Positions 1 through 64,000 of a stretch of 64,000 nt of DNA are shown in pieces (positions within the stretch are counted from its first letter, which is position 1; each line of letters starts with the position of its first letter). The position numbers were made by a program, and so were the translations under genes. The notes under the pieces are model-generated. The model made no database searches. It saw only the letters and a program-made list of their open reading frames with translations, and was not told the origin of the DNA. The stretch is from Bacillota bacterium (GTDB lineage Bacteria; Bacillota; UBA5301; Bu52): positions 1 through 64,000 of the forward strand of contig JADBKO010000004.1 of assembly GCA_014896355.1 (NCBI GenBank), in the 5' to 3' direction.

Positions 1-634
1 GGCTCTGGGCCTGGACGCCCTGGCCTTCGACGGCAGCCTGTCCTCCGGTCAGAAGGAGTGGCTGCGACATCTTTTCCGCCAAAGGTTCCAGGTGCTGGTC
101 AGCACCGAGGCAGGCGGCGAAGGGCTGAATTTCCAGTTTTGCCACATTGTGGTCAATTTCGATCTGCCCTGGAACCCCATGCGGCTGGAACAGCGCATCG
201 GCCGGGTGCACCGCCTGGGGCAGGAACACGATGTCTTCGTCTACCATCTGGTGACGGCCCACACCGTCGAATCCCACGTGCTGCATTTGCTGCACGAGAA
301 ACTGGCCATGTTCGACCATGTGATTGGCGCCGGCGAGGACCACATCCTGGCTGCCATGGACGGCCTCAGACCGGTGCCGCCGGAACCGGCTGGCCACTCT
401 CCCGGGCATTGCCGGCGCCCGCGCCTGCCGGATGCCAGCAGACAAGAGAAACCTGCCTCCCGCGGCCGCCGTAGCCCGGAGGATCCGGGCTGGAAATTGG
501 AAACCCTCATTCTGGACGCAGTGGCCAACTCCAGCGACGAAGCCGAGCTGCACCGCCGCCTGGAGAATCTTGCCGCCCGGTTGGCCGCAGCCCGCAGACC
601 CGGCAGCCGGGCTTGGTGGGACGTGTTGGATTGA
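1..634 (+). CDS. SNF2/RapA-type helicase, C-terminal part (5' truncated by window edge)
   Basis: Frame 2 is open from base 2 (ALGLDALAFDGSLSSGQKEWLRHLFRQRFQVLVSTEAGGEGLNFQFCHIVVNFDLPWNPMRLEQRIGRVHRLGQ); classic SF2 motifs V/VI. Confidence 0.88.
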   Translation, partial: ALGLDALAFDGSLSSGQKEWLRHLFRQRFQVLVSTEAGGEGLNFQFCHIVVNFDLPWNPMRLEQRIGRVHRLGQEHDVFVYHLVTAHTVESHVLHLLHEKLAMFDHVIGAGEDHILAAMDGLRPVPPEPAGHSPGHCRRPRLPDASRQEKPASRGRRSPEDPGWKLETLILDAVANSSDEAELHRRLENLAARLAAARRPGSRAWWDVLD

Positions 635-1656
635 AAAACCCGAGCCCCGGCTGGGAGCATGAGGAACTGCGCTCTTTTGTTCAACGCTTTTATGGCCTGG
701 CTGGCGCCCAGGTGCAGGCTGCCGGGCCTTTTCTCTTCGTGCACCTGCCCGAGGACGTGGCGCGAGTGCTCGCCGGCCCCTGGGCAAGGGAAGAGACGCT
801 GTGCCTCTCTTTTCCCGCGGAGCCTTCCGGTGCCAGAGAGCAGGCGGCGCCACCGGACAGCTTTCCGCCGGATGAAGTCGCCGGCGCAGGGGCGCAGAGG
901 GCTTCCGGGGAGCCGGAGCCCGTAACCCTTGGCAGCCAGCGGCTGAACCAGATCGTCACCTACGTCCGCAGCCGGGGAAGAGCCTTCGCCGGGACCTTGC
1001 ACTTGCAGCTGGCCGGCCGCCAGCCCGCAGGCCCCTCCTGGGCCCATTGGGCCTGCCGCCGGCGCTGGGAACCTCTGCTGGCCCTGCAGATCCGGGTTCA
1101 GCGGCCCGGCACCAACCTGCAGGATGAGCTTTTTTCCTGGGGAGTGAACCTGGCCCGGGGAACCCTCTACGGACCCAACCTCCTGCCGTTCGCGCCCGGG
1201 CAACCGGCGCTCTTAAGCTGGGACGAGTTGCAGGAGGGCCGCCCTCCGGCAGGCGAAGAATGCCGGCAAGCCAGGCTGCGGAGCAGCGACGCCGCAGCCG
1301 CAGCCCTTCTTGGGTGCATCGCCCATGTGGCCCGGGAAGACGCCAGCTGGGCCCTGGAGGCCCAGCAGCGCCTGAAGGCGGAACTGGAGGCATTGGAGAG
1401 ATACTATCAGCATCTGAGTGAAGAAGGCCAGGACGAGGAGCAGAAGTATTTGAGGGGACGCTACCTGCGGACCCAGGAAGAGCTGGACCGCTGGAGGCCG
1501 AGAATACGCCTGTGGCCCACTTCAGCCGCCTGGCTCTGGACGCCGGTCTACGTTTCCAGCTTTGTACCTGTGCTGAGCAGGCGGCAAAGCCACGAAATCG
1601 GCCACGACCCGTTGGAAGCCCGCCAGGCGGAGCGCAGCCACACTACCGCCCGCTGA
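631..1656 (+). CDS. Uncharacterised protein coupled to the upstream helicase, possibly YqhG-like
   Basis: TTG start at 631 overlaps the helicase TGA (TTGA). Long ORF. The helicase plus unknown-protein pair resembles Bacillus yqhH-yqhG. Confidence 0.65.
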   Translation: MKNPSPGWEHEELRSFVQRFYGLAGAQVQAAGPFLFVHLPEDVARVLAGPWAREETLCLSFPAEPSGAREQAAPPDSFPPDEVAGAGAQRASGEPEPVTLGSQRLNQIVTYVRSRGRAFAGTLHLQLAGRQPAGPSWAHWACRRRWEPLLALQIRVQRPGTNLQDELFSWGVNLARGTLYGPNLLPFAPGQPALLSWDELQEGRPPAGEECRQARLRSSDAAAAALLGCIAHVAREDASWALEAQQRLKAELEALERYYQHLSEEGQDEEQKYLRGRYLRTQEELDRWRPRIRLWPTSAAWLWTPVYVSSFVPVLSRRQSHEIGHDPLEARQAERSHTTAR

Positions 1657-2143
1657 CCGCCTGATCCCAGCGAGGCCGTGCAGACACGTACGCGGCGGTC
1701 GCCCCCTGATCCTGGGCACCCAGGCCGCCGCGCCGCAGAACACGGGACAGTTCCGAGCGCAGCCGCCGGTTTTCCTCTTCCAGGTCTTGCACCCGCGCCG
1801 CCCAGTATTCGGAATCGAACGCATGCTGCCGGAAGTCGGCCCGGATTTCGCCCAGGGCGCGGCGCCGGTCACGCTGCCGCTTGATCTCCCACAGCTTCGC
1901 CACGTCCACCGGATCGAAAACCCGGAACCCGTTCTCCGCCGCCCGCCCTGCGGCCGGGGAAAGAAATTCCTTGAACTGCTCAGTCCAGTGCCGGATGGTG
2001 CTGGGGGAAACCCCAAAATCCCTGGCCAGATCTCCCGTGGTCTTGTAGTGCATGGAATCCGCCTCCCACCGCTGCAATGCCGGGGAAACCCTGGATAGGT
2101 TGTGTATTTCTATGGCCTTCATCCATGAGCTCCGGAGACCCAC
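1643..2143 (-). CDS. MerR-like HTH DNA-binding protein; true start may be the internal MHYKTTGDLARDFGVS
   Basis: HTH-like TTGDLARDFGVSPSTIRHWTEQF followed by coiled coil (YWAARVQDLEEENRRLRSELSRVL). Confidence 0.65.
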   Translation of the reverse strand: MGLRSSWMKAIEIHNLSRVSPALQRWEADSMHYKTTGDLARDFGVSPSTIRHWTEQFKEFLSPAAGRAAENGFRVFDPVDVAKLWEIKRQRDRRRALGEIRADFRQHAFDSEYWAARVQDLEEENRRLRSELSRVLRRGGLGAQDQGATAAYVSARPRWDQAVSGR

Positions 2144-2293
2144 GCAGACGGAGCCTGGCGCCCGGGCCGCCTTCCGCCCTGCACTCCTGTGGCCTCCGCA
2201 CTCCCGGCAACTACAGTATTCTCATTGAATTGCCTGGGATTTACCCAAGAACTGTTCTCATTATACAGCCCCGGGCCAGATCCGTCCAGTCGG

Positions 2294-5116
2294 TCACAAC
2301 ACCGGTTGGGAATCCGGCACCGGGCTGCGCCGGTTTTCCCCTGCCAAGATCTCGGCCAGCTGGCGGCGCAACTGCGCCACCACCGGTTCGGGCAGGGGCC
2401 GGAACTCCGGCATGTTGCGCAGGCTCCCGCCGCTTTCCCCGGCGGCAGGCGGCGCGCCGGTCCCCACCTGATGGCCCGGTCCGGGTTCTCTGGCTCCCCC
2501 TTCCCCCCGGCCCGGGGACCAGGCCGGGAAATTCCCCGTGGCCGCAGCGATCCCGGGGCCGGCCGGCATCTGCCCAGGCCGGGCCGCCGCAGCGGCGGCC
2601 GTGTCAACGGCTGTCCCCGGCTCAGGCAGGGAGATCCTGCCCAGCAGGGCCAAGAGCAGCAGACGAGCCGCTTCTTTATCGGGGATTTGCTCCCGGGCGC
2701 TCACATCCGGGTCGCCCATAGCCGCCGGCGGCACCGGAGCGCCTACACAGCTGGGGCAGCCGTCCCGGCAGCTGCAGCCCTCAATGAGCTCCAGGGCTCC
2801 CTGCAGGACATCCGTCAGCTTCCCCCAAACCCTCTGGGCAAACCCTGCGCCGCCCGGAAAGCGGTCGAACACGAACACCGCCATGGCTCCCTGGGGAGCC
2901 ATCTGCACGGCGGTGCTCACATCCAGGGGGTCGCACATGGCAAAAAGGGGCACCACGCCGGTGATGGCATTGGCCAATCCCACCATCCCCTGCAGCGGGT
3001 CCCTTCCGCGGATCTGCACCGCAGCCGCCACCAGCGCCGACGGCGTCAGCCAGAATCCCGTGGTGCCCAAAAGAAGCGGCGGCAGGGAGAGCCTTCCGAA
3101 GCCCAAGCTCTCATTGCTGTAAAAGCGGATCTTTTTGAACATATACGTCAGGTAGCGCACTTCCAGCTGGCCGAAACGGGCTACCCAGGTCCATTCCGGC
3201 GCCGCCACGCCGGGCGCTCCCTGCAGCGGCGCGCCCTCAGCGGCAAAACTTCCGCTGCCGTACCGCATCTCTTCCTCCTGAACCACCTGCACCTGGCGGT
3301 CTGTAACAGCCTGGGTGTAGTAGTCCAAATCCGCCGCATGCACGTAGGCGGTTTTCTCCGCCAGATCCAGCTTCTCCACTAGGTAGGTCTGGCCGTTGTG
3401 GAGATAAACGGCTTCCGGGTGCACCAACATGAAAGCCGTCCACTCATCCACCGTGCCGATGACGCGGCTGCCTGCCACGGCGGGCCCGGCGGCAGGCTCC
3501 GGCCGCACCCGGCGCCTGCCGCCGGATTCCATGACCCCCACCTCACCGGCGGCGATGCCGGTCCGGCCCGGAACCTCCAGGATCGTGTAGGTGCCTGCCG
3601 CGGCTTGGCGCAAATTGACGCTGTCCGCGGGGAATCCTCCGCCGTGGAAGTACAGCCGTGATCCTCTCTCGGCCAACTGCCCGTTCTCCAGCAACAGCTC
3701 CGCCACGGCCGGAGCGTAGACCCCAAGGCCAGAGAGCTCCTCCCGGGCCAGGGGGATCTCCAGTGCCGCCGCCCGCAGCTGGGGCAGCAGAAGATGGGCA
3801 TTTCCCGGATCGATGACGGCAGCCTCCGGGCTGCGCCCGAACAAATAGTCCGGGTGCTGCATCAGATACTGGTCCGTAGGCGATGAATGGGCGATCAGAA
3901 CCGCCAGACTGGCGTTGCGGCTGCGACCGGCGCGGCCAGCTTGCTGCCAGGTGCTGGCGATGCTGCCGGGAAAGCCCACCAGAATGGCGGCATCCAGCCC
4001 TCCCACGTCGATCCCTAGCTCCAGGGCGTTGGTGGTGGTGACGCCCAGAAGCTCTCCCGAAAACAACCGGCGCTCGATTTCCCGGCGTTCCTCCGGCAGG
4101 TAGCCGCCCCGGTAGGAATGCACCGCATTGCGCAGGCCGGCGCCGTCCTTCGCCAGGTCCTCCTGGACATAGCGGTACAGCACTTCCGCCACGGTCCGGG
4201 TGCGCACGAAGGTGATGGTCCCGAGGCCCCGGCGCACCAGCGAGGCCATGAGGGTCCGGGCCTCCATGTTGGCACTGCGCCGCTCGCCTCCCGGGCCCAC
4301 CCGGGGAGGATTCCACAACACGAAAACCTTGCGCCCCCGGGGGGAGCCGTCACCATCGATCAGCGCCAAGTCCTGACCCGTCAGTTGGCGTGCCAACTCC
4401 AACGGATTGCCGATGGTGGCGGAGGTGGTGAAAAACTGCGGCCGGACACCGTAGTGGGCGGCAATGCGCCGCAGACGCCACAGAACCAGCGCCACATTGG
4501 CGCCAAAAATCCCCCGGTAGACGTGGATCTCATCCACCACCACGAAGCGCAGGTGCGAGAAGAAACGCACCCAAGTGGGGTGGCGGGGCAGGATACCGCT
4601 GGAGAGCATGTCCGGGTTGGTCAGGATGAGCCTCCCCTCCTGGCGCAGGCGCCGCCGGGCCTGAGGCGGGGTGTCCCCGTCATAGGTGCCCATGGGTATG
4701 GCCAGGCCGGCGGCACGCACCAGCTGCTCCAGAGAGCGCAGCTGGTCCTGGGCCAGTGCCTTCGTGGGGAAAAGGTACAGCGCCGTGGCAAGAGGATCTG
4801 CGGCTAGGGTTTCCAATACGGGCAGATGATAGCAAAGGCTCTTGCCGCTGGCGGTACCCGTCACGACGACCCAGCCCCGGCCTTCCCTGGCAAGCTCCAA
4901 AGCCTGGGTCTGATGGGAATACAGGGCCTCGATGCCGCCAGAAGCCAGGGCCTGCTGCAAAACCGGCGGCAAAGGCTTGTCCAGCGGCACATAGCGGGCT
5001 GCCCGGGCGGGGATCTCCTCCACGTGCACGATCTGGCCGTGGTAAGACGGCTGCGCCTGCCAAAAGGCCAGCAGCTCCTCGGGGCTGAAGGACGCCTTCC
5101 TACCGCCTTCGCTCAT
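2294..5116 (-). CDS. DEAD/DEAH-box helicase with DUF1998-type C-terminus (YprA/MrfA-like)
   Basis: GTASGKSLCYHLPVLE, VVVDEIHVYRG, QQAGRAGR and CSCRDGCPSCVGAP. Starts MSEGGRKASF; ATGA overlap with rpe. Confidence 0.9.
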   Translation of the reverse strand: MSEGGRKASFSPEELLAFWQAQPSYHGQIVHVEEIPARAARYVPLDKPLPPVLQQALASGGIEALYSHQTQALELAREGRGWVVVTGTASGKSLCYHLPVLETLAADPLATALYLFPTKALAQDQLRSLEQLVRAAGLAIPMGTYDGDTPPQARRRLRQEGRLILTNPDMLSSGILPRHPTWVRFFSHLRFVVVDEIHVYRGIFGANVALVLWRLRRIAAHYGVRPQFFTTSATIGNPLELARQLTGQDLALIDGDGSPRGRKVFVLWNPPRVGPGGERRSANMEARTLMASLVRRGLGTITFVRTRTVAEVLYRYVQEDLAKDGAGLRNAVHSYRGGYLPEERREIERRLFSGELLGVTTTNALELGIDVGGLDAAILVGFPGSIASTWQQAGRAGRSRNASLAVLIAHSSPTDQYLMQHPDYLFGRSPEAAVIDPGNAHLLLPQLRAAALEIPLAREELSGLGVYAPAVAELLLENGQLAERGSRLYFHGGGFPADSVNLRQAAAGTYTILEVPGRTGIAAGEVGVMESGGRRRVRPEPAAGPAVAGSRVIGTVDEWTAFMLVHPEAVYLHNGQTYLVEKLDLAEKTAYVHAADLDYYTQAVTDRQVQVVQEEEMRYGSGSFAAEGAPLQGAPGVAAPEWTWVARFGQLEVRYLTYMFKKIRFYSNESLGFGRLSLPPLLLGTTGFWLTPSALVAAAVQIRGRDPLQGMVGLANAITGVVPLFAMCDPLDVSTAVQMAPQGAMAVFVFDRFPGGAGFAQRVWGKLTDVLQGALELIEGCSCRDGCPSCVGAPVPPAAMGDPDVSAREQIPDKEAARLLLLALLGRISLPEPGTAVDTAAAAAARPGQMPAGPGIAAATGNFPAWSPGRGEGGAREPGPGHQVGTGAPPAAGESGGSLRNMPEFRPLPEPVVAQLRRQLAEILAGENRRSPVPDSQPVL

Positions 5117-5814
5117 CGCCGGCCCATCCCCATCCCGCGTTCCGCCGCCTGGCGCAAGGCGGCCGCAGCCTGCGCAGCCTGGGGCTGGCCGAAGATGGCG
5201 GTTCCTGCCACCAAAATCCGCGCCCCGGCGGCAGTCGCGGATCCCACGGTATCCGGGGCGATGCCGCCGTCCACCTCGATCAGGGTCTGCAATCCGCGGC
5301 GGGCGATCTCCCGGCGGGCCCGGGCGATCTTGTCCAGCATGGCGGGAATGAACGCCTGGCCCCCGAAGCCGGGTTCCACGGTCATGATCAACAGCACATC
5401 CAACAGGGGCCAGACCTCCTCCAGCACTGCCAGGGGCGTGCCGGGATTCAAAGCCACCCCTGCCTGGCAGCCATGTTCCCTCACCTGCTGCAGCAGCTGA
5501 TAGAGATGAACCGTGCTCTCGGCATGGACCAGGATGCGGAACACACCGGCCTGGGCAAAGGCAGGCAGGAACTTCTCGGGTTCCCACACCATGAGGTGAG
5601 CTTCCACCGGCAGGGCGCTGACCCTGCGCACAGCTGCCACCATCATGGGCCCCATGGTGATATTGGGGACGAAGTGCCCGTCCATGACATCCAGATGCCA
5701 AAAGTCGGCCACTGCCGGAGACGCAGACTCCACAGGGCGCAGGCAACCCGCCAGATTGCCAAAATCCGCTGCCAGAAGCGAAGGCGCCACCTGAACGCCC
5801 TTCTGATTCACCAC
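5113..5814 (-). CDS. rpe: Ribulose-phosphate 3-epimerase
   Basis: VAPSLLAADFGNL, FWHLDVMDGHFVPNITMGP, MTVEPGFGGQAFIP, EVDGGI. Confidence 0.95.
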   Translation of the reverse strand: MVNQKGVQVAPSLLAADFGNLAGCLRPVESASPAVADFWHLDVMDGHFVPNITMGPMMVAAVRRVSALPVEAHLMVWEPEKFLPAFAQAGVFRILVHAESTVHLYQLLQQVREHGCQAGVALNPGTPLAVLEEVWPLLDVLLIMTVEPGFGGQAFIPAMLDKIARARREIARRGLQTLIEVDGGIAPDTVGSATAAGARILVAGTAIFGQPQAAQAAAALRQAAERGMGMGRR

Positions 5815-6818
5815 AGCGCTTGAGCCTCCACTTCCTCCAGGATCCGCAAATAGCTGTCATACCGGGCAGGGAGGATCTTGCCGGCGTCCACTGCCGCCCG
5901 TACGGCGCACCCAGGTTCCCGTCGATGCAGACAGCCCGAGAAACGGCACTGCCCCAGCAGGACGCGCATCTCGGGAAAGAGTTGCGCCAGCCGCGCAGGC
6001 TCCACCGCCACCGGCAGCGGGGTGCTGAAGCCCGGGGTATCCGCCACCCATCCGCCTCCCAAAGGAAGCAGCTGAGCATAGCGGGTCGTATGCCTGCCCC
6101 GCCCCGTCTTGGCGCTGACTTCCCCGCTGGCCAGATCCAAACCCGGGAAGAACCTTTTCAGCAGTGCAGATTTGCCGACCCCCGAGGGCCCGGCGAAGGC
6201 GGAAATGCCGCCGGACAACAAAGCAGCCAGTTCCGAGAGGCCTTGGCCCGTGCATGCGCTGGTGGCCACCACAGGATAGCCTGCAGCGCGGTAGGCCTGC
6301 ACCCACCGCTGGCACTGGTCCTCGGAGACCAAGTCCGCCTTGTTGAACACCACGATGGGCCGGATACCGCTCTTCTCCACCGTAACGAGGAAGCGGTCCA
6401 CCAGCAGCGGGGATGGATCCGGCGAAACCAGCGCGAAGACCACAACCAGGGTCTCGACATTGGCCAGCAAAGGCCGCAGCAGGAGAGACCGCCGCTGTTC
6501 CACCGCCACAATAACGCCGGTTCGGGCGCCCAAGGGCTCCACCTGAACCCAGTCTCCCACCACCACTGGCGGAATGGAAGGAGGCTCCCGCAGCCAGCGG
6601 CGTTGCCACGGCCGCAGCCGCTCTGTCCCGGCCTCTTTCTGATTGCACTGCTTTAGCCTCCCCCGCACGCGGCACTCCAGCGGCGGGTCGTCGCAGCTTG
6701 CCGAACTGTGGTCTCCCCCGGTGGGACGGACGTAATAGAAGCTACTGTAGGCCCGCACCACCAGGCCCCTGACCATCTTGGCGTTTTGATCGGTGCTTTC
6801 CGGATTCGCTTCGGCCAT
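5808..6818 (-). CDS. rsgA: Ribosome small subunit-dependent GTPase A
   Basis: Circularly permuted GTPase: NKADL, GPSGVGKSALLKRFFPG, DTPGF, then Cys/His Zn motif CRFSGCLHRREPGCAV. Confidence 0.95.
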   Translation of the reverse strand: MAEANPESTDQNAKMVRGLVVRAYSSFYYVRPTGGDHSSASCDDPPLECRVRGRLKQCNQKEAGTERLRPWQRRWLREPPSIPPVVVGDWVQVEPLGARTGVIVAVEQRRSLLLRPLLANVETLVVVFALVSPDPSPLLVDRFLVTVEKSGIRPIVVFNKADLVSEDQCQRWVQAYRAAGYPVVATSACTGQGLSELAALLSGGISAFAGPSGVGKSALLKRFFPGLDLASGEVSAKTGRGRHTTRYAQLLPLGGGWVADTPGFSTPLPVAVEPARLAQLFPEMRVLLGQCRFSGCLHRREPGCAVRAAVDAGKILPARYDSYLRILEEVEAQALW

Positions 6819-6885
6819 AAAACGTCAACGCATGGCAGTGCAGCCAGGCCAGACCAGCCTTCTGCACGCCCCGGCAGTCCTCCCG

Positions 6886-9072
6886 TCAGAAATTGAATTC
6901 TTTGACCATGTTCCCATCGATATAGACCTGAACGTTGGCAGCCTTGCCGTACACCTGGACCGCTTGCTCAATGACATCGCCAGGGCGGTGCGTAGCGTTA
7001 TACACCTGCCGGGCAGGCCGTTGATCCACCACGACAATCTGGACCTGTTGCTGGTCCGGCCCCGGCGGTACCGTGATGGTCACATTGATGGTTCGGGCGA
7101 CGGGGCCGTTGTTGGCGGTACCGCTGCCCGGTGCCGCGTACCCTGACGAAGCCAGATACCCTGGGCTGCCCGGCGCCTTGCTGATGACCAGATTCACGGT
7201 CCCCCCCAGCGGCACAGTGGCGCCGGGCTCGGGGTCCTGGTCCAGGACGGTGCCTGCCGGCAAATCCCCGCTCTCCCGCTCCACCACCTGGCCCACTTGT
7301 AGACCCATCTGCACCAGCTGGCCGGTGACATCCGCATACGCCCTTCCCCGCAGATTGGGCATCACCTGGCCCTGCGGTGCGGGGCCCCGGGAAATCACCA
7401 GATTGACGGCACTGCCCCGCTCCACCCGGGCATTGGCGGGCGGATCCTGGGAGATGACCTGCCCTGCCGGGACTTGGTCGGAGTACTCCTCCACCCGCCC
7501 GCCCAACGCCAGAGAGGCGCCGTTCAAGGCCACTTGAACGTCACGCAGGGTCTGTCCGCTCAAATCCGGAACCGTGACCAAATCGGGACCCAGACTGACC
7601 ATGACAGAAACGGTACGGTTCACCTTGACCAGTCTGCCGGCCACGGGCACCTGAGAGACCACGTGGTCCACGGGCACGCTGTTGGAGTGGATGCGGCGCT
7701 CCACAGCCATCTGCAACTGGCTGGACTTGAGGCGCTCCTCCGCCTGCAGGACGCTCATGCCCGTCACGTCCGGCACCCGGGTTTCCCCCACGGAAAGCCA
7801 GGCCGGCAACCACTGCACCAGAAACCAGATGCTGAGCCCGGTCACCAGCACAAATCCCAGGACCGCCAGGGCGATGTTTCTCCGCCGCACCCTGGCTGCT
7901 CGGCCTCCCGGCGACGTTCCTCCCTTGGCCAGGATCGTTCCCTCCTCGCTGCGCCCATCTTGCAACGCCCGGGACAGATCCCCGGCGGGACGCGCATCCG
8001 CACCTTCCTCCGCTCTGCCCGGGGAGCCGGCATTTCGCACCGGCGGATACCCTGAGGTGGCGGCGGCCGCTGCTGGCGAAGGGCCTGGGACTCTACCGGC
8101 CCCCGGAAGCGCAGCCCTGGCGTTTGGGCTGCGGGCTATTCCCCCTGCTTCCGCCGGGTCGAAACCTGCGCCGCCCAAAGGACCGGACGTAGCGCCGACC
8201 GGCCTGCTGCTGCGCCCCAAAGCCAGCCGCTGCCCCTCCCACGCCCAGGCCTCACCGCTGCGCGCCACGGCATCCAGGTCTGCGGCCATTTCCCAGGCCG
8301 TATGGTAGCGGCGTTCCTTGTCCTTGGCCAAGGCCCGGAGAACCACCCGCTCCAGCTGGGGGGGAATGTCCGGATTATACCGGGATGGCGGCCGTGGCGC
8401 TTCGTGCACATGTTTTAACGCCACAGCCACCGCCGTATCCCCTACGAAAGGCACCCGCCCGGTGAGCATCTCGTAGAGCACAACACCCACGGCGTACAGG
8501 TCGGATTGGGGACAGCTGGGCCTGCCCGTGGCCTGCTCCGGTGAAAAATACTGGACCGAGCCCATGACCGTGCCGTTGTCGGTGAGGGTGGCAGCGGTGC
8601 CGGCATGGGCGATGCCGAAATCCGTCACCTTCGCCCTGCCGTCCGGTGTGATCAGGATATTGTGGGGTTTGATGTCCCGGTGGATCACCCCGTGCTCGTG
8701 GGCATGGGCCAGCGCCTCGCACACCTGCCTGCCGATGCGCGCCACCCGCAGAGGAGACAAAGGTGCCTCCCGGCGGATGATGTTCTTCAGGGTTTCGCCG
8801 GGAACGTACTCCATGACGATGAAATGAATGCTGCCCTCGCGGCCCACGTCGTAGACGTTGACGATGTTGGGGTGGGATAGACTGGCCGCAGCCAGGGCCT
8901 CCCGCCGGAACCGCTCCACGAATTCACTGTCGCCGGCAAACTGCTCCCGCAGCACCTTCACAGCCACCGTACGGTGCAGGACCTGATCGCGGGCTTGGTA
9001 AACCACAGCCATACCGCCTTCACCCAGGCGGTTTTCGATCAGATATCGTTTGTGCAGCAGCCTGCCGATCAT
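6886..9072 (-). CDS. prkC: PASTA-domain Ser/Thr protein kinase
   Basis: MIGRLLHKRYLIENRLGEGGMAVVYQ, HRDIKPHNIL, DFGIA; one TM segment; multiple PASTA repeats (VPDVTGMSVLQAEE, VPDLSGQTLRDV). Confidence 0.95.
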   Translation of the reverse strand: MIGRLLHKRYLIENRLGEGGMAVVYQARDQVLHRTVAVKVLREQFAGDSEFVERFRREALAAASLSHPNIVNVYDVGREGSIHFIVMEYVPGETLKNIIRREAPLSPLRVARIGRQVCEALAHAHEHGVIHRDIKPHNILITPDGRAKVTDFGIAHAGTAATLTDNGTVMGSVQYFSPEQATGRPSCPQSDLYAVGVVLYEMLTGRVPFVGDTAVAVALKHVHEAPRPPSRYNPDIPPQLERVVLRALAKDKERRYHTAWEMAADLDAVARSGEAWAWEGQRLALGRSSRPVGATSGPLGGAGFDPAEAGGIARSPNARAALPGAGRVPGPSPAAAAATSGYPPVRNAGSPGRAEEGADARPAGDLSRALQDGRSEEGTILAKGGTSPGGRAARVRRRNIALAVLGFVLVTGLSIWFLVQWLPAWLSVGETRVPDVTGMSVLQAEERLKSSQLQMAVERRIHSNSVPVDHVVSQVPVAGRLVKVNRTVSVMVSLGPDLVTVPDLSGQTLRDVQVALNGASLALGGRVEEYSDQVPAGQVISQDPPANARVERGSAVNLVISRGPAPQGQVMPNLRGRAYADVTGQLVQMGLQVGQVVERESGDLPAGTVLDQDPEPGATVPLGGTVNLVISKAPGSPGYLASSGYAAPGSGTANNGPVARTINVTITVPPGPDQQQVQIVVVDQRPARQVYNATHRPGDVIEQAVQVYGKAANVQVYIDGNMVKEFNF

Positions 9073-9212
9073 GTGCGCATTCCAAGCCAAGGCGTGCCGC
9101 CACGCTCCTCCACATCCCGTGCCCGAGGCAACCTGGGTTTCGCAAAAACGCAGTCTGCCTGTGACACCGATTCCCGCACCAGCCTCCGCATGCTCCAGGC
9201 CAAGCGGCCTCC

Positions 9213-9923
9213 TCAGCCGGAGACGGGCGGTATGTAAGCGACCACCACCGTCACATTGTCATACCCACCGCGGTCCAGGGCCAGGTCCACCAGCCGGTCC
9301 GCCGCCGCCTGAGGCTCCCTTTCCTGCCTCAGCGTATCCAGGATTTCCCCGTCCTGCACCAGAGAGGTCAGACCATCCGTGCATAGCACCAGACGGTCCC
9401 CCGGCTCGATGGGGAACTGCGTCAATTCCACCTGGACATGGGGCTCCGTGCCTAAGGCCTGGGTGAGAATGTTTCGCTGTGGATGCACCATGGCCTCGGC
9501 TTCACTCAGATAGCCCAGGCGCATCAGCTCGCCCACCACGGACTGATCCTGTGTCAAACGGCGGATGTGCTGCCCACGCACCAGATAGGCACGGCTGTCC
9601 CCCACATGCCCCACGTAGGCCATGTGATTTTCCAGCAGCACCGCCGTCAGGGTGGTCCCCATTCCCGCACAGCGGGAGTCGCTGTTGGCCAGGGCGAAAA
9701 TCCGGCGGTTTGCCTCCAGAATGGCCTGCTTCAGTCTCTCCTGCGGTGGTTCCCCGCCCGGGGCCGCTTCCCACAGCACATGGATGGCCATTTCGCTGGC
9801 CACCTCTCCTGCCTGGGCCCCGCCCATGCCATCGGCCACGGCCAGCAGCGGAGGACGGGCCAACAAACGATCCTCATTGGTCAGCCGGGATTTCCCGATG
9901 TCCGTGCGGTAGCCGATCTGCAT
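9213..9923 (-). CDS. prpC: PP2C-family protein phosphatase, PrkC partner
   Basis: MQIGYRTDIGKSRLTNEDRLL, VADGMGGAQAGEVAS, GHVGDSRAYL, LCTDGLTSLV; directly upstream of prkC. Confidence 0.93.
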   Translation of the reverse strand: MQIGYRTDIGKSRLTNEDRLLARPPLLAVADGMGGAQAGEVASEMAIHVLWEAAPGGEPPQERLKQAILEANRRIFALANSDSRCAGMGTTLTAVLLENHMAYVGHVGDSRAYLVRGQHIRRLTQDQSVVGELMRLGYLSEAEAMVHPQRNILTQALGTEPHVQVELTQFPIEPGDRLVLCTDGLTSLVQDGEILDTLRQEREPQAAADRLVDLALDRGGYDNVTVVVAYIPPVSG

Positions 9924-11115
9924 AATCCAGCCGAGCCTCCCCCAACCCCTGCGGTGCAACCCAAAGCCCGCCAGTCCGCGGCTCCCTGGCCATCATAGCA
10001 GTTTCCGGCGCCGCTTGCAACACGCGCCGCCGCAGCTGGCCACAGGCCGCATCGATGGACGTGCCCATCTCCCTGCGAACAGTCACAGGGATCCCCGCTC
10101 CGGCCACGATGCGGGCAAACCTTTCCACCGCCCCCGGGTCAGGACGCTGCCACGGGTGCTCAGCCACGGGATTCAAGGGGATCAGGTTCACGTGACCCAG
10201 GATGCCCCGTATGAGCTGCACCAGTTGGCGGGCGTGTTCCGGTCGGTCATTCACATCGCGGATCAGGACGTATTCAAAGGTCAGCCGGCGGCCGCTGCTC
10301 TGCGCATACTGGCGGCAGGCGGGGATCAGCTGATCCAGAGGAAAGCGGCGGTTGATGGGCATCAGCTGGTTGCGCAGGCCGTCGTCGGGAGCGTGTAGGG
10401 AGACCGCCAGAGTGATGGGCAGATCCTCTTCCGCCAGGCGGCGGATGCCCGGCACCCAGCCCGCAGTGGACACGGTGATGCGCCGGAAGCCGATACCCAG
10501 ACCCCAGGGCGCTTCCGCGATGCGGAGAAAGCGCAGCAGATTGTCGTAGTTTTGCAGAGGTTCACCGCTGCCCATGACCACCACGTGGGTCACCCGCAAC
10601 CCACCCGTCCCGACAGGACGGGGAAGTTCCGAGTCTGTGGCCCCTTTCAGCCAGCGGCGGACTGCCAGGACCTCCTCCACCATCTCACCGGCGGAAAGCG
10701 AGCGCACCAGCCCTCCGATACCGGAGGCACAGAAAGCACACTGCATGGCGCACCCCACCTGGCTGGAAACACAGACGCTGCCACCGTAGGAGTGGGGGAT
10801 GAATACGGTCTCCACCGCATCCCCCCCGGGCAGCGCCAGAAGGAACTTGGCTGTGCCGTCGGGCGCCTGCTGCAGCGCTTGCACCTGGCTGGTGCCCAGG
10901 GCTGCCGTCTCCTGTAGCCTCCGGCGCACGGCTGCAGGCAGCGGCGTCATGTCGGCAAAGTCCTGCGCTGCGTGGCGGTACACCCACTCCGCCAGCTGGC
11001 GGCCCCGGTAATCGGGCCAGCCTTGCCGCCGCGCGAATTCCTGCAGCTCTTCCGAAGTCATTCCCTTCAGGCACAGCCCTTGGCCGGCCGCCGGGCGGTG
11101 ATCCTGACCTGACAA
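9874..11115 (-). CDS. rlmN: 23S rRNA (adenine2503-C2)-methyltransferase
   Basis: Radical SAM CAMQCAFCASG, VVMGSGEPLQNYDN, EYVLIRDVND. C-terminus overlaps the prpC start by about 50 bp. Confidence 0.93.
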   Translation of the reverse strand: MSGQDHRPAAGQGLCLKGMTSEELQEFARRQGWPDYRGRQLAEWVYRHAAQDFADMTPLPAAVRRRLQETAALGTSQVQALQQAPDGTAKFLLALPGGDAVETVFIPHSYGGSVCVSSQVGCAMQCAFCASGIGGLVRSLSAGEMVEEVLAVRRWLKGATDSELPRPVGTGGLRVTHVVVMGSGEPLQNYDNLLRFLRIAEAPWGLGIGFRRITVSTAGWVPGIRRLAEEDLPITLAVSLHAPDDGLRNQLMPINRRFPLDQLIPACRQYAQSSGRRLTFEYVLIRDVNDRPEHARQLVQLIRGILGHVNLIPLNPVAEHPWQRPDPGAVERFARIVAGAGIPVTVRREMGTSIDAACGQLRRRVLQAAPETAMMAREPRTGGLWVAPQGLGEARLDYADRLPHGHREIPADQ

Positions 11116-11220
11116 AGCGTAACCCCTTTCGCTGCCACGGGCCCCGTTTGGGCCGCGCGGCGCATCCGCCGTCCGCCTGCGGGACCCTTCTGACAGCTAT
11201 ACTACCCCCAACCCGGCCAT

Positions 11221-11250
11221 TTGACAAAGGGGAGCATCGTGCAGTACAAT
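11221..11250 (+). promoter_or_regulatory. Sigma-A-like promoter for tRNA-Pro
   Basis: TTGACA (11221-11226), 18 bp, TACAAT (11245-11250), about 57 nt upstream of the tRNA. Confidence 0.7.
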
Positions 11251-11307
11251 ATCTCTGCCGACGCCGGAAAGAGAGCGTGCCAGCGCCGGCCCCTTCCAAG
11301 AGCACCT

Positions 11308-11384
<77 letters not shown>

Positions 11385-11389
11385 GGAAA

Positions 11390-11418
11390 AACCGGGAGTG
11401 TGCGCTCCCGGTTATTTT
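11390..11418 (+). terminator. Rho-independent terminator after tRNA-Pro
   Basis: AACCGGGAG-TGTGCG-CTCCCGGTT followed by ATTTTAT. Confidence 0.8.
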
Positions 11419-11458
11419 ATGCATTCCTATGTAAGCCGGGAGAACCTCCTGCGGTTCC

Positions 11459-12307
11459 CTAGACCGGAACGCTGCGTAAAGCCATACGCAGCCTGTCTGC
11501 CAGCTTGGCGATGATGAGCGAGTTGGAGGGCAGGCGGTTTTTTGTACTTATGGCCACCTTCCCCACCAGACTGGAAATATAGTCCTGGTTGCCATTCTCC
11601 CAGGCTGTGACGATGGCATTGCGTATGGCGGCCTCCACGCCTCCGGGCGAGGTGTTGTATTTACTGGCGATGCGCGGGTAGAGCACCTTGGTCAAATTGC
11701 CGCCCAGCGCCGTCTGTTCCTCCGCCACCAGCAGGACTGCATCCCGGAGATAGCTGTAGCCCTTGAAATGGGCCGGCACACCCATCTGGTGAATCATCTC
11801 CGTGACCAGCTGGATCGCGTCCTGCGCAGGACCGCTCTGCCCAGGCCTGCGCACCGGTGCCGAAGGAAGGGCAACATACTCTTCAGAATGGCCGTTCACA
11901 GGCCCCACATGGCCGGAACCGGCCGCGTCATTCCCGCTGAACTGGCGGATGCGGGCAGCCAGGAGCTCCATATCGAAGGGTTTCACCATGTAATAGTCCG
12001 CGCCCAACCGCGTGGCCTGGGCGATGAGGTCATCCCGCCCGAAGGCGGTCAACACGATCACCTTGGGCCGGGGATCCAGGCCCAACTCCGGCATGCGTTC
12101 CAGGACTCCCAGGCCGTCCAGGCGAGGCATGGTGATATCCAGGATCACCGCATCGGGGGGATCCTGCCTCATGGCCTCCAACGCCTGTTCCCCGTCGAAC
12201 GTCTTACCCGTTACTTCAAAATCCGGCAGGCTGGACAAATACTGCTCCACAGCATCACACAGGCTGACATTATTGTCCGCGATGAGAACACGAATCACCC
12301 TTGGCAC
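11459..12307 (-). CDS. spo0A: Sporulation transcription factor Spo0A
   Basis: Receiver domain (LIADNN, VILDITMPRLDGLGVLE, KPFDMELL) plus Spo0A C-terminal domain (VTEMIHQMGVPAHFKGYSYLRDAVLL, YPRIASKYNTSPGGVEAAIRNAI). Confidence 0.96.
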   Translation of the reverse strand: MPRVIRVLIADNNVSLCDAVEQYLSSLPDFEVTGKTFDGEQALEAMRQDPPDAVILDITMPRLDGLGVLERMPELGLDPRPKVIVLTAFGRDDLIAQATRLGADYYMVKPFDMELLAARIRQFSGNDAAGSGHVGPVNGHSEEYVALPSAPVRRPGQSGPAQDAIQLVTEMIHQMGVPAHFKGYSYLRDAVLLVAEEQTALGGNLTKVLYPRIASKYNTSPGGVEAAIRNAIVTAWENGNQDYISSLVGKVAISTKNRLPSNSLIIAKLADRLRMALRSVPV

Positions 12308-12426
12308 CTCCCCTGATTAGCCCCACTCGCAATCCTGTGAGATGATCCGAAGATGAATATTCGCTTGAGATCCAAGAGCTTCCTGCTTTATGGCAGAGAT
12401 AGCAGAAGGATTCCTGACAAGCTCGG

Positions 12427-13869
12427 CTAAACCCGGCGTCGCAGGCGGGCGATGAAAAAGCCATCGGTTTCCAGATTCGCAGGCAGGAGCTCCAGCCAGG
12501 GGCCGCGCAAGAACGGGCGGAAAAAGCCATCCAGAACATCTACCGGTGGAGCAGGCAGGAAATCCGGTTCGTTTGCCAAGAAAGCTTCCACAATCTCGGT
12601 GGTCTCTTCCGGCTCATTGCTGCAGGTGCTATAGACCAGCGTGCCGCCCGGGCGAACACAGCGCGCCGCCGCAGCCAGAAGCTCCCTTTGCCCCTGAGCC
12701 AGTTGCGGCAGCTGCTCTTCCACCTTGCGCCAGCGGGCGTCTGGGTGGCGCCGCAGCACTCCCAACCCCGAACAGGGAGCATCCAGGAGCACCCGGGCAA
12801 AGCCGCCGGCTTCCGCCCAAGGGGTGCCAGCCTCCGCCAGCAGGTCCGGGGCCCGGCGGCCGTCCAGAAGGCGCGTCTGGATGGACTGCAGCCCCAGGCG
12901 CCGGGCGTTTTGCCGGATCAGTTCCAGGCGGTGCGGGTAGACGTCCAACGCCACCACCTGGCCGGTGTCTGCCTGAAGCTCCGCTATGTGAGTGGATTTT
13001 CCTCCGGGGGCGGCGGTCAAATCCAGCACCGTCTCCCCCGGCTGCGGATCCAGAACCCGGCTGACAGCCATGGCGCCCAGATCCTGGGGTGTGAACTGTC
13101 CCTGGCGGAACGCGTCCAGTTGGTCCAAAGGCTGCGGCCCGCCGTGAGAGCACCGCAGTGCCTCGGGAAGGGCAGGGACGGCCCGGCATTCCCACCCCTG
13201 GGCCTGCAGGTGGGCTTGGAGGGCGTCCCGGCTGGCGCGCAGGAGGTTCACGCGCAAGATGACGGGCGCCGGCTTGTTGTCTAGGGCCAGGAGGGCTTCC
13301 ACCTGTTCGCGGGGATAGCGGCTCAGCCAGCGTTTCACCAGCCATTCCGGATGCGAATGACGCACGGCCAGATACGAGACTGCGTCACCGGGGTCTGGCC
13401 AGTCCAGGCTCTCCCGGCGCCGCAGATACCCCCGCAGCAAGGCGTTGGCCAAACCCGCCAGCCGCGGATACCCTGCCAGCCGGGCCAACGATACGGCGCT
13501 GTCGCACGCCACCGCCGCCGGCACCTGCGGTAGATACATGAGTTGGAAAAGTCCCAGGCGGAGAACGTTGAGAAAAGGCAAGGGCAGCTTCTCCAAAGGC
13601 TGCCGGGCCAAACGGGACAAGACCCAATCCAGGGTCTTGAGACGGCGCAAAGTGCCGTACACCAATTCGGTGACCTGGTGGCGCTCCTGCGGCCCCAGAG
13701 GGGTGCGTTCCAGCACGTGGCGCACCGCCAGATTGGCCCATGCTCCCCGCCCCAAAACCTGGTTCAAAGCTCGTAATGCCGCCGGCCGCACCTGGCCCCC
13801 GGCGCCGGAGCCCGGCCCCGGACGACGGCTGCGGCCGGACAGATGTTCTGCCACCGGCCTCATTCCCAC
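12427..13869 (-). CDS. rsmB: 16S rRNA (cytosine967-C5)-methyltransferase
   Basis: NusB-like N-terminus plus VLDLTAAPGGKSTHIAEL, LLDAPCSGLGVLRRHPDARW and VYSTCSNEPEE. Confidence 0.94.
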   Translation of the reverse strand: MGMRPVAEHLSGRSRRPGPGSGAGGQVRPAALRALNQVLGRGAWANLAVRHVLERTPLGPQERHQVTELVYGTLRRLKTLDWVLSRLARQPLEKLPLPFLNVLRLGLFQLMYLPQVPAAVACDSAVSLARLAGYPRLAGLANALLRGYLRRRESLDWPDPGDAVSYLAVRHSHPEWLVKRWLSRYPREQVEALLALDNKPAPVILRVNLLRASRDALQAHLQAQGWECRAVPALPEALRCSHGGPQPLDQLDAFRQGQFTPQDLGAMAVSRVLDPQPGETVLDLTAAPGGKSTHIAELQADTGQVVALDVYPHRLELIRQNARRLGLQSIQTRLLDGRRAPDLLAEAGTPWAEAGGFARVLLDAPCSGLGVLRRHPDARWRKVEEQLPQLAQGQRELLAAAARCVRPGGTLVYSTCSNEPEETTEIVEAFLANEPDFLPAPPVDVLDGFFRPFLRGPWLELLPANLETDGFFIARLRRRV

Positions 13870-14837
13870 CTTTCGCCCAGCTGTGGGCGATGGCCCCGCA
13901 CGAATTCCGCGGCGGACATTTGCCTACGCCCTTCGGGCTGCAGCCGCGTGACCCACAGGATCTCCCGGCAGGCGCCGCCGTCCTGGCCAGCGCCGCAGGC
14001 TACACCGATGGCGCCCGCAGTCAGAGCCACCACCTGCCCGGGAACTGCAGAGGGATCCGGTGCCCCTGCGCCGCAAAACGGCTGCGCCGCCGGGTCCCCG
14101 GTCTCCCACAAAAGCAACCGGCGGCCTGACCGCAACGTATAGCTGCCGGGCCAGGGGTTCAAGGCCCGGATCTGGTTGGCGAGGTCCTGGGCTGACCGCC
14201 ACCAGTGGATCCGCTGGTCCTCCGGGCGCAGCCGCGGCGCCCAGGTCACCAGTGCCTCATCCTGGGGACGGCGCTGGAGCCGGCCCTGCTCCAAAAGCTC
14301 CAGCACCTGCACCAAAAGCTCCGCGCCCAATTCCGCCAGCCGATCGTGGAGCTGGCCTGCGGTTTCCCGGGGCCCCACTTGGACTTCCTTTTGCAACAAA
14401 ATATCGCCGCTGTCCCAACCTTCATTCATCTGCATGATGGTAACCCCTGTGGATGTGCACCCGTCCATGAGGGCTCGCTGGATGGGAGCCGCTCCCCTGT
14501 AGCGGGGCAGCAGCGAAGGATGGACGTTCACGCAGCCGAAACGGGGGCCGTGCAAGAGGCCGGGCGGGATCTTCTGCCCGAAAGCGGCAGTGACAGCCAC
14601 ATCCAGGCCATAGCCCAGGAGTCTCTCCACCTGCTCCGGCCCCAACTTCTCCGGCTGTTCCACGGGCAGGCCCAGCTCCTGCGCATACTGTTTCACCGGC
14701 GAAGGCCGCAGGCTCAGGCCGCGCCCGGCAGGCCGGTCCGGCTGGGTTACCACCACGGCCACCGTGTGGCCGGCCCTGTGCAATGCCTGCAGCGACGGCA
14801 CAGCAAACTGCGGTGTCCCTAGAAAGGCCAAACGCAT
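13860..14837 (-). CDS. fmt: Methionyl-tRNA formyltransferase
   Basis: MRLAFLGTPQFAVPSLQAL, NVHPSLLPRYRGAAPIQRAL, GVTIMQMNEGWDSGDIL. Confidence 0.95.
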   Translation of the reverse strand: MRLAFLGTPQFAVPSLQALHRAGHTVAVVVTQPDRPAGRGLSLRPSPVKQYAQELGLPVEQPEKLGPEQVERLLGYGLDVAVTAAFGQKIPPGLLHGPRFGCVNVHPSLLPRYRGAAPIQRALMDGCTSTGVTIMQMNEGWDSGDILLQKEVQVGPRETAGQLHDRLAELGAELLVQVLELLEQGRLQRRPQDEALVTWAPRLRPEDQRIHWWRSAQDLANQIRALNPWPGSYTLRSGRRLLLWETGDPAAQPFCGAGAPDPSAVPGQVVALTAGAIGVACGAGQDGGACREILWVTRLQPEGRRQMSAAEFVRGHRPQLGERWE

Positions 14838-14901
14838 GGCCAACCCGCCCCCCTTTTTCCGCCGGATATGCCCGGCACATGGATACCTGCCGGCAGGCGG
14901 A

Positions 14902-15423
14902 TCAACCCCGGCCCTGCCGGGACACTTCAGGCTGGGGGTCCGTCGCGGGGCCTTCTTTGACCGGACCGTTCTCCTGGGGCGCCAGCCCCTCCGCCTTGTC
15001 CGTGAAGATGATTCCGTCCAAATGGTCCATCTCGTGCTGCAGGGCGCGGGCCAACAGGCCTCCGGCATCCACCCGGACGGTCTTGCCCCGCTCGTTCCAG
15101 CCGCTGACCACCACTTGTTCGTAGCGCGACACGTATCCGGTCCATCCCGGCACGCTGAGGCAGCCTTCAATATCGGTGCTGCTGCCACTGCCGCGCTCCA
15201 GGACCGGATTGACCAAGGCCAGGCAGGTGTGATCCGCTTCCACCACGATGATCCTCTCGGAGACCCCCACCTGCGGAGCGGCCAAGCCCACGCCATTGGC
15301 TTCCCGCATGGTTTCCAGCATGTCCCGGATCAGCTTCTGATGGCGCTTGGTGAGTCGCTGCACAGGCTGGGCTTTCTGGCGCAGGACCGGGTCCGGCACC
15401 GTATGGATACGCAAAAGGGCCAT
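14902..15423 (-). CDS. def: Peptide deformylase
   Basis: GVGLAAPQVG, EGCLSVPG and QHEMDHLDG motifs. Confidence 0.96.
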   Translation of the reverse strand: MALLRIHTVPDPVLRQKAQPVQRLTKRHQKLIRDMLETMREANGVGLAAPQVGVSERIIVVEADHTCLALVNPVLERGSGSSTDIEGCLSVPGWTGYVSRYEQVVVSGWNERGKTVRVDAGGLLARALQHEMDHLDGIIFTDKAEGLAPQENGPVKEGPATDPQPEVSRQGRG

Positions 15424-15594
15424 TTTCCTATGGGCGGCCTCCTTACATGCGCCCTGCGTCCAGAGGGCTGCCCGCCCGGAGCAGAGCTCAAACTATTATA
15501 TCCCACCTTTGTCCGGCAAAAAAGACTGCATAAGCCGAAGGGCTTTGCTCCAAACTTCCAACGTGCAGCATAGCGGGCGAAGGGCGGCCGGAGC

Positions 15595-16887
15595 ATGAGC
15601 GAACACTATGACGCCGTGGTGGTGGGGGCAGGGCCCGCGGGCAGTGCCGCCGCCTATGCCATGGCCAAGAACGGGTTAAAGGTGGCTCTATTGGAGCGGG
15701 GCGAATATCCCGGGGCGAAGAACATGTTTGGCGGCACCCTTTACAGCGAGGCCGTGGCCAGCCTGTTCCCCGCTTTTTGGGAGAGCGCCCCCCTGGAGCG
15801 GCCTGTGGTCCGGGATGAAGTATGGTTTCTGGACGACTCATCGGCCGTCACGCTGGGGTTCACGGGTCTTCACTACGCCCAGCCGCCTTACAACAAGTTC
15901 ACGGTCTTGCGCTCCCGCTTCGATCAATGGCTGGCCTGGCAGGCGCAGCAGGCCGGTGCCCTCCTTTTTCCGTCCTGCCTGGTGACAGATTTGCGCTGGG
16001 AGGGATCTTTCGCCGCCGGCGTCGTTACGGAGCAGGGGGACATCTTTCCTGCCAGCGCCGTGGTGCTGGCAGAGGGAGCGCTAGCCCTTTTGGCAGAGAA
16101 AGCAGGGATGCGGGGCCCGCTGGAGGCCCACTCGTTCACCATTTATGTCCGACTGACGTTCTCCCTGCCTGCGGCGCGCCTGGAGGAGCGCTTCCAGCTG
16201 GAGCCCGGGGAAGGCGCGGACTTGGTGTTCATCGGCTATCCCACCGCCGGGTCCATCGGCAAGGCAGGGCTGTTCACAAACAAGGACAGTGTCTCCCTCA
16301 TTACGGGCGTGTATCTGGACGAGCTGGTCCAAAAAGGTGCCAGTCTTCCCGAGCTGGCATGGCGCACCCGTTCTCATCCCCTGGTGCGGCGATTGCTGGA
16401 TGGCGCCATCCTGGAGGAGTATCAGGCCCACATGCTGCCCAAGGGGGGCTTCCGGCAGATTCCCCGCCTCTACGGCGACGGCCTTCTGGTGGCAGGAGAC
16501 GCAGCCATGCTCATCAGCGGCCGCCACGGCGCCGACCTGGCTTTGCTCTCGGGCCAGCTGGCCGGCGAGACCGTGGCCCAGGCCAAGGCCAAGGGGGACT
16601 TCAGCCGCAAGATGATGGCCGTGTATGCGGAAAAGTTGAAGAATACATTCTACTACAAGAACATGCAGGCTGCCGGCGACGCCCTGGATTACTACAAGCA
16701 ACACCAGGACGCCGATTTTCTTCTCAGCAAGGCGCTCAACGGGGCAGCCTACCGCTTCTTCGCCGAGCGCATGCTGACAGACCGGGAGAAGCGGGAGATG
16801 GTCCTCAAGGAGCTGGCGGGCATCCAGACGCCCATCAAGGACTTCTCGGATATCTGGCAAGGCCTGCAGCATTGGCGGGTGCTCTAG
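15595..16887 (+). CDS. fixC: FixC-type electron transfer flavoprotein-quinone oxidoreductase
   Basis: N-terminal FAD site VVVGAGPAGSAAAYAMAKNGLKVALLERGEYPGAKNMFGG; GLLVAGDAA; followed by fixX. Confidence 0.9.
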   Translation: MSEHYDAVVVGAGPAGSAAAYAMAKNGLKVALLERGEYPGAKNMFGGTLYSEAVASLFPAFWESAPLERPVVRDEVWFLDDSSAVTLGFTGLHYAQPPYNKFTVLRSRFDQWLAWQAQQAGALLFPSCLVTDLRWEGSFAAGVVTEQGDIFPASAVVLAEGALALLAEKAGMRGPLEAHSFTIYVRLTFSLPAARLEERFQLEPGEGADLVFIGYPTAGSIGKAGLFTNKDSVSLITGVYLDELVQKGASLPELAWRTRSHPLVRRLLDGAILEEYQAHMLPKGGFRQIPRLYGDGLLVAGDAAMLISGRHGADLALLSGQLAGETVAQAKAKGDFSRKMMAVYAEKLKNTFYYKNMQAAGDALDYYKQHQDADFLLSKALNGAAYRFFAERMLTDREKREMVLKELAGIQTPIKDFSDIWQGLQHWRVL

Positions 16888-16888
16888 G

Positions 16889-17266
16889 ATGACACCGGAT
16901 CTGCAATCGCCGGCGCCGGAAAACCGGGGTCCCCTCCCCCCCGGCCATAGCGCCGACGACGCCTGGCAGCCGCCCTCCCAGGGCCGGGAGAAGCTGGTGG
17001 CAGAGGATCTGCTAAAGGCCACCCACCTGCGACCGGCGCCGGCCGGCTTTATTTCCATCGCCGACGCCCAGGTCTGCCGGGCGCGGTGTCCGCGCAAACC
17101 TTGCCTGGTTTTCTGCCCCAGCCAAGTGTTTTCCTGGGAATACGACCACGTCCACGTGGATGACCAGCGCTGCCTAGAGTGCGGGGCCTGCCTCTTCGGC
17201 TGCCCGGAGCAGAACATCGATTGGTACTATCCGCCTGGGGGAGCCGGCGTGGCCTACCGGTATTGA
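16889..17266 (+). CDS. fixX: FixX-like ferredoxin
   Basis: CRARCPRKPCLVFCP and CLECGACLFGCPEQNIDWYYPPGG; adjacent to fixC. Confidence 0.88.
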   Translation: MTPDLQSPAPENRGPLPPGHSADDAWQPPSQGREKLVAEDLLKATHLRPAPAGFISIADAQVCRARCPRKPCLVFCPSQVFSWEYDHVHVDDQRCLECGACLFGCPEQNIDWYYPPGGAGVAYRY

Positions 17267-17351
17267 GGGGCGGCTTTTTCTCCCGGCCCGCCGCCTGCAG
17301 AGAGCAGGGCCAGCGGAAACGATCATCCCTGACGTTGGAGATTCGTCACGA

Positions 17352-19109
17352 TTGGAGATTCGTCCCGTGGGTCTGTGGCAAAGCATACGACGGAGTATCC
17401 GCACGCGTCCCCGTTCCCGTCCCGCCCCGCAGGCGCCGGATGCACCGGTGGCCAAGGCCGGCGCCGGCACGCCCGGTCCGGGAAAGGCTGCCCCCGGCAC
17501 AGGACACGCGGCCGGCGGCCGGACAGCCGACCAGGGTGGCCCTGGGGGGGGCCCTGGGCAGGGCATAAAAGACGGCGCTTCCCCTGCTCTATCCGGAGGC
17601 CCCCTTTCGCCCCGGCTGGTGGACAATCTGAAGACGTTCCACCAATTGTTCGGCGATTCCGATGACTACACGTTCCGCTCCTTCATCCTGGGGGAGGAGG
17701 CGCCGGTGGAGGGCGCCATCCTCTACCTGGAGGGGGTGGCGGACAGCAAGACCATCAACGACACCATTCTGGAAGCCCTGATGGTGGAGGCCCGCCTGGT
17801 CCCGCCCAACAAGATGGGCAAACAGCAGTTCTGGGACCGCCTCTACCATGGCCTGATGCACATGGGCAGCATCAAGCAGGCCACGACCGTAGACGAGGTG
17901 TCGTACCTGGTGGCCACGGGTTTTGTGGCCTTTTTCCTGGACGGCACCCCCCAGGCCATGCTGGTGGAGGCCAAGGGGTGGGACAAGCGCGGCATCAGCC
18001 AGCCCGCATCCAAGGCGGTGATCCGGGGGCCCCGGGACGGCTTCATCGAGACTCTGCGCGTCAACACCGCCATGATCCGGCGCCGCATCCGCGATCCCAA
18101 TCTGAAGCTCAAGACCGTGCAGATCGGGCGCCGCACCAAAACCGACGTGGCCATCCTTTATCTGGCCGGGGTGGCGAACCCGGGATTGGTGGACGAAGTG
18201 AAACAGCGGCTGGACCGCCTGGATGTGGATGCTGTCCTGGAGAGCGGATACATCGAACAGCTCATCGAGGACGACTGGCTGTCGCCCTTTCCCCAGGTCC
18301 AGGCCAGCGAACGGCCCGACGAGTGTGCTGCCGCTCTCCTGGAGGGCCGCGTCTGCATTCTGGTGGACAACACCCCCTTCGCGCTCATCGTGCCAGTGGC
18401 GCTCAACACACTCATGCACTCGTCGGAGGACTATTATCACCGCTGGCTGCCGGCCACGGCCATGCGGGTGGTGCGGATCATTGCCAATTTCCTGGCCCTG
18501 CTGCTTCCGGCTTTGTACATCGCTGTCACCTCCTTTCATTCGGAAGTGTTGCCCACAAAGCTGGCCCTCTCCCTGGCAGCCAGCCGCGAAGGCGTGCCGT
18601 TCCCCACCTGGCTGGAGGCCCTGATTATGGAGTTTTCCTTTGAGCTTCTGGCCGAGGCCGGGGTGCGGCTGCCCAAGAACATCGGCCAGACTATCGGCAT
18701 CGTGGGAGCCCTCATCATCGGCCAGGCGGCGGTACAGGCAGGCATCGTCAGCCAGGTGGTGGTCATTGTGGTGGCGTTCACCTCCATCGGCTCCTTCTCC
18801 ATGCCTTCGTATGACGTGGCCCTGACCTTCCGGATCCTGCGCTTTTTCCTCATGGGCCTGGCAGCTCTGGGCGGCCTGTACGGGATCATCCTGGGGCTGG
18901 TGCTGATTCTGGCTCACCTGGCGCGCCTGAAAAGCTTCGGTGTGGGCTATCTGGGCCCGTTGGCTCCCGGGTATATGAGCGACCGCAAAGACACTCTGCT
19001 GCGGGCGCCGTTGGTAGCCATGCACCGGCGTCCCTACCTGTGGGGGCCCGTGGACACGAAGCGCCTGGATGACAAGCGGCGGGAATCGCCCACGGAGGGG
19101 TCGCCGTGA
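17352..19109 (+). CDS. GerA-family spore germination protein; start could be GTG 17367
   Basis: GerAA-like: FRSFILGEEAPVEGAILYLEGVADSK, TDVAILYLAGVANPGLVDEV, multi-TM C-terminus. Low-complexity Gly/Pro/Ala N-terminus. Confidence 0.9.
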   Translation: MEIRPVGLWQSIRRSIRTRPRSRPAPQAPDAPVAKAGAGTPGPGKAAPGTGHAAGGRTADQGGPGGGPGQGIKDGASPALSGGPLSPRLVDNLKTFHQLFGDSDDYTFRSFILGEEAPVEGAILYLEGVADSKTINDTILEALMVEARLVPPNKMGKQQFWDRLYHGLMHMGSIKQATTVDEVSYLVATGFVAFFLDGTPQAMLVEAKGWDKRGISQPASKAVIRGPRDGFIETLRVNTAMIRRRIRDPNLKLKTVQIGRRTKTDVAILYLAGVANPGLVDEVKQRLDRLDVDAVLESGYIEQLIEDDWLSPFPQVQASERPDECAAALLEGRVCILVDNTPFALIVPVALNTLMHSSEDYYHRWLPATAMRVVRIIANFLALLLPALYIAVTSFHSEVLPTKLALSLAASREGVPFPTWLEALIMEFSFELLAEAGVRLPKNIGQTIGIVGALIIGQAAVQAGIVSQVVVIVVAFTSIGSFSMPSYDVALTFRILRFFLMGLAALGGLYGIILGLVLILAHLARLKSFGVGYLGPLAPGYMSDRKDTLLRAPLVAMHRRPYLWGPVDTKRLDDKRRESPTEGSP

Positions 19110-20254
19110 GACGCGGAATTTGTGCCGCCCTTTTCACCACTCTGCTTCTAGCGGGCCTGTCCGCGGCTTTGACGGGTTGCTGGGACTTAGAAGAGATCAG
19201 TGAGCAGGGAATGGTTCTGGGGGCCGCTGTGGATGCGGACCGCCAGCCCCGTTCCTTCCGCCTGACCCTGGAGATCCCGCGGGTGTCCGAATTCGCCGCC
19301 GCCGGGGGCGGAGGTGGAGGCGGAGGCGGCAGGGCGCCGGAAAAGCCTGCCTGGGTGGTGTCTGGGCAGGGAACGGCCTTGTACGACATCGTGCGGCAGC
19401 TGCAGACCCGGGTCAATCGCCGCTTCTTTTTGGGGCACGTGCGGGTGCTGGTGATCGGAGAAGAGTTGGCCCGCCGGGGATTGTTGCCAGTGATGGATTT
19501 CTTCGAGCGCAATCCGCAGCTCGCCTATAGGACCCCGGTTCTCATCGCCGCGGGAAAGGCGGAGGACGCCCTGAAGGTGCGGCCACGCCTGGAAAAGCTG
19601 GCGTCCACCTACCTGCGGACCCTGTCGGACAAGTCCCGGGTCGCCGGCAGGGCGCCCCAGGTCATGCTGGGGGAGATCCTGGGGCCGCTGCACGAACGCA
19701 AGGATTTTCTGCTGCCGAGGCTGGTCAGCAGCGAAAAGGAAGCCCAGCTCAGCGGCGCTGCTGTCATCCGCGGGGGTTCCCTGGCCGGCTGGCTGAGCCC
19801 GGGGCAAACCCGGGGAGCGTTGTTCGTGGAGGGCAAAATGGCCGGAGAGCTCGAAGCTGCCATTGGCCCGGCGGGCCAGACCGCAGTCTACGACGTCTCC
19901 ACCGTCCACAGCAAGTTGAGCAGCACTTGGGTGGGGGGAACGCCGCTGATCCGGATCAGCATCCGAAGCGAGGGGACGCTGACGGAAAGTACCGCCACCG
20001 CAGCTCTGCGGACTCCCGGAAGCATCCTCCGCCTGGAACAGGCCCTGGCGCGGCAGATCAACCGTGAGGTGCGCCAGGCCGTGGAACAGCTGCAGGCCCT
20101 GGGGGCGGACGCACTCGGCTTCGGAGACCTGCTGCACCGTCAGCACCCGGCCCAATGGAAGAAGACGCAGACCCGCTGGCACGAGCTCTTCCGCAGCACC
20201 TCCGTGGAGGTCAGCAGCGTCGTGCGGATCCGGCGGATCGGCGCCAGTTTCTGA
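19106..20254 (+). CDS. Ger(x)C-family spore germination lipoprotein
   Basis: Lipobox LSAALTGCWDLEEISEQGMVLGAAVD; HVRVLVIGEELARRGLLPVMDFFERNPQ. Confidence 0.9.
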   Translation: MRRGICAALFTTLLLAGLSAALTGCWDLEEISEQGMVLGAAVDADRQPRSFRLTLEIPRVSEFAAAGGGGGGGGGRAPEKPAWVVSGQGTALYDIVRQLQTRVNRRFFLGHVRVLVIGEELARRGLLPVMDFFERNPQLAYRTPVLIAAGKAEDALKVRPRLEKLASTYLRTLSDKSRVAGRAPQVMLGEILGPLHERKDFLLPRLVSSEKEAQLSGAAVIRGGSLAGWLSPGQTRGALFVEGKMAGELEAAIGPAGQTAVYDVSTVHSKLSSTWVGGTPLIRISIRSEGTLTESTATAALRTPGSILRLEQALARQINREVRQAVEQLQALGADALGFGDLLHRQHPAQWKKTQTRWHELFRSTSVEVSSVVRIRRIGASF

Positions 20255-20273
20255 AGGGAGGAGGCATCCCATC

Positions 20274-21362
20274 GTGCTGCGGGACGACGACCAGATCGGG
20301 CCGGGACAGGCGCTGGCGGTCATCGGAACGTTCACCCTGGGCCTCAACGCAGCGGTTCTGCCCAGGCTGGCGGCGCGGGCTGGAGCAGACGCCTGGCTGG
20401 CCTTTCTGGCGGCCACCCTGGCCGGCATGGCTGCGGCTCTGCTTTTGGGGGCCGTGACCCGCCGTTTTCCGAACCAGACCTTCGTCGAATACGGCTCCTC
20501 TTTGCTGGGACCTTTTCTTGGTCGTCTGGTGGCCGGCCTCCTGGTCCTGTTCTGGCTGCTGATCCTCAGTGTGGCGGTCCGGCAATTCGGGGATATCGTG
20601 AAGCTCTATCTGCTGCAGCGGACCCCCCTGGAGGTGGTGCTGCTTTCCCTTCTGTTTGTGGCGGGCTATGCTGCCCGCGGCGGCATCGAGCCTTTGGCCC
20701 GGGCCAACCAGATCGCCCTGCCTGCCGTGATGCTCCCGGCCTTGGCGACGTTCCTGGCCACCCTGTTTTCCGCCGACTGGACCCGCTTTCTGCCCGTCCT
20801 GGACAAAGGAGTCGCCCCTCTGCTGCGTCCGACCCTGGACTTGGCGGTGCAATATGCGGGACTGGAGAGCCTGCTGGTCTACGGCGCTTTTATGGACCAG
20901 CCCCGGGCCGGGACACGCGTGGCGTTCTGGGCGGTCCTTCTGACCTTCCTGCTGGGCACGGCGACCATCCTGGGAACCATTGGGAACATGGGAGCCACCG
21001 AGACCAGCCGGCTCCTGTGGCCGTCCTTGGCCCTGCTGGGCGCGGTACAGCTGCCTTCCCTGTTTCTGGAACGGGTGACCGGCGTGATTCTGGCTCTCTG
21101 GACTGCGCTCATCGCCGGGGCTACGGCTGTGGGTCTGAACTTGATCGGTACCACCTTGGCCCGCCTCTCCGGCCAGCGCGGCGCCCGGATTTACATCTTC
21201 CCCGCCACGCTGGCCGTCTTTCTGCTCGCCATCCTGCCCATCAACGTCACTCAGGCCATGGCGTGGATGCGGGCTCTGGTGCCGTTCACTGCTGCCGTTC
21301 TCTGGGGCCTGCCGATCCTCTTCCTCCTGCTGGCCGGCAGGCGACGGGGAAAATCGGCCTGA
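20274..21362 (+). CDS. GerB/GerAB-type spore germination permease
   Basis: GTG start at 20274 after GGGAGGAGG; about 10 TM segments; third gene of a ger operon. Confidence 0.85.
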   Translation: MLRDDDQIGPGQALAVIGTFTLGLNAAVLPRLAARAGADAWLAFLAATLAGMAAALLLGAVTRRFPNQTFVEYGSSLLGPFLGRLVAGLLVLFWLLILSVAVRQFGDIVKLYLLQRTPLEVVLLSLLFVAGYAARGGIEPLARANQIALPAVMLPALATFLATLFSADWTRFLPVLDKGVAPLLRPTLDLAVQYAGLESLLVYGAFMDQPRAGTRVAFWAVLLTFLLGTATILGTIGNMGATETSRLLWPSLALLGAVQLPSLFLERVTGVILALWTALIAGATAVGLNLIGTTLARLSGQRGARIYIFPATLAVFLLAILPINVTQAMAWMRALVPFTAAVLWGLPILFLLLAGRRRGKSA

Positions 21363-21375
21363 AAGGAGGATCCGC

Positions 21376-21645
21376 ATGCCCGCTGCCTGGCAACCGCATC
21401 TCTCCCTCGCCCGGATCCTGGAGGTTCTGGCCTCCGCCCTGGCAGCCGCCGCCACCTGGCTGGCCTCGGTCTGGGATCCCGGCGTGGCCTTTTACGGCCT
21501 GTTTGTAGCCGGTGTTTGCTTTGCCGATGCGCGCTCTCTACAACTCCAGGGATTGAAGCGGGAATCCCACCGGGCCCGCCTCCTCGGTTGGACGTTTCTC
21601 GTGGGAAGCGCGGGGCTGTGGCTCGCTGCGCAGTTCCTGGCCTGA
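21376..21645 (+). CDS. Small membrane protein (two or three TM), unknown function
   Basis: 89-aa ORF with RBS AAAGGAGG upstream, tandem after gerB; hydrophobic. Confidence 0.6.
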   Translation: MPAAWQPHLSLARILEVLASALAAAATWLASVWDPGVAFYGLFVAGVCFADARSLQLQGLKRESHRARLLGWTFLVGSAGLWLAAQFLA

Positions 21646-21751
21646 ATCCGTGTCCATCCGCCCCGAATTTCTGATTTTCCTCTTGCCCCCGATGCATCCC
21701 TGTGGTATATTATCAGTAACAGTTCCTATTAAATTTTTGGAGGTCTTCCGG

Positions 21752-22177
21752 ATGGCAAAGAGTCTGCAAAACACCAAAACCCTGGAAAACCTGAAAGCCG
21801 CTTTTGCTGGAGAGTCCCAGGCGAACCGGCGCTACCTGTACTTCGCCCAGCGGGCAGACGTGGAAGGGCGCCCCGATGTGGCAGGCCTGTTCCGTGACGT
21901 GGCGGAGGGCGAAACCGGCCACGCCTTCGGGCATCTCGAGTTCCTGGCTCAGGTGGGCGATCCTGCCACCGGCCAGCCCATCGGCAACACCGCTCAGAAC
22001 CTGCAGGCCGCCATCGACGGCGAAACGTATGAATATACCCAGATGTACCCGGGCTTTGCCAAGGTGGCACGGGAAGAAGGCTTTGATGAAATCGCCGAAT
22101 GGTTCGAGATCCTAGCCCGGGCTGAAAAGGCCCACGCCGGCCGCTTTCAGAAGGGTCTGGACACGCTGGATGCCTGA
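21752..22177 (+). CDS. Rubrerythrin-family diiron protein without rubredoxin domain
   Basis: RBS GGAGG at 21739. [39 protein letters not shown] and [13 protein letters not shown]; no CxxC pair at the C-terminus. Confidence 0.92.
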
Positions 22178-22282
22178 AACGCCAGGATCTGCCGCCCCGG
22201 GCCTGTACCGCCGTCCAGGTCCGGGGCCTGCGGAGGCTGAAGGGGCGGCACCGGACGGGAGGGCTGAACAGGAGGACCGGGA

Positions 22283-22933
22283 ATGGACCCATTGACGCAG
22301 GATGACCTGATGGATTTGGAGACATACGAGAAGAACCGTACCCAGATCCGGGAACGCGTCGTCCGCCTGAAAAAGCGGCGCCGCCTGGAGGTCGGATCCC
22401 GTCTGTCACTGGTTTTTGAAAACCGCGACACCGTACGCTTTCAAATCCAGGAGATGCTACGCATCGAGCGGGTGCGGGATCCCCGCAAAATCCAGGAAGA
22501 GCTGGAAATCTACAATACGCTGCTTCCCCCTCCGCGAGGATGGAGCGCCACGCTTTTCATCGAGGTGACCGACCCCGCCCAGGTGCCCGGGGTCCTGGGG
22601 CTCCTGGTGGGGGTCGAGAACGCGGTGGCCATTGAAGCGGCGCGACTGGACTGGGCGTCTCACTCCGGCGGCGAACAGGCGGAGCCTGCTCACAAAGCGG
22701 TCTTTCCCCCGGCCCTGCGGGTGGAAGGGATCGCGGAAGCCGGGCGGAGCAAGGAGGAGAAGACCAGCTCCGTCCATTATTTGCGCTTTCAGCCGCAGGA
22801 CCCGGCTCAATGGGAAGAAGCTCTGGGTGGCACAGCACCGGTCTGGGTGGTGGTGGATCACCCCCACTACCAGGCGCGGCAGGAGCTACCGCCCCAGCTG
22901 CGGGAAGAACTGCTGAAGGATCTGCGGAGCTGA
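22283..22933 (+). CDS. DUF3501-family protein
   Basis: DLMDLETYEKNRTQIRERVVRLKKRRRLEVGSRLSLVFENRDTVRFQIQEMLRIERV is characteristic of DUF3501; next to rubrerythrin. Confidence 0.8.
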   Translation: MDPLTQDDLMDLETYEKNRTQIRERVVRLKKRRRLEVGSRLSLVFENRDTVRFQIQEMLRIERVRDPRKIQEELEIYNTLLPPPRGWSATLFIEVTDPAQVPGVLGLLVGVENAVAIEAARLDWASHSGGEQAEPAHKAVFPPALRVEGIAEAGRSKEEKTSSVHYLRFQPQDPAQWEEALGGTAPVWVVVDHPHYQARQELPPQLREELLKDLRS

Positions 22934-23090
22934 GGCTGGGCCTTCCAACCCGCCCCTCCGTCCGCCGACGGGGCGCCACCTCGCGCCCCCGATGGCAGTG
23001 AGTGGAGCTCCCGCTGGCAGTGAAAAGCCGACAGCGGTCGCCTGCCCGCCGCCGGCCTTTTTGTTGTCTAGGAACCGCCCGCGTCCCCGC

Positions 23091-24302
23091 TCACTGCAGG
23101 TACTGCAAGGGATTGACCAGTTTCCCCCGGACCTTCATGCGGAAATCCAGGTGGGGCCCGGTGCTGCGCCCGGTGCTTCCCGACAGGGCCAGCACCTGCC
23201 CGGTGCGCACGACCTGCCCCACCCTCACCAGAATCCGGGAGAGATGGCCGTAGTAGGTTTCCACATCCTGTCCATGGCTCAGAACCACGGTCCAGCCGTA
23301 CGCCCCCAGCCAGCCGGCGTAGTTCACCGTACCGGCTGCGGCGGCCACCACCCGCGTACCCACGGGAACCGCGATATCCAGGCCTTCGTGAAACTCATAC
23401 CCGCGCCCCACCGGGTTTGGGCGCCAGCCGTAGCGGGACGAGACACTGCCGCTGACGGGCCAGGCCAAGCGCAACGGTGCGGCGGCAGCCATGGTCGTTG
23501 TGCGGCGGCCGTCCACGGAGGCCCGCGGGGCCTCCGTGGACGGCGGAATGGTCAGAACCATGCCGGGAAGGATCAAATCTGGATTTGCCAGCCCGTTGAG
23601 GGCCTGTAATGCGGACAACGAGACCCCGTGGCGCTCGGCGATGGAGGCCAGAGTATCCCCCCATTTCACCTGGTAACGGGTGGGCGGGGTCATGGCACTG
23701 CGCCAGCCTCCGCTTCCGGCCCGGGGCACCAATAGCAGCTGGCCTACACGGATGCGATCGTCGGCCAGGCCGTTGATGCCTCTGAGATGCCCTACGGTGC
23801 TGCCGTAGGCCCGGGCCAGGGAGAATAACGTCTCGCCGCTGCGCACGAGGTGCCATAGGACCAGTTTGCGCAGCTGGGCCACAGTGGCAGGCCCGGCCTT
23901 TCCGTCCACCTGCAGCCCGTGACTCTTTTGAAATTGCCGGATCGCGTCTCGGGTCTCACCTCCGAACCGCCCGTCCAACGACAGGTCGAACCCCAGGCTG
24001 ACAAGCAGGCGTTGCAGCTGCCAGACGTCCTTCCCCTGAGCGCCCAAAGCCAGCACCCGTTGTCCAAGGGGCCATAGGCTCGGGCTTTGCAGGGGCTGCG
24101 CCTGGGCAGCCGGGTGCAGCCAGTGGCCGGTCCAGGTCCAAAGGGCCGTCGCCCCCGACGGGACATGGCCCGCCCGCAGGCTTCCCTGCCCCTCCGGCCA
24201 TGGCGCCCCTGCCAAGGCGGCGGCCCAAAGTGCCAGACCGCCTGCGAACCAGCGGGCCATCCGCCGCCCCTGTCTGCCAGTAGCAAAGGGCCACAGCAAC
24301 AT
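23091..24302 (-). CDS. Secreted M23 peptidase with peptidoglycan-binding and LysM domains
   Basis: PG_binding_1 (VWQLQRLLVSLGF...GGETRDAIRQFQ), two LysM repeats, M23 core (HEGLDIAVPVGTRVVAAAAGTV, HLDFRMKVRGKLVNPLQYL). Confidence 0.9.
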   Translation of the reverse strand: MLLWPFATGRQGRRMARWFAGGLALWAAALAGAPWPEGQGSLRAGHVPSGATALWTWTGHWLHPAAQAQPLQSPSLWPLGQRVLALGAQGKDVWQLQRLLVSLGFDLSLDGRFGGETRDAIRQFQKSHGLQVDGKAGPATVAQLRKLVLWHLVRSGETLFSLARAYGSTVGHLRGINGLADDRIRVGQLLLVPRAGSGGWRSAMTPPTRYQVKWGDTLASIAERHGVSLSALQALNGLANPDLILPGMVLTIPPSTEAPRASVDGRRTTTMAAAAPLRLAWPVSGSVSSRYGWRPNPVGRGYEFHEGLDIAVPVGTRVVAAAAGTVNYAGWLGAYGWTVVLSHGQDVETYYGHLSRILVRVGQVVRTGQVLALSGSTGRSTGPHLDFRMKVRGKLVNPLQYLQ

Positions 24303-24422
24303 GGCAAACCTCCTTTGCCGCTAGGCTTTCCCAACTCAGGAGGTTTCATGCCTGCTGTGGCCCTGGCCGCCAGTCTCCGCCCCGAACGTCCTTTGGCTGT
24401 CCGGGGGCTCCCAGGGGTTTTT

Positions 24423-25949
24423 CTACCCGGGCGCCTCCTCCCCCTCTGACTCCTCGCGCAGGCGCATGTGCGGAAAGAGAATCACGTCCCGGATGGAGGC
24501 CGAGTCGGTCAAAAGCATCACCCAACGGTCCACACCGATTCCCAGGCCGCCGGTGGGCGGCATCCCGTATTCCAGCGCCGTCAGATAGTCCTCATCCATC
24601 ATGTGGGCTTCTTCGTCACCACGCTGGCGGGCTGCCAGCTGGGCTTCAAAGCGCTGTCTCTGGTCCAAAGGATCGTTTAGCTCACTGAACCCGTTGGCCA
24701 TCTCCCGCCCGTAGATGTACGGCTCAAAACGGTCCGTCAAAGAGGGGTCGGAATGCTTCCGTTTGGCCAACGGGGAAATCTCCACCGGATAATCGGTGAT
24801 GAACACCGGCTGAATGAGCTTCGGCTCCACAAAACGCTCAAACAACTCGTTGATGACCTGCCCACGGGTGGCATTGGGCGGCAGATCCACACGCAGCCGC
24901 GCAGCGGTGGACCGGGCTGCCTCGTCATCGGCCAGCATGGCGGCACGCACACCGGCATAGCGCTCCAAGGCTTCCAGCATGGGCACCCGGGGCCAGGGCG
25001 GGGCCAGGTCGATTTCCGTCCCCTGGTATTGAATCTTCAGCGTCCCCCGTACCTTCTCGGCCACGGTGGCCATGAGTTCTTCGGTGATCGCCATCATGTC
25101 GTTGTAGTCCGCATAGGCCTGGTATAGCTCCATGCTGGTGTATTCCGGGTTGTGTTTGATGGAGATCCCTTCGTTGCGAAAGTTCTTGCCGATTTCGAAG
25201 ACCTTTTCCAACCCCGCCACGATCAGCCGCTTCAGGTAAAGCTCCGGAGCGATGCGCAGGTAAAGATCCATATCCAGGGCATTGTGATGGGTTTTGAACG
25301 GCCGGGCATTGGCTCCGCCTGCGATGGGATGCAAAGAGGGAGTCTCCACCTCCAGAAAGCCCCGGGCTGTGAGAAACTCCCGGATGGAGGCGATGATGCG
25401 GCTACGGGTCACGAAGACCTGGCGTACCTCGGGATTCACGATCAGGTCCAGGTAACGCTGGCGGTAGCGCAGTTCCACGTCTTTGAGCCCATGCCACTTC
25501 TCTGGAAGCGGCCGCAGGGACTTGCTCAAGAGCTGGAAGGAATCCACCTGCACCGTGATCTCGCCGCGGTGGGTCCGGAACAGGCGGCCCCGGACCCCGA
25601 TGATGTCACCCAGGTCCAGCTTCTGGAAATCCTGGTACCCCTGCTCGCCCAGCTCGTTGAGGCGGCCGTAGAGCTGGATACGCCCGGAACGGTCCTGAAG
25701 GTGGGCAAAACTCGCCTTGCCATGAGCACGGAAACTCACGATGCGACCGGCCAGGGCCACCTGCAGCTGATGAGCCGCCTGCTCGGGGCCCTGGGACGCC
25801 TCCAGACGGGAATACTCCTGCTCGGCATCGGCAGCCAGGTGGGTGCGCTCAAAGCGCTGGCCAAACGGGTAGATGCCTTGCTTCTTCCACTGCTCCAGCT
25901 TCGCCAAACGCGATTGCACTAAAGGGTTTTCATCCAGTACGGGATTCAT
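24423..25949 (-). CDS. lysS: Lysyl-tRNA synthetase, class II
   Basis: [50 protein letters not shown] and [14 protein letters not shown]. Confidence 0.97.
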
Positions 25950-25977
25950 CGCTCGCCTGCCCCGGGCTCAGGCCGGC

Positions 25978-26457
25978 CTACGCCAGCCGAACCTCTTCGA
26001 TCTTATACTCGATCTTGCCGTCCGGAACGGAGACCTGCACCACATCCCCCACATGGTGGCCCAGCAGTGCCTGGCCCACCGGAGATTCATTGGAGATCTT
26101 CTGCTCTGCCAGATTCGCTTCGGCGGAGCTGACCAGGGTGAATTCCAAGACCTCGCTGTTGCCCAGGTCCCGAATCTTCACCCGGGAGCCCAGGGTCACC
26201 TTATCCTTGGAAACATCGCTGCTATCCATCACCCGCGCATTGCGCAGCATCTTCTCCAGGGTGAGGATTCTCCCCTCGATGAACGCCTGCTCGTTCTTGG
26301 CGTCGTCGTATTCGGAATTCTCGCTGATATCGCCGAATTCCAGCGCCTGCTTGATGCGCTCCGCCACTTCCCGCCGGCGCACGGTTTTGAGCTCTTCCAG
26401 CTCCTGCTCTAACTTTTGCAGGCCTTCCTGAGTAAGGATGATCTCTTTCTCTGCCAT
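25978..26457 (-). CDS. greA: Transcription elongation factor GreA
   Basis: [55 protein letters not shown]. Confidence 0.97.
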
Positions 26458-26514
26458 CCCGTTGCCCTCTTTCTGGCCGGTCTTCCGCACGTTGCGATAT
26501 TCGGCATCATAACC

Positions 26515-26550
26515 AAAGCACTGCCGCCTTTTGCAGGGCGGCAGTGCTTT
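26515..26550 (-). terminator. Perfect 14-bp stem in the greA leader (candidate attenuator/intrinsic terminator)
   Basis: AAAGCACTGCCGCC (26515-26528), 8-nt loop, GGCGGCAGTGCTTT (26537-26550). Confidence 0.7.
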
Positions 26551-26576
26551 CACTAGCCTTCTGGTGGCATTGTCCT

Positions 26577-26605
26577 ATTATAGACTCCGGCTCGGGACGT
26601 GTCAA
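26577..26605 (-). promoter_or_regulatory. Full-consensus sigma-A promoter for greA(-lysS)
   Basis: Minus strand TTGACA (26605-26600), 17-bp spacer, TATAAT (26582-26577). Confidence 0.85.
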
Positions 26606-26640
26606 TGCGAACAAAAGTTCGTGAAACAGAAGCCTCCTCT

Positions 26641-27816
26641 TCATGACGTGCCTTCCGGCACCGGCAGAGGCTGGCGCTTCCGGGCAGTATTGGCGGCATC
26701 GGACGCGAGATCCTCCGCCTTCCCCTGCAGCGGAGCGGGTGCCTGCGAGGCGAACCCTGCCAGGCGCCGTACCCGCTCGAAAGTCTCGTCGCTGACGGGA
26801 CGTTCGAAGCTGCGCAGGCCGGCCAGCTGAAACCCATGGCGGCGGGCCAGTTCACTGATCTCCTGAATCCGCTCCAGATCCAACACCCGGCCCAGGCTGA
26901 AGTTTTCGTAGCGCCCCTCCAGAGCCAGGATCATGGTTTCCGCCATGCAGGCATAGGAGGTGCGGGGCGGAAAGCCAAAGTCCAAGTGGAAATCCACGTC
27001 GCCGGGGACCTGCACCACGCCGCCCTCGAAGACCAGGACGTCCGGGCGGGCCGCGGCCACCTGCACGGACACGTCCCGGGGGCGGGCCACGTCGCAGACG
27101 ATGGCGCCCCGCTTCAGGTCCTCGGGTTGGATCACGGCGTCCACGGCGCTGGTCACGGCCACCACCACATCCGCCCTGGAGAGGGCGCTGCGGATGTCCG
27201 TGGAGACCTCCACGCTGCCGGGGCCGTCCTTTAGGACCCGTTCCGCCGCCTCCTCCAGTTTGGCCAGCCGGCGGCCCACCAACGTCAGGCGGCTCACCTG
27301 CGGCGCCAAGAGCCGGGAGGCAGCCAGGCCCACCGAGCCGGTGGCGCCCAGGACCGCCGCCTGGCAACCCTTCAGGTCCACACCGAGGCGCCGGGCGGCC
27401 AGCTCGATGCCTTGAATGGCCGTGGCCACGGTATAGGAATTTCCGGTGGTCACCGCAATATCCACCGCTTTGGCCACGCTGACCCCCGCGTCCCCCACTA
27501 CGGAGGTGAAAGCCCCCAGGCCTACGATGCGGGCGCCCAGCTGTTGAGCGCGCCGGGCAGCGGCGATGATCTTGGCCATGACTACCGGCTCCGGCAAGCT
27601 CACCATCTGGTGGGCAGTCAGCGGGCAGCCCACAAACCAGCCTTCCGCCTCCTTCCCGGTTCGGGAGCGGATGCCGGTGATATGGGACGCCGTAACCGGA
27701 GGCAGGAAACGCAGAGCCGGTTCCACCCACGCTCCGGGAAGGCGGCGCGTGATCTTGAACTTACGCGCTACGTCCTCCACAGACAGTGGGTGGATAATGA
27801 AAGCGAAATTCTCCAA
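26641..27816 (-). CDS. Long-chain acyl-ACP reductase (AAR)-like NAD(P)-binding protein
   Basis: Resembles cyanobacterial AAR: GGFTS-like LGAFTSVV, TTGNSYTVA, VLGATGSVGLAASRLL, FEGGVVQVPGDVDFHLDFGFPP, ACMAETMILALEGRYENFSLGR, ARRHGFQLAGL. TTG start. Confidence 0.75.
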   Translation of the reverse strand: MENFAFIIHPLSVEDVARKFKITRRLPGAWVEPALRFLPPVTASHITGIRSRTGKEAEGWFVGCPLTAHQMVSLPEPVVMAKIIAAARRAQQLGARIVGLGAFTSVVGDAGVSVAKAVDIAVTTGNSYTVATAIQGIELAARRLGVDLKGCQAAVLGATGSVGLAASRLLAPQVSRLTLVGRRLAKLEEAAERVLKDGPGSVEVSTDIRSALSRADVVVAVTSAVDAVIQPEDLKRGAIVCDVARPRDVSVQVAAARPDVLVFEGGVVQVPGDVDFHLDFGFPPRTSYACMAETMILALEGRYENFSLGRVLDLERIQEISELARRHGFQLAGLRSFERPVSDETFERVRRLAGFASQAPAPLQGKAEDLASDAANTARKRQPLPVPEGTS

Positions 27817-27911
27817 TCTTCTCTTCTCCCTCCGTTTGAGTCAACGCCGAATGGCCGCGGCACCGCCTGCATCAGGCTATGGCGCCGGTAGGAGCGGCAC
27901 CCGCCATCGTG

Positions 27912-28889
27912 TCAGGCTTCGGCGGCGAACGCCGGCGCCGGGTTCAGGATCTCTTGCCGGGGCCGGAAACCCAGTTGGTCCAGCAGCCGGTCATACTCTT
28001 GGGGCCTGAGAGAGCCGTGGCCACCCGCTGCGGCCACCAGCAGGGCCTCCATGACGTTGGTGCCGAACGATCGCCCCTCCAGCTCCGGCGTGGTGGTGAT
28101 CAACTGCCAGACTCCCCGCCGTTTCAGGTCCGCCACGTCCTCCTGGGTCACGGTGTTGGTGAGAATGATCTTTCCGGGCAGTTCCAACGGCGCGTAGCGG
28201 CGGATGTAATGGAAATCGCCGGCGATGATATCCGCCTCCTGGAACACCCGGGGAAACTTGGGCGTAACGATCTCCTGAGACTGGCCTGTGGGATAGAGGT
28301 ACTTGAACGGCAACTGCACCAGCAGAGGCATCAGAACAGCCGCTGCCGCCCGCAGCGTTCCCAGGCTGCGGATGGGGATGGGCACGCCCACCCCGAACAT
28401 GAGATCGCCGAAGGTGACCCGGCAGCCGTGTTCTACCAGGGCTTCACTGAGGCCGAAGCGGTCCACTCCCACCACCACCAGGGCCTTGAGCCGGCGGAAG
28501 TCCATGCCCTGCCGGGCCAAATGATGGACGACACGGCGCTCCAGGGTGTCTTTCAAACCGGATCCATCCACGATAGGGCTGATCCGGGCCGCCCTGGCCA
28601 TGCGCTTGGCTTCGCGGATCACATAGCGCCGGCCCCCTGCCACCAGGTAGAGGTCGATCCCCCCCATGCCGAATGCCGCCACCTGGCCGTCCAGCTGCCG
28701 GATGAGCTCCACGGCCTTGTCCATGCTGCCGTCGGTGCCGATGCGCTCCACGCGGAAATGCTGTCCCAAAAGCTCCAGGTCCACAGTGTGGTTGCGGCGG
28801 GACGATCCGATGCTGACGCTGACCACTCGTTTCACATCCCGGCTGCCTTCCGCGCCGGAATGCAGGTCATCCCCTGCGGACATGCGCAA
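27912..28889 (-). CDS. Conserved protein of a family I recall being annotated 'quinate 5-dehydrogenase' in some Bacillota; function unknown
   Basis: KRVVSVSIGSSRRNHTVDLELLGQHFRVERIGTDGSMDKA, AFGMGGIDLYLVAGGRRYVIREA; co-oriented with the AAR-like gene. Confidence 0.6.
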   Translation of the reverse strand: MRMSAGDDLHSGAEGSRDVKRVVSVSIGSSRRNHTVDLELLGQHFRVERIGTDGSMDKAVELIRQLDGQVAAFGMGGIDLYLVAGGRRYVIREAKRMARAARISPIVDGSGLKDTLERRVVHHLARQGMDFRRLKALVVVGVDRFGLSEALVEHGCRVTFGDLMFGVGVPIPIRSLGTLRAAAAVLMPLLVQLPFKYLYPTGQSQEIVTPKFPRVFQEADIIAGDFHYIRRYAPLELPGKIILTNTVTQEDVADLKRRGVWQLITTTPELEGRSFGTNVMEALLVAAAGGHGSLRPQEYDRLLDQLGFRPRQEILNPAPAFAAEA

Positions 28890-28950
28890 ATGCCCCCTCT
28901 ATTTAGAGTCCAGGCCGGCTTCAGCCGCCGCCGGCCCGCAATCCGGGTAT

Positions 28951-29526
28951 TCACGGCCGTCGCTGTGCGGGATCCTCGCTGCGCCCGGACCTCGCTGAAC
29001 CTTTCAGCGCCCGCAGAACTTGGCGCAACTCCTCCGGGTCCAGCGTGCGATCGCCGTGGATGGGTGAAGCCCCGAGGTTGATCCCCACGACCTCCATATC
29101 CCTGCCTACCAGGGCGTCGGCCAAGCGCAGGCGCAGGTCCGACCCAATCATCACCAGCGCGTCAAATTGGTGCAGGTAGGCGATGAGCCGGAGGATCTCG
29201 TTGAGGACCTCCATGCTGCTTTTCTCCTGGACCCAGCGCCACCGCTCCTCGTCGGTCATGAGCAAGGTGAACTCTACCCCCTCCTCCCGGCAGACCCGTT
29301 GGAGCTGCGCAGTGTTGCCAAGGGGGAAGCCGATCACGGCCAGCCTCTGGCCCCGCCGGATCTCCCCCAGGGACTCCAGGCGGGAGACAAAGGTCCGGTC
29401 CACGCCGGCGGCTTGCGCCGCCTCCTGTTGGGATAGCCCTTGGGCCCGGGCGTTGAGAATGCGGTCGATGGCTTGGTCGATCTTGGCCCGGCTGAGGAGC
29501 TTGTCACCCACGCGGATGAATTCCAA
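28951..29526 (-). CDS. HTH transcriptional regulator of the AAR-like cluster
   Basis: N-terminal HTH (AQGLSQQEAAQAAGVDRTFVSRLESLGEI) plus an alpha/beta C-terminal domain. TTG start preceded by AAAGGGG. Confidence 0.75.
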   Translation of the reverse strand: MEFIRVGDKLLSRAKIDQAIDRILNARAQGLSQQEAAQAAGVDRTFVSRLESLGEIRRGQRLAVIGFPLGNTAQLQRVCREEGVEFTLLMTDEERWRWVQEKSSMEVLNEILRLIAYLHQFDALVMIGSDLRLRLADALVGRDMEVVGINLGASPIHGDRTLDPEELRQVLRALKGSARSGRSEDPAQRRP

Positions 29527-29558
29527 GCGGCCTGGCCCCTTTCGCAGGCATCCAGAAG

Positions 29559-29582
29559 TATGTGCACATTCTTGTGCACATA
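29559..29582. promoter_or_regulatory. Candidate operator: TATGTGCACA-TTCT-TGTGCACATA
   Basis: Perfect 10-bp inverted repeat with 4-bp spacer; each arm contains the palindrome TGTGCACA. Covers the predicted transcription start. Confidence 0.75.
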
Positions 29583-29585
29583 TTC

Positions 29586-29614
29586 ATTCTAGCACGAGGG
29601 GCCGGTCTAGGCAA
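29586..29614 (-). promoter_or_regulatory. Sigma-A-like promoter of the HTH-regulator gene
   Basis: Minus strand TTGCCT, 17 bp, TAGAAT. Confidence 0.65.
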
Positions 29615-30614
29615 GATCAGATAGGAGAGAACGAAGCAGAGCCTCCAGGTCGGGATAGGTGGCAATCTGGTTGATTTGCTGGCGGATACGGGCGGCACCG
29701 GGCAGCCCCTTCAGGTACCAGGCCAGATGCTTGCGCATCTCCGGAACCGCCACGCGTTCCCCCTTTTGGGCCACGGCCAGGCGCAGGTGGCGCAGGGCCA
29801 CGGAGAGCCGTTCCTGGGCGGACACGGGCGGCAACAGGGAGCCCGTACGGAGAAAGTGCTGGACCTCCCGGAAAATCCAGGGCGCCCCCAGCGCCCCGCG
29901 GCCGATCATGATGCCGTCGCAGCCCGTTTGTTGCCACATGGTCAGGGCATCTTCGGGGGTGGCTACGTCGCCGTTGCCGATGACCGGGATCTGCAGGCGC
30001 TCTTTGACCCGCCGGATCAGACTCCAATCCGAATGGCCGCCGTAAAACTGGGAGCGCGTGCGGGGATGCAGGGTGATGGCTGCCACACCGGCATCCTGCA
30101 GGCGCTGGGCCAGATCCACGGCGGTGTCGGGTGCAGATTGGTCCCACCCGGAGCGCATCTTCACCGTCACCGGCGCATGCACCGCCCGCACCACCGCCGC
30201 AGCCACCGCCACGGCGCGGGCAGGGTCCTTCAAAAGCGCTGCCCCGTCCCCGTTGGCCACCACCTTGGGTGCAGGACAGCCCATGTTGATGTCCAAAAGG
30301 TCCGGACGCCACCGCTTCTCCACTCTGGCCGCAGCCTGCGCCATCACGTCCGGCTCGGAGCCGAAAAGCTGCACCGCAATGGGCCGCACCGCGTCGCTGA
30401 ACTCCAGCATCTCCTCCGTGTGGCGATTTCCGTAACACAAGGCCCGGGAGCTGACCATCTCCGTGAAAACCAAACCGCACCCGTAATCCTTGGCGATGAT
30501 GCGGAAGGCTTCGTCGCTGACCCCCGCCATGGGCGCCAGGCAAAGGGGGGGATCCACTCGTACCGAGCCGATGGCCAGGGGCTGCCAGAGTTGCGGGGCA
30601 GGGCTTTGCGGCAA
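29607..30614 (-). CDS. dusB: tRNA-dihydrouridine synthase
   Basis: LAPMAGVSDEAFRIIAKDYGCGLVFTEMVS, INMGCPAPKV, ITLHPRTRSQFYGGHSDW, GNGDVATPEDA. Confidence 0.94.
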   Translation of the reverse strand: MPQSPAPQLWQPLAIGSVRVDPPLCLAPMAGVSDEAFRIIAKDYGCGLVFTEMVSSRALCYGNRHTEEMLEFSDAVRPIAVQLFGSEPDVMAQAAARVEKRWRPDLLDINMGCPAPKVVANGDGAALLKDPARAVAVAAAVVRAVHAPVTVKMRSGWDQSAPDTAVDLAQRLQDAGVAAITLHPRTRSQFYGGHSDWSLIRRVKERLQIPVIGNGDVATPEDALTMWQQTGCDGIMIGRGALGAPWIFREVQHFLRTGSLLPPVSAQERLSVALRHLRLAVAQKGERVAVPEMRKHLAWYLKGLPGAARIRQQINQIATYPDLEALLRSLLSDLA

Positions 30615-30684
30615 GCGTTTTCACTCCCTTTCGCATAAAAAGAGCGCAAGCAGCGCGCCGGGAAGAAACGATCCTTGATAAAAC

Positions 30685-30708
30685 AAACAGAGCCCTGCGG
30701 CTCTGTTT
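30685..30708 (-). terminator. Rho-independent terminator downstream of rpmE
   Basis: AAACAGAGCC-CTGC-GGCTCTGTTT; on the minus strand followed by GTTTTATC. Confidence 0.8.
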
Positions 30709-30773
30709 GCCAATGGTCTCGTGTATTCTGCGCCGACACCGAACAGAACCCGCCATTGCCGGGCTGCCCGGAC

Positions 30774-30974
30774 TCACTTCAAGCCGTGCTTGCTCCGGAA
30801 CCGCTCCACCCGGCCACCGGTATCCACCAGGCGCTGCTGGCCGGTGAAGAACGGGTGGCACTTGGAACAAACATCGACCCGGAGGGCCTTTTTGGTGGAG
30901 CCTGTGGTAAAGGTGTTGCCGCAGGCACACGTGACAGTGGCCTGGTAATATTCCGGATGAATACCCTTCTTCAT
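30774..30974 (-). CDS. rpmE: 50S ribosomal protein L31, Zn-binding type
   Basis: [59 protein letters not shown]. Confidence 0.96.
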
Positions 30975-31066
30975 AGCAGCCAAATCCTTTCGTGGCACCT
31001 GATTCACGGTCTTTAACTATACCACAGGCCAGCCGGGCCCGCAATAGGCGGGGTGCGGGGGGACGA

Positions 31067-32404
31067 TCATTCCGGCGGGGTGAAGCTTCCCCATCCCACC
31101 TGGGGAAACGCCTGGCGCAGGCGGCGCCACCACTCCGGCAAACCCATGGGTGCCCCGAAGCCCGGCCGCTCCTGACCCCGGTCAGCCGCGGAGCCGGGGG
31201 CCTCCCCGGTGCTGCCACCCCCCAACAGGATCTCTTCCAGAAGCGCCGGGTCCATATTCAACGGACGCAGCTGGATGAGATCCACCGGTGCAGCTTCCAG
31301 GAAATCCTGCAGCGCAGCCAGTTCCTCCGGCGTATCCGTGAGGCCGGGATACACCAGGAGATTCAACGAGGTCCGGGCTCCTTCGCTCTTGGCTGCCCGC
31401 AGCGACTGGAGCACGGAATCCAGGGTGTAGCCATGGGGGCGGTAGTAGGCCGAGAACACCGCCGGACGGGCACTGAACAGGCTCACCCGGACGCTGCCCA
31501 GGCCGGCGGCAGCCAAGCGCCGGATGGCCTCCGGACGGCTGCCGTTGGTGTTCATGTTGATCAGCCCCCGGCGGGTGGCCCGCCGCCACTGGCGGATGGC
31601 TGCTTCGGCCAATTCCGCCTGCATCGATGGCTCGCCCTCACAGCCCTGGCCAAAACTGACCATGGCCTTGGGCGCAGCCTGCAGGTGCGCCAGCCCCACC
31701 TCCACCACCTCATCTAGGGTGGGACGGAACGCCAAGCGGTCCTGAGCCGCAGGAAAAACCCCGTCCGGCTGGGCGGACAGGCACCCCCGGCAGCGGGCGT
31801 TGCAGGCGGCGGAAATGGGGATTCCGGCTTCCCAGCGCCGGTAAAAGAGGTTTTGCGCCGTGAAGCAACCATACTCCAGGGCGCAGCGGGAAAGGTGCTT
31901 CACCAGCCGGTTGCCGGGAGACTCCTCCAGACGCTGGGATACTACGCGGGGCAGGTCCGGCCCGTTGAAATGCTTGGGATCCCAGAGGCCCGGCTCCTCC
32001 ACCGGCATGGCTGCAGCCCAGAGCTGTGGCTCCTGCCCTGGCCCCGGCGGCTCGCTGGCTGCCACGGCCGTGTAGCCATAGAGCGGCAGAGCGGCGGCGC
32101 GCCGGCCCTGTTCGTAGGCAGGCAGCAGCGTGCGCAGAAACCCCGTCGGCAGAATGGCGGACACCGCCGTGCCCTCGGCCACCGCCACCCGGCCGCGCCG
32201 GTCCAGACCCAAAGGCTGGCGTCCCGGCAGGGACAAGAGAGTGCTGCCGGCGGGCAAAGGGATGGCGTTCTCAGGCGTGAGTTCCCACAGTTCACCGCGG
32301 CTGCGTCCCACCGCCCGCAAAGGCGTCCAGTGCAAGCGCCCGTCGGCGCCCGTGACCACCGAATACAGCCTCGGAACATGATTTGGAGACACTCGTGGCG
32401 TCAT
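31067..32404 (-). CDS. Radical SAM protein with N-terminal domain of unknown function
   Basis: CNARCRGC radical SAM motif; MVSFGQGCEGEPSM; NMNTNGSRPEAIRRL. About 170-aa N-terminal extension. Start MTPRVSPNHVPRLYSV. Confidence 0.85.
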   Translation of the reverse strand: MTPRVSPNHVPRLYSVVTGADGRLHWTPLRAVGRSRGELWELTPENAIPLPAGSTLLSLPGRQPLGLDRRGRVAVAEGTAVSAILPTGFLRTLLPAYEQGRRAAALPLYGYTAVAASEPPGPGQEPQLWAAAMPVEEPGLWDPKHFNGPDLPRVVSQRLEESPGNRLVKHLSRCALEYGCFTAQNLFYRRWEAGIPISAACNARCRGCLSAQPDGVFPAAQDRLAFRPTLDEVVEVGLAHLQAAPKAMVSFGQGCEGEPSMQAELAEAAIRQWRRATRRGLINMNTNGSRPEAIRRLAAAGLGSVRVSLFSARPAVFSAYYRPHGYTLDSVLQSLRAAKSEGARTSLNLLVYPGLTDTPEELAALQDFLEAAPVDLIQLRPLNMDPALLEEILLGGGSTGEAPGSAADRGQERPGFGAPMGLPEWWRRLRQAFPQVGWGSFTPPE

Positions 32405-32417
32405 GCGTTTGTCCCGT

Positions 32418-33560
32418 TCACCGCACAAACTGTCTCGGGTTCGCGGGCTGGCCGTCCTTCCAGATTTCGAAGTGCAGATGGGGGCCGGTGGCGTTGCCAG
32501 ACATGCCGCTATAGGCGATGATCTGGCCTGCCTCCACCCACTGACCCGCCTGCACAGTGAGGCGGGAGTTATGTGCGTAGCGGGTTTCCAGGCCTCCCGG
32601 ATGCCGGATGCGGACCCAAAGGCCATAGGCGCCATACGCGCCCGCCTCTTCCACACGCCCGGCGGCGGCAGCCCGAACCGGCGAGCCGCTGCCGATGGCG
32701 ATATCCACGCCCTCATGGGAGCGGCCCCAGCGCCAGCCAAAGCCCGAGGTTACGTTGCGGCTGGCCACGGGCCAGAGAAGATACCTGCCCCCGCGGGAAG
32801 CCACACCGCCCCTCTGGGAGGGGGGTGGGCCCAGGGGCTTCGCCCCCGGCAAAAGAAGCAGCGTGCCGATGGGAACATGGTCTGGGTCGTTCAACCCGTT
32901 GGCCGCCACTACCCGTTGCTGGGCCACCCCGTAGCGCCGGCAAATGGCCCACAGGCTGTCTCCGGGCTGTACCCGGTACAAAACCCCGTCTTCTGCAGGG
33001 ACCTGGAGCTTCTGCCCGGGAAAGATGGCATCGGCGTCCGCCAGATGGTTGGCCCACACCAGGGTGTCGGTCTTCAGGCCCCAACGGCGCGCCAGAACCG
33101 TCAGATTATCGCCGGCCTGCACCACATAGGAGCGGACCACGGGCCGGCCCGGCGAAGTCTTGGCGCCGGCGGGGGCAGCTTGTCCGGACGTAGGTTGCGG
33201 TCCGGGCCGCGTAACCGCCTGCTTACCGGGCTCCGGCGCAACCTGCGGCGTCTTCCCTGCCGCGGCCTGTCCTTGGCCTGTGGCCTGCGAAGCCCCGGGC
33301 TCTCTAGTCCCCACAGATGGCTGGGCAGAAGGCCGGGGGTTCACAGCCCCGGCTTTCCCCTTGTTGGAGGCCGCAGGGCTCACCTGCGCCCCCCGGCCTC
33401 CCAGACGCGGCTCCACGGCAGTAAAGCCCACCACCAGCAGCGTGACGAAAAACGCTGCCGCCAGCACCCGCACGGGCCAGCGGCCTTCGGCCTTCCCCTT
33501 GTCTGCGTCCCGAAGGCTGCGGGATGCCCCCGGCTCCGGCGAGCCATCAGGCGTACCCAT
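32418..33560 (-). CDS. M23 peptidase with two LysM domains and one N-terminal TM
   Basis: LysM ([36 protein letters not shown]); M23 ([47 protein letters not shown]). Confidence 0.92.
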
Positions 33561-34851
33561 TGCGCGCCTCCTCGCTCTTGGCGCGGACGTTGTCGGCGAA
33601 GCGGGACTTGATGACCAGTTGTGCCAATTCCTTGTTATTTTTGGTATGCATCAGGCGGTCCAGGAGCAACTCGGTCGTTTCCGCCACGCCCAAAGATCCC
33701 AGGACTTTGCGCAGGATCCACATCATATCCAGTTCTTCGCTGGTCAACAGGAGCTCTTCCTTGCGGGTGCCGGACCGGTAGATGTCCACGGCCGGGAAGA
33801 TACGGCGCTCAGCCAGTTTGCGGTCCAGATGGATCTCCGAGTTTCCTGTTCCCTTGAACTCCTCGAAGATCACTTCGTCCATGCGGCTGCCAGTCTCCAC
33901 CAGGGCCGTGGCCAGGATGGTGAGGCTGCCGCCCTCCTCCAGGTTGCGGGCGGCGCCGAAAAAGCGCTTGGGACGGTAAAGGGCCGTGGGATCCACGCCT
34001 CCGGAAAGGGTGCGACCGCTGGGGGGAACCACCAGGTTGTGGGCCCGGGCCAGGCGAGTAATACTGTCTAGGAGGATGACGACGTCGTGGCCGTGTTCCA
34101 CCAGTCGCTTCGCCCGCTCCAGGACCATATCCGCCACTTTCACATGGTTCTCCGCCGGTTGGTCAAACGTGGAGCTCACCACGTCGCCCTGAACGGAGCG
34201 CTCCATGTCGGTGACTTCTTCGGGGCGTTCATCGATCAGCAGCACGATCAAATAGAGCTCGGGATGGTTGATGGTCAAGGCGTTGGCGATCCGCTTCAGG
34301 AGGGTGGTCTTGCCTGCTTTGGGCGGCGAAACGATGAGGGCCCGTTGTCCCTTCCCCAAGGGAGCGATGATATCCACCAGCCGCATGGCGATGTCTCGGG
34401 AGCCTTCGGTCTCGAGATGCAGACGCTCGTTCGGATAGACCGGCGTCAGATTATCGAAATGCGGCCGCAGTCTCGCCCTTTCGGGATCCTCGAAATTCAC
34501 CGCCATGACCCGCAGCAGGGCGGAATAGCGTTCGCCCTCCTTGGGCGGCCTCACCTGGCCCAACACCAAATCGCCGTCCCGCAAGTCAAAGCGGCGGATC
34601 TGCGAGGGCGAGACATAGATGTCGCCTGGCGCCGGTAACAGGCCATGGGACCGCAGAAACCCGTATCCATCGGGCAAAGTCTCGAGAATTCCCTGGGAGA
34701 ACTCCAATCCTTGTTTTTCCGTCTCGTTCTTGAGGATGGCGATGATGAGGTCATCCTTACGCAGTTTACTCTGGCCGACCACGCCGCTGTCACGGGCAAT
34801 CTCCCGCAGTTCCGTGAGGTTCTTGCTTTGCAGGTCAGCGATGGTAAGCAA
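33547..34851 (-). CDS. rho: Transcription termination factor Rho
   Basis: [74 protein letters not shown]. Confidence 0.97.
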
Positions 34852-35289
34852 CCCGTATCCCTCTTTTCAAAGTGCCTCCACTCCGCCCGCAGCACGTCCC
34901 TGTCCGTTCCCTCGAGCGGATTGCTTCCTCTCCAATAGGAGATGCATTATGGACAACATGCGGAGGACCAACAAAGGTTGGATTCCGAGAGCCTGGCCGC
35001 CCGGCATGCGAAAGCCCGACACGGATACCCGGCCGTTCCAAAAGCCGACGGCGTTTCAACAGGCAGACTTATTCCACCGGCAGAATATAGGTCGCGCAGT
35101 AGCTGGATAAACGAGAGGTCGAACGATCCCCCAGTAAATCACTATGGGAACAAGGCGGCCAGTTTCTGGCCAACGAAGAGGCCGCTTAAATGATTCGCCG
35201 GGGCGCGGCGAATTCCTCCATCCCGGCACATTTTTCGCAGCCTGAGAGCGAAATATACGCCCGCAGGCCCTCACACACATCCGGCAGGA

Positions 35290-36936
35290 TCACGCCTGCT
35301 CCGTTTTTCCCTGTCCGGATCCGCGCCGGGCCTGATGGGCCAGGGCGGCAGCCACGAAATCCCGGAACAGAGGATGCGGCAGGTTGGGTCGTGACTTGAA
35401 TTCCGGGTGGAACTGCGAAGCCACAAACCAGGGATGATCTGCAAGTTCGATGAGCTCCACCAGACGCCGGTCAGGAGAAGTTCCTCCGATGACCAGGCCC
35501 TTGTCCACCAGCTGGGCGCGGTACTCATTGTTCAGCTCAAAGCGGTGCCGGTGTCGCTCTTCGACGAGATCCTGCCCATAGGCTGCCCGGGCTTTTGTCC
35601 CAGGCGTCAGAACACAGGGGTACAGGCCCAGCCGCATGGTTCCGCCCAGGTCCTCGATGCTGCGCTGCTCGGGCAGGAGGTCGATGACCGGGTAAGGCGT
35701 GGCCGGGTCGAATTCGGAGCTGTTCGCTTCCTTCCAACCGCACACATGCCGGGCGAACTCGATGACGGCGCACTGCATGCCCAGGCAAAGGCCCAGGTAA
35801 GGGATCTTTTCTTCGCGGGCAATCTGGATGGCGCGGATTTTGCCTTCGATGCCGCGGTTTCCGAAGCCCCCCGGGACCAGAATGCCGTCCACGTTCGCAA
35901 AGAGGGCCTCCTGTTCCTCCGGGGTGCGGGATTCCAGCTCCTCGGAATTGACCCAGACGATGTCTAGCCGGGCGTTGTTGGCGATGCCCGCGTGGCGCAG
36001 GGCCTCCACCACGCTCATGTAGGCGTCGTGCAGCGCCACATACTTCCCCACCACAGCGATACGGACGCTGGTCCGGGGGTGTTTGAGGCGTTCTACCATC
36101 TGCCGCCACTCAGTGAGATCCCGCTTGCCAGCCGGCAGGCCCAGCTTTTGGATGACGATGTCATCCAGCCCTTCGTCGGCCAGGATGATGGGAACCTCGT
36201 AGATGCTTTCCGCGTCCACGTTCGGGATGACCGCCGCCGGGTCGACATTGCAGAACAACGCGATCTTGGCCTTGATGTCGTCGTTCAGAGGCTTCTCCGA
36301 GCGGCAGACGATGATGTCCGGCTGGATACCGATACTGCGCAATTCTTTGACGCTGTGCTGGGTAGGCTTGGTCTTCAGCTCTCCAGCCGCCTTGATGTAA
36401 GGAACCAGGGTGACGTGGATGTAGAGGACCGCGTCGCGGCCCACATCGGTGCGGAACTGCCGGATAGCCTCCAGAAACGGTAGACTCTCGATATCCCCTA
36501 CGGTGCCGCCCACTTCCACGATGATGACCTGGGGATTCTCGGCTTCCGCCAGCCGGCGGATCTGGCTCTTGATCTCATTGGTGACGTGAGGGATCACCTG
36601 TACCGTGCCACCGAGGAACTCGCCGCGCCGTTCTTTCGTGATGATCTGCCAAAAGATCTTACCGGCAGTGACGTTGTTCAGTTTGCTCAGGTGGACACCG
36701 GTGAAACGTTCGTAATGGCCCAGATCCAAATCGGTTTCCGCCCCATCGTCGGTGACGAAAACCTCCCCGTGCTGATACGGACTCATGGTGCCCGGGTCTA
36801 CATTAATATAGGGGTCGAACTTGAGAATGCTTACGGAAATGCCGCGGCTTTTCAAGAGCCGGCCCAGCGACGCGGCAGTGATCCCTTTTCCCAGGGAGGA
36901 TACCACACCGCCGGTGACAAAGATGTATTTGGTCAA
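35290..36936 (-). CDS. pyrG: CTP synthase; TTG start
   Basis: [42 protein letters not shown] and [15 protein letters not shown] amidotransferase domain. Confidence 0.97.
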
Positions 36937-36971
36937 CAGCCGTCGCCCCTTCCTGGTCGCCACGGCGTTCC

Positions 36972-37001
36972 ATTATACCACACAGACAGACGGGGAGCCA
37001 A
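36972..37001 (-). promoter_or_regulatory. Extended -10 promoter for pyrG
   Basis: Minus strand TTGGCT, 18 bp, TGGTATAAT; -10 is ATTATA at 36972-36977. Confidence 0.55.
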
Positions 37002-37024
37002 CCGTTTTTCCGGCTGGCTCCCCG
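36992..37024 (-). terminator. Hairpin between the ABC ATPase gene and pyrG
   Basis: GGGGAGCCAACCG...CGGCTGGCTCCCC, 13-bp stem with one mismatch; no clear U-tract. Confidence 0.45.
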
Positions 37025-37128
37025 GAGGTTCTTGCCTAGCGGCCTGGAAAAAGCAACGACACGTGGCAGCCGGCCACAGGTCCGGCGCGCGTTGCGATGC
37101 GAACGCGGCTCCGTCCGACCCGTCCGGA

Positions 37129-38238
37129 TCAATAAATGGCCCGTTCTGTCTCGTGATCGAAGAAGTGCGCCCGCCGCAGGTCGAAATGCACCGGATGCTC
37201 CGCGCCGTCGGAGGCGGTGGTATGCGGATCCACACGGGCCACGAAGCTGGAGGACCCGATGGTCATGTAGAGGTAGGTCTCATTGCCCATGGGCTCCACC
37301 ACGTCCACGCTGGCCACGATGGTCTCCTCGGGCAGTGGCGGCTCGGGCATCATCTTGGCATCGTCGATATCCTCCGGCCGGATGCCCATGATGACTTCCT
37401 TGCCCAGGTACTTGCGCAGGTCCTTAAGGCTGGCAGCCTTCTCCCGCGGCAGCTTGAGGCGGAAGCCGCCGTTCTTCACGTAGATGTCCTCGCCTTCGCT
37501 CTCCAGGATCACATCGATGAAGTTCATGGCCGGGCTGCCGATGAAACCAGCCACGAAGACGTTGTCCGGATGCTCATAGATCTCCAGCGGCTTGCCCACC
37601 TGCTGAATGACGCCATCCTTCATGACCACAATCGGTCGCCCATGGTCATGGCCTCGGTCTGGTCGTGGGTCACGTAGATGGGTGGCATGCAGCCGGTTGT
37701 GCAGTTTGCTGATCTCGGACCTCATCTGTACGCGCAGCTTGGCGTCCAGGTTGGACAGCGGTTCGTCCATCAGAAAGACCTTGGGCTCGCGGACGATGGC
37801 GCGCCCCACGGCCACACGCTGGCGCTGCCCGCCGGAGAGTTCTTTGGGCTTACGGTTCAGAAGGTTCTCGATGCCCAGCATCTTGGCGGCCTGGCGGACC
37901 CGGCGCTCGATGTCGGCCTTGGGGAACTTGCGCAGCTTCAGCCCGAAAGCCATGTTGTCATATACGCTCATGTGAGGGTACAGGGCATAGTTTTGGAACA
38001 CCATGGCGATGTCGCGGTCCTTGGGCGGCACATCGTTGACCAGCGTATCCCCAATGTAGATGTTCCCTTCAGTGATCTCCTCCAGGCCGGCGACCATACG
38101 GAGGGTGGTGGATTTTCCGCAACCGGACGGCCCTACCAGGACCACGAACTCGCGGTCTTGAATCTCCAAGTTGGCATCCTTTACTGCGGTGACTTGGCCG
38201 AATTTCTTGCTGACATGCTCCAAAACCACTTTTGCCAT
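37129..38238 (-). CDS. ugpC: Sugar ABC transporter ATP-binding protein (UgpC/MsmX type) with internal compensated frameshift
   Basis: VGPSGCGKSTTLRMVAGLE, LSGGQRQRVAVGRAI, VFLMDEPLSNLDAKLR, FIGSPAMNF; H-loop segment out of frame. Confidence 0.9.
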   Translation of the reverse strand: MAKVVLEHVSKKFGQVTAVKDANLEIQDREFVVLVGPSGCGKSTTLRMVAGLEEITEGNIYIGDTLVNDVPPKDRDIAMVFQNYALYPHMSVYDNMAFGLKLRKFPKADIERRVRQAAKMLGIENLLNRKPKELSGGQRQRVAVGRAIVREPKVFLMDEPLSNLDAKLRVQMRSEISKLHNRLHATHLRDPRPDRGHDHGRPIVVMKDGVIQQVGKPLEIYEHPDNVFVAGFIGSPAMNFIDVILESEGEDIYVKNGGFRLKLPREKAASLKDLRKYLGKEVIMGIRPEDIDDAKMMPEPPLPEETIVASVDVVEPMGNETYLYMTIGSSSFVARVDPHTTASDGAEHPVHFDLRRAHFFDHETERAIY

Positions 38239-38293
38239 TGTGCGTCTCTCCTTTTCTGATAGTCTATATTATAAGTAAGATTCCATTATTCCC

Positions 38294-39364
38294 TTATATC
38301 CACAGGGCGGAGCCGCAGGACTCCCGGATCACCAGACGGGCGGGCAACAGCACCTCCGCCGGCTGAGGTTCCCCGCTCAGCATGCGAACCAGACACTGTA
38401 CAGCCTTTTGCCCGATCTCGAACACCGGCAGCCGGAAGGTGGTCAAAGCCGGCGGCACATACGCCCCCAGAGGATCGTCCCCGAAACCCACCACCGCCAC
38501 GGCCTCCGGTACCCGCTGCCCGCCGACGGCCAAAGCCCGCATGGCCCCCAGGGCCATGGCGTCGTTGTAGGCCACCACGGCGTCTGGGCTCCAGCGGTCC
38601 GACCGGCGCCGGTGCAGGAGGCGGTCCATGACCTGAAATCCACTTTCCTCACTGCCATCGCCGCTGATGCGGCTGACCACAGCGCCCGGCACCCGGCTCA
38701 CGGCCTCCTGGACTCCTTCCCAGCGCTGTTCGGACCCCGGTCCCGGCCCGGCCAGGAATACCAAGCGGCGCCGGTTGAGGCTCAGCAGGTGCGATGCAGC
38801 CTGGTAACCGCTGGCACGGTGATCCACGCGGATGACCACGCCCCGCCCTGCGGCGCCGGGCTCTGGCGAGGTCTCTGGGCTCCGCTGCCAGGGCACCCCC
38901 CCTGCCGGTTCCCCCACGCTGACTACGGGCAAGCCTTCCTGCCAGGCTGCGGGCAGAAAATCTTCCGGCTCCGCCGGCGGGAAAAAAATGGCCCCTTCCA
39001 CCCCACGGTCCTTCAGGGCCAGAAGGGTCTCGCGCCCCGGAATCCTAGGTTGCGCAGGGACCAGCACCAGAGCATAACTGCTTTCCCAGGCGGCACGGCC
39101 CACGCCGCCCAGAATAGCACTCCATAAATGCGCCGCCTGGCCCAATTCGTTGCCCGGGCTGGCCACCACGGCCATGGTTCTCGCCGCCTTGCCTGCCAGC
39201 ACCCGCGCCCAAGTGCTGGGCCGGTAGCCGAGCTGATGCACCGCCTGCAGCACCCGTTCCCGGGTAGCCGGTGTGATCAGGGCCGAGTTGTTCAGAACGT
39301 AGGACACTGTGGCCGTGGATACTCCGGCCAGCCGGGCCACGTCCTTGATGGTGGCGCGTTTCAT
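38294..39364 (-). CDS. LacI-family transcriptional regulator
   Basis: MKRATIKDVARLAGVSTATVSYVLNNSALITPATRERVLQAVHQLGYRPS. Confidence 0.95.
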   Translation of the reverse strand: MKRATIKDVARLAGVSTATVSYVLNNSALITPATRERVLQAVHQLGYRPSTWARVLAGKAARTMAVVASPGNELGQAAHLWSAILGGVGRAAWESSYALVLVPAQPRIPGRETLLALKDRGVEGAIFFPPAEPEDFLPAAWQEGLPVVSVGEPAGGVPWQRSPETSPEPGAAGRGVVIRVDHRASGYQAASHLLSLNRRRLVFLAGPGPGSEQRWEGVQEAVSRVPGAVVSRISGDGSEESGFQVMDRLLHRRRSDRWSPDAVVAYNDAMALGAMRALAVGGQRVPEAVAVVGFGDDPLGAYVPPALTTFRLPVFEIGQKAVQCLVRMLSGEPQPAEVLLPARLVIRESCGSALWI

Positions 39365-39379
39365 GCCGTGCTCCAGGGG

Positions 39380-39393
39380 TTTAACCGCTTAAA
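39380..39393. promoter_or_regulatory. LacI-type operator TTTAACCGCTTAAA
   Basis: Near-palindrome with central CG, 16 bp upstream of the lacI-family start codon. Confidence 0.55.
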
Positions 39394-39462
39394 TTTCATT
39401 GCCAAAAAACGCGGGCTCATCACCCGTTTTCCTTATTGCTTAATGAACTTCGGCGTGACCGT

Positions 39463-39975
39463 CTAATTTCCTGCTGGTGGGCGGATAGAAATTTTGCCTG
39501 TTGAGGAAATGGAAAAAGTCGCAGAACCGTGGGGCTGCAGAGGCGCCACCTTCACTTCCAGCCGATGCCGAGTGGCGGCATCTTGCCCTCCGAACGACAA
39601 GAGATATTCCAGGGTCATGCGGCCGCCGTTTTCCCCCATGTCCACCTGCACCAGCGTTGGCGCCACAGTCAGAGCCAGTTCCCCTTCCGGAGTCCGGAAG
39701 CGCGTGGTGCTGGACTGGCCGGACTGGAACTCTTGCCGCCACGAATACCGCCCGGTGCGGATCAGAACCACCCGCCCTGCCTGCAACCGTAACGTGGTGA
39801 CGGTCCCGTCCAGGCCGGTGACTGGGCTCTCGGCGTATTGAAGGTAGATCTTGTCGCCACATTGGTACAATTTGCCGCGGGTAAGAAGCTGCAGGGTCTC
39901 CGGCTTCTGCCCCGCCGCCCAGCCGTTCAGAGCGATGCTGGAACTGGTAATATCAATAAGAACGTCTCTTTGCAC
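39463..39975 (-). CDS. DUF1934 (YwiB-like) beta-barrel protein
   Basis: DKIYLQYAESPVTGLDGTVTTLRLQAGRVVLIRTGRYSWRQEFQSGQSSTTRFRTPEGELALTV resembles YwiB/DUF1934. Confidence 0.7.
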   Translation of the reverse strand: MQRDVLIDITSSSIALNGWAAGQKPETLQLLTRGKLYQCGDKIYLQYAESPVTGLDGTVTTLRLQAGRVVLIRTGRYSWRQEFQSGQSSTTRFRTPEGELALTVAPTLVQVDMGENGGRMTLEYLLSFGGQDAATRHRLEVKVAPLQPHGSATFSISSTGKISIRPPAGN

Positions 39976-40136
39976 GTTGGGTCCCGTCGCACGGATGCAC
40001 TTCTTGCTCCGGCGGGTTTCGCCTCCTGCTGCGGCCGGGCTCTTTCGGGGTGCGCGTTCTCCGGCCCTCCCCCGAATCCGCCCTGTGACCCTGGATTGCC
40101 GCCGGCCGGAACGCCGCCGGCCGGCGGCAACCGACC

Positions 40137-40808
40137 CTAGAAGCTGGTCTGCAGGCCCGCTCCCACAATGGGATACTGCAGGTTCGCGAGGCCCGCATCC
40201 ACCCAGAGATTGCGGGTGAGATCCAAGCGCACGCCGGCGTTGAGCATGTCACGGTCCAGGTCCACCATGATCACGGTCCGGGGCGTCCAGCTGGCCCGGG
40301 TGCTGAAGGTCACCGGATTCAGGAGATAGCTGAACCCGGCAAAAAGCCCCTGATCCTGGCCTGCCCGTAGTCCGAGGTGGAGCCGGCCGTTGATTTGCGG
40401 GATGGCCTTGCTGACCACAAGATACAGATCTCCGCCGCGGTCAAGCCAGACGTCTCCCCCCAAGGCCAACGCCGGCTGGCTGCGGGTCTCGGCAAGCAGG
40501 CGGACTTTGGCACCCACCACCGCTGTCTCCCGATCCGCATAATTGGACAGCAGCGCGGCGGCATTCAGCTCCAGGCCAGGGACCATGCCCAAATTGAAGC
40601 TGAGCGTGCTTTCCCGCCCAACCAGATGGTAGGCCAGGCGCAGCCCACCCGGGCTCGTCACATCGGCGCTAGGCGCCATGAACAGCCCCGTGGAACCCAG
40701 GGTGGTCGTGTTGGCCCGGGCAGTCTGTCCTGCGGCGAACATACCTCCGAAAACCAACAGAACGGCCAATGCGACCGCCACCGGTTTTGAGCGCCAGCTC
40801 TTTCTCAT
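40137..40808 (-). CDS. Exported beta-barrel-like protein (YjbH-like), C-terminal Phe
   Basis: Signal peptide (VAVALAVLLVFGGMFAAGQTARA); alternating beta-strand pattern; STGLFMAPSADVTSPGGLRLAYH; ends GAGLQTSF. Confidence 0.6.
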   Translation of the reverse strand: MRKSWRSKPVAVALAVLLVFGGMFAAGQTARANTTTLGSTGLFMAPSADVTSPGGLRLAYHLVGRESTLSFNLGMVPGLELNAAALLSNYADRETAVVGAKVRLLAETRSQPALALGGDVWLDRGGDLYLVVSKAIPQINGRLHLGLRAGQDQGLFAGFSYLLNPVTFSTRASWTPRTVIMVDLDRDMLNAGVRLDLTRNLWVDAGLANLQYPIVGAGLQTSF

Positions 40809-40987
40809 GCTCCTCTCACACCCCTACACGGTTTTACCGGAAACGTACCCCTTGGCCATTATAGCATAGCCACCCGCGCCGGGAGAAATGTGGCTGGGGT
40901 GGCAAATAGTGGGGGCAAGGAGTAGCCTGTTTCCTCCCGGCCCACCGGTGCCCGGCCGCAGGAAGCAACGCCATGCAGGGCTCCCGT

Positions 40988-41950
40988 TTACTCCGCCAGG
41001 CCGGCTGCGGCGGAAGCAACGGGATTGCCCATGAAGATCAGGAGCTCGCGGATGATTTTGGCTGCCAAAATGGCCGTGCGGCCGCTGGGATCATCCTCCG
41101 GGCTGACCTCCACCAGATCCGCCCCCACCAGATCCAGCTGGCCTAGCATGGCCACGGCGGCCAACGCTTCCCGCGCGGAGCATCCGCCGGGTTCCGGCGT
41201 GCCAGTGCCCGGAGCATACGCCGGATCCACCACGTCGATATCGAACGTCAGATACACGGGGCGCCCCTTCAGGGACGGCAGCGCCTCCCGCATGGGATCC
41301 AGTATCTCCAGCGGGAAGAGATGGGTACGCTGGCGGGCGTATTCCACCTCTTCGGCCACGCCGGAACGGATCCCGAACTGATACACCTCTATCCGGTCGT
41401 CGATCTCACAGATGCGCCGTAGGACGGTGGCATGGGAAAGCCGCTCGCCGAAAAACGAATCACGCAAATCCGCATGGGCGTCCAGGTGCACCACTGCTAA
41501 ATCCCCGCCATATCGGGACACTACCGCCTGCAGGGCCGGGTACGAAACCAGATGCTCCCCGCCAAGCAACAGGGGCCTCTTGCCGTCCTGCACCACGGTT
41601 CTCATGGCGTGTTCAATGACCTGGAGACTGCCTTCCACATTGCCCAAGGGCAGGATCAGATCGCCGATATCCACATAGGACTTGCGGTCCAGGGAACGCC
41701 CAACGGCTAGGCTGTACTCCTCCAGGCCATCGGCCACCTCCCGGATCTTGCGGGGGCCGAAGCGGGTTCCTGGCCGGAAGCTGGTGGTCCAATCCATGGG
41801 GGCGCCCAGGATCACCACGCGGGCGTCGGCGTAACTGGCATCACTGGAAAAAAAACCGCCGGGATGGGCAAACAAACCGGACAGATAGGAGGGCATTTGA
41901 GGCTGCCACACGGCTGAGACGATCCTTCTTTCCTCGTACAGGCCGTTCAT
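40988..41950 (-). CDS. speB: Agmatinase / arginase-family hydrolase
   Basis: LLGGEHLVSYPALQAV, VVHLDAHADLRD, YLTFDIDVVDPAYAPGTGTPEPGG, DLVEVSPEDDPSGRTAILAA. Confidence 0.93.
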   Translation of the reverse strand: MNGLYEERRIVSAVWQPQMPSYLSGLFAHPGGFFSSDASYADARVVILGAPMDWTTSFRPGTRFGPRKIREVADGLEEYSLAVGRSLDRKSYVDIGDLILPLGNVEGSLQVIEHAMRTVVQDGKRPLLLGGEHLVSYPALQAVVSRYGGDLAVVHLDAHADLRDSFFGERLSHATVLRRICEIDDRIEVYQFGIRSGVAEEVEYARQRTHLFPLEILDPMREALPSLKGRPVYLTFDIDVVDPAYAPGTGTPEPGGCSAREALAAVAMLGQLDLVGADLVEVSPEDDPSGRTAILAAKIIRELLIFMGNPVASAAAGLAE

Positions 41951-42030
41951 TATCCGGTCCTGCTGCGTGTTTTCCGGCCAAAGGCGCCGGTGGCCCGCCT
42001 GGGCCCGCGCCGGCGCCTGGCGCTCGAATA

Positions 42031-42498
42031 CTACCGATACCAGAGGCTGACACAGGCGAAGGCACACGCCGCCTGCCCCTCGGGCACCACAATACTGCTC
42101 CCCCGCACCAGGATCTCCACGGGTTCGATGCCCCTCTGACGGAATCCGGCCCGCACCATCTCCGTCACCGTAGCTTCCGCCTGTTCGCGGGAACAATATC
42201 CAGAATACTCCATGATCACACCGTAGCTGTCCTTGGTCCGGCCGATGGCTACCGCCGCCCCAATTTCCTGCCCTGCTTTGTCGCATACCAGCGACGCGTA
42301 GGCCGTTGGAACCAAAGAACCTGGAGGGATCACCAGGCCCTGGTCTTGCTCACAGTGGGGCGGCAGGATAGAACTGACCCGGACCAGGTTGAGGTTGCCG
42401 ACGCCACTGGCCAGCAGTGCGTTATCGAACGCATTCAAAGGTGTGGGTCCGGCAGCGGCCCCCGAGCCGATCTTGAACACATTTGGGGTTGGCAACAT
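42031..42498 (-). CDS. pdaD: Pyruvoyl-dependent arginine decarboxylase
   Basis: NALLASGVGNLNLVRVSSILPPHCE (Ser-Ser self-cleavage site), GRTKDSYGVIMEYSGYCSREQAE; adjacent to speB. Confidence 0.9.
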   Translation of the reverse strand: MLPTPNVFKIGSGAAAGPTPLNAFDNALLASGVGNLNLVRVSSILPPHCEQDQGLVIPPGSLVPTAYASLVCDKAGQEIGAAVAIGRTKDSYGVIMEYSGYCSREQAEATVTEMVRAGFRQRGIEPVEILVRGSSIVVPEGQAACAFACVSLWYR

Positions 42499-42663
42499 CC
42501 CTGACCTTTTCCTCCCTGCCCAAGGGCATGAAATGAGCTCCGACTAAGTATAGCAAAAGTGTGGGGGCTTGGGAATAACTTCGGCAGGGAAATTCGCCGG
42601 GTCTCCCCACGCCACAGTCCCAGCAGTTGCCGGGGCACCGGACTCGCGGCAAGAAGCGGGAGA

Positions 42664-43152
42664 TCAGCGATGGTATGGCAATTTGCGCCAGAGGGTAAAA
42701 GCCCGGTAAATTTGCTCCAAAGCCAAGATGCGCGCCACCTCGTGGGGAAAGGTCAGGGGCGACAGGGACCAACGCCACTGGCAACGTTCCAGCACCTCGG
42801 GCGCCAGTCCGTCGCTTCCCCCCACCACCAGGGCCAGTGTCTGGACGCCACTCTCGAACCAGCCTGCCAGGCGGCGGGCCAGCGCTGGGGAGTCTTCCAG
42901 GTGGCCCTGAACGTCTAGAGCCACGGCCCAGACAGGAGAAAGACGTTCCAGTTGGGCCAGGATACGGGTGCCCTCCCGGCGGAGCGCCACCGCGTGCAGC
43001 GCCGCCGGTGCCGCAGGCGGCGGAAGCCGCTCTTCGCGCAGCTCGTAGGCCTCCACCGGCAGGAAAACCCGCAGCCGCTCCAGATACTCCGCTTGCGCTT
43101 CCCGCCAAAAGCGGGTCTTGCTGCGACCCACGGCAACCAAAGCCAGCTTCAC
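42664..43152 (-). CDS. rlmH: 23S rRNA (pseudouridine1915-N3)-methyltransferase
   Basis: LDVQGHLEDSPALARRL, LVVGGSDGLAPEV, LSPLTFPHEVARILALEQIYRAFTLWRKLPYHR. Confidence 0.95.
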   Translation of the reverse strand: MKLALVAVGRSKTRFWREAQAEYLERLRVFLPVEAYELREERLPPPAAPAALHAVALRREGTRILAQLERLSPVWAVALDVQGHLEDSPALARRLAGWFESGVQTLALVVGGSDGLAPEVLERCQWRWSLSPLTFPHEVARILALEQIYRAFTLWRKLPYHR

Positions 43153-43190
43153 CCTCGCTCCACCCCCGGCGCCAGGCTGCGGCGCGGGGC

Positions 43191-44423
43191 TCAGAGAACG
43201 ACGTCCGTCTGGAAACGCTTCTTCTCCCGCACCACCGCCAGGCGGATGTGGCCGCCCCGGCCCAGTTTCTCCACGAGGACATTGAGATCCTCCATCTGCC
43301 GGACCGGCTGCCCGTTGGCATGGGTCACAATGTCCCCCCGCTGGATGCCAGCCCGGCTGGCCGGGCTGTCCGGGAGCACATCGATGACGAAAACGCCCTG
43401 GCCCACAGGCAGGCGGATGCCCGCCTCGCTGTGGATCCGGTCCACCAAGTCCGGGGACAGATTGCCCCCGGAGAATCCGATCCGGATCACCCGGCCGTAG
43501 CGGATCAAATCTGCGGCCACTTTGCGGGCCAGGTTGATGGGGATGGCGAAGCCGATCCCCTGGGCTTGTTGGACGATGGCGGTGTTCAAGCCGATGACTT
43601 CCCCGGCGGCGTTCAACAGCGGCCCTCCGCTGTTGCCCGGATTGATGGAAGCGTCCGTCTGGATCAGACCCTGGAGGTCCACATGGTAGTTGCCGGCTAC
43701 GGGCAACACCCGGCCCAGCGCGCTAACCACCCCGGTGGTGACGCTGAAGCTGAATCCGTAGGGATTGCCGATGGCCACCACCGGCTGGCCCACCTGCAGC
43801 AGGTCAGAGTCGCCCAACGGAGCCACAGGAAGTGTTCCCCTGGGGTTCACGATCTGCACCACGGCTAGGTCCGTGAAGGGATCGCTACCCACCAGCCGGC
43901 CGCGGAAGGTACGGCCGTCCGGAAGCAGCACACTGATCCGGCTGGCATCGGCGATGACGTGGTTGTTGGTCAGAACGAGGCCGCGGCTGTCGAAGATCAC
44001 TCCCGAACCGAGGCCCAGCTCATCCTCCTCCATAGGACCGCCCAAAAAGTCCGAGACGACCTTGCGCACCGCTGTATTGACCTGCACCACGGCCGGCCCC
44101 ACCCGCCAGGCCACAGCCACGGCTGCATCCCCCGCCGGCGGCAACGACGGCATACCGCCGGGCCAGCCGGGCGTCCCATCGGACCATCCCGGCGGAACAC
44201 CGGCAGGCGGCGGAGTCCCCGGCGCCTCTCCGGCACCCGGGGCTGCCGCTCCCGGCGGAAGGGCCGCAGGCGTGGTCGGAGTGGAGGGAGCCGTGCCGCT
44301 CCGGCCGGAGTACGGCCCCCGCACGTGAAGTCCCGTCCAAAACGCCAAAGATGCGAAGGCCAGGACAATGGCCAGGCCCATTGCCAAGCGTACGTTCCAA
44401 AAGCGGCGGCCGTTATCCGACAA
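43191..44423 (-). CDS. HtrA/DegP-like serine protease with PDZ domain
   Basis: GSGVIFDSRGLVLTNNHVI, DPFTDLAVVQI, QTDASINPGNSGGPLLNAAGEVIG; PDZ. TTG start after GGGGGG RBS. Confidence 0.93.
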   Translation of the reverse strand: MSDNGRRFWNVRLAMGLAIVLAFASLAFWTGLHVRGPYSGRSGTAPSTPTTPAALPPGAAAPGAGEAPGTPPPAGVPPGWSDGTPGWPGGMPSLPPAGDAAVAVAWRVGPAVVQVNTAVRKVVSDFLGGPMEEDELGLGSGVIFDSRGLVLTNNHVIADASRISVLLPDGRTFRGRLVGSDPFTDLAVVQIVNPRGTLPVAPLGDSDLLQVGQPVVAIGNPYGFSFSVTTGVVSALGRVLPVAGNYHVDLQGLIQTDASINPGNSGGPLLNAAGEVIGLNTAIVQQAQGIGFAIPINLARKVAADLIRYGRVIRIGFSGGNLSPDLVDRIHSEAGIRLPVGQGVFVIDVLPDSPASRAGIQRGDIVTHANGQPVRQMEDLNVLVEKLGRGGHIRLAVVREKKRFQTDVVL

Positions 44424-44576
44424 ACAGAACCCCCCTTGTGCGGTCCCGGGCACCCCTGTTGGGGTGCTCCTCTTTTAGTATGGCCGCACAGGAAGGGGTT
44501 CCATTACGGGCGGCGGTAAAGCGCTGCACATGGCAGTCCGCCTGTGCCCGCTGCCTGCTGCGCGCCCATGCACCTG

Positions 44577-45560
44577 CTACTTGCTGCGCGCCAAAAGATT
44601 CTGGATTTCCTCCAGCGCATTGACCAGCCTGGGCCCGGGACGGCTGAGCCAGGCAGGGTTCACCGCATAGACCTGCCCCAACCGGACGGCTCGGATGGTC
44701 TTCCAGGCTGGGCGGGCCATGACCTCGTCCCGATTGTTGTTCGTCAGCAGAATCACGTCCGGATCGTGGGATATGACTTGTTCCGCACTGTACTGAGGCC
44801 ACGGGGCCTTGGCATCCGCAGCGATGTTTTGCCCGCCCGCCAGGCGGATGATTTCGTCCGGAAAAGACCCGGGTCCCGCAGTCATCAGGGGATCATTCCA
44901 AATCTCCACAAAAACCTTGGGCCGGACCCCGTGCCGCTTTTCCAGATCCTGGGCAGCCAGGGCCTGCACTCGGCTGATCCGCTTCTGCAGGCTTTTCACC
45001 AAGGCTGCAGCCTGAGGTGCGTGGCCCGTGGCTTCCCCCACGATGCGGATGGCCTCCAGGGTGGAGTTAAGATCCACAGGGTTCAACACCAGCACCGGCA
45101 GGTGCAGTTGCTCAGCCCGCTGAATGTGCTGGGGCTCCAGCGAAGCATTGGCCACCAACAGATCGGGGTGCAGGCTGAGAATGGTCTCCCAGTTTAAGTT
45201 GAGATCCCCCACCCGGGTCCGGGTCTTGGCCTCCGCCGGGTAGTCGCAGTAGTTGGTCACACCCACGACCTGGGGCCCAGCTCCCACCGCAAACAGGATC
45301 TCCGTGTTATTGGGCGCCAGCGAGACGATCCGCTGCGGCTGCCTGGCCAGTTCCAGCCGGTGTCCAGCCTGATCCGTGATGCAGACAGGAAAGGCCCCCG
45401 CCTGGGAAGCAGCCAGCCCCCCCGGCGCCGGGCCCCAGGCCAGCCAGGCCCCTATTGCCAGCACAGCGAGCGTGGCAGCGCGCCACCCTGATGCCCTGGC
45501 AGCCGGCCCATTTCCAGGAATCTGCCTCAGCCCGTGCATTCGTTTCTCACGTCTCCTCAT
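44577..45560 (-). CDS. BtuF-like periplasmic substrate-binding protein
   Basis: DQAGHRLELARQPQRIVSLAPNNTEILFAVGAGPQVVGVTNYCDYP, VGDLNLNWETILSLHPDLLVA. No lipobox; 4-nt overlap with the fumarase gene. Confidence 0.85.
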   Translation of the reverse strand: MRRREKRMHGLRQIPGNGPAARASGWRAATLAVLAIGAWLAWGPAPGGLAASQAGAFPVCITDQAGHRLELARQPQRIVSLAPNNTEILFAVGAGPQVVGVTNYCDYPAEAKTRTRVGDLNLNWETILSLHPDLLVANASLEPQHIQRAEQLHLPVLVLNPVDLNSTLEAIRIVGEATGHAPQAAALVKSLQKRISRVQALAAQDLEKRHGVRPKVFVEIWNDPLMTAGPGSFPDEIIRLAGGQNIAADAKAPWPQYSAEQVISHDPDVILLTNNNRDEVMARPAWKTIRAVRLGQVYAVNPAWLSRPGPRLVNALEEIQNLLARSK

Positions 45561-46144
45561 CCGGCTGCGTGCCCGCCCGTCTCGTCCGGCAACGCGTACT
45601 GCTTTTTCCCTGCCTCATAGAGATCGCCGCCCTGGGCGTCGTTGACGACCACGGCAGGAAAGTCCAGCACTTCTAGGCGCAAAACGGCTTCCGGCCCCAG
45701 GTCTGGATAGGCGATGACCTCGGATTGCACGATGCAGCGCGACAGAAGAGCGCCGGCGCCGCCGGTCGCAGCCAGGTACACAGCCCCATACTGGCGCAGC
45801 GCCTCCTTCACCGCCGGGCTCCGGTAACCCTTTCCGATCATCCCCCGCACACCCTGGGCCAGCAGCGCCGGGGCATAGCCATCCATGCGCCCGCTGGTGG
45901 TCGGCCCGGCGGCGCCGATGGGCCGGCCCGGCGGCGCCGGCGTGGGACCCACATAGTAGATCACCGCCCCCTCTGGCGGAAAAGGCAGGGACCCGCCCTG
46001 CTCCAGGGCCTCCACCATGCGCTTATGGGCCGCGTCCCGAGCGGCGTATACGACGCCCCGCAATAAGACCCTCTGACCGGCCCGCAGCCGGCGGGCCGTC
46101 TCCGGGTCCAGCGGCGTATGGACCACCAGGCTCTCCCCGCTCAT
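45557..46144 (-). CDS. Fumarate hydratase class I, beta (C-terminal) subunit
   Basis: GPTPAPPGRPIGAAGPTTSGRMDGYAPALLAQGVRGMIGKG. Confidence 0.93.
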   Translation of the reverse strand: MSGESLVVHTPLDPETARRLRAGQRVLLRGVVYAARDAAHKRMVEALEQGGSLPFPPEGAVIYYVGPTPAPPGRPIGAAGPTTSGRMDGYAPALLAQGVRGMIGKGYRSPAVKEALRQYGAVYLAATGGAGALLSRCIVQSEVIAYPDLGPEAVLRLEVLDFPAVVVNDAQGGDLYEAGKKQYALPDETGGHAAG

Positions 46145-46155
46145 GTTCTTCCCCC

Positions 46156-46998
46156 CTATAGCTCCGCCACCACGTGACGGTTGGCATGGCACTGGATATT
46201 CACTGCCACCGGCAGGCTGGCAATGTGGCAAGGATAGACCTCCATCTGCACAGCCAGGACCGTGATCCGGCCTCCCAGCCCCTGCGGGCCTACGCCCAGC
46301 CTGTTGGCCCGCTGCAAGAGCTCTTCTTCCACCTGCGCCAGTTCCGGATCCGCGTTGGGCTGCCCCACTGGACGAAGAAGGGCCTTTTTGGCCAAAAGAG
46401 CGCAGGTTTCGAAATTGCCGCCCACTCCCACCCCCACCACCATGGGCGGACAAGCGTTAGGGCCGGCCTTGGCCACCGTTTCCACCACAAAGTTTTTTAC
46501 ACCTTCCAGGCCATCGGCAGGTTTGAGCATTCTCAGAGCACTCATGTTCTCGCTGCCGCCGCCTTTGGCCGTGAAAGTCAGGCGCAGCCGGTCGCCGGGC
46601 ACCAGCCGCAGATGAATGATGGCGGGCGTGTTGTCACCGGTGTTCTTCCGGCGCCAGGGATGTGCAACCATGGATTTACGCAGAAGCCCCTGGCTGTACC
46701 CCTGCCGCACCCCTTCGTTGATCGCTTCCTCCAGGCCGCCGCCGGAGATATGCACATCTTGGCCCAGGTCCACAAAAAACACAGCCACCCCCGTATCCTG
46801 GCAGAGCGGGATGTGCTCAGCCTCGGCGATGCTGGCGTTTTGCAGCAGCTGGTCCAGGATGTCCCGCCCCACGGGAGACTCCTCCCGGTCCCGGGCCCGG
46901 GCCAGAGCCTCCCGCATGTCCCGGCCCAGGTGGTAGTTGGCCTGCTGGCACATATCCGCCACGGTTCGGCTGACTTCCTGCGCTTGAATCTCCCGCAT
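46156..46998 (-). CDS. Fumarate hydratase class I, alpha (N-terminal) subunit
   Basis: PLCQDTGVAVFFVDLGQDVHI, NTGDNTPAIIHLRLVPGD, KGGGSENMSALRML, GVGVGGNFETCALLAKKALLRP. Confidence 0.94.
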   Translation of the reverse strand: MREIQAQEVSRTVADMCQQANYHLGRDMREALARARDREESPVGRDILDQLLQNASIAEAEHIPLCQDTGVAVFFVDLGQDVHISGGGLEEAINEGVRQGYSQGLLRKSMVAHPWRRKNTGDNTPAIIHLRLVPGDRLRLTFTAKGGGSENMSALRMLKPADGLEGVKNFVVETVAKAGPNACPPMVVGVGVGGNFETCALLAKKALLRPVGQPNADPELAQVEEELLQRANRLGVGPQGLGGRITVLAVQMEVYPCHIASLPVAVNIQCHANRHVVAEL

Positions 46999-47259
46999 GT
47001 CCTCCTCCCCCTTCGCACAACCCTGTTTCATTCTTCTGCCCGGACCCACGGATTCCTCCAACGGAGACCGGAGCATGCGGATGAAACGCCACCGGCCCGG
47101 CGCGGACGCAGCACCAGGCCGGCATGGCAGGAAACCTCTTCGATTCCTCAGACGCGGGGGTTCCAGATGCGGGAGGCGCGGGCCCCCCAGGGCCCCCGTT
47201 TCCCGTGGCGCAACCTCCATCTTGCTCAGTGGCCTCAATTAGTGGCCTCAAAAGTGGCC

Positions 47260-48063
47260 TTAAAAACCGCTGGGGGCCTGCGCTGCAGGCGCTTCCTCAG
47301 TACTGCCGGGCTCCAGCTGGGCCAGAGCCTCTTTCAACACCACGATGTCCACGCGGCGATTGCGGGCCCGATGGGCATCGCTGTCATTGGGCACGAGCGG
47401 ACGGTACTCTCCGTAGCCCGCTGCTGACAGCCGCGCCGGTGGAAAATGGTACTTGTCGATCCAGTAGATCACCACGTTGGTGGCCCGGTCTGTGGAAAGC
47501 TGCCAGTTGGACGGATAACGGTCGTTATGGATCGGCACGTTGTCCGTGTGCCCCTCCACCCGCACGGGATTCGGGATCTTCAGCAGGATGCCGGCCAGCT
47601 TGTCCAAGATGGCCCGGGCATCGGGTTTCAGATCCGCCTGGCCCGTATCAAATAGAATATTGTCGCTGAGGTTGATCACCAGCCCCCTGGGCGTGATGCT
47701 GGTGGTGATTTTCCCCTCCAACCCCGCCTGGGCCACGTAGGCCCGGATCTGCTCCACGATCGCGGCAAATTGCGCCTCGTCTTGGGCGGATAAAGGGATC
47801 ACCGACCGGCCGGGAGCGTCGCCGATGATATTGGCGCCGCCCGCCTGGATCCCGAAAGCCGCCCGCAAAGACTGGCTCACCTGCTGCCAGCGTTGCACAT
47901 CCACACGGGACGACCCGTACATCACCACGAAGAACGCGAGGAGCAGCGTGATCAGGTCCGCGTAGGTGAGAAGCCACCGCATCATGCCGGCTGCATCGTT
48001 ACCCTTTTGTTCCGGAGTGGAGCCAAATGAACTAAGCGCGGGCCGACGTTTCCCGTCGAGCAT
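47260..48063 (-). CDS. motB: MotB-like flagellar stator protein (OmpA domain)
   Basis: WLLTYADLITLLLAFFVVMYGSSRVD; OmpA_C VEGHTDNVPIHNDRYPSNWQLSTDRATNVV. Confidence 0.9.
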   Translation of the reverse strand: MLDGKRRPALSSFGSTPEQKGNDAAGMMRWLLTYADLITLLLAFFVVMYGSSRVDVQRWQQVSQSLRAAFGIQAGGANIIGDAPGRSVIPLSAQDEAQFAAIVEQIRAYVAQAGLEGKITTSITPRGLVINLSDNILFDTGQADLKPDARAILDKLAGILLKIPNPVRVEGHTDNVPIHNDRYPSNWQLSTDRATNVVIYWIDKYHFPPARLSAAGYGEYRPLVPNDSDAHRARNRRVDIVVLKEALAQLEPGSTEEAPAAQAPSGF

Positions 48064-48862
48064 AGACCCTCTCCTCCGTCCCGGCCTCGCGCGGAGCCAG
48101 TTCCAGCTGACGGCGGGTGCCGGGCTCCAAGAAAACCTTCAGCTTCTCCTCGATAATGCGTGGATTCTCGCCGTGCAGGATAGAGAGCATGCCTTCCAGC
48201 ATCATCTCTCCCTCCACCAACTCCGCCTTGCTGATGGCTTTCAGCTTGTTGGCTAGGGGAAGCCAGAGGATGTTGGCGGACGAGACCCCGTACAACGTGG
48301 CCGTGAACGCCACGGCGATGGACTTACCCAAGTTGTTGACGTCCTGCAGGGCTCCCAAGGCGTGCACCAACCCCATGACGGTACCGATGATGCCCATGGT
48401 GGGCGCAAAGCCGCCGGCAGCTTCGAAAATAGAAGCCCGGGCCTTGTGGCGCTCCTCAGTGAGCATCAACTCGGTTTCCAACATGTTGCGGATCAGATCC
48501 GGGTCTGTGCCGTCCACGATGAGGCGGATACCTTTTTCCAGGAACTTGTTATCCAGCCCCTGGATCCGCTCCTCCAGGCTGAGGAGGCCTTCACGACGGG
48601 CAGTCTCGGCGAAGCTCACCAGAAGCCGCAGGGTCTTTTGCGGATCCGTCTTGGGCGGAGAGAACACCAGCCGGAACAGATCCCCCACTGCCGAAAGATC
48701 CTTCAATGCGAAGGAAACCATCGTGGCACCGATGGTGCCGCCGAAGACCACGATGAGGCCGGAGAGATTGACCAAGGAACGCAAGCTGCCGCCTTCCACC
48801 ACGACGGAGATCAGAAGGCTTCCCACTGCAGCCAACAGGCCAATTACAGTTGCCAGATCCAT
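48032..48862 (-). CDS. motA: MotA-like flagellar stator protein
   Basis: FGGTIGATMVSFAL, FEAAGGFAPTMGIIGTVMGLVHALGAL, IAVAFTATLYGVSSANILWLPLANKLK. Confidence 0.92.
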   Translation of the reverse strand: MDLATVIGLLAAVGSLLISVVVEGGSLRSLVNLSGLIVVFGGTIGATMVSFALKDLSAVGDLFRLVFSPPKTDPQKTLRLLVSFAETARREGLLSLEERIQGLDNKFLEKGIRLIVDGTDPDLIRNMLETELMLTEERHKARASIFEAAGGFAPTMGIIGTVMGLVHALGALQDVNNLGKSIAVAFTATLYGVSSANILWLPLANKLKAISKAELVEGEMMLEGMLSILHGENPRIIEEKLKVFLEPGTRRQLELAPREAGTEERVYARRETSARA

Positions 48863-48978
48863 ACCCTCACCACCAATAAACCCTCACACATCCGTTTTAT
48901 CGGCAGGAGAGAGGCCTGGCTTAACGAGGCTTCACCACCTTCCGGGCATCCCGGCGCTCCCCGGCGTCATCCTACAGC

Positions 48979-49701
48979 TCACATCGCCTCTGCACCGGGA
49001 TCCCCCAGGTAGGCCCGCCGTACAGCGGCATTCTGCTGCAGCTGGCGGCCACTGCCTTCCAGAACGATGCGGCCGGTCTCCAACACGTACGCATGATGGG
49101 CCAGCCCCAGCGCCGCATGGGCGTTTTGCTCCACCAAAAGCAGGGTTCGCCCTTCGGCGTTGATCTCTTTGAGGACCTGGAACACCTCTCGGACCAGCAG
49201 CGGTGCCAAGCCGAGGGAGGGCTCATCCAGAAGCAGCAGAGACGGCCTGGACATGAGCGCCCGCCCGATGGCCAGCATTTGCTGCTCGCCCCCGGAAAGG
49301 GTGCCGCCCCTTTGGTTCTGGCGCTCCTTCAAGCGCGGGAAAAGCCGGAATACCCAGTCCATGTCCCTGCGCACCCCGCTGGCATCGCGGCGTAGGTACG
49401 ACCCCATGAGCAGATTCTCCCGGACGGTGAGGTTCGGGAAAATCCTGCGCCCCTCTGGCACCATGGCCACGCCGGCAGCCACGATTTTGTGGGCCGGCAG
49501 CCGCGTGATCTCCCGGCCCTGCAGGCGGATTCTCCCCTGCCGCGGCCGCACCAAGCCCGTCACTGCCCGCAACGTGGTGCTTTTCCCGGCGCCGTTGGCA
49601 CCGATGAGCGTCACGATGCTTCCGTCCGGAACCTCCAGGTGCACCCCTTGCAGGGCATGAATTCCGCCATAATGAACATGCAGATCCTCAACCTGCAACA
49701 T
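48979..49701 (-). CDS. livF: Branched-chain amino acid-type ABC transporter ATPase
   Basis: MLQVEDLHVHYGGIHALQGVHLEVPDGSIVTLIGANGAGKSTTLRAVTGLV; LSGGEQQMLAIGRAL. Confidence 0.93.
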   Translation of the reverse strand: MLQVEDLHVHYGGIHALQGVHLEVPDGSIVTLIGANGAGKSTTLRAVTGLVRPRQGRIRLQGREITRLPAHKIVAAGVAMVPEGRRIFPNLTVRENLLMGSYLRRDASGVRRDMDWVFRLFPRLKERQNQRGGTLSGGEQQMLAIGRALMSRPSLLLLDEPSLGLAPLLVREVFQVLKEINAEGRTLLLVEQNAHAALGLAHHAYVLETGRIVLEGSGRQLQQNAAVRRAYLGDPGAEAM

Positions 49702-50512
49702 CGTGCCGCGCCCCCTGTCCCTCTTCGTCCGCCTCGGCCTGGCCCAGATACGCCTGGATCACGCGGGGGTTCCTCTGGATCTGCTCCGGAGTTCCTTCGG
49801 CAATGGACTGACCGTAATCCAGCACCCGGATGCGCTCGCAGATCCCCATGACCAGCTGCATGTCGTGTTCGATGAGCAGGATGGTGAGCTGGAACTCCCG
49901 GCGAATGTGCTGGATAAAACCCATGAGCTGCCGGGTTTCCTCGGGATTCATTCCCGCCGCCGGCTCGTCCAGCAGCAGGAGGCGGGGGTGGGTCGCCAGG
50001 GCCCGGGCGATCTCCAGGCGGCGTTGTTGGCCGTAGGGCAGTCCGTGGGCTTCCTCGCGGGCCACCTCCGCCAGCCCCACCCGCTCCAGCAGGGCCATCC
50101 CCTCCCGCCGCATCTGCTCCTCTTCGCGGCGGTAGAGGCGCGAACGGAAAATGGCCCCCAAAACGCCGGAGCGCAGGCGCACATGATAGGCCACCAGCAC
50201 GTTTTCCAGAACGGAAAGCCCCCCGAACAGCCGGATGTTTTGAAACGTACGGGCAATACCCGCCGCCGTCACCCGGTCGGGACGCCAGCCGGTGATATCC
50301 CGGCCCTGGAACAGGATCCTGCCGCGGGTAGGGGCGAACTGCCCCGTGATCACATTGAACACGGTGGTTTTGCCTGCTCCGTTGGGGCCGATGAGCCCCA
50401 GCAGTTCCCCCGGAGCCAGCTCCAGGCTGAAGTCATCGAGCGCCGTCAGCCCGCCGAACTGCATGGTCACGTTGCGCAAGCTCAAGAGCGGCTGGCCGCC
50501 GTTTGGTTCCAT
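49688..50512 (-). CDS. livG: Branched-chain amino acid-type ABC transporter ATPase
   Basis: LSLRNVTMQFGGLTALDDFSLELAPGELLGLIGPNGAGKTTVFNVITGQF; LPYGQQRRLEIARALAT. Confidence 0.93.
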   Translation of the reverse strand: MEPNGGQPLLSLRNVTMQFGGLTALDDFSLELAPGELLGLIGPNGAGKTTVFNVITGQFAPTRGRILFQGRDITGWRPDRVTAAGIARTFQNIRLFGGLSVLENVLVAYHVRLRSGVLGAIFRSRLYRREEEQMRREGMALLERVGLAEVAREEAHGLPYGQQRRLEIARALATHPRLLLLDEPAAGMNPEETRQLMGFIQHIRREFQLTILLIEHDMQLVMGICERIRVLDYGQSIAEGTPEQIQRNPRVIQAYLGQAEADEEGQGARHDVAG

Positions 50513-51564
50513 GACGTTCCCTTCCTTTTGGTCCACTTCTGCCACAGCCAATCCCAGCTGAACTCCCGGCCGCCGAAAAGCCCCCGCCGGTAAAACAGCA
50601 TCACGGCAATGAGGAGGGCGGAGATGACCACCATGCGCATGCCGGAGATGCCGGGGATGTGGACGGGGCCCAGGTCCAAGGGGGACTCCACCACCCGCAG
50701 GAGCTCCTGCAGGACGGTGTAGATCACCGCCGTCACCACTGCCCCGGTGGTGGAACCCAGGCCGCCCAGGACGATGATGATAAGCAACGTGAAGGTCATG
50801 AAGAAGGTAAAGGCCGAGGGCGAGATGGTACTCACCAGAAACGCCAGCAGCCCCCCGGCGATGCCGCCGAAGAAGCCGGAGACCACCAGGGCCAGCATTT
50901 TGTGGCGGAATAAGGCCACGCCCATGGCCTCCGCTGCCACCTCGTCCTCACGGATGGCCTTCAAAGCCCTTCCGAAGCTGGAATTCACCAGGCTGGTGAC
51001 GGCCAGGACCGTCAAGACTGCGCAGCCCCAGGTGACCCAGAGAAGGTACGGCAGGTTCGGGATCCCTTTGATGCCTAACGGCCCGTTGGTCAGGGGAATG
51101 ATGTTGTTGGCCAAGACGAAAATGATCTCCCCGAAGCCGAAGGTGGCGATGGCCAGGTAGTCCCCGCGCAGACGCAGGGCCGGGATACCGATGAGGAAAG
51201 CCCCTAGGGCGGCGGCCGCCCCGCCGGCCAGAAGCGCCACCGGAAACAGCCAAAGGGGCAAAGAGTAGGCTCTCAGCGGCCACACCAGCGGCTGCAGAAA
51301 CCATACCGCCTGTTTTTGGGACACGGGCAGAATCAGGAGCGTGGTGACATAGGCCCCGATGGCCATGAAGCCGTTTGGGCCCAGGGAGAACTGGCCGGCC
51401 ACGCCGTTGATCAGGTTATAGCTCACAGCTGCCACGATGTAGATGGCGGCCGTGTTCAGAACCCGGCTGTAATACTCGTTCAGATGCCCGTTGGCCCAGC
51501 CGATGAGCAGAAACAGAAGGGCCAGGCCGGCCAGGGTCAAACCGGTCTTGTAGATGCTCTTCAC
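50482..51564 (-). CDS. livM: Branched-chain amino acid-type ABC permease
   Basis: Multi-TM; NLINGVAGQFSLGPNGFMAIGAYV, ALKAIREDEVAAEAMGV. Confidence 0.93.
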   Translation of the reverse strand: MKSIYKTGLTLAGLALLFLLIGWANGHLNEYYSRVLNTAAIYIVAAVSYNLINGVAGQFSLGPNGFMAIGAYVTTLLILPVSQKQAVWFLQPLVWPLRAYSLPLWLFPVALLAGGAAAALGAFLIGIPALRLRGDYLAIATFGFGEIIFVLANNIIPLTNGPLGIKGIPNLPYLLWVTWGCAVLTVLAVTSLVNSSFGRALKAIREDEVAAEAMGVALFRHKMLALVVSGFFGGIAGGLLAFLVSTISPSAFTFFMTFTLLIIIVLGGLGSTTGAVVTAVIYTVLQELLRVVESPLDLGPVHIPGISGMRMVVISALLIAVMLFYRRGLFGGREFSWDWLWQKWTKRKGTSWNQTAASRS

Positions 51565-51567
51565 GCT

Positions 51568-52461
51568 TCACACCTTCTCCTTCAGCGGTTCACCCAAAAG
51601 GCCTGTGGGCCGCAGGAGCAGGAACAGGATCAGGATGGAAAAGACGAATGCGTCGCGGTACCCGGACAGGGTGGGGAAAAAGGCCACGGTCAGCACTTCC
51701 ACCAGGCCGATGAGCACACCGCCGATCATGGCGCCGGTGGGATTGCCGATGCCCCCCACCACCGCCGCGGTAAACGCCTTCCAGCCCGGGTAGATGCCCA
51801 TGAGCGGGTTGATCTGCGGATACTTGAAGGACCAGAGGATGCCTCCTGCGGCGGCCAGGGCTGAGCCGATGGCAAAAGTAAAGGCGATGATCCGATCCAC
51901 GTCAGCCCCCATGAGCCGGGTGGCCTCGATATCCCTTGATACGGCCCGCATGGCCATGCCGGCCTTGGTCCGGTAAATCACCCACAGCAGTAGAAGCAGA
52001 AAAGCCAAGGAAATGAGGGGAACCCAGATGCTGACGCCACCCACCTGAGCGCCGAGAATCCGCACCGGGCTGGCCATCATGCCTGGCACAGGAAAGCCCT
52101 TCTGGCGCGCACCTACTGTGACCAAGCCCAGGTTTTCCAGGAGGAAGGAGACCCCCACCGCGGTGATGAGGAGCGAAATCCGTGGCTCGTTGCGCAGCGG
52201 GCGGTAGGCCACCCGGTCAATGAGCACGCCTACGCCTGCGGTGAGCAGAAGGGTCAACGGCAGCGAAAGCCACCAGGGCAGATAAAAGACCCCCACCAGA
52301 TAAAAGGCGATGTAGGCTCCGACCATGAAAATATCCCCGTGGGCGAAATTGATCAGCCTCAAGATGCCATAAACCATGGTGTACCCGATGGCGACCAGTG
52401 CATAAAGGCTCCCCAAGGACAGCCCGTTCAAAAGCTGCTGAATGAACTCTTGCAGACTCAT
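51568..52461 (-). CDS. livH: Branched-chain amino acid-type ABC permease
   Basis: MSLQEFIQQLLNGLSLGSLYALVAIGYTMVYGILRLINFAHGDIFMVGAY. Confidence 0.94.
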   Translation of the reverse strand: MSLQEFIQQLLNGLSLGSLYALVAIGYTMVYGILRLINFAHGDIFMVGAYIAFYLVGVFYLPWWLSLPLTLLLTAGVGVLIDRVAYRPLRNEPRISLLITAVGVSFLLENLGLVTVGARQKGFPVPGMMASPVRILGAQVGGVSIWVPLISLAFLLLLLWVIYRTKAGMAMRAVSRDIEATRLMGADVDRIIAFTFAIGSALAAAGGILWSFKYPQINPLMGIYPGWKAFTAAVVGGIGNPTGAMIGGVLIGLVEVLTVAFFPTLSGYRDAFVFSILILFLLLRPTGLLGEPLKEKV

Positions 52462-52592
52462 GGGTCCTGCCTCCTGACCTTCGAGGGTCCCAGACGGCCC
52501 TGCAGTGCCGCCACATCCAGCCCGGGCTGCGGGGCCGCCCCCGCAGCCCGGGCCTGCGCCTCCCTGCCTGACGAGGTGGAAAACGCTGCGGG

Positions 52593-53729
52593 CTAGGGAT
52601 TCACAGTGGCCAGGTAATCCCACTGCCCGTTGTGAGCCTTGCGAATCACGGCTGCTTTGACGGCATCGCCATTGTGGATGGTGACGAAACCGGTGACCAC
52701 CGGCAGGTCTTTGGTCTCCTCCATGGCTTGCCGGATCTTCACGGGGTCAGTGGAACCTGCGCGCTTGATCGCATCCATGATGATGAGCATCGAGTCTGCA
52801 GCCAGGGCGCCGAAGGCATTGGGGTCCTTGTGATACTTTTTCCTGTAGGCTGCCACGTACTGCTTGCTCAGTTGGCTGGTGGCTGCTTTTTCGTGCCAGA
52901 AGGCGGTGTTCATGAGGCCTTCCACGGCCTGGCCGCCGATCTTGAACAGCTCCGGCGCATCGGCGCCGTCCCCGGAGAGCATGGGGACGTTTAAGCCCAA
53001 CTGGCGAGCCTGGATGGCAGCCAGGGCGTCCTCGGTGTAATAGTTCGGGATGTACAGCACATCGGGATTGGCGTTCTTGATGGCGGTGAGCTGGGCGCTG
53101 AAATCCTGGTCGCCGGCCTTGATATACTGCACCGACACCACCTGGCCGCCGAAGCTCTTAAATTCCTTAATGAAGAAATTGCCCAGGGCCACGCAGTAGT
53201 CGTTGGCGATATCCGAGAGTACGGCCGCACGCCGGGCTTTCAGGTTCTGATAGGCGAACTTGGCAGCCACCGTAGCCTGGAAGGGATCAATGAAGCAGGC
53301 CCGGAACACATACTTCTTGTCCTGGGTCGTCAGGGGATTGGTGGTGCTGGGGCCGATGATGGGCACATGGTAACGCTCGGCAATGGGCCCCGCGGCCAAC
53401 ATGCTGCCGGAGATCATGGGGCCGATGATGGCCACCACCTTGGACTGCTCGATCAGGCGGCTGGTGGCATTGGCAGCTTCCACTTTATCGGACTTGTTGT
53501 CCACCAAAACCAGTTCGATGGGACGGCCCAATACCTTGAAGGGGACGATCTCCTTGAGGGTCTGGATGCCCTCGTATCCCATTTGTCCGTAGGCAGCCAC
53601 CGCACCTGTCATTTCCAGATTGAGGCCGATGCGGATGGGTTCCGGCGCCGCCTGGACGGCACCTGTCAAGAGGGCAACCAGAAGCAGCACAGCAGACAAG
53701 ACGATACTAAAACGTTTCACTCCTGCCAA
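52593..53729 (-). CDS. Branched-chain amino acid-type substrate-binding protein, no lipobox
   Basis: Signal peptide ...LLTGAVQAAPEPIRIGLNLEMTGAVAAYGQMGYEG; AIIGPMISGSMLAAGPIAERYHVPII. Confidence 0.93.
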   Translation of the reverse strand: MAGVKRFSIVLSAVLLLVALLTGAVQAAPEPIRIGLNLEMTGAVAAYGQMGYEGIQTLKEIVPFKVLGRPIELVLVDNKSDKVEAANATSRLIEQSKVVAIIGPMISGSMLAAGPIAERYHVPIIGPSTTNPLTTQDKKYVFRACFIDPFQATVAAKFAYQNLKARRAAVLSDIANDYCVALGNFFIKEFKSFGGQVVSVQYIKAGDQDFSAQLTAIKNANPDVLYIPNYYTEDALAAIQARQLGLNVPMLSGDGADAPELFKIGGQAVEGLMNTAFWHEKAATSQLSKQYVAAYRKKYHKDPNAFGALAADSMLIIMDAIKRAGSTDPVKIRQAMEETKDLPVVTGFVTIHNGDAVKAAVIRKAHNGQWDYLATVNP

Positions 53730-54102
53730 CCTCCTTAATACTCGACTACACTCTTCTCTTCGCCTGATTCCTTGCTACCCCGTTCATGGTTTCCCTGCGC
53801 AGAAGTGAGCTCCAGGCCTGTTTTCTTTTCACGAGTGGGCCTAAAAAACACACCTCCTTGCCAGCGTCCCGCCGCATCCCGGGGTGTCCCGGCGTCCGCC
53901 CGTGCTTCAGCGGGGAATTCCGGCGCCTGACAGACTACGTACCGCATGCTCCCGGCCTGCTTTTTCGTCCTGCGTTCTGCTCAGCGGACCGGTACCCATG
54001 ATCAGCGGAACGGCGTACAGAATAACATCAAGATACGCCACGACTCCCCGGATTCCTGCTGACTCATCCGGCGGGGGGTTCGTCCTCCCCTGGGCGGTTT
54101 TC

Positions 54103-54133
54103 CGCCCTGAACCCAGGGAGCGGGTTCAGGGCG
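54103..54133 (-). terminator. Candidate terminator hairpin after hutH
   Basis: CGCCCTGAACCC (54103-54114), 7-nt loop, GGGTTCAGGGCG (54122-54133); weak U-tract. Confidence 0.5.
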
Positions 54134-54145
54134 TGGCCCACGTCC

Positions 54146-55708
54146 CTACCCCAGTGGGCCTGCGGCTTTTTGCACGGCGGCCAACAGCCGCCCGGAGCGG
54201 ATGAGCCCGCGAGCCCGCTCCACCCAGGGCGCCAACACCTGGTCTTCCTCCAGATGGGGAATCTCAGCGCGCAGGCATTCCCAGGCGGCCCGGGTTCCCA
54301 GCCCGGGCCGGCGCGGAGCCAGAAAATCCAGAGCCTGGGCTGCCGCAATCAACTCAATGGCCAGCACCGCCTCCACATTCCCGGCGATGGCCGCAGCCTT
54401 GCGGGCCGAGATGTTGCCCATGCTCACGTGGTCCTCCTGGCCGGCGGAGGTGGGGATGGAATCCACCACCGCGGGATGGGCCAGAACCTTGTTCTCCGAA
54501 ACCAAGGCCGCTGCCGTATACTGGCTGATCATCAGGCCGGAATGAAGCCCTCCGTGGGGCGAAAGAAAAGCCGGGAGCCCGCTGAGAGCCGGGTTCAACA
54601 GCCGTTCCAGCCTGCGCTCCGAGATGTCGGCCAGTTCCGCCAGGGCCATCCCCAGATACTCGAGGGCCAAAGCCACGGGCTGTCCGTGGAAATTGCCGCC
54701 GGAAAGGGCTTCTCCATTGTCCACAAACAGCAGCGGGTTGTCCGTGGCGGCGTTGATTTCCCGCTCCAGCACCTGACGCACGTGCTGGAGGGCATCGCGG
54801 GAAGCGCCATGCACCTGGGGTACGCACCGCAAGGAATAGGCATCCTGTACGCGGGAACAGAAGCGGTGGGAAGCGATGATCTGGCTTTCTGCACAGATGC
54901 GGCGCACGTTTGCGGCCACCTGGGCCTGTCCTGGATGAGGGCGCACTTCCATGAGCCGTGGGGAGAACGCGCTCAAGGTCCCCCGCAGAGCTTCCAGGCT
55001 CATGGCCGCCGCTACGTCCGCTACCTGCGCCAAGCGCCCGCCGTCCAGCGCCACCAGGCATCCGATGGCCGTCATGGCCTGGGTCCCGTTGATGAGCGCC
55101 AAGCCCTCTTTGGCTTCCAACTCCAGCGGCTCCAGGCCCGCCAGGGCCAGGGCTTCCCTCCCCGGGAGGCGCCGGCCCTGGAAGAATGCCTCCCCCTCCC
55201 CCTGGCACACCAGAGCCAGGTGTGCCAGGGGAACCAAATCGCCGCTGGCCCCCACGGAGCCCTGGGAAGGCACCACAGGCTGGACCCCCCGGTTCAGCAT
55301 CTCCGTCAAAAGGTGGCACAGCCGGGGCCGGACACCGGAATAGCCCTTCATGAGGGCATTCAGGCGCAGGAGCAGCATGGCCCGGACCACCTCTTCGCCC
55401 AATTCGGGGCCTACGCCGCAAGCATGGCTGCGCAGCAGATTGCGTTGCAACGCCCGGACTTGCTCCGGAGGAATCACCACCTCGGAAAATTTGCCGAAAC
55501 CGGTGGTGACGCCGTACACCACCCGGCCCTCCTGCACCAACTGCTCCACAAAGGACCGCGCGCGCTCCACCCGCAATAAAGCGGTGGCGTCCAGCATCAC
55601 CGGGTGATGCCGTCGCGCCACCGCTTCCACGTCCTCCAGGGTCAGAGTGCAGCCGTCGACCAGCACGGGCTGGGGATCCACCGCTTCCACGCCTCCCACC
55701 TGCCTCAC
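54146..55708 (-). CDS. hutH: Histidine ammonia-lyase
   Basis: YGVTTGFGKFSEV; MIO site SVGASGDLVPLAHLAL; QDAYSLRCVPQVHGASRDAL; SAGQEDHVSMGN. Confidence 0.95.
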   Translation of the reverse strand: MRQVGGVEAVDPQPVLVDGCTLTLEDVEAVARRHHPVMLDATALLRVERARSFVEQLVQEGRVVYGVTTGFGKFSEVVIPPEQVRALQRNLLRSHACGVGPELGEEVVRAMLLLRLNALMKGYSGVRPRLCHLLTEMLNRGVQPVVPSQGSVGASGDLVPLAHLALVCQGEGEAFFQGRRLPGREALALAGLEPLELEAKEGLALINGTQAMTAIGCLVALDGGRLAQVADVAAAMSLEALRGTLSAFSPRLMEVRPHPGQAQVAANVRRICAESQIIASHRFCSRVQDAYSLRCVPQVHGASRDALQHVRQVLEREINAATDNPLLFVDNGEALSGGNFHGQPVALALEYLGMALAELADISERRLERLLNPALSGLPAFLSPHGGLHSGLMISQYTAAALVSENKVLAHPAVVDSIPTSAGQEDHVSMGNISARKAAAIAGNVEAVLAIELIAAAQALDFLAPRRPGLGTRAAWECLRAEIPHLEEDQVLAPWVERARGLIRSGRLLAAVQKAAGPLG

Positions 55709-55733
55709 AAGCCCACACGCCCGGCCTGCGCCG

Positions 55734-57692
55734 CTATCCGGGCTCGGGCGCGTAGCCCGGTGCCGGACCCGATTTGGGCAGCGCCGGCCCCCGCCGATCC
55801 CCTGTGTCGGGCCGGGTTGCCGCCGCGGCCGGCTTTGCCTCGCCGGCCTCCTCCGCTGTCTCCTCGCGGGACGGACCGGGTTCCATCACTTGTGGCCTGG
55901 GGCCCATCAAAGCCCGGAACTCTTCGCCCGTCAGGGTCTCCTGCTCCTTGAGGGCCTCCACCACCCGTTTCAGCTCTTCCTGATGCTCGAACAGGATCTC
56001 CTTGGCCCGGTGGTAGGCCCGGTCGATGAAGGCCCGGGCTTCCCGGTCAATGGCTGCAGCCACCTCTTCGGAGTAGTTGCGGTCGCGGGTGATATCCCGG
56101 CCCAGGAAGACCTGCTCCTCATGGCCGTGTCCAAAAGTCATGGGACCCAGCCGCTCGCTCATACCGTATTCGGTGATCATCTTGCGCACCATGCGGGTGG
56201 CCTGCTCCAGGTCATTTTGCGCGCCGGTGCTGATCTCTCCAAAGGTGATCTCTTCTGCAGCCCGGCCGCCCAACGCGAACGACAGATACTCCATGAGCTC
56301 CGTCTTGGTAGTCAGGTGCTTATCCTCCACGGGCACGACCATGGTATAGCCACCGGCCATACCCCTGGGAATGATGGTCACCTTGTGCACGGGATCGATA
56401 TGGGGCGAATAGTGGGCCACCACCGCATGCCCTGCTTCGTGGTAAGCAAAGACCTCTTTTTCTCTGGGGCTGATGACCCGCTTCTTGCGCTCGGGGCCCA
56501 TCATGACCCGGTCGATGGCCTCTTCGCACTCCTGCATGGAAATGCGCTTCTTGGAACGACGAGCGGCTAGAATGGCCGCCTCGTTCATGAGGTTCTCCAA
56601 ATCCGCTCCAGTGAAGCCCGGCGTACGGCGGGCCAGGACCTTGAGATCCACGTCCTCTGCCAACGGCTTGCCGCGGGCGTGGATTTTCAGGATCTCCTCC
56701 CGGCCGTTCACGTCCGGACGGTCCACCACCACCTGGCGGTCAAAGCGTCCGGGCCGCAAGAGCGCCGGATCCAGCACGTCCGGCCGGTTGGTGGCGGCCA
56801 GGATGATGATGCCGGCATTGGGCTCGAAGCCATCCATCTCCACCAGCAGCTGGTTCAGGGTCTGCTCCCGTTCATCATGTCCGCCGCCTAATCCAGCGCC
56901 CCGCTGCCGTCCCACCGCGTCGATTTCATCAATGAATACGATGCAGGGTGCGTGCTTCTTGGCAGTATCGAACAGGTCCCGGACCCTGGCTGCACCGACG
57001 CCCACGAACATTTCCACGAAATCGGAGCCGCTGATGCTGAAAAAGGGCACCCCTGCCTCGCCGGCGATGGCCCGGGCCAACAGTGTCTTGCCGGTTCCGG
57101 GAGGTCCCACCAAAAGGACGCCCTTGGGGATCTTGGCGCCCAGCTCCGCAAACCGTTTCGGGTGCTTCAGGAAATCTACAACCTCCGCCAGCTCCTGCTT
57201 GGCCTCGTCCACGCCAGCCACGTCGTTGAAGGTGACCCGCGGTTTGTCCTCTGCGTGCAGCTTGGCTCTGCTCTTGCCGAAAGACATGGCCCGGTTGCCG
57301 CCGCCCTGCATCTGGTTGAGAAAGAACAGCCACAACCCCACAAACGCCACCAACAAGATGAGGTTGGGCAGGAACGACATCCACCAAGAAGGCTGAGGCG
57401 GCCGTTGCGCCGAGATCAGGACCCCGTGGGCCTGAAGCTGCTTGGTCAGCTGTTCATCCACGCCAGGCGGCAGGATGACGGTGAAATGTGTGCCATCCTT
57501 GAGCACACCATCCAACGTCTCTGCACCGATAAAGACCACGCGATCCACCTTGCCCTGGTCCACAGAGCGGGTGAAGGCGCTGTAATCTAGGGGCTTAGGC
57601 GGCTCGGTCTGTTGAAACAGACCGCTGACCACCATGATGACCACGACGGCCAGGAGGATGTAAAGGCTTATGCCGCGCAGAAATCTGTTCAA
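55734..57692 (-). CDS. ftsH: ATP-dependent zinc metalloprotease FtsH; TTG start
   Basis: [70 protein letters not shown]. Confidence 0.97.
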
Positions 57693-57747
57693 CCATAGTC
57701 CTCCCCTCGCGCCAGCGAGAACCAATCCTAAACCATTCAGATTTTCA

Positions 57748-57776
57748 TTATAACATATGGATATTTCCAGGGCAAC
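57748..57776 (-). promoter_or_regulatory. Sigma-A-like promoter of ftsH with extended -10
   Basis: Minus strand TTGCCC, 17 bp, TGTTATAAT; -10 ATTATA at 57748-57753. Confidence 0.7.
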
Positions 57777-57795
57777 GCAACGCGGCGGCGGCCAA

Positions 57796-57834
57796 GATCC
57801 GTGCCACCCAGCTCGGATCTGTGCCATCTAGCTT
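57796..57834. repeat. Imperfect 19-bp tandem direct repeat upstream of ftsH
   Basis: GATCCGTGCCACCCAGCTC / GATCTGTGCCATCTAGCTT, period 20 bp. Confidence 0.7.
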
Positions 57835-59371
57835 AACGTCCACCATCTGCCGAAGGTTCCGCCGGCACATCGTCCCCCCACTGCAACTCCAGCAGGCAGC
57901 GGGTCCCGGCTTGCACGGCGAAACGCTGGTCCAGGCGCAAATTGACGACCCACACGATGTCCCCTGCCTCTGTGGTGACCACCCAGGTGTGCCAGCGGCG
58001 CTCCCGAGGAACTTTGGCATCCACGAAGAAATCGTGCAGTTTCTTACGGCCTCCGGCTCCCAGCGGGAAAAAGGCGTCGCCGGGCCGGACCAGGCGCACC
58101 CGCAGCAACCCCAAAGGCACCTGCTGCCCGGGTGGCCCCGGCCGGTCACCGTGTTCCCAGCCCAGGACGCCCGAGCCCAGAACGGCCGCTGCATCCAGAT
58201 AGACCCGCCAGGGGGCACTGGCTTGGCCCGGGTCGAACCCCGCGGGCCGCACAGCCAGCCGGGCGCACAATACCCGCCTTTGTCCACCGGCCGGCACAAA
58301 GACCTGCCCGGGGACCGGCAAAACCTGTTCCAGTCCATCCTCTTCCCGGTTTGCGGCTCCGGGTCCCGAAAGCTCCTCCCGGCCCGGGCCGGCTCCGGCG
58401 CCCAGGTGGAGTTCCACCGCCCCGCCCTGGCGCCGCACCCAACCAGCGCCGGGCAACCCCCGGCCCTGGGTTTCCTGCCCCTCCCACAGGCGGCGCACCG
58501 CCTCCACGTGGGGAAACTCCAAAACAGGCGCACCGCCCAACCGGTGCCAGAGCCAGCGCACTGCCCGGCGGCGCAAAGCCAGAGGCCACTCCGCCGGCAC
58601 AGGGCAGGGTAGGCGGGCACCGGCCCCCGGCTTCAGGTACATGCCGGGGCTGCGCAGAGCATTCTGGAGCCAAGCCTCCAGTGTCTCGCCTGCCAGCTGG
58701 TCCAACCAGCGCTCCTCGGCCTGCAGGATCTCCGCCGTCTCCGTCAGATGGCGCTCTACTTCCGGCTGCAGGCTCCGCAGCCGGGGCAGGACCTCTAGCC
58801 GGATGCGGTTGCGCTGAAAGCGGACGTCTGCGTTGCTGGCATCTGTGCGCCAGGGCAGCTTCCAATGGCGGGCATAGGCCAGGATCTCGGCCCGCCATAC
58901 AGACAAAAGGGGCCTGGCCAAGTTGCCGCGCCGGGCCGCCATCCCGCCCAGGCCCCGCGGCCCGGCGCCGCGGATCAGGTTCAGAAGGACGGTTTCCGCC
59001 TGGTCGTTGGCCGTGTGCCCCAACACGATCCGGGCTGCCCCGTAAAGGGCCGCCATACGCCGCAAAAAAGCGTAGCGGGCCTGGCGCGCCGCCTCCTCCA
59101 GGGACCTGCCTTCCCTACGGGCCAGGGCTGGGACATCCGTCGTTCCCACGGCATAGGGAATCCCCAGCTGCCCGGCAAAGCTCGCCACGAAAGCGGCGTC
59201 CTGCCAGGCCTCGGCCCCCCGGATCCCGTGGTTCAGATGGGCCGCCACCAGCCGCCAGCGGTGCCGGGACGCCAGGCGCCACAGCACATGCAACAAGACC
59301 GTAGAATCCGGACCGCCCGACACTGCCACCACCAGCGTGACACCCTGAGGCAAGAACTCCGGGTCTTCCAA
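57833..59371 (-). CDS. tilS: tRNA(Ile)-lysidine synthetase; start uncertain
   Basis: VAVSGGPDSTVLLHVLWRLA, AHLNHGIRG, GHTANDQAETVLLNLIRGAGPRGLGGM. Confidence 0.94.
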   Translation of the reverse strand: MEDPEFLPQGVTLVVAVSGGPDSTVLLHVLWRLASRHRWRLVAAHLNHGIRGAEAWQDAAFVASFAGQLGIPYAVGTTDVPALARREGRSLEEAARQARYAFLRRMAALYGAARIVLGHTANDQAETVLLNLIRGAGPRGLGGMAARRGNLARPLLSVWRAEILAYARHWKLPWRTDASNADVRFQRNRIRLEVLPRLRSLQPEVERHLTETAEILQAEERWLDQLAGETLEAWLQNALRSPGMYLKPGAGARLPCPVPAEWPLALRRRAVRWLWHRLGGAPVLEFPHVEAVRRLWEGQETQGRGLPGAGWVRRQGGAVELHLGAGAGPGREELSGPGAANREEDGLEQVLPVPGQVFVPAGGQRRVLCARLAVRPAGFDPGQASAPWRVYLDAAAVLGSGVLGWEHGDRPGPPGQQVPLGLLRVRLVRPGDAFFPLGAGGRKKLHDFFVDAKVPRERRWHTWVVTTEAGDIVWVVNLRLDQRFAVQAGTRCLLELQWGDDVPAEPSADGGR

Positions 59372-59495
59372 GGCCTGTAAAACCGCCTGCCACAGGCGGT
59401 CCGGTCCGGAGGCGTCCTTTGGCCCGCTGCCTGTTCTTCCTGCTCCTTCCCGTCCCGTGCCCGCTTCCCTTCCCTTTCTGCGGGCCCGGCTATTC

Positions 59496-59775
59496 TCAGC
59501 CGATCCAGCCTAGCCAGACCCCGAGGCTCGCCAGGAAACAAAGAAAACCCGCCACGGCGTACCAGGGCGCCCACCGCTCCCATGTTTCCGCCCGCCTGGG
59601 ACGCTTTCCCGCCCGCAACGGCCTGGCAACTCTCCCCGGTATCACCGCACGGTTCGATTCTTCCTGCCAAGCCCTGGCTCCTGCTTCCCCGCGCTTCCAG
59701 ACGCAGCGGATAATCTCGATCCGGGTGACGCCGGCTCCGTACTCCGGCCATCTTCCCTCAAGATTCCTGTCCATC
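59496..59775 (-). CDS. Small protein with one C-terminal TM helix, unknown function
   Basis: MDRNLEGRWPEYGAGVTRIEIIRCVW...WERWAPWYAVAGFLCFLASLGVWLGWIG; sits between spoIIE and tilS. Confidence 0.45.
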
Positions 59776-59841
59776 TTTGGGTCCGCTCCTCCTCCGTCGG
59801 GCCGCATGCCTGTCCAACGGCTAACATGGCCAAAAACAAAA

Positions 59842-59868
59842 CCCGGTATGTGCGTTTCACATACCGGG
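59842..59868 (-). terminator. Rho-independent terminator downstream of spoIIE
   Basis: CCCGGTATGTG-CGTTT-CACATACCGGG, 11-bp perfect stem; minus-strand tail TTTTGTTTTTGG. Confidence 0.85.
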
Positions 59869-59892
59869 CCTTGGCCATCATGCGGAACGACC

Positions 59893-62571
59893 CTATCCGA
59901 GCGCCTGTTCCTGCGGGCTTTCCGGCCAAGCGGACCGCCGCGCCTCCCGCCGCTGCAGCCTGGCCACGGGCGCCGGCTCGGGAGAAGCCTGCCGCGGCTG
60001 CTCATGCCACCAGGCCAGGCGCATGACCACCACCGTCATGTCGTCCCGGCTGCGGCCGGACTGGCTCTGTAGCGCAGCAGCGAGCAGCGCGTCCGCGACC
60101 TCCTGGGGATTATCGCTGGCCAGCTGGCTCAGGAAGCCGGGGATCCAGTCGTCTGCGCCCTGGCCCTCCTGGCGCGGGACGGATTCATAGATGCCGTCCG
60201 TGAGCATGACCAGTAGATCACCGTGTTGCAGCTGCCGGGTGGAGACGTCCACCTCCAGATCGGGCAACATGCCGGCCGGCGGGGCTTCCCCCCGCACCAC
60301 CGCCACTTCTTTCCCACGCTTGATATAGCTGGGCGGAGAACCGATCTTCACAAACTCCACCAGCCCCGTGTAGCGGTCCAGTAGAGCCAGGTCCACGGTG
60401 GCGAAGATCTCCTCGGAGGAACGCAGCAAAAGCAGCGAGTTGACCGTATGAACGGCGAAGTAGCGGTTCAATCCAGCCTTCAGGAGCTGCTCCAGCATGT
60501 TCACCGTCACGCTGCTTTGCAGGGAAGCCCGGGGGCCGGTGCCCATGCCGTCGCTGAGAATGCTGGCCACACGGCCGTCCCCCAGGTCCAGCCGGGAGCA
60601 GGCATCTCCCGAAATGAGCCCTCCGTCCTGGGCCCGGCTGGCGCGGGCTGTCTGAATGGCATATTGCACCTGGGGCAACAGGCGCAGACTGCAGGACTGC
60701 TCGCCGGATTGCATGCCACAACGGAGATCCGCCTGCATCAGCGGCAGTCTCAGCAGCCTGGAAAGAGCCGGGATGAGCAGCCGGGGGCATTGCAGGCCTT
60801 GCTGGCAAGCGGGGAAAACCAGGTCCACCTGGATGCGATCGTGAGGGCCGCGGGTCACTACGATCTGTTGCATGGGGAGGCCGCTGCGCCGGAAAAACCG
60901 CCACAGTTGCTGCTCCGCTCCGTCCAGGTATAGCACGTCCAGGCGGGTCTCCTGGGCCAGGTTTTGCAGGATGTCCGCCACGCCCCGCAATTGTCCGGCC
61001 ACCACCGCCCGGCTTTCCGCCAAGCGGTCGGCCCATTCGGTACATGTGTTCAGCCGGGCCATGTAGCTGTTCACGCCGTCCACCACCCTGGGCAGGTAGC
61101 TGCAGCGGCCCCGCAGCTGCCCTGGCACATCGGCGGCAGCCACCTGGCCCTTCTTCTCCGCCGCAGTGATGAGTCCCAGGAAGGAGGCGTATGTGGTGTA
61201 GAACCGCTCATTCCAGCAGTAGCGGACAGACTTGCAATGGCTGCAGGTCCCGGCCATCAATTCCTGGACCACGCCTACCGCCTGCAGGATCCCCTTTTGC
61301 TGATCTTCCGGCGGAGGGGGCGACTGAGAAAAGGTCCCCGCCAGGTCCTGAAACAGGGCGGCAAACTGGTTCAGCTTGGCCACGAAGGCCCGATGGGCGC
61401 GATGCAACCGATCCACCTGAGCTTGCCGCTGCTCCGCCGTGTCCGGAATCATACGGGCCAGGCGGGCATAGAACTCCGACGGCACTAGCAAAAAGCAGAC
61501 CAGCCCCAGGCCCAGGGCCAGCCATTGGCCTGCCATGAGCCAAGGCGTGGCCTCCTGGAGGGAGAGGAGCAGGGCCATCCCCATGTAGCCTGCGGCCATG
61601 ACCCAAGACTTCCAGGCAGACAGGACTCCTGCCGCCAGACCCAAGGCTCCGCCGAAAGGCAGGGCGGAGCCCAATCCCAGGGCGAAAAGAGCCGGGACAA
61701 GATCCAGGGCGATCCCGACGCCGCTGGCCACTCCTAGCCCCCCGACCCGAGCCGCGCTCAGCACGAGCCAGCCTATGGCTGCGCTGGCCACGGGCACCCC
61801 TCCGGCCAGCTTCAGATCGCCCAGCCCCGCCACCCCGGCCCCAGCCAGGAAAATCAGACTCAACCACTGCCCATGCGTCAGCGGTCTGGGATCCAGCGCA
61901 AAGCCGACTCGGGAGGGAGACAGCCGGGCTGCACCATCCGCGGCGGACATAGCCGGCCCGGATCCTGTGCCCGCCGTCTCCGTCCAGATCACGAGGAGAG
62001 CGTATCCCCCCAGCAGGCTCAACAATGCTTCTCCTCCGGCATCCAACACCAGCATGGGCACCGCCCCCTGTCCCACCAGCCAGGCCAAACGGACCAGCCA
62101 ATAGGCCGCAGCACCGGCTGTGGCCAGACCCAAAGCGGAGCCGGCAAAAAGCTGGCGGCGGTGGAGAAAGCCGGCCAGGAGATGGGCGGCCAGGGCCGCC
62201 GTCCCGTAGGATAAAAGCAACACCGGCTGTTGTGCATGTTGGCTGGCCACCCCCAGCAGAGCCCCGAACCAGGCCCAAAAGACCTGGCCGCCGGGACGCC
62301 ACGCCGTGGCAGCGATGACCGCCATGGGCAGGAAGGGGTGCATCTCCCCCCACCACAAGACCCGGCCCAGAAGAAAGGCGCCAATCAGCCAAAGAGCGCC
62401 GGTTCCGGTCACCGGGAAGGTGACCCAGCGGCGGACATCTGCCGCAGCCCGCCGGTTTCCCGGGCCCGGCCCCAGGCTGGAGGCCGGCGCACGTTCGTCC
62501 ATGCGCAGCGCCCGCAGGCGCCTGTACGGCGCACTCTCAGAAGCCAAGGCTGTCCATCCCTCCTTCGACAC
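59893..62571 (-). CDS. spoIIE: Stage II sporulation protein E; GTG at 62571 or a downstream TTG
   Basis: Multi-TM N-terminus; CSHCKSVRYCWNERFY; C-terminal PP2C (SGDACSRLDLGDGRVASILSDGMGTGPRASLQS; VMLTDGIYE). Confidence 0.94.
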   Translation of the reverse strand: MSKEGWTALASESAPYRRLRALRMDERAPASSLGPGPGNRRAAADVRRWVTFPVTGTGALWLIGAFLLGRVLWWGEMHPFLPMAVIAATAWRPGGQVFWAWFGALLGVASQHAQQPVLLLSYGTAALAAHLLAGFLHRRQLFAGSALGLATAGAAAYWLVRLAWLVGQGAVPMLVLDAGGEALLSLLGGYALLVIWTETAGTGSGPAMSAADGAARLSPSRVGFALDPRPLTHGQWLSLIFLAGAGVAGLGDLKLAGGVPVASAAIGWLVLSAARVGGLGVASGVGIALDLVPALFALGLGSALPFGGALGLAAGVLSAWKSWVMAAGYMGMALLLSLQEATPWLMAGQWLALGLGLVCFLLVPSEFYARLARMIPDTAEQRQAQVDRLHRAHRAFVAKLNQFAALFQDLAGTFSQSPPPPEDQQKGILQAVGVVQELMAGTCSHCKSVRYCWNERFYTTYASFLGLITAAEKKGQVAAADVPGQLRGRCSYLPRVVDGVNSYMARLNTCTEWADRLAESRAVVAGQLRGVADILQNLAQETRLDVLYLDGAEQQLWRFFRRSGLPMQQIVVTRGPHDRIQVDLVFPACQQGLQCPRLLIPALSRLLRLPLMQADLRCGMQSGEQSCSLRLLPQVQYAIQTARASRAQDGGLISGDACSRLDLGDGRVASILSDGMGTGPRASLQSSVTVNMLEQLLKAGLNRYFAVHTVNSLLLLRSSEEIFATVDLALLDRYTGLVEFVKIGSPPSYIKRGKEVAVVRGEAPPAGMLPDLEVDVSTRQLQHGDLLVMLTDGIYESVPRQEGQGADDWIPGFLSQLASDNPQEVADALLAAALQSQSGRSRDDMTVVVMRLAWWHEQPRQASPEPAPVARLQRREARRSAWPESPQEQALG

Positions 62572-62838
62572 ACGTTTCTCCCGCCTGTACCCGAGAGGAG
62601 CGCGGAGGAACCGGGGTATCCCTCCGCCGGGTTTACCTTTTCTTTATCGTATCAGAGGGATGGACAAGCCCATGTCGAATGGCGTGGGGACAAAGGCGAT
62701 AGAATAGAACACCAGCGTTAATTATTTCTAATAGGCTTCTAATTCTGATATTTTCCCTGCATTTTCGGCTGCAAAGCGGAATTGCTCGGGAAATTCAGGC
62801 GTTGTCCGGCCTGTCAGGTTTATCCGAATTAAATTATC

Positions 62839-64000
62839 CTATTTTTTCTCATTCCCATGACCTGCAGGCCGGACCTGGCAACGGACGTCGTAGAATGGCG
62901 TACCGAGGCCCATGTCCGGGATCAGAGCCGGAGTGAGCAGATTTACACCGCCCCCGCTGGACAGCCAGTGGCCCTCCGGCAAGACGGCGGTTTCCGGATG
63001 CACGGAGGGATCCAGCTGCAAGAAGGCATGCAGGGAACCCTGGGATGTAGATACCTCCACCTTCTCCCCCCGCACAAGTCCCAGGCGGGCTGCGGTGTGG
63101 GGATGCAGGCGGAGATGCGGCAGGCGCGGCGCCGTACCTTCAGGCTCCAGATTGAAGTATTGGCTGTGGAGCCTGTGGGCCACATGAGGAGTGATGAGAA
63201 CCAAACCCTGGCCCTGCCCCGCCACCGCAGGAGGAGAATACCGGGCCCAGGCAGAGCCGGTCTCTTCCTTCGCTTTTACGGACACCAGCTCCACCTTGCC
63301 CGAGGGCGTGGCAAAGCGGCCGTCCTGCCAGGCTACTGGCTGGGCCAGGGGCGAAGCCACGGTCCCCTCCTGCCTGAACCGTTCCAGGGTCACGCCATAG
63401 GGCTCCGCCGGTGCCAGGGCCCGCGCCAGCCAACCGGTGGCATCGGCTTCGCCGAAGCGGTCCAGCACCCCCATCCGGCGCGCCAAGTCCGTGAAAATGT
63501 CCAGCTCCCGCCGGGCCCCACCCTGCGGAGGTACGGCAGGCCAGACATAGCCGCCGTAAGGGTTCCAGGAGGAGATCACGATATCTTCTTCTTCCAACAC
63601 CGTGGTGCAGGGCAGGAACAGATCGGCAGCCTGGGCTGTGTCCGTCAGGAAATGATCGATGACCACAGAGAGCTCCGCCTTGCGGAAGGCTGCCATGACC
63701 CGGGACGTGTCCGGCACCTGAGTCACAGGGTTGGCCCGGGTGACGAAGATGGCCCGGATGGGGGGATCCCTCTGCTCCAGAATGCCCTCCCCCAACCTGC
63801 TGAAAGGAATGGTGCGCACCTGCGCCGGAATGTCCGGGCCGCTCAGGGGATAGAGCACCTGGCGCCAACTGCGATCCGCGTAATTGGCACCGCTCCCGGC
63901 AACGCCGACGTTGCCGCTCAGGGCCGCCAGGGCATCAATGGCCCGTACCGTGTTGCCGCCGTTCACGTAACGCTGCATCCCGTAGCCGAAGAGCGTGGCC
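62839..64000 (-). CDS. Molybdopterin-dependent oxidoreductase, C-terminal part (5' end beyond window)
   Basis: ATLFGYGMQRYVNGGNTVRAIDALAALSGNVGVAGSGANY; FLPCTTVLEEEDIV; molydopterin dinucleotide-binding C-terminus (RLPHLRLHPHTAARLGLVRGEKVEVST). Confidence 0.88.
   Translation of the reverse strand, partial: ATLFGYGMQRYVNGGNTVRAIDALAALSGNVGVAGSGANYADRSWRQVLYPLSGPDIPAQVRTIPFSRLGEGILEQRDPPIRAIFVTRANPVTQVPDTSRVMAAFRKAELSVVIDHFLTDTAQAADLFLPCTTVLEEEDIVISSWNPYGGYVWPAVPPQGGARRELDIFTDLARRMGVLDRFGEADATGWLARALAPAEPYGVTLERFRQEGTVASPLAQPVAWQDGRFATPSGKVELVSVKAKEETGSAWARYSPPAVAGQGQGLVLITPHVAHRLHSQYFNLEPEGTAPRLPHLRLHPHTAARLGLVRGEKVEVSTSQGSLHAFLQLDPSVHPETAVLPEGHWLSSGGGVNLLTPALIPDMGLGTPFYDVRCQVRPAGHGNEKK

Follow-up and report, generated by a model that had tools for sequence, protein, structure and literature searches.

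Three genes lying side by side between dusB and greA-lysS in a Bacillota genome, which encode an HTH regulator, a middle protein (hereafter MID) and a reductase, appear to form the core of a regulon that would supply deep-branching Bacillota with long-chain amines as building blocks of a membrane lipid. These amines would most likely provide the alkylamine moiety of N-glyceroyl alkylamine lipids; we put the probability of this reading at roughly 0.6. The pathway could be identified because second copies of the operator that heads the cluster precede aminotransferase, aminotransferase-reductase fusion, synthase and fatty acid synthesis (FASII) genes. “The window” means here the whole stretch of 64,000 nucleotides that was analysed, whose relevant features are listed in Table 1.

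The three genes are co-directional, on the minus strand, with dusB on one side and greA-lysS on the other, just as an earlier note on this DNA had described. That note also took the set to be inserted in an otherwise housekeeping interval; however, the order dusB-HTH-MID-reductase-greA-lysS is kept in most of about 110 loci (with genes called by simple ORF rules) from many families, and synteny across Bacillota families rules out a recent insertion. Indeed, the arrangement is conserved in dozens of these families, and the full gene order is seen in Moorella, Thermoanaerobacter, Tepidanaerobacter, and Limnochordales; in heliobacteria and on one Thermaerobacter contig, MID-reductase-greA-lysS is kept and no HTH gene is seen there. 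Neighbourhoods across Bacillota show that the three families are co-conserved, the point on which the earlier note had made its proposal depend. Two genes, one on each side of the region (23091-24302 and 32418-33560 of the window), look by eye as if they encode LysM plus M23-type peptidases.

Table 1. Features of the cluster and its surroundings, in window positions.
Feature	Position	Strand	Basis and remarks
sigma-A type promoter	29586-29614	minus	-35 TTGCCT, 17 nt, -10 TAGAAT; consensus match only
Operator TGTGCACA-AGAA-TGTGCACA	29561-29580	minus	site conserved before the HTH gene throughout the phylum
HTH regulator gene	28951-29526	minus	ORF and Pfam
MID gene	27912-28889	minus	ORF, without Pfam family; preferred start ATG 28883 (codon 3 of the ORF as listed)
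MID Asn278	28056-28058		set on reductase Cys290 by profile alignment
Reductase gene	26641-27816	minus	ORF and Pfam
Reductase NADP loop	27328-27348		GATGSVG
Reductase Cys290	26947-26949		aligns with acylated C294 of S. elongatus AAR
dusB	29607-30614	minus	Pfam; conserved upstream neighbour, outside the pathway
greA	25978-26457	minus	Pfam; conserved downstream neighbour, outside the pathway
lysS	24423-25949	minus	Pfam; conserved downstream neighbour, outside the pathway

The pattern TTGCCT-17-TAGAAT of the putative promoter was found once, against 0.1 expected in shuffles. The promoter-overlapping palindrome said to head the cluster is present directly 3' of the -35/-10 pair, just past the -10 box, where it overlaps the likely transcription start; it has 0 mismatches and is the sole site of its pattern in the window at ≤3 mismatches (0.23 expected). 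Chance can hardly account for it, since this site, TGTRCACA-N4-TGTGCACA, scored as TGTGCACA-N4-TGTGCACA, precedes the HTH gene in 81 of 95 loci at ≤3 mismatches in 16 fixed positions, and in 78 of the 95 at ≤2; the controls gave 0.05% of shuffled upstream regions and 0/95 coding controls. Across 200 genomes, a site with ≤1 mismatch occurs in 91 of 125 genomes with the HTH gene and in 6 of 75 without (Fisher 1e-20), and a reversed control pattern is nearly absent; this association, like the exclusions reported below, is not corrected for phylogeny and counts the genomes listed. Other operator sites lie before a lone reductase in one locus and, in another, before a MID gene set apart from HTH. 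Sites also occur in genomes without the HTH gene (G034, G071 and G107). A site with 2 mismatches in the window genome (G000:C51:8569) falls within a coding sequence and was disregarded.

The HTH protein combines an N-terminal HTH_3 domain (26.9 bits against a Pfam cutoff of 23) with a Rossmann-like C-terminal domain (AlphaFold pLDDT 89.2); a whole-chain fold search returned no match below 1e-3 and no close structural match for the C-terminal domain, and a profile comparison with MID no similarity. We presume it to be an autoregulated repressor, because its predicted site abuts the -10 box: it would bind TGTRCACA-N4-TGTGCACA and repress its own operon together with scattered partner genes.

Its sequence places the window reductase clearly in the AAR/PigE thioester-reductase superfamily, as an acyl-thioester reductase akin to AAR and the N-terminal part of PigE, which bears out the earlier description “acyl-ACP-reductase-like”: its best PDB matches are PigE (4e-39), then S. 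elongatus AAR (1e-30), and it has both the catalytic cysteine, Cys290, and the GATGSVG loop. It stays below the cutoffs of the long-chain acyl-ACP reductase model TIGR04058 (132.7 bits against 449.7) and, taken alone, of the NCBIfam PigE equivalog (239.4 against 850). Of 102 relatives of the reductase, 93 retain the catalytic Cys, almost all of them together with a GATGSIG-type loop, and most relatives have Arg at the positions of the NADPH arginines R189 and R314 of AAR; the roles of the acylated Cys, the GATGxxG loop and these arginines, as well as the production of fatty aldehydes by AAR-type enzymes, are established for AAR (PMC7089970).

The cluster had also been called self-contained; however, the window genome has one other operator site, with a single mismatch (G000:C34:32421-32440), immediately upstream of a class-III aminotransferase gene on a different contig. 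This aminotransferase (L196:999-2411, the frame from the second codon on) matches Aminotran_3 at 7.5e-99, and its best PDB match is the aminotransferase half of PigE (4ppm, 5.3e-110). Since aminotransferase and reductase share the operator and both match PigE, we read them as PigE/TamH-like halves split over two contigs under one operator; PigE both reduces a thioester and transaminates (PMC8341465), and TamH makes fatty amines (PMC9594044). The notion of a small regulated metabolic or lipid module is thus retained as regards its own operator, its acyl-ACP-reductase-like enzyme and its co-conservation, and given up as regards its being self-contained or inserted.

The same operator precedes lone aminotransferases in four other genomes and aminotransferase-reductase fusions in about 14; the fusion is the third cluster gene in two loci and lies elsewhere with the operator before it in six. 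In one locus an unfused aminotransferase-reductase operon follows the operator. No operator was found at the fusions of two genomes, G017 and G117. Intact reductase and fusion tend to exclude each other among the MID-carrying genomes listed, both being found in 2 and one only in 89 and 30, respectively (p 1e-12, ignoring phylogeny); two genomes with a fusion were inspected, and in both the reductase of the cluster has lost its Cys. When MID is elsewhere, the HTH gene stays beside the reductase or the fusion (three genomes). In Syntrophomonadaceae-like genomes, the place of the reductase is taken by a third gene without family match (L033:4335-5516 and four other loci), perhaps a decayed reductase. 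A DUF1285-type gene lies directly 3' of the fusion in two families (L130:4142-4555, L131:5348-5830). A Moorella species has the cluster and an aminotransferase 59% identical to that of the window genome; the aminotransferase genes of Moorella and Thermoanaerobacter have no operator upstream, and in about 15 MID-carrying genomes no amine-forming enzyme was identified.

In many genomes that have HTH and MID but no reductase, this operator is followed by a gene for an alpha-oxoamine synthase, in most cases accompanied by one for an alcohol dehydrogenase. The operator precedes such synthases in ten genomes; nine of the synthase loci are of one type, and L193 holds a different subtype. Their best PDB match is serine palmitoyltransferase (1.8e-91), with scores below the NCBIfam cutoffs for that enzyme. 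Among the genomes listed, 14 of the 31 MID genomes that lack a reductase have the synthase-type dehydrogenase, versus 2 of the other 121; this exclusion between reductase or fusion and dehydrogenase has p 1e-9, ignoring phylogeny. Threonine degradation (kbl-tdh) was rejected as the function of the synthase-dehydrogenase operon, the tdh models scoring far below cutoff. In two genomes (G024 and G104), FASII operons lie behind the operator: fabH-fabK-fabD-fabG-acpP-fabF, and fabZ and fabH-fabK-fabD-fabG.

Several other gene associations were seen around these loci. Upstream of the synthase of G146 are a FlK-type thioesterase gene (L218:4910-5365) and a formate-tetrahydrofolate-ligase-like gene (3241-4899), a pair also seen in G170 (L220); in both loci they sit between two operator-like sites. 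A homologue of the regulon alcohol dehydrogenase (about 40% identity) is paired in the window genome with an aldolase-II-domain gene (contig C68, L226:2693-5372) and in L228 and L231 with a similar-looking neighbour, all three without a nearby operator. Finally, one genome carries a PlsY-type glycerol-3-phosphate acyltransferase fused to a reductase of the family (L227:2720-4525, G125:C28), with no operator; it adjoins an alcohol dehydrogenase of the type associated with alpha-oxoamine synthases.

Because the partner genes, the replacement synthases and the FASII operons share the operator, the pathway is best described as acyl-ACP in and long-chain amine or amino-alcohol out. By analogy with AAR and PigE, the fatty acyl chain carried by ACP would be transferred to Cys290 of the reductase and reduced with NADPH to a fatty aldehyde, which the PigE-type class-III aminotransferase encoded on the other contig may, like TamH, convert to a primary amine; in reductase-less lineages, the serine-palmitoyltransferase-like synthase, usually with the alcohol dehydrogenase, would yield an amino-ketone or amino-alcohol instead. 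MID would act where the routes meet and might, at low confidence, attach a (phospho)glyceroyl moiety to the amine. As to the product, Bale et al. 2025 reportedly describe N-glyceroyl alkylamine lipids of Bacillota, for which, to our knowledge, no genes are known; our search of the open-access full-text literature, which was not exhaustive, found no report of such genes. We propose such a lipid because it is reported from Moorella thermoacetica (PMC13274423) and the genus carries the cluster; cluster and aminotransferase were seen in another species, M. sulfitireducens, so the predicted link between lipid and genes runs through one genus.

MID is the constant component in all variants of the pathway; 152 of 200 genomes sampled evenly across the phylum carry it, 28 of these without HTH, and none was found on a plasmid. 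Its median identity across families is 57%, versus 61% for LysS, 61% for GreA and 49% for DusB, a figure obtained on loci chosen as best MID matches, with 47-64% for orthologues in loci not so chosen. Divergent paralogues (about 33% identity; L112:8998-9825, L113:9004-9885) adjoin an sfsA-like gene and another with the motif GIGSxP...PHWPQxP, and the paralogue neighbourhoods revealed no function in common. MID itself has no match in Pfam, NCBIfam or PDB sequences. The label “quinate 5-dehydrogenase” mentioned for this family in the earlier note finds no support, as MID matches neither Shikimate_DH nor any NCBIfam model nor a PDB sequence; comparing 30 members with Pfam gave no consistent family.

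Among the PDB matches listed, the best whole-chain TM of the MID model (AlphaFold pLDDT 89.7) is with AAR (0.51/0.49, rmsd 7.2). Deep profiles of the MID and reductase families align collinearly over 218 columns in hhalign (pairwise E 0.002, probability 13%); shallow alignments gave a negative comparison. The deep alignment sets MID Asn278 on reductase Cys290 and MID Glu281 on Glu293, leaving MID without the catalytic Cys; it is also without GxGxxG, with GVDRFG instead. Model and profiles together lend modest support, without proving it, to the view that MID is a divergent, Cys-less cousin of the adjoining reductase, with a putative acyl-ACP-reductase-like two-domain fold.

What such a protein does is a more delicate matter. 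Because it is constant in all variants, MID may be the protein that couples amine and (phospho)glycerate, the weakest step of our scheme; the full proposal, in which the regulon is the N-glyceroyl alkylamine lipid pathway and MID an AAR-fold, amide-forming (phospho)glyceroyl-amine synthase that makes a glycerolipid-like backbone from glycerate and fatty amine, is therefore put forward tentatively. MID could also be a pseudo-reductase, that is, a non-enzyme serving the reductase as a chain-binding or structural partner: the reductase-like fold with Asn for Cys and no GxGxxG points that way, as does the Cys-less third gene that several lineages keep in the same place. The odds are nonetheless against it, as MID persists in genomes where no reductase was found, and about 50 positions are invariant among 30 MID sequences, many of them polar or glycine, which suggests a catalytic site.

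The product of the regulon might also be a small signal molecule, a fatty amine or an alpha-amino-ketone similar to CAI-1, or a secondary metabolite rather than a bulk membrane lipid. The characterised relatives PigE and TamH do serve secondary products, and CqsA, which synthesises CAI-1, is distantly related to the alpha-oxoamine synthases; we nevertheless consider this unlikely, as the presence of MID in so large a share of the genomes and the sharing of the operator by FASII operons suggest primary lipid metabolism, and Moorella is reported to contain an alkylamine lipid. Feeding of fatty aldehyde into ether or vinyl-ether (plasmalogen) lipids, with the aminotransferase link incidental, would fit the aldehydes given by AAR-type enzymes (PMC7089970), the single PlsY-reductase fusion and the ether lipids made by Bacillota (PMC13274423); it is very improbable, however, given that many lineages have the aminotransferase joined to the reductase in one protein, encoded next to it or placed under shared control with it, that plasmalogens are attributed to PlsA (PMC13274423) and that the alpha-oxoamine synthases that replace the reductase yield no aldehydes. 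The decarboxylating alpha-oxoamine synthases found as replacements and the co-regulated FASII operons point to synthesis and leave next to no room for a reversed pathway from long-chain amine through aldehyde to acyl thioester, for detoxification or catabolism, even if the HTH protein could sense an amine and class-III transaminases are reversible.

The regulon resembles several known systems without coinciding with any of them. The two halves of PigE, with TamH an enzyme of prodigiosin and tambjamine synthesis, are the best solved relatives of the window reductase and of the own-genome aminotransferase, and fusions in the TamH order occur in the same regulon; here, however, the genes are usually split, in a chromosomal regulon with HTH and MID and no pigment cluster, and the reductase falls below the PigE cutoff. 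Cyanobacterial AAR (TIGR04058) shares the catalytic Cys, the GATGxxG loop, the NADPH-binding arginines and whole-length similarity with the window reductase, which misses the cutoff of that model and has an aminotransferase as its partner, whereas the partner of AAR is an aldehyde-deformylating oxygenase. Bacterial serine palmitoyltransferase, of the sphingoid base pathway, is the nearest relative of the operator-linked alternative enzyme, which is paired with a dehydrogenase, but that alternative enzyme occurs only in reductase-less lineages, not in the window cluster, and below the NCBIfam cutoffs. FapR-type regulators couple fatty acid synthesis genes via a conserved palindromic operator; in the same manner, an HTH regulator here would tie lipid genes together by a palindromic operator, FASII operons of two genomes included, although protein (HTH_3 plus a Rossmann-like domain) and operator both differ from those of FapR.

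Two chemically different routes, reductase plus aminotransferase on the one hand and serine-palmitoyltransferase-like synthase plus dehydrogenase on the other, would thus be swapped under one regulator. Such a route exchange would make membrane chemistry predictable from the genome, and this prediction is directly testable.
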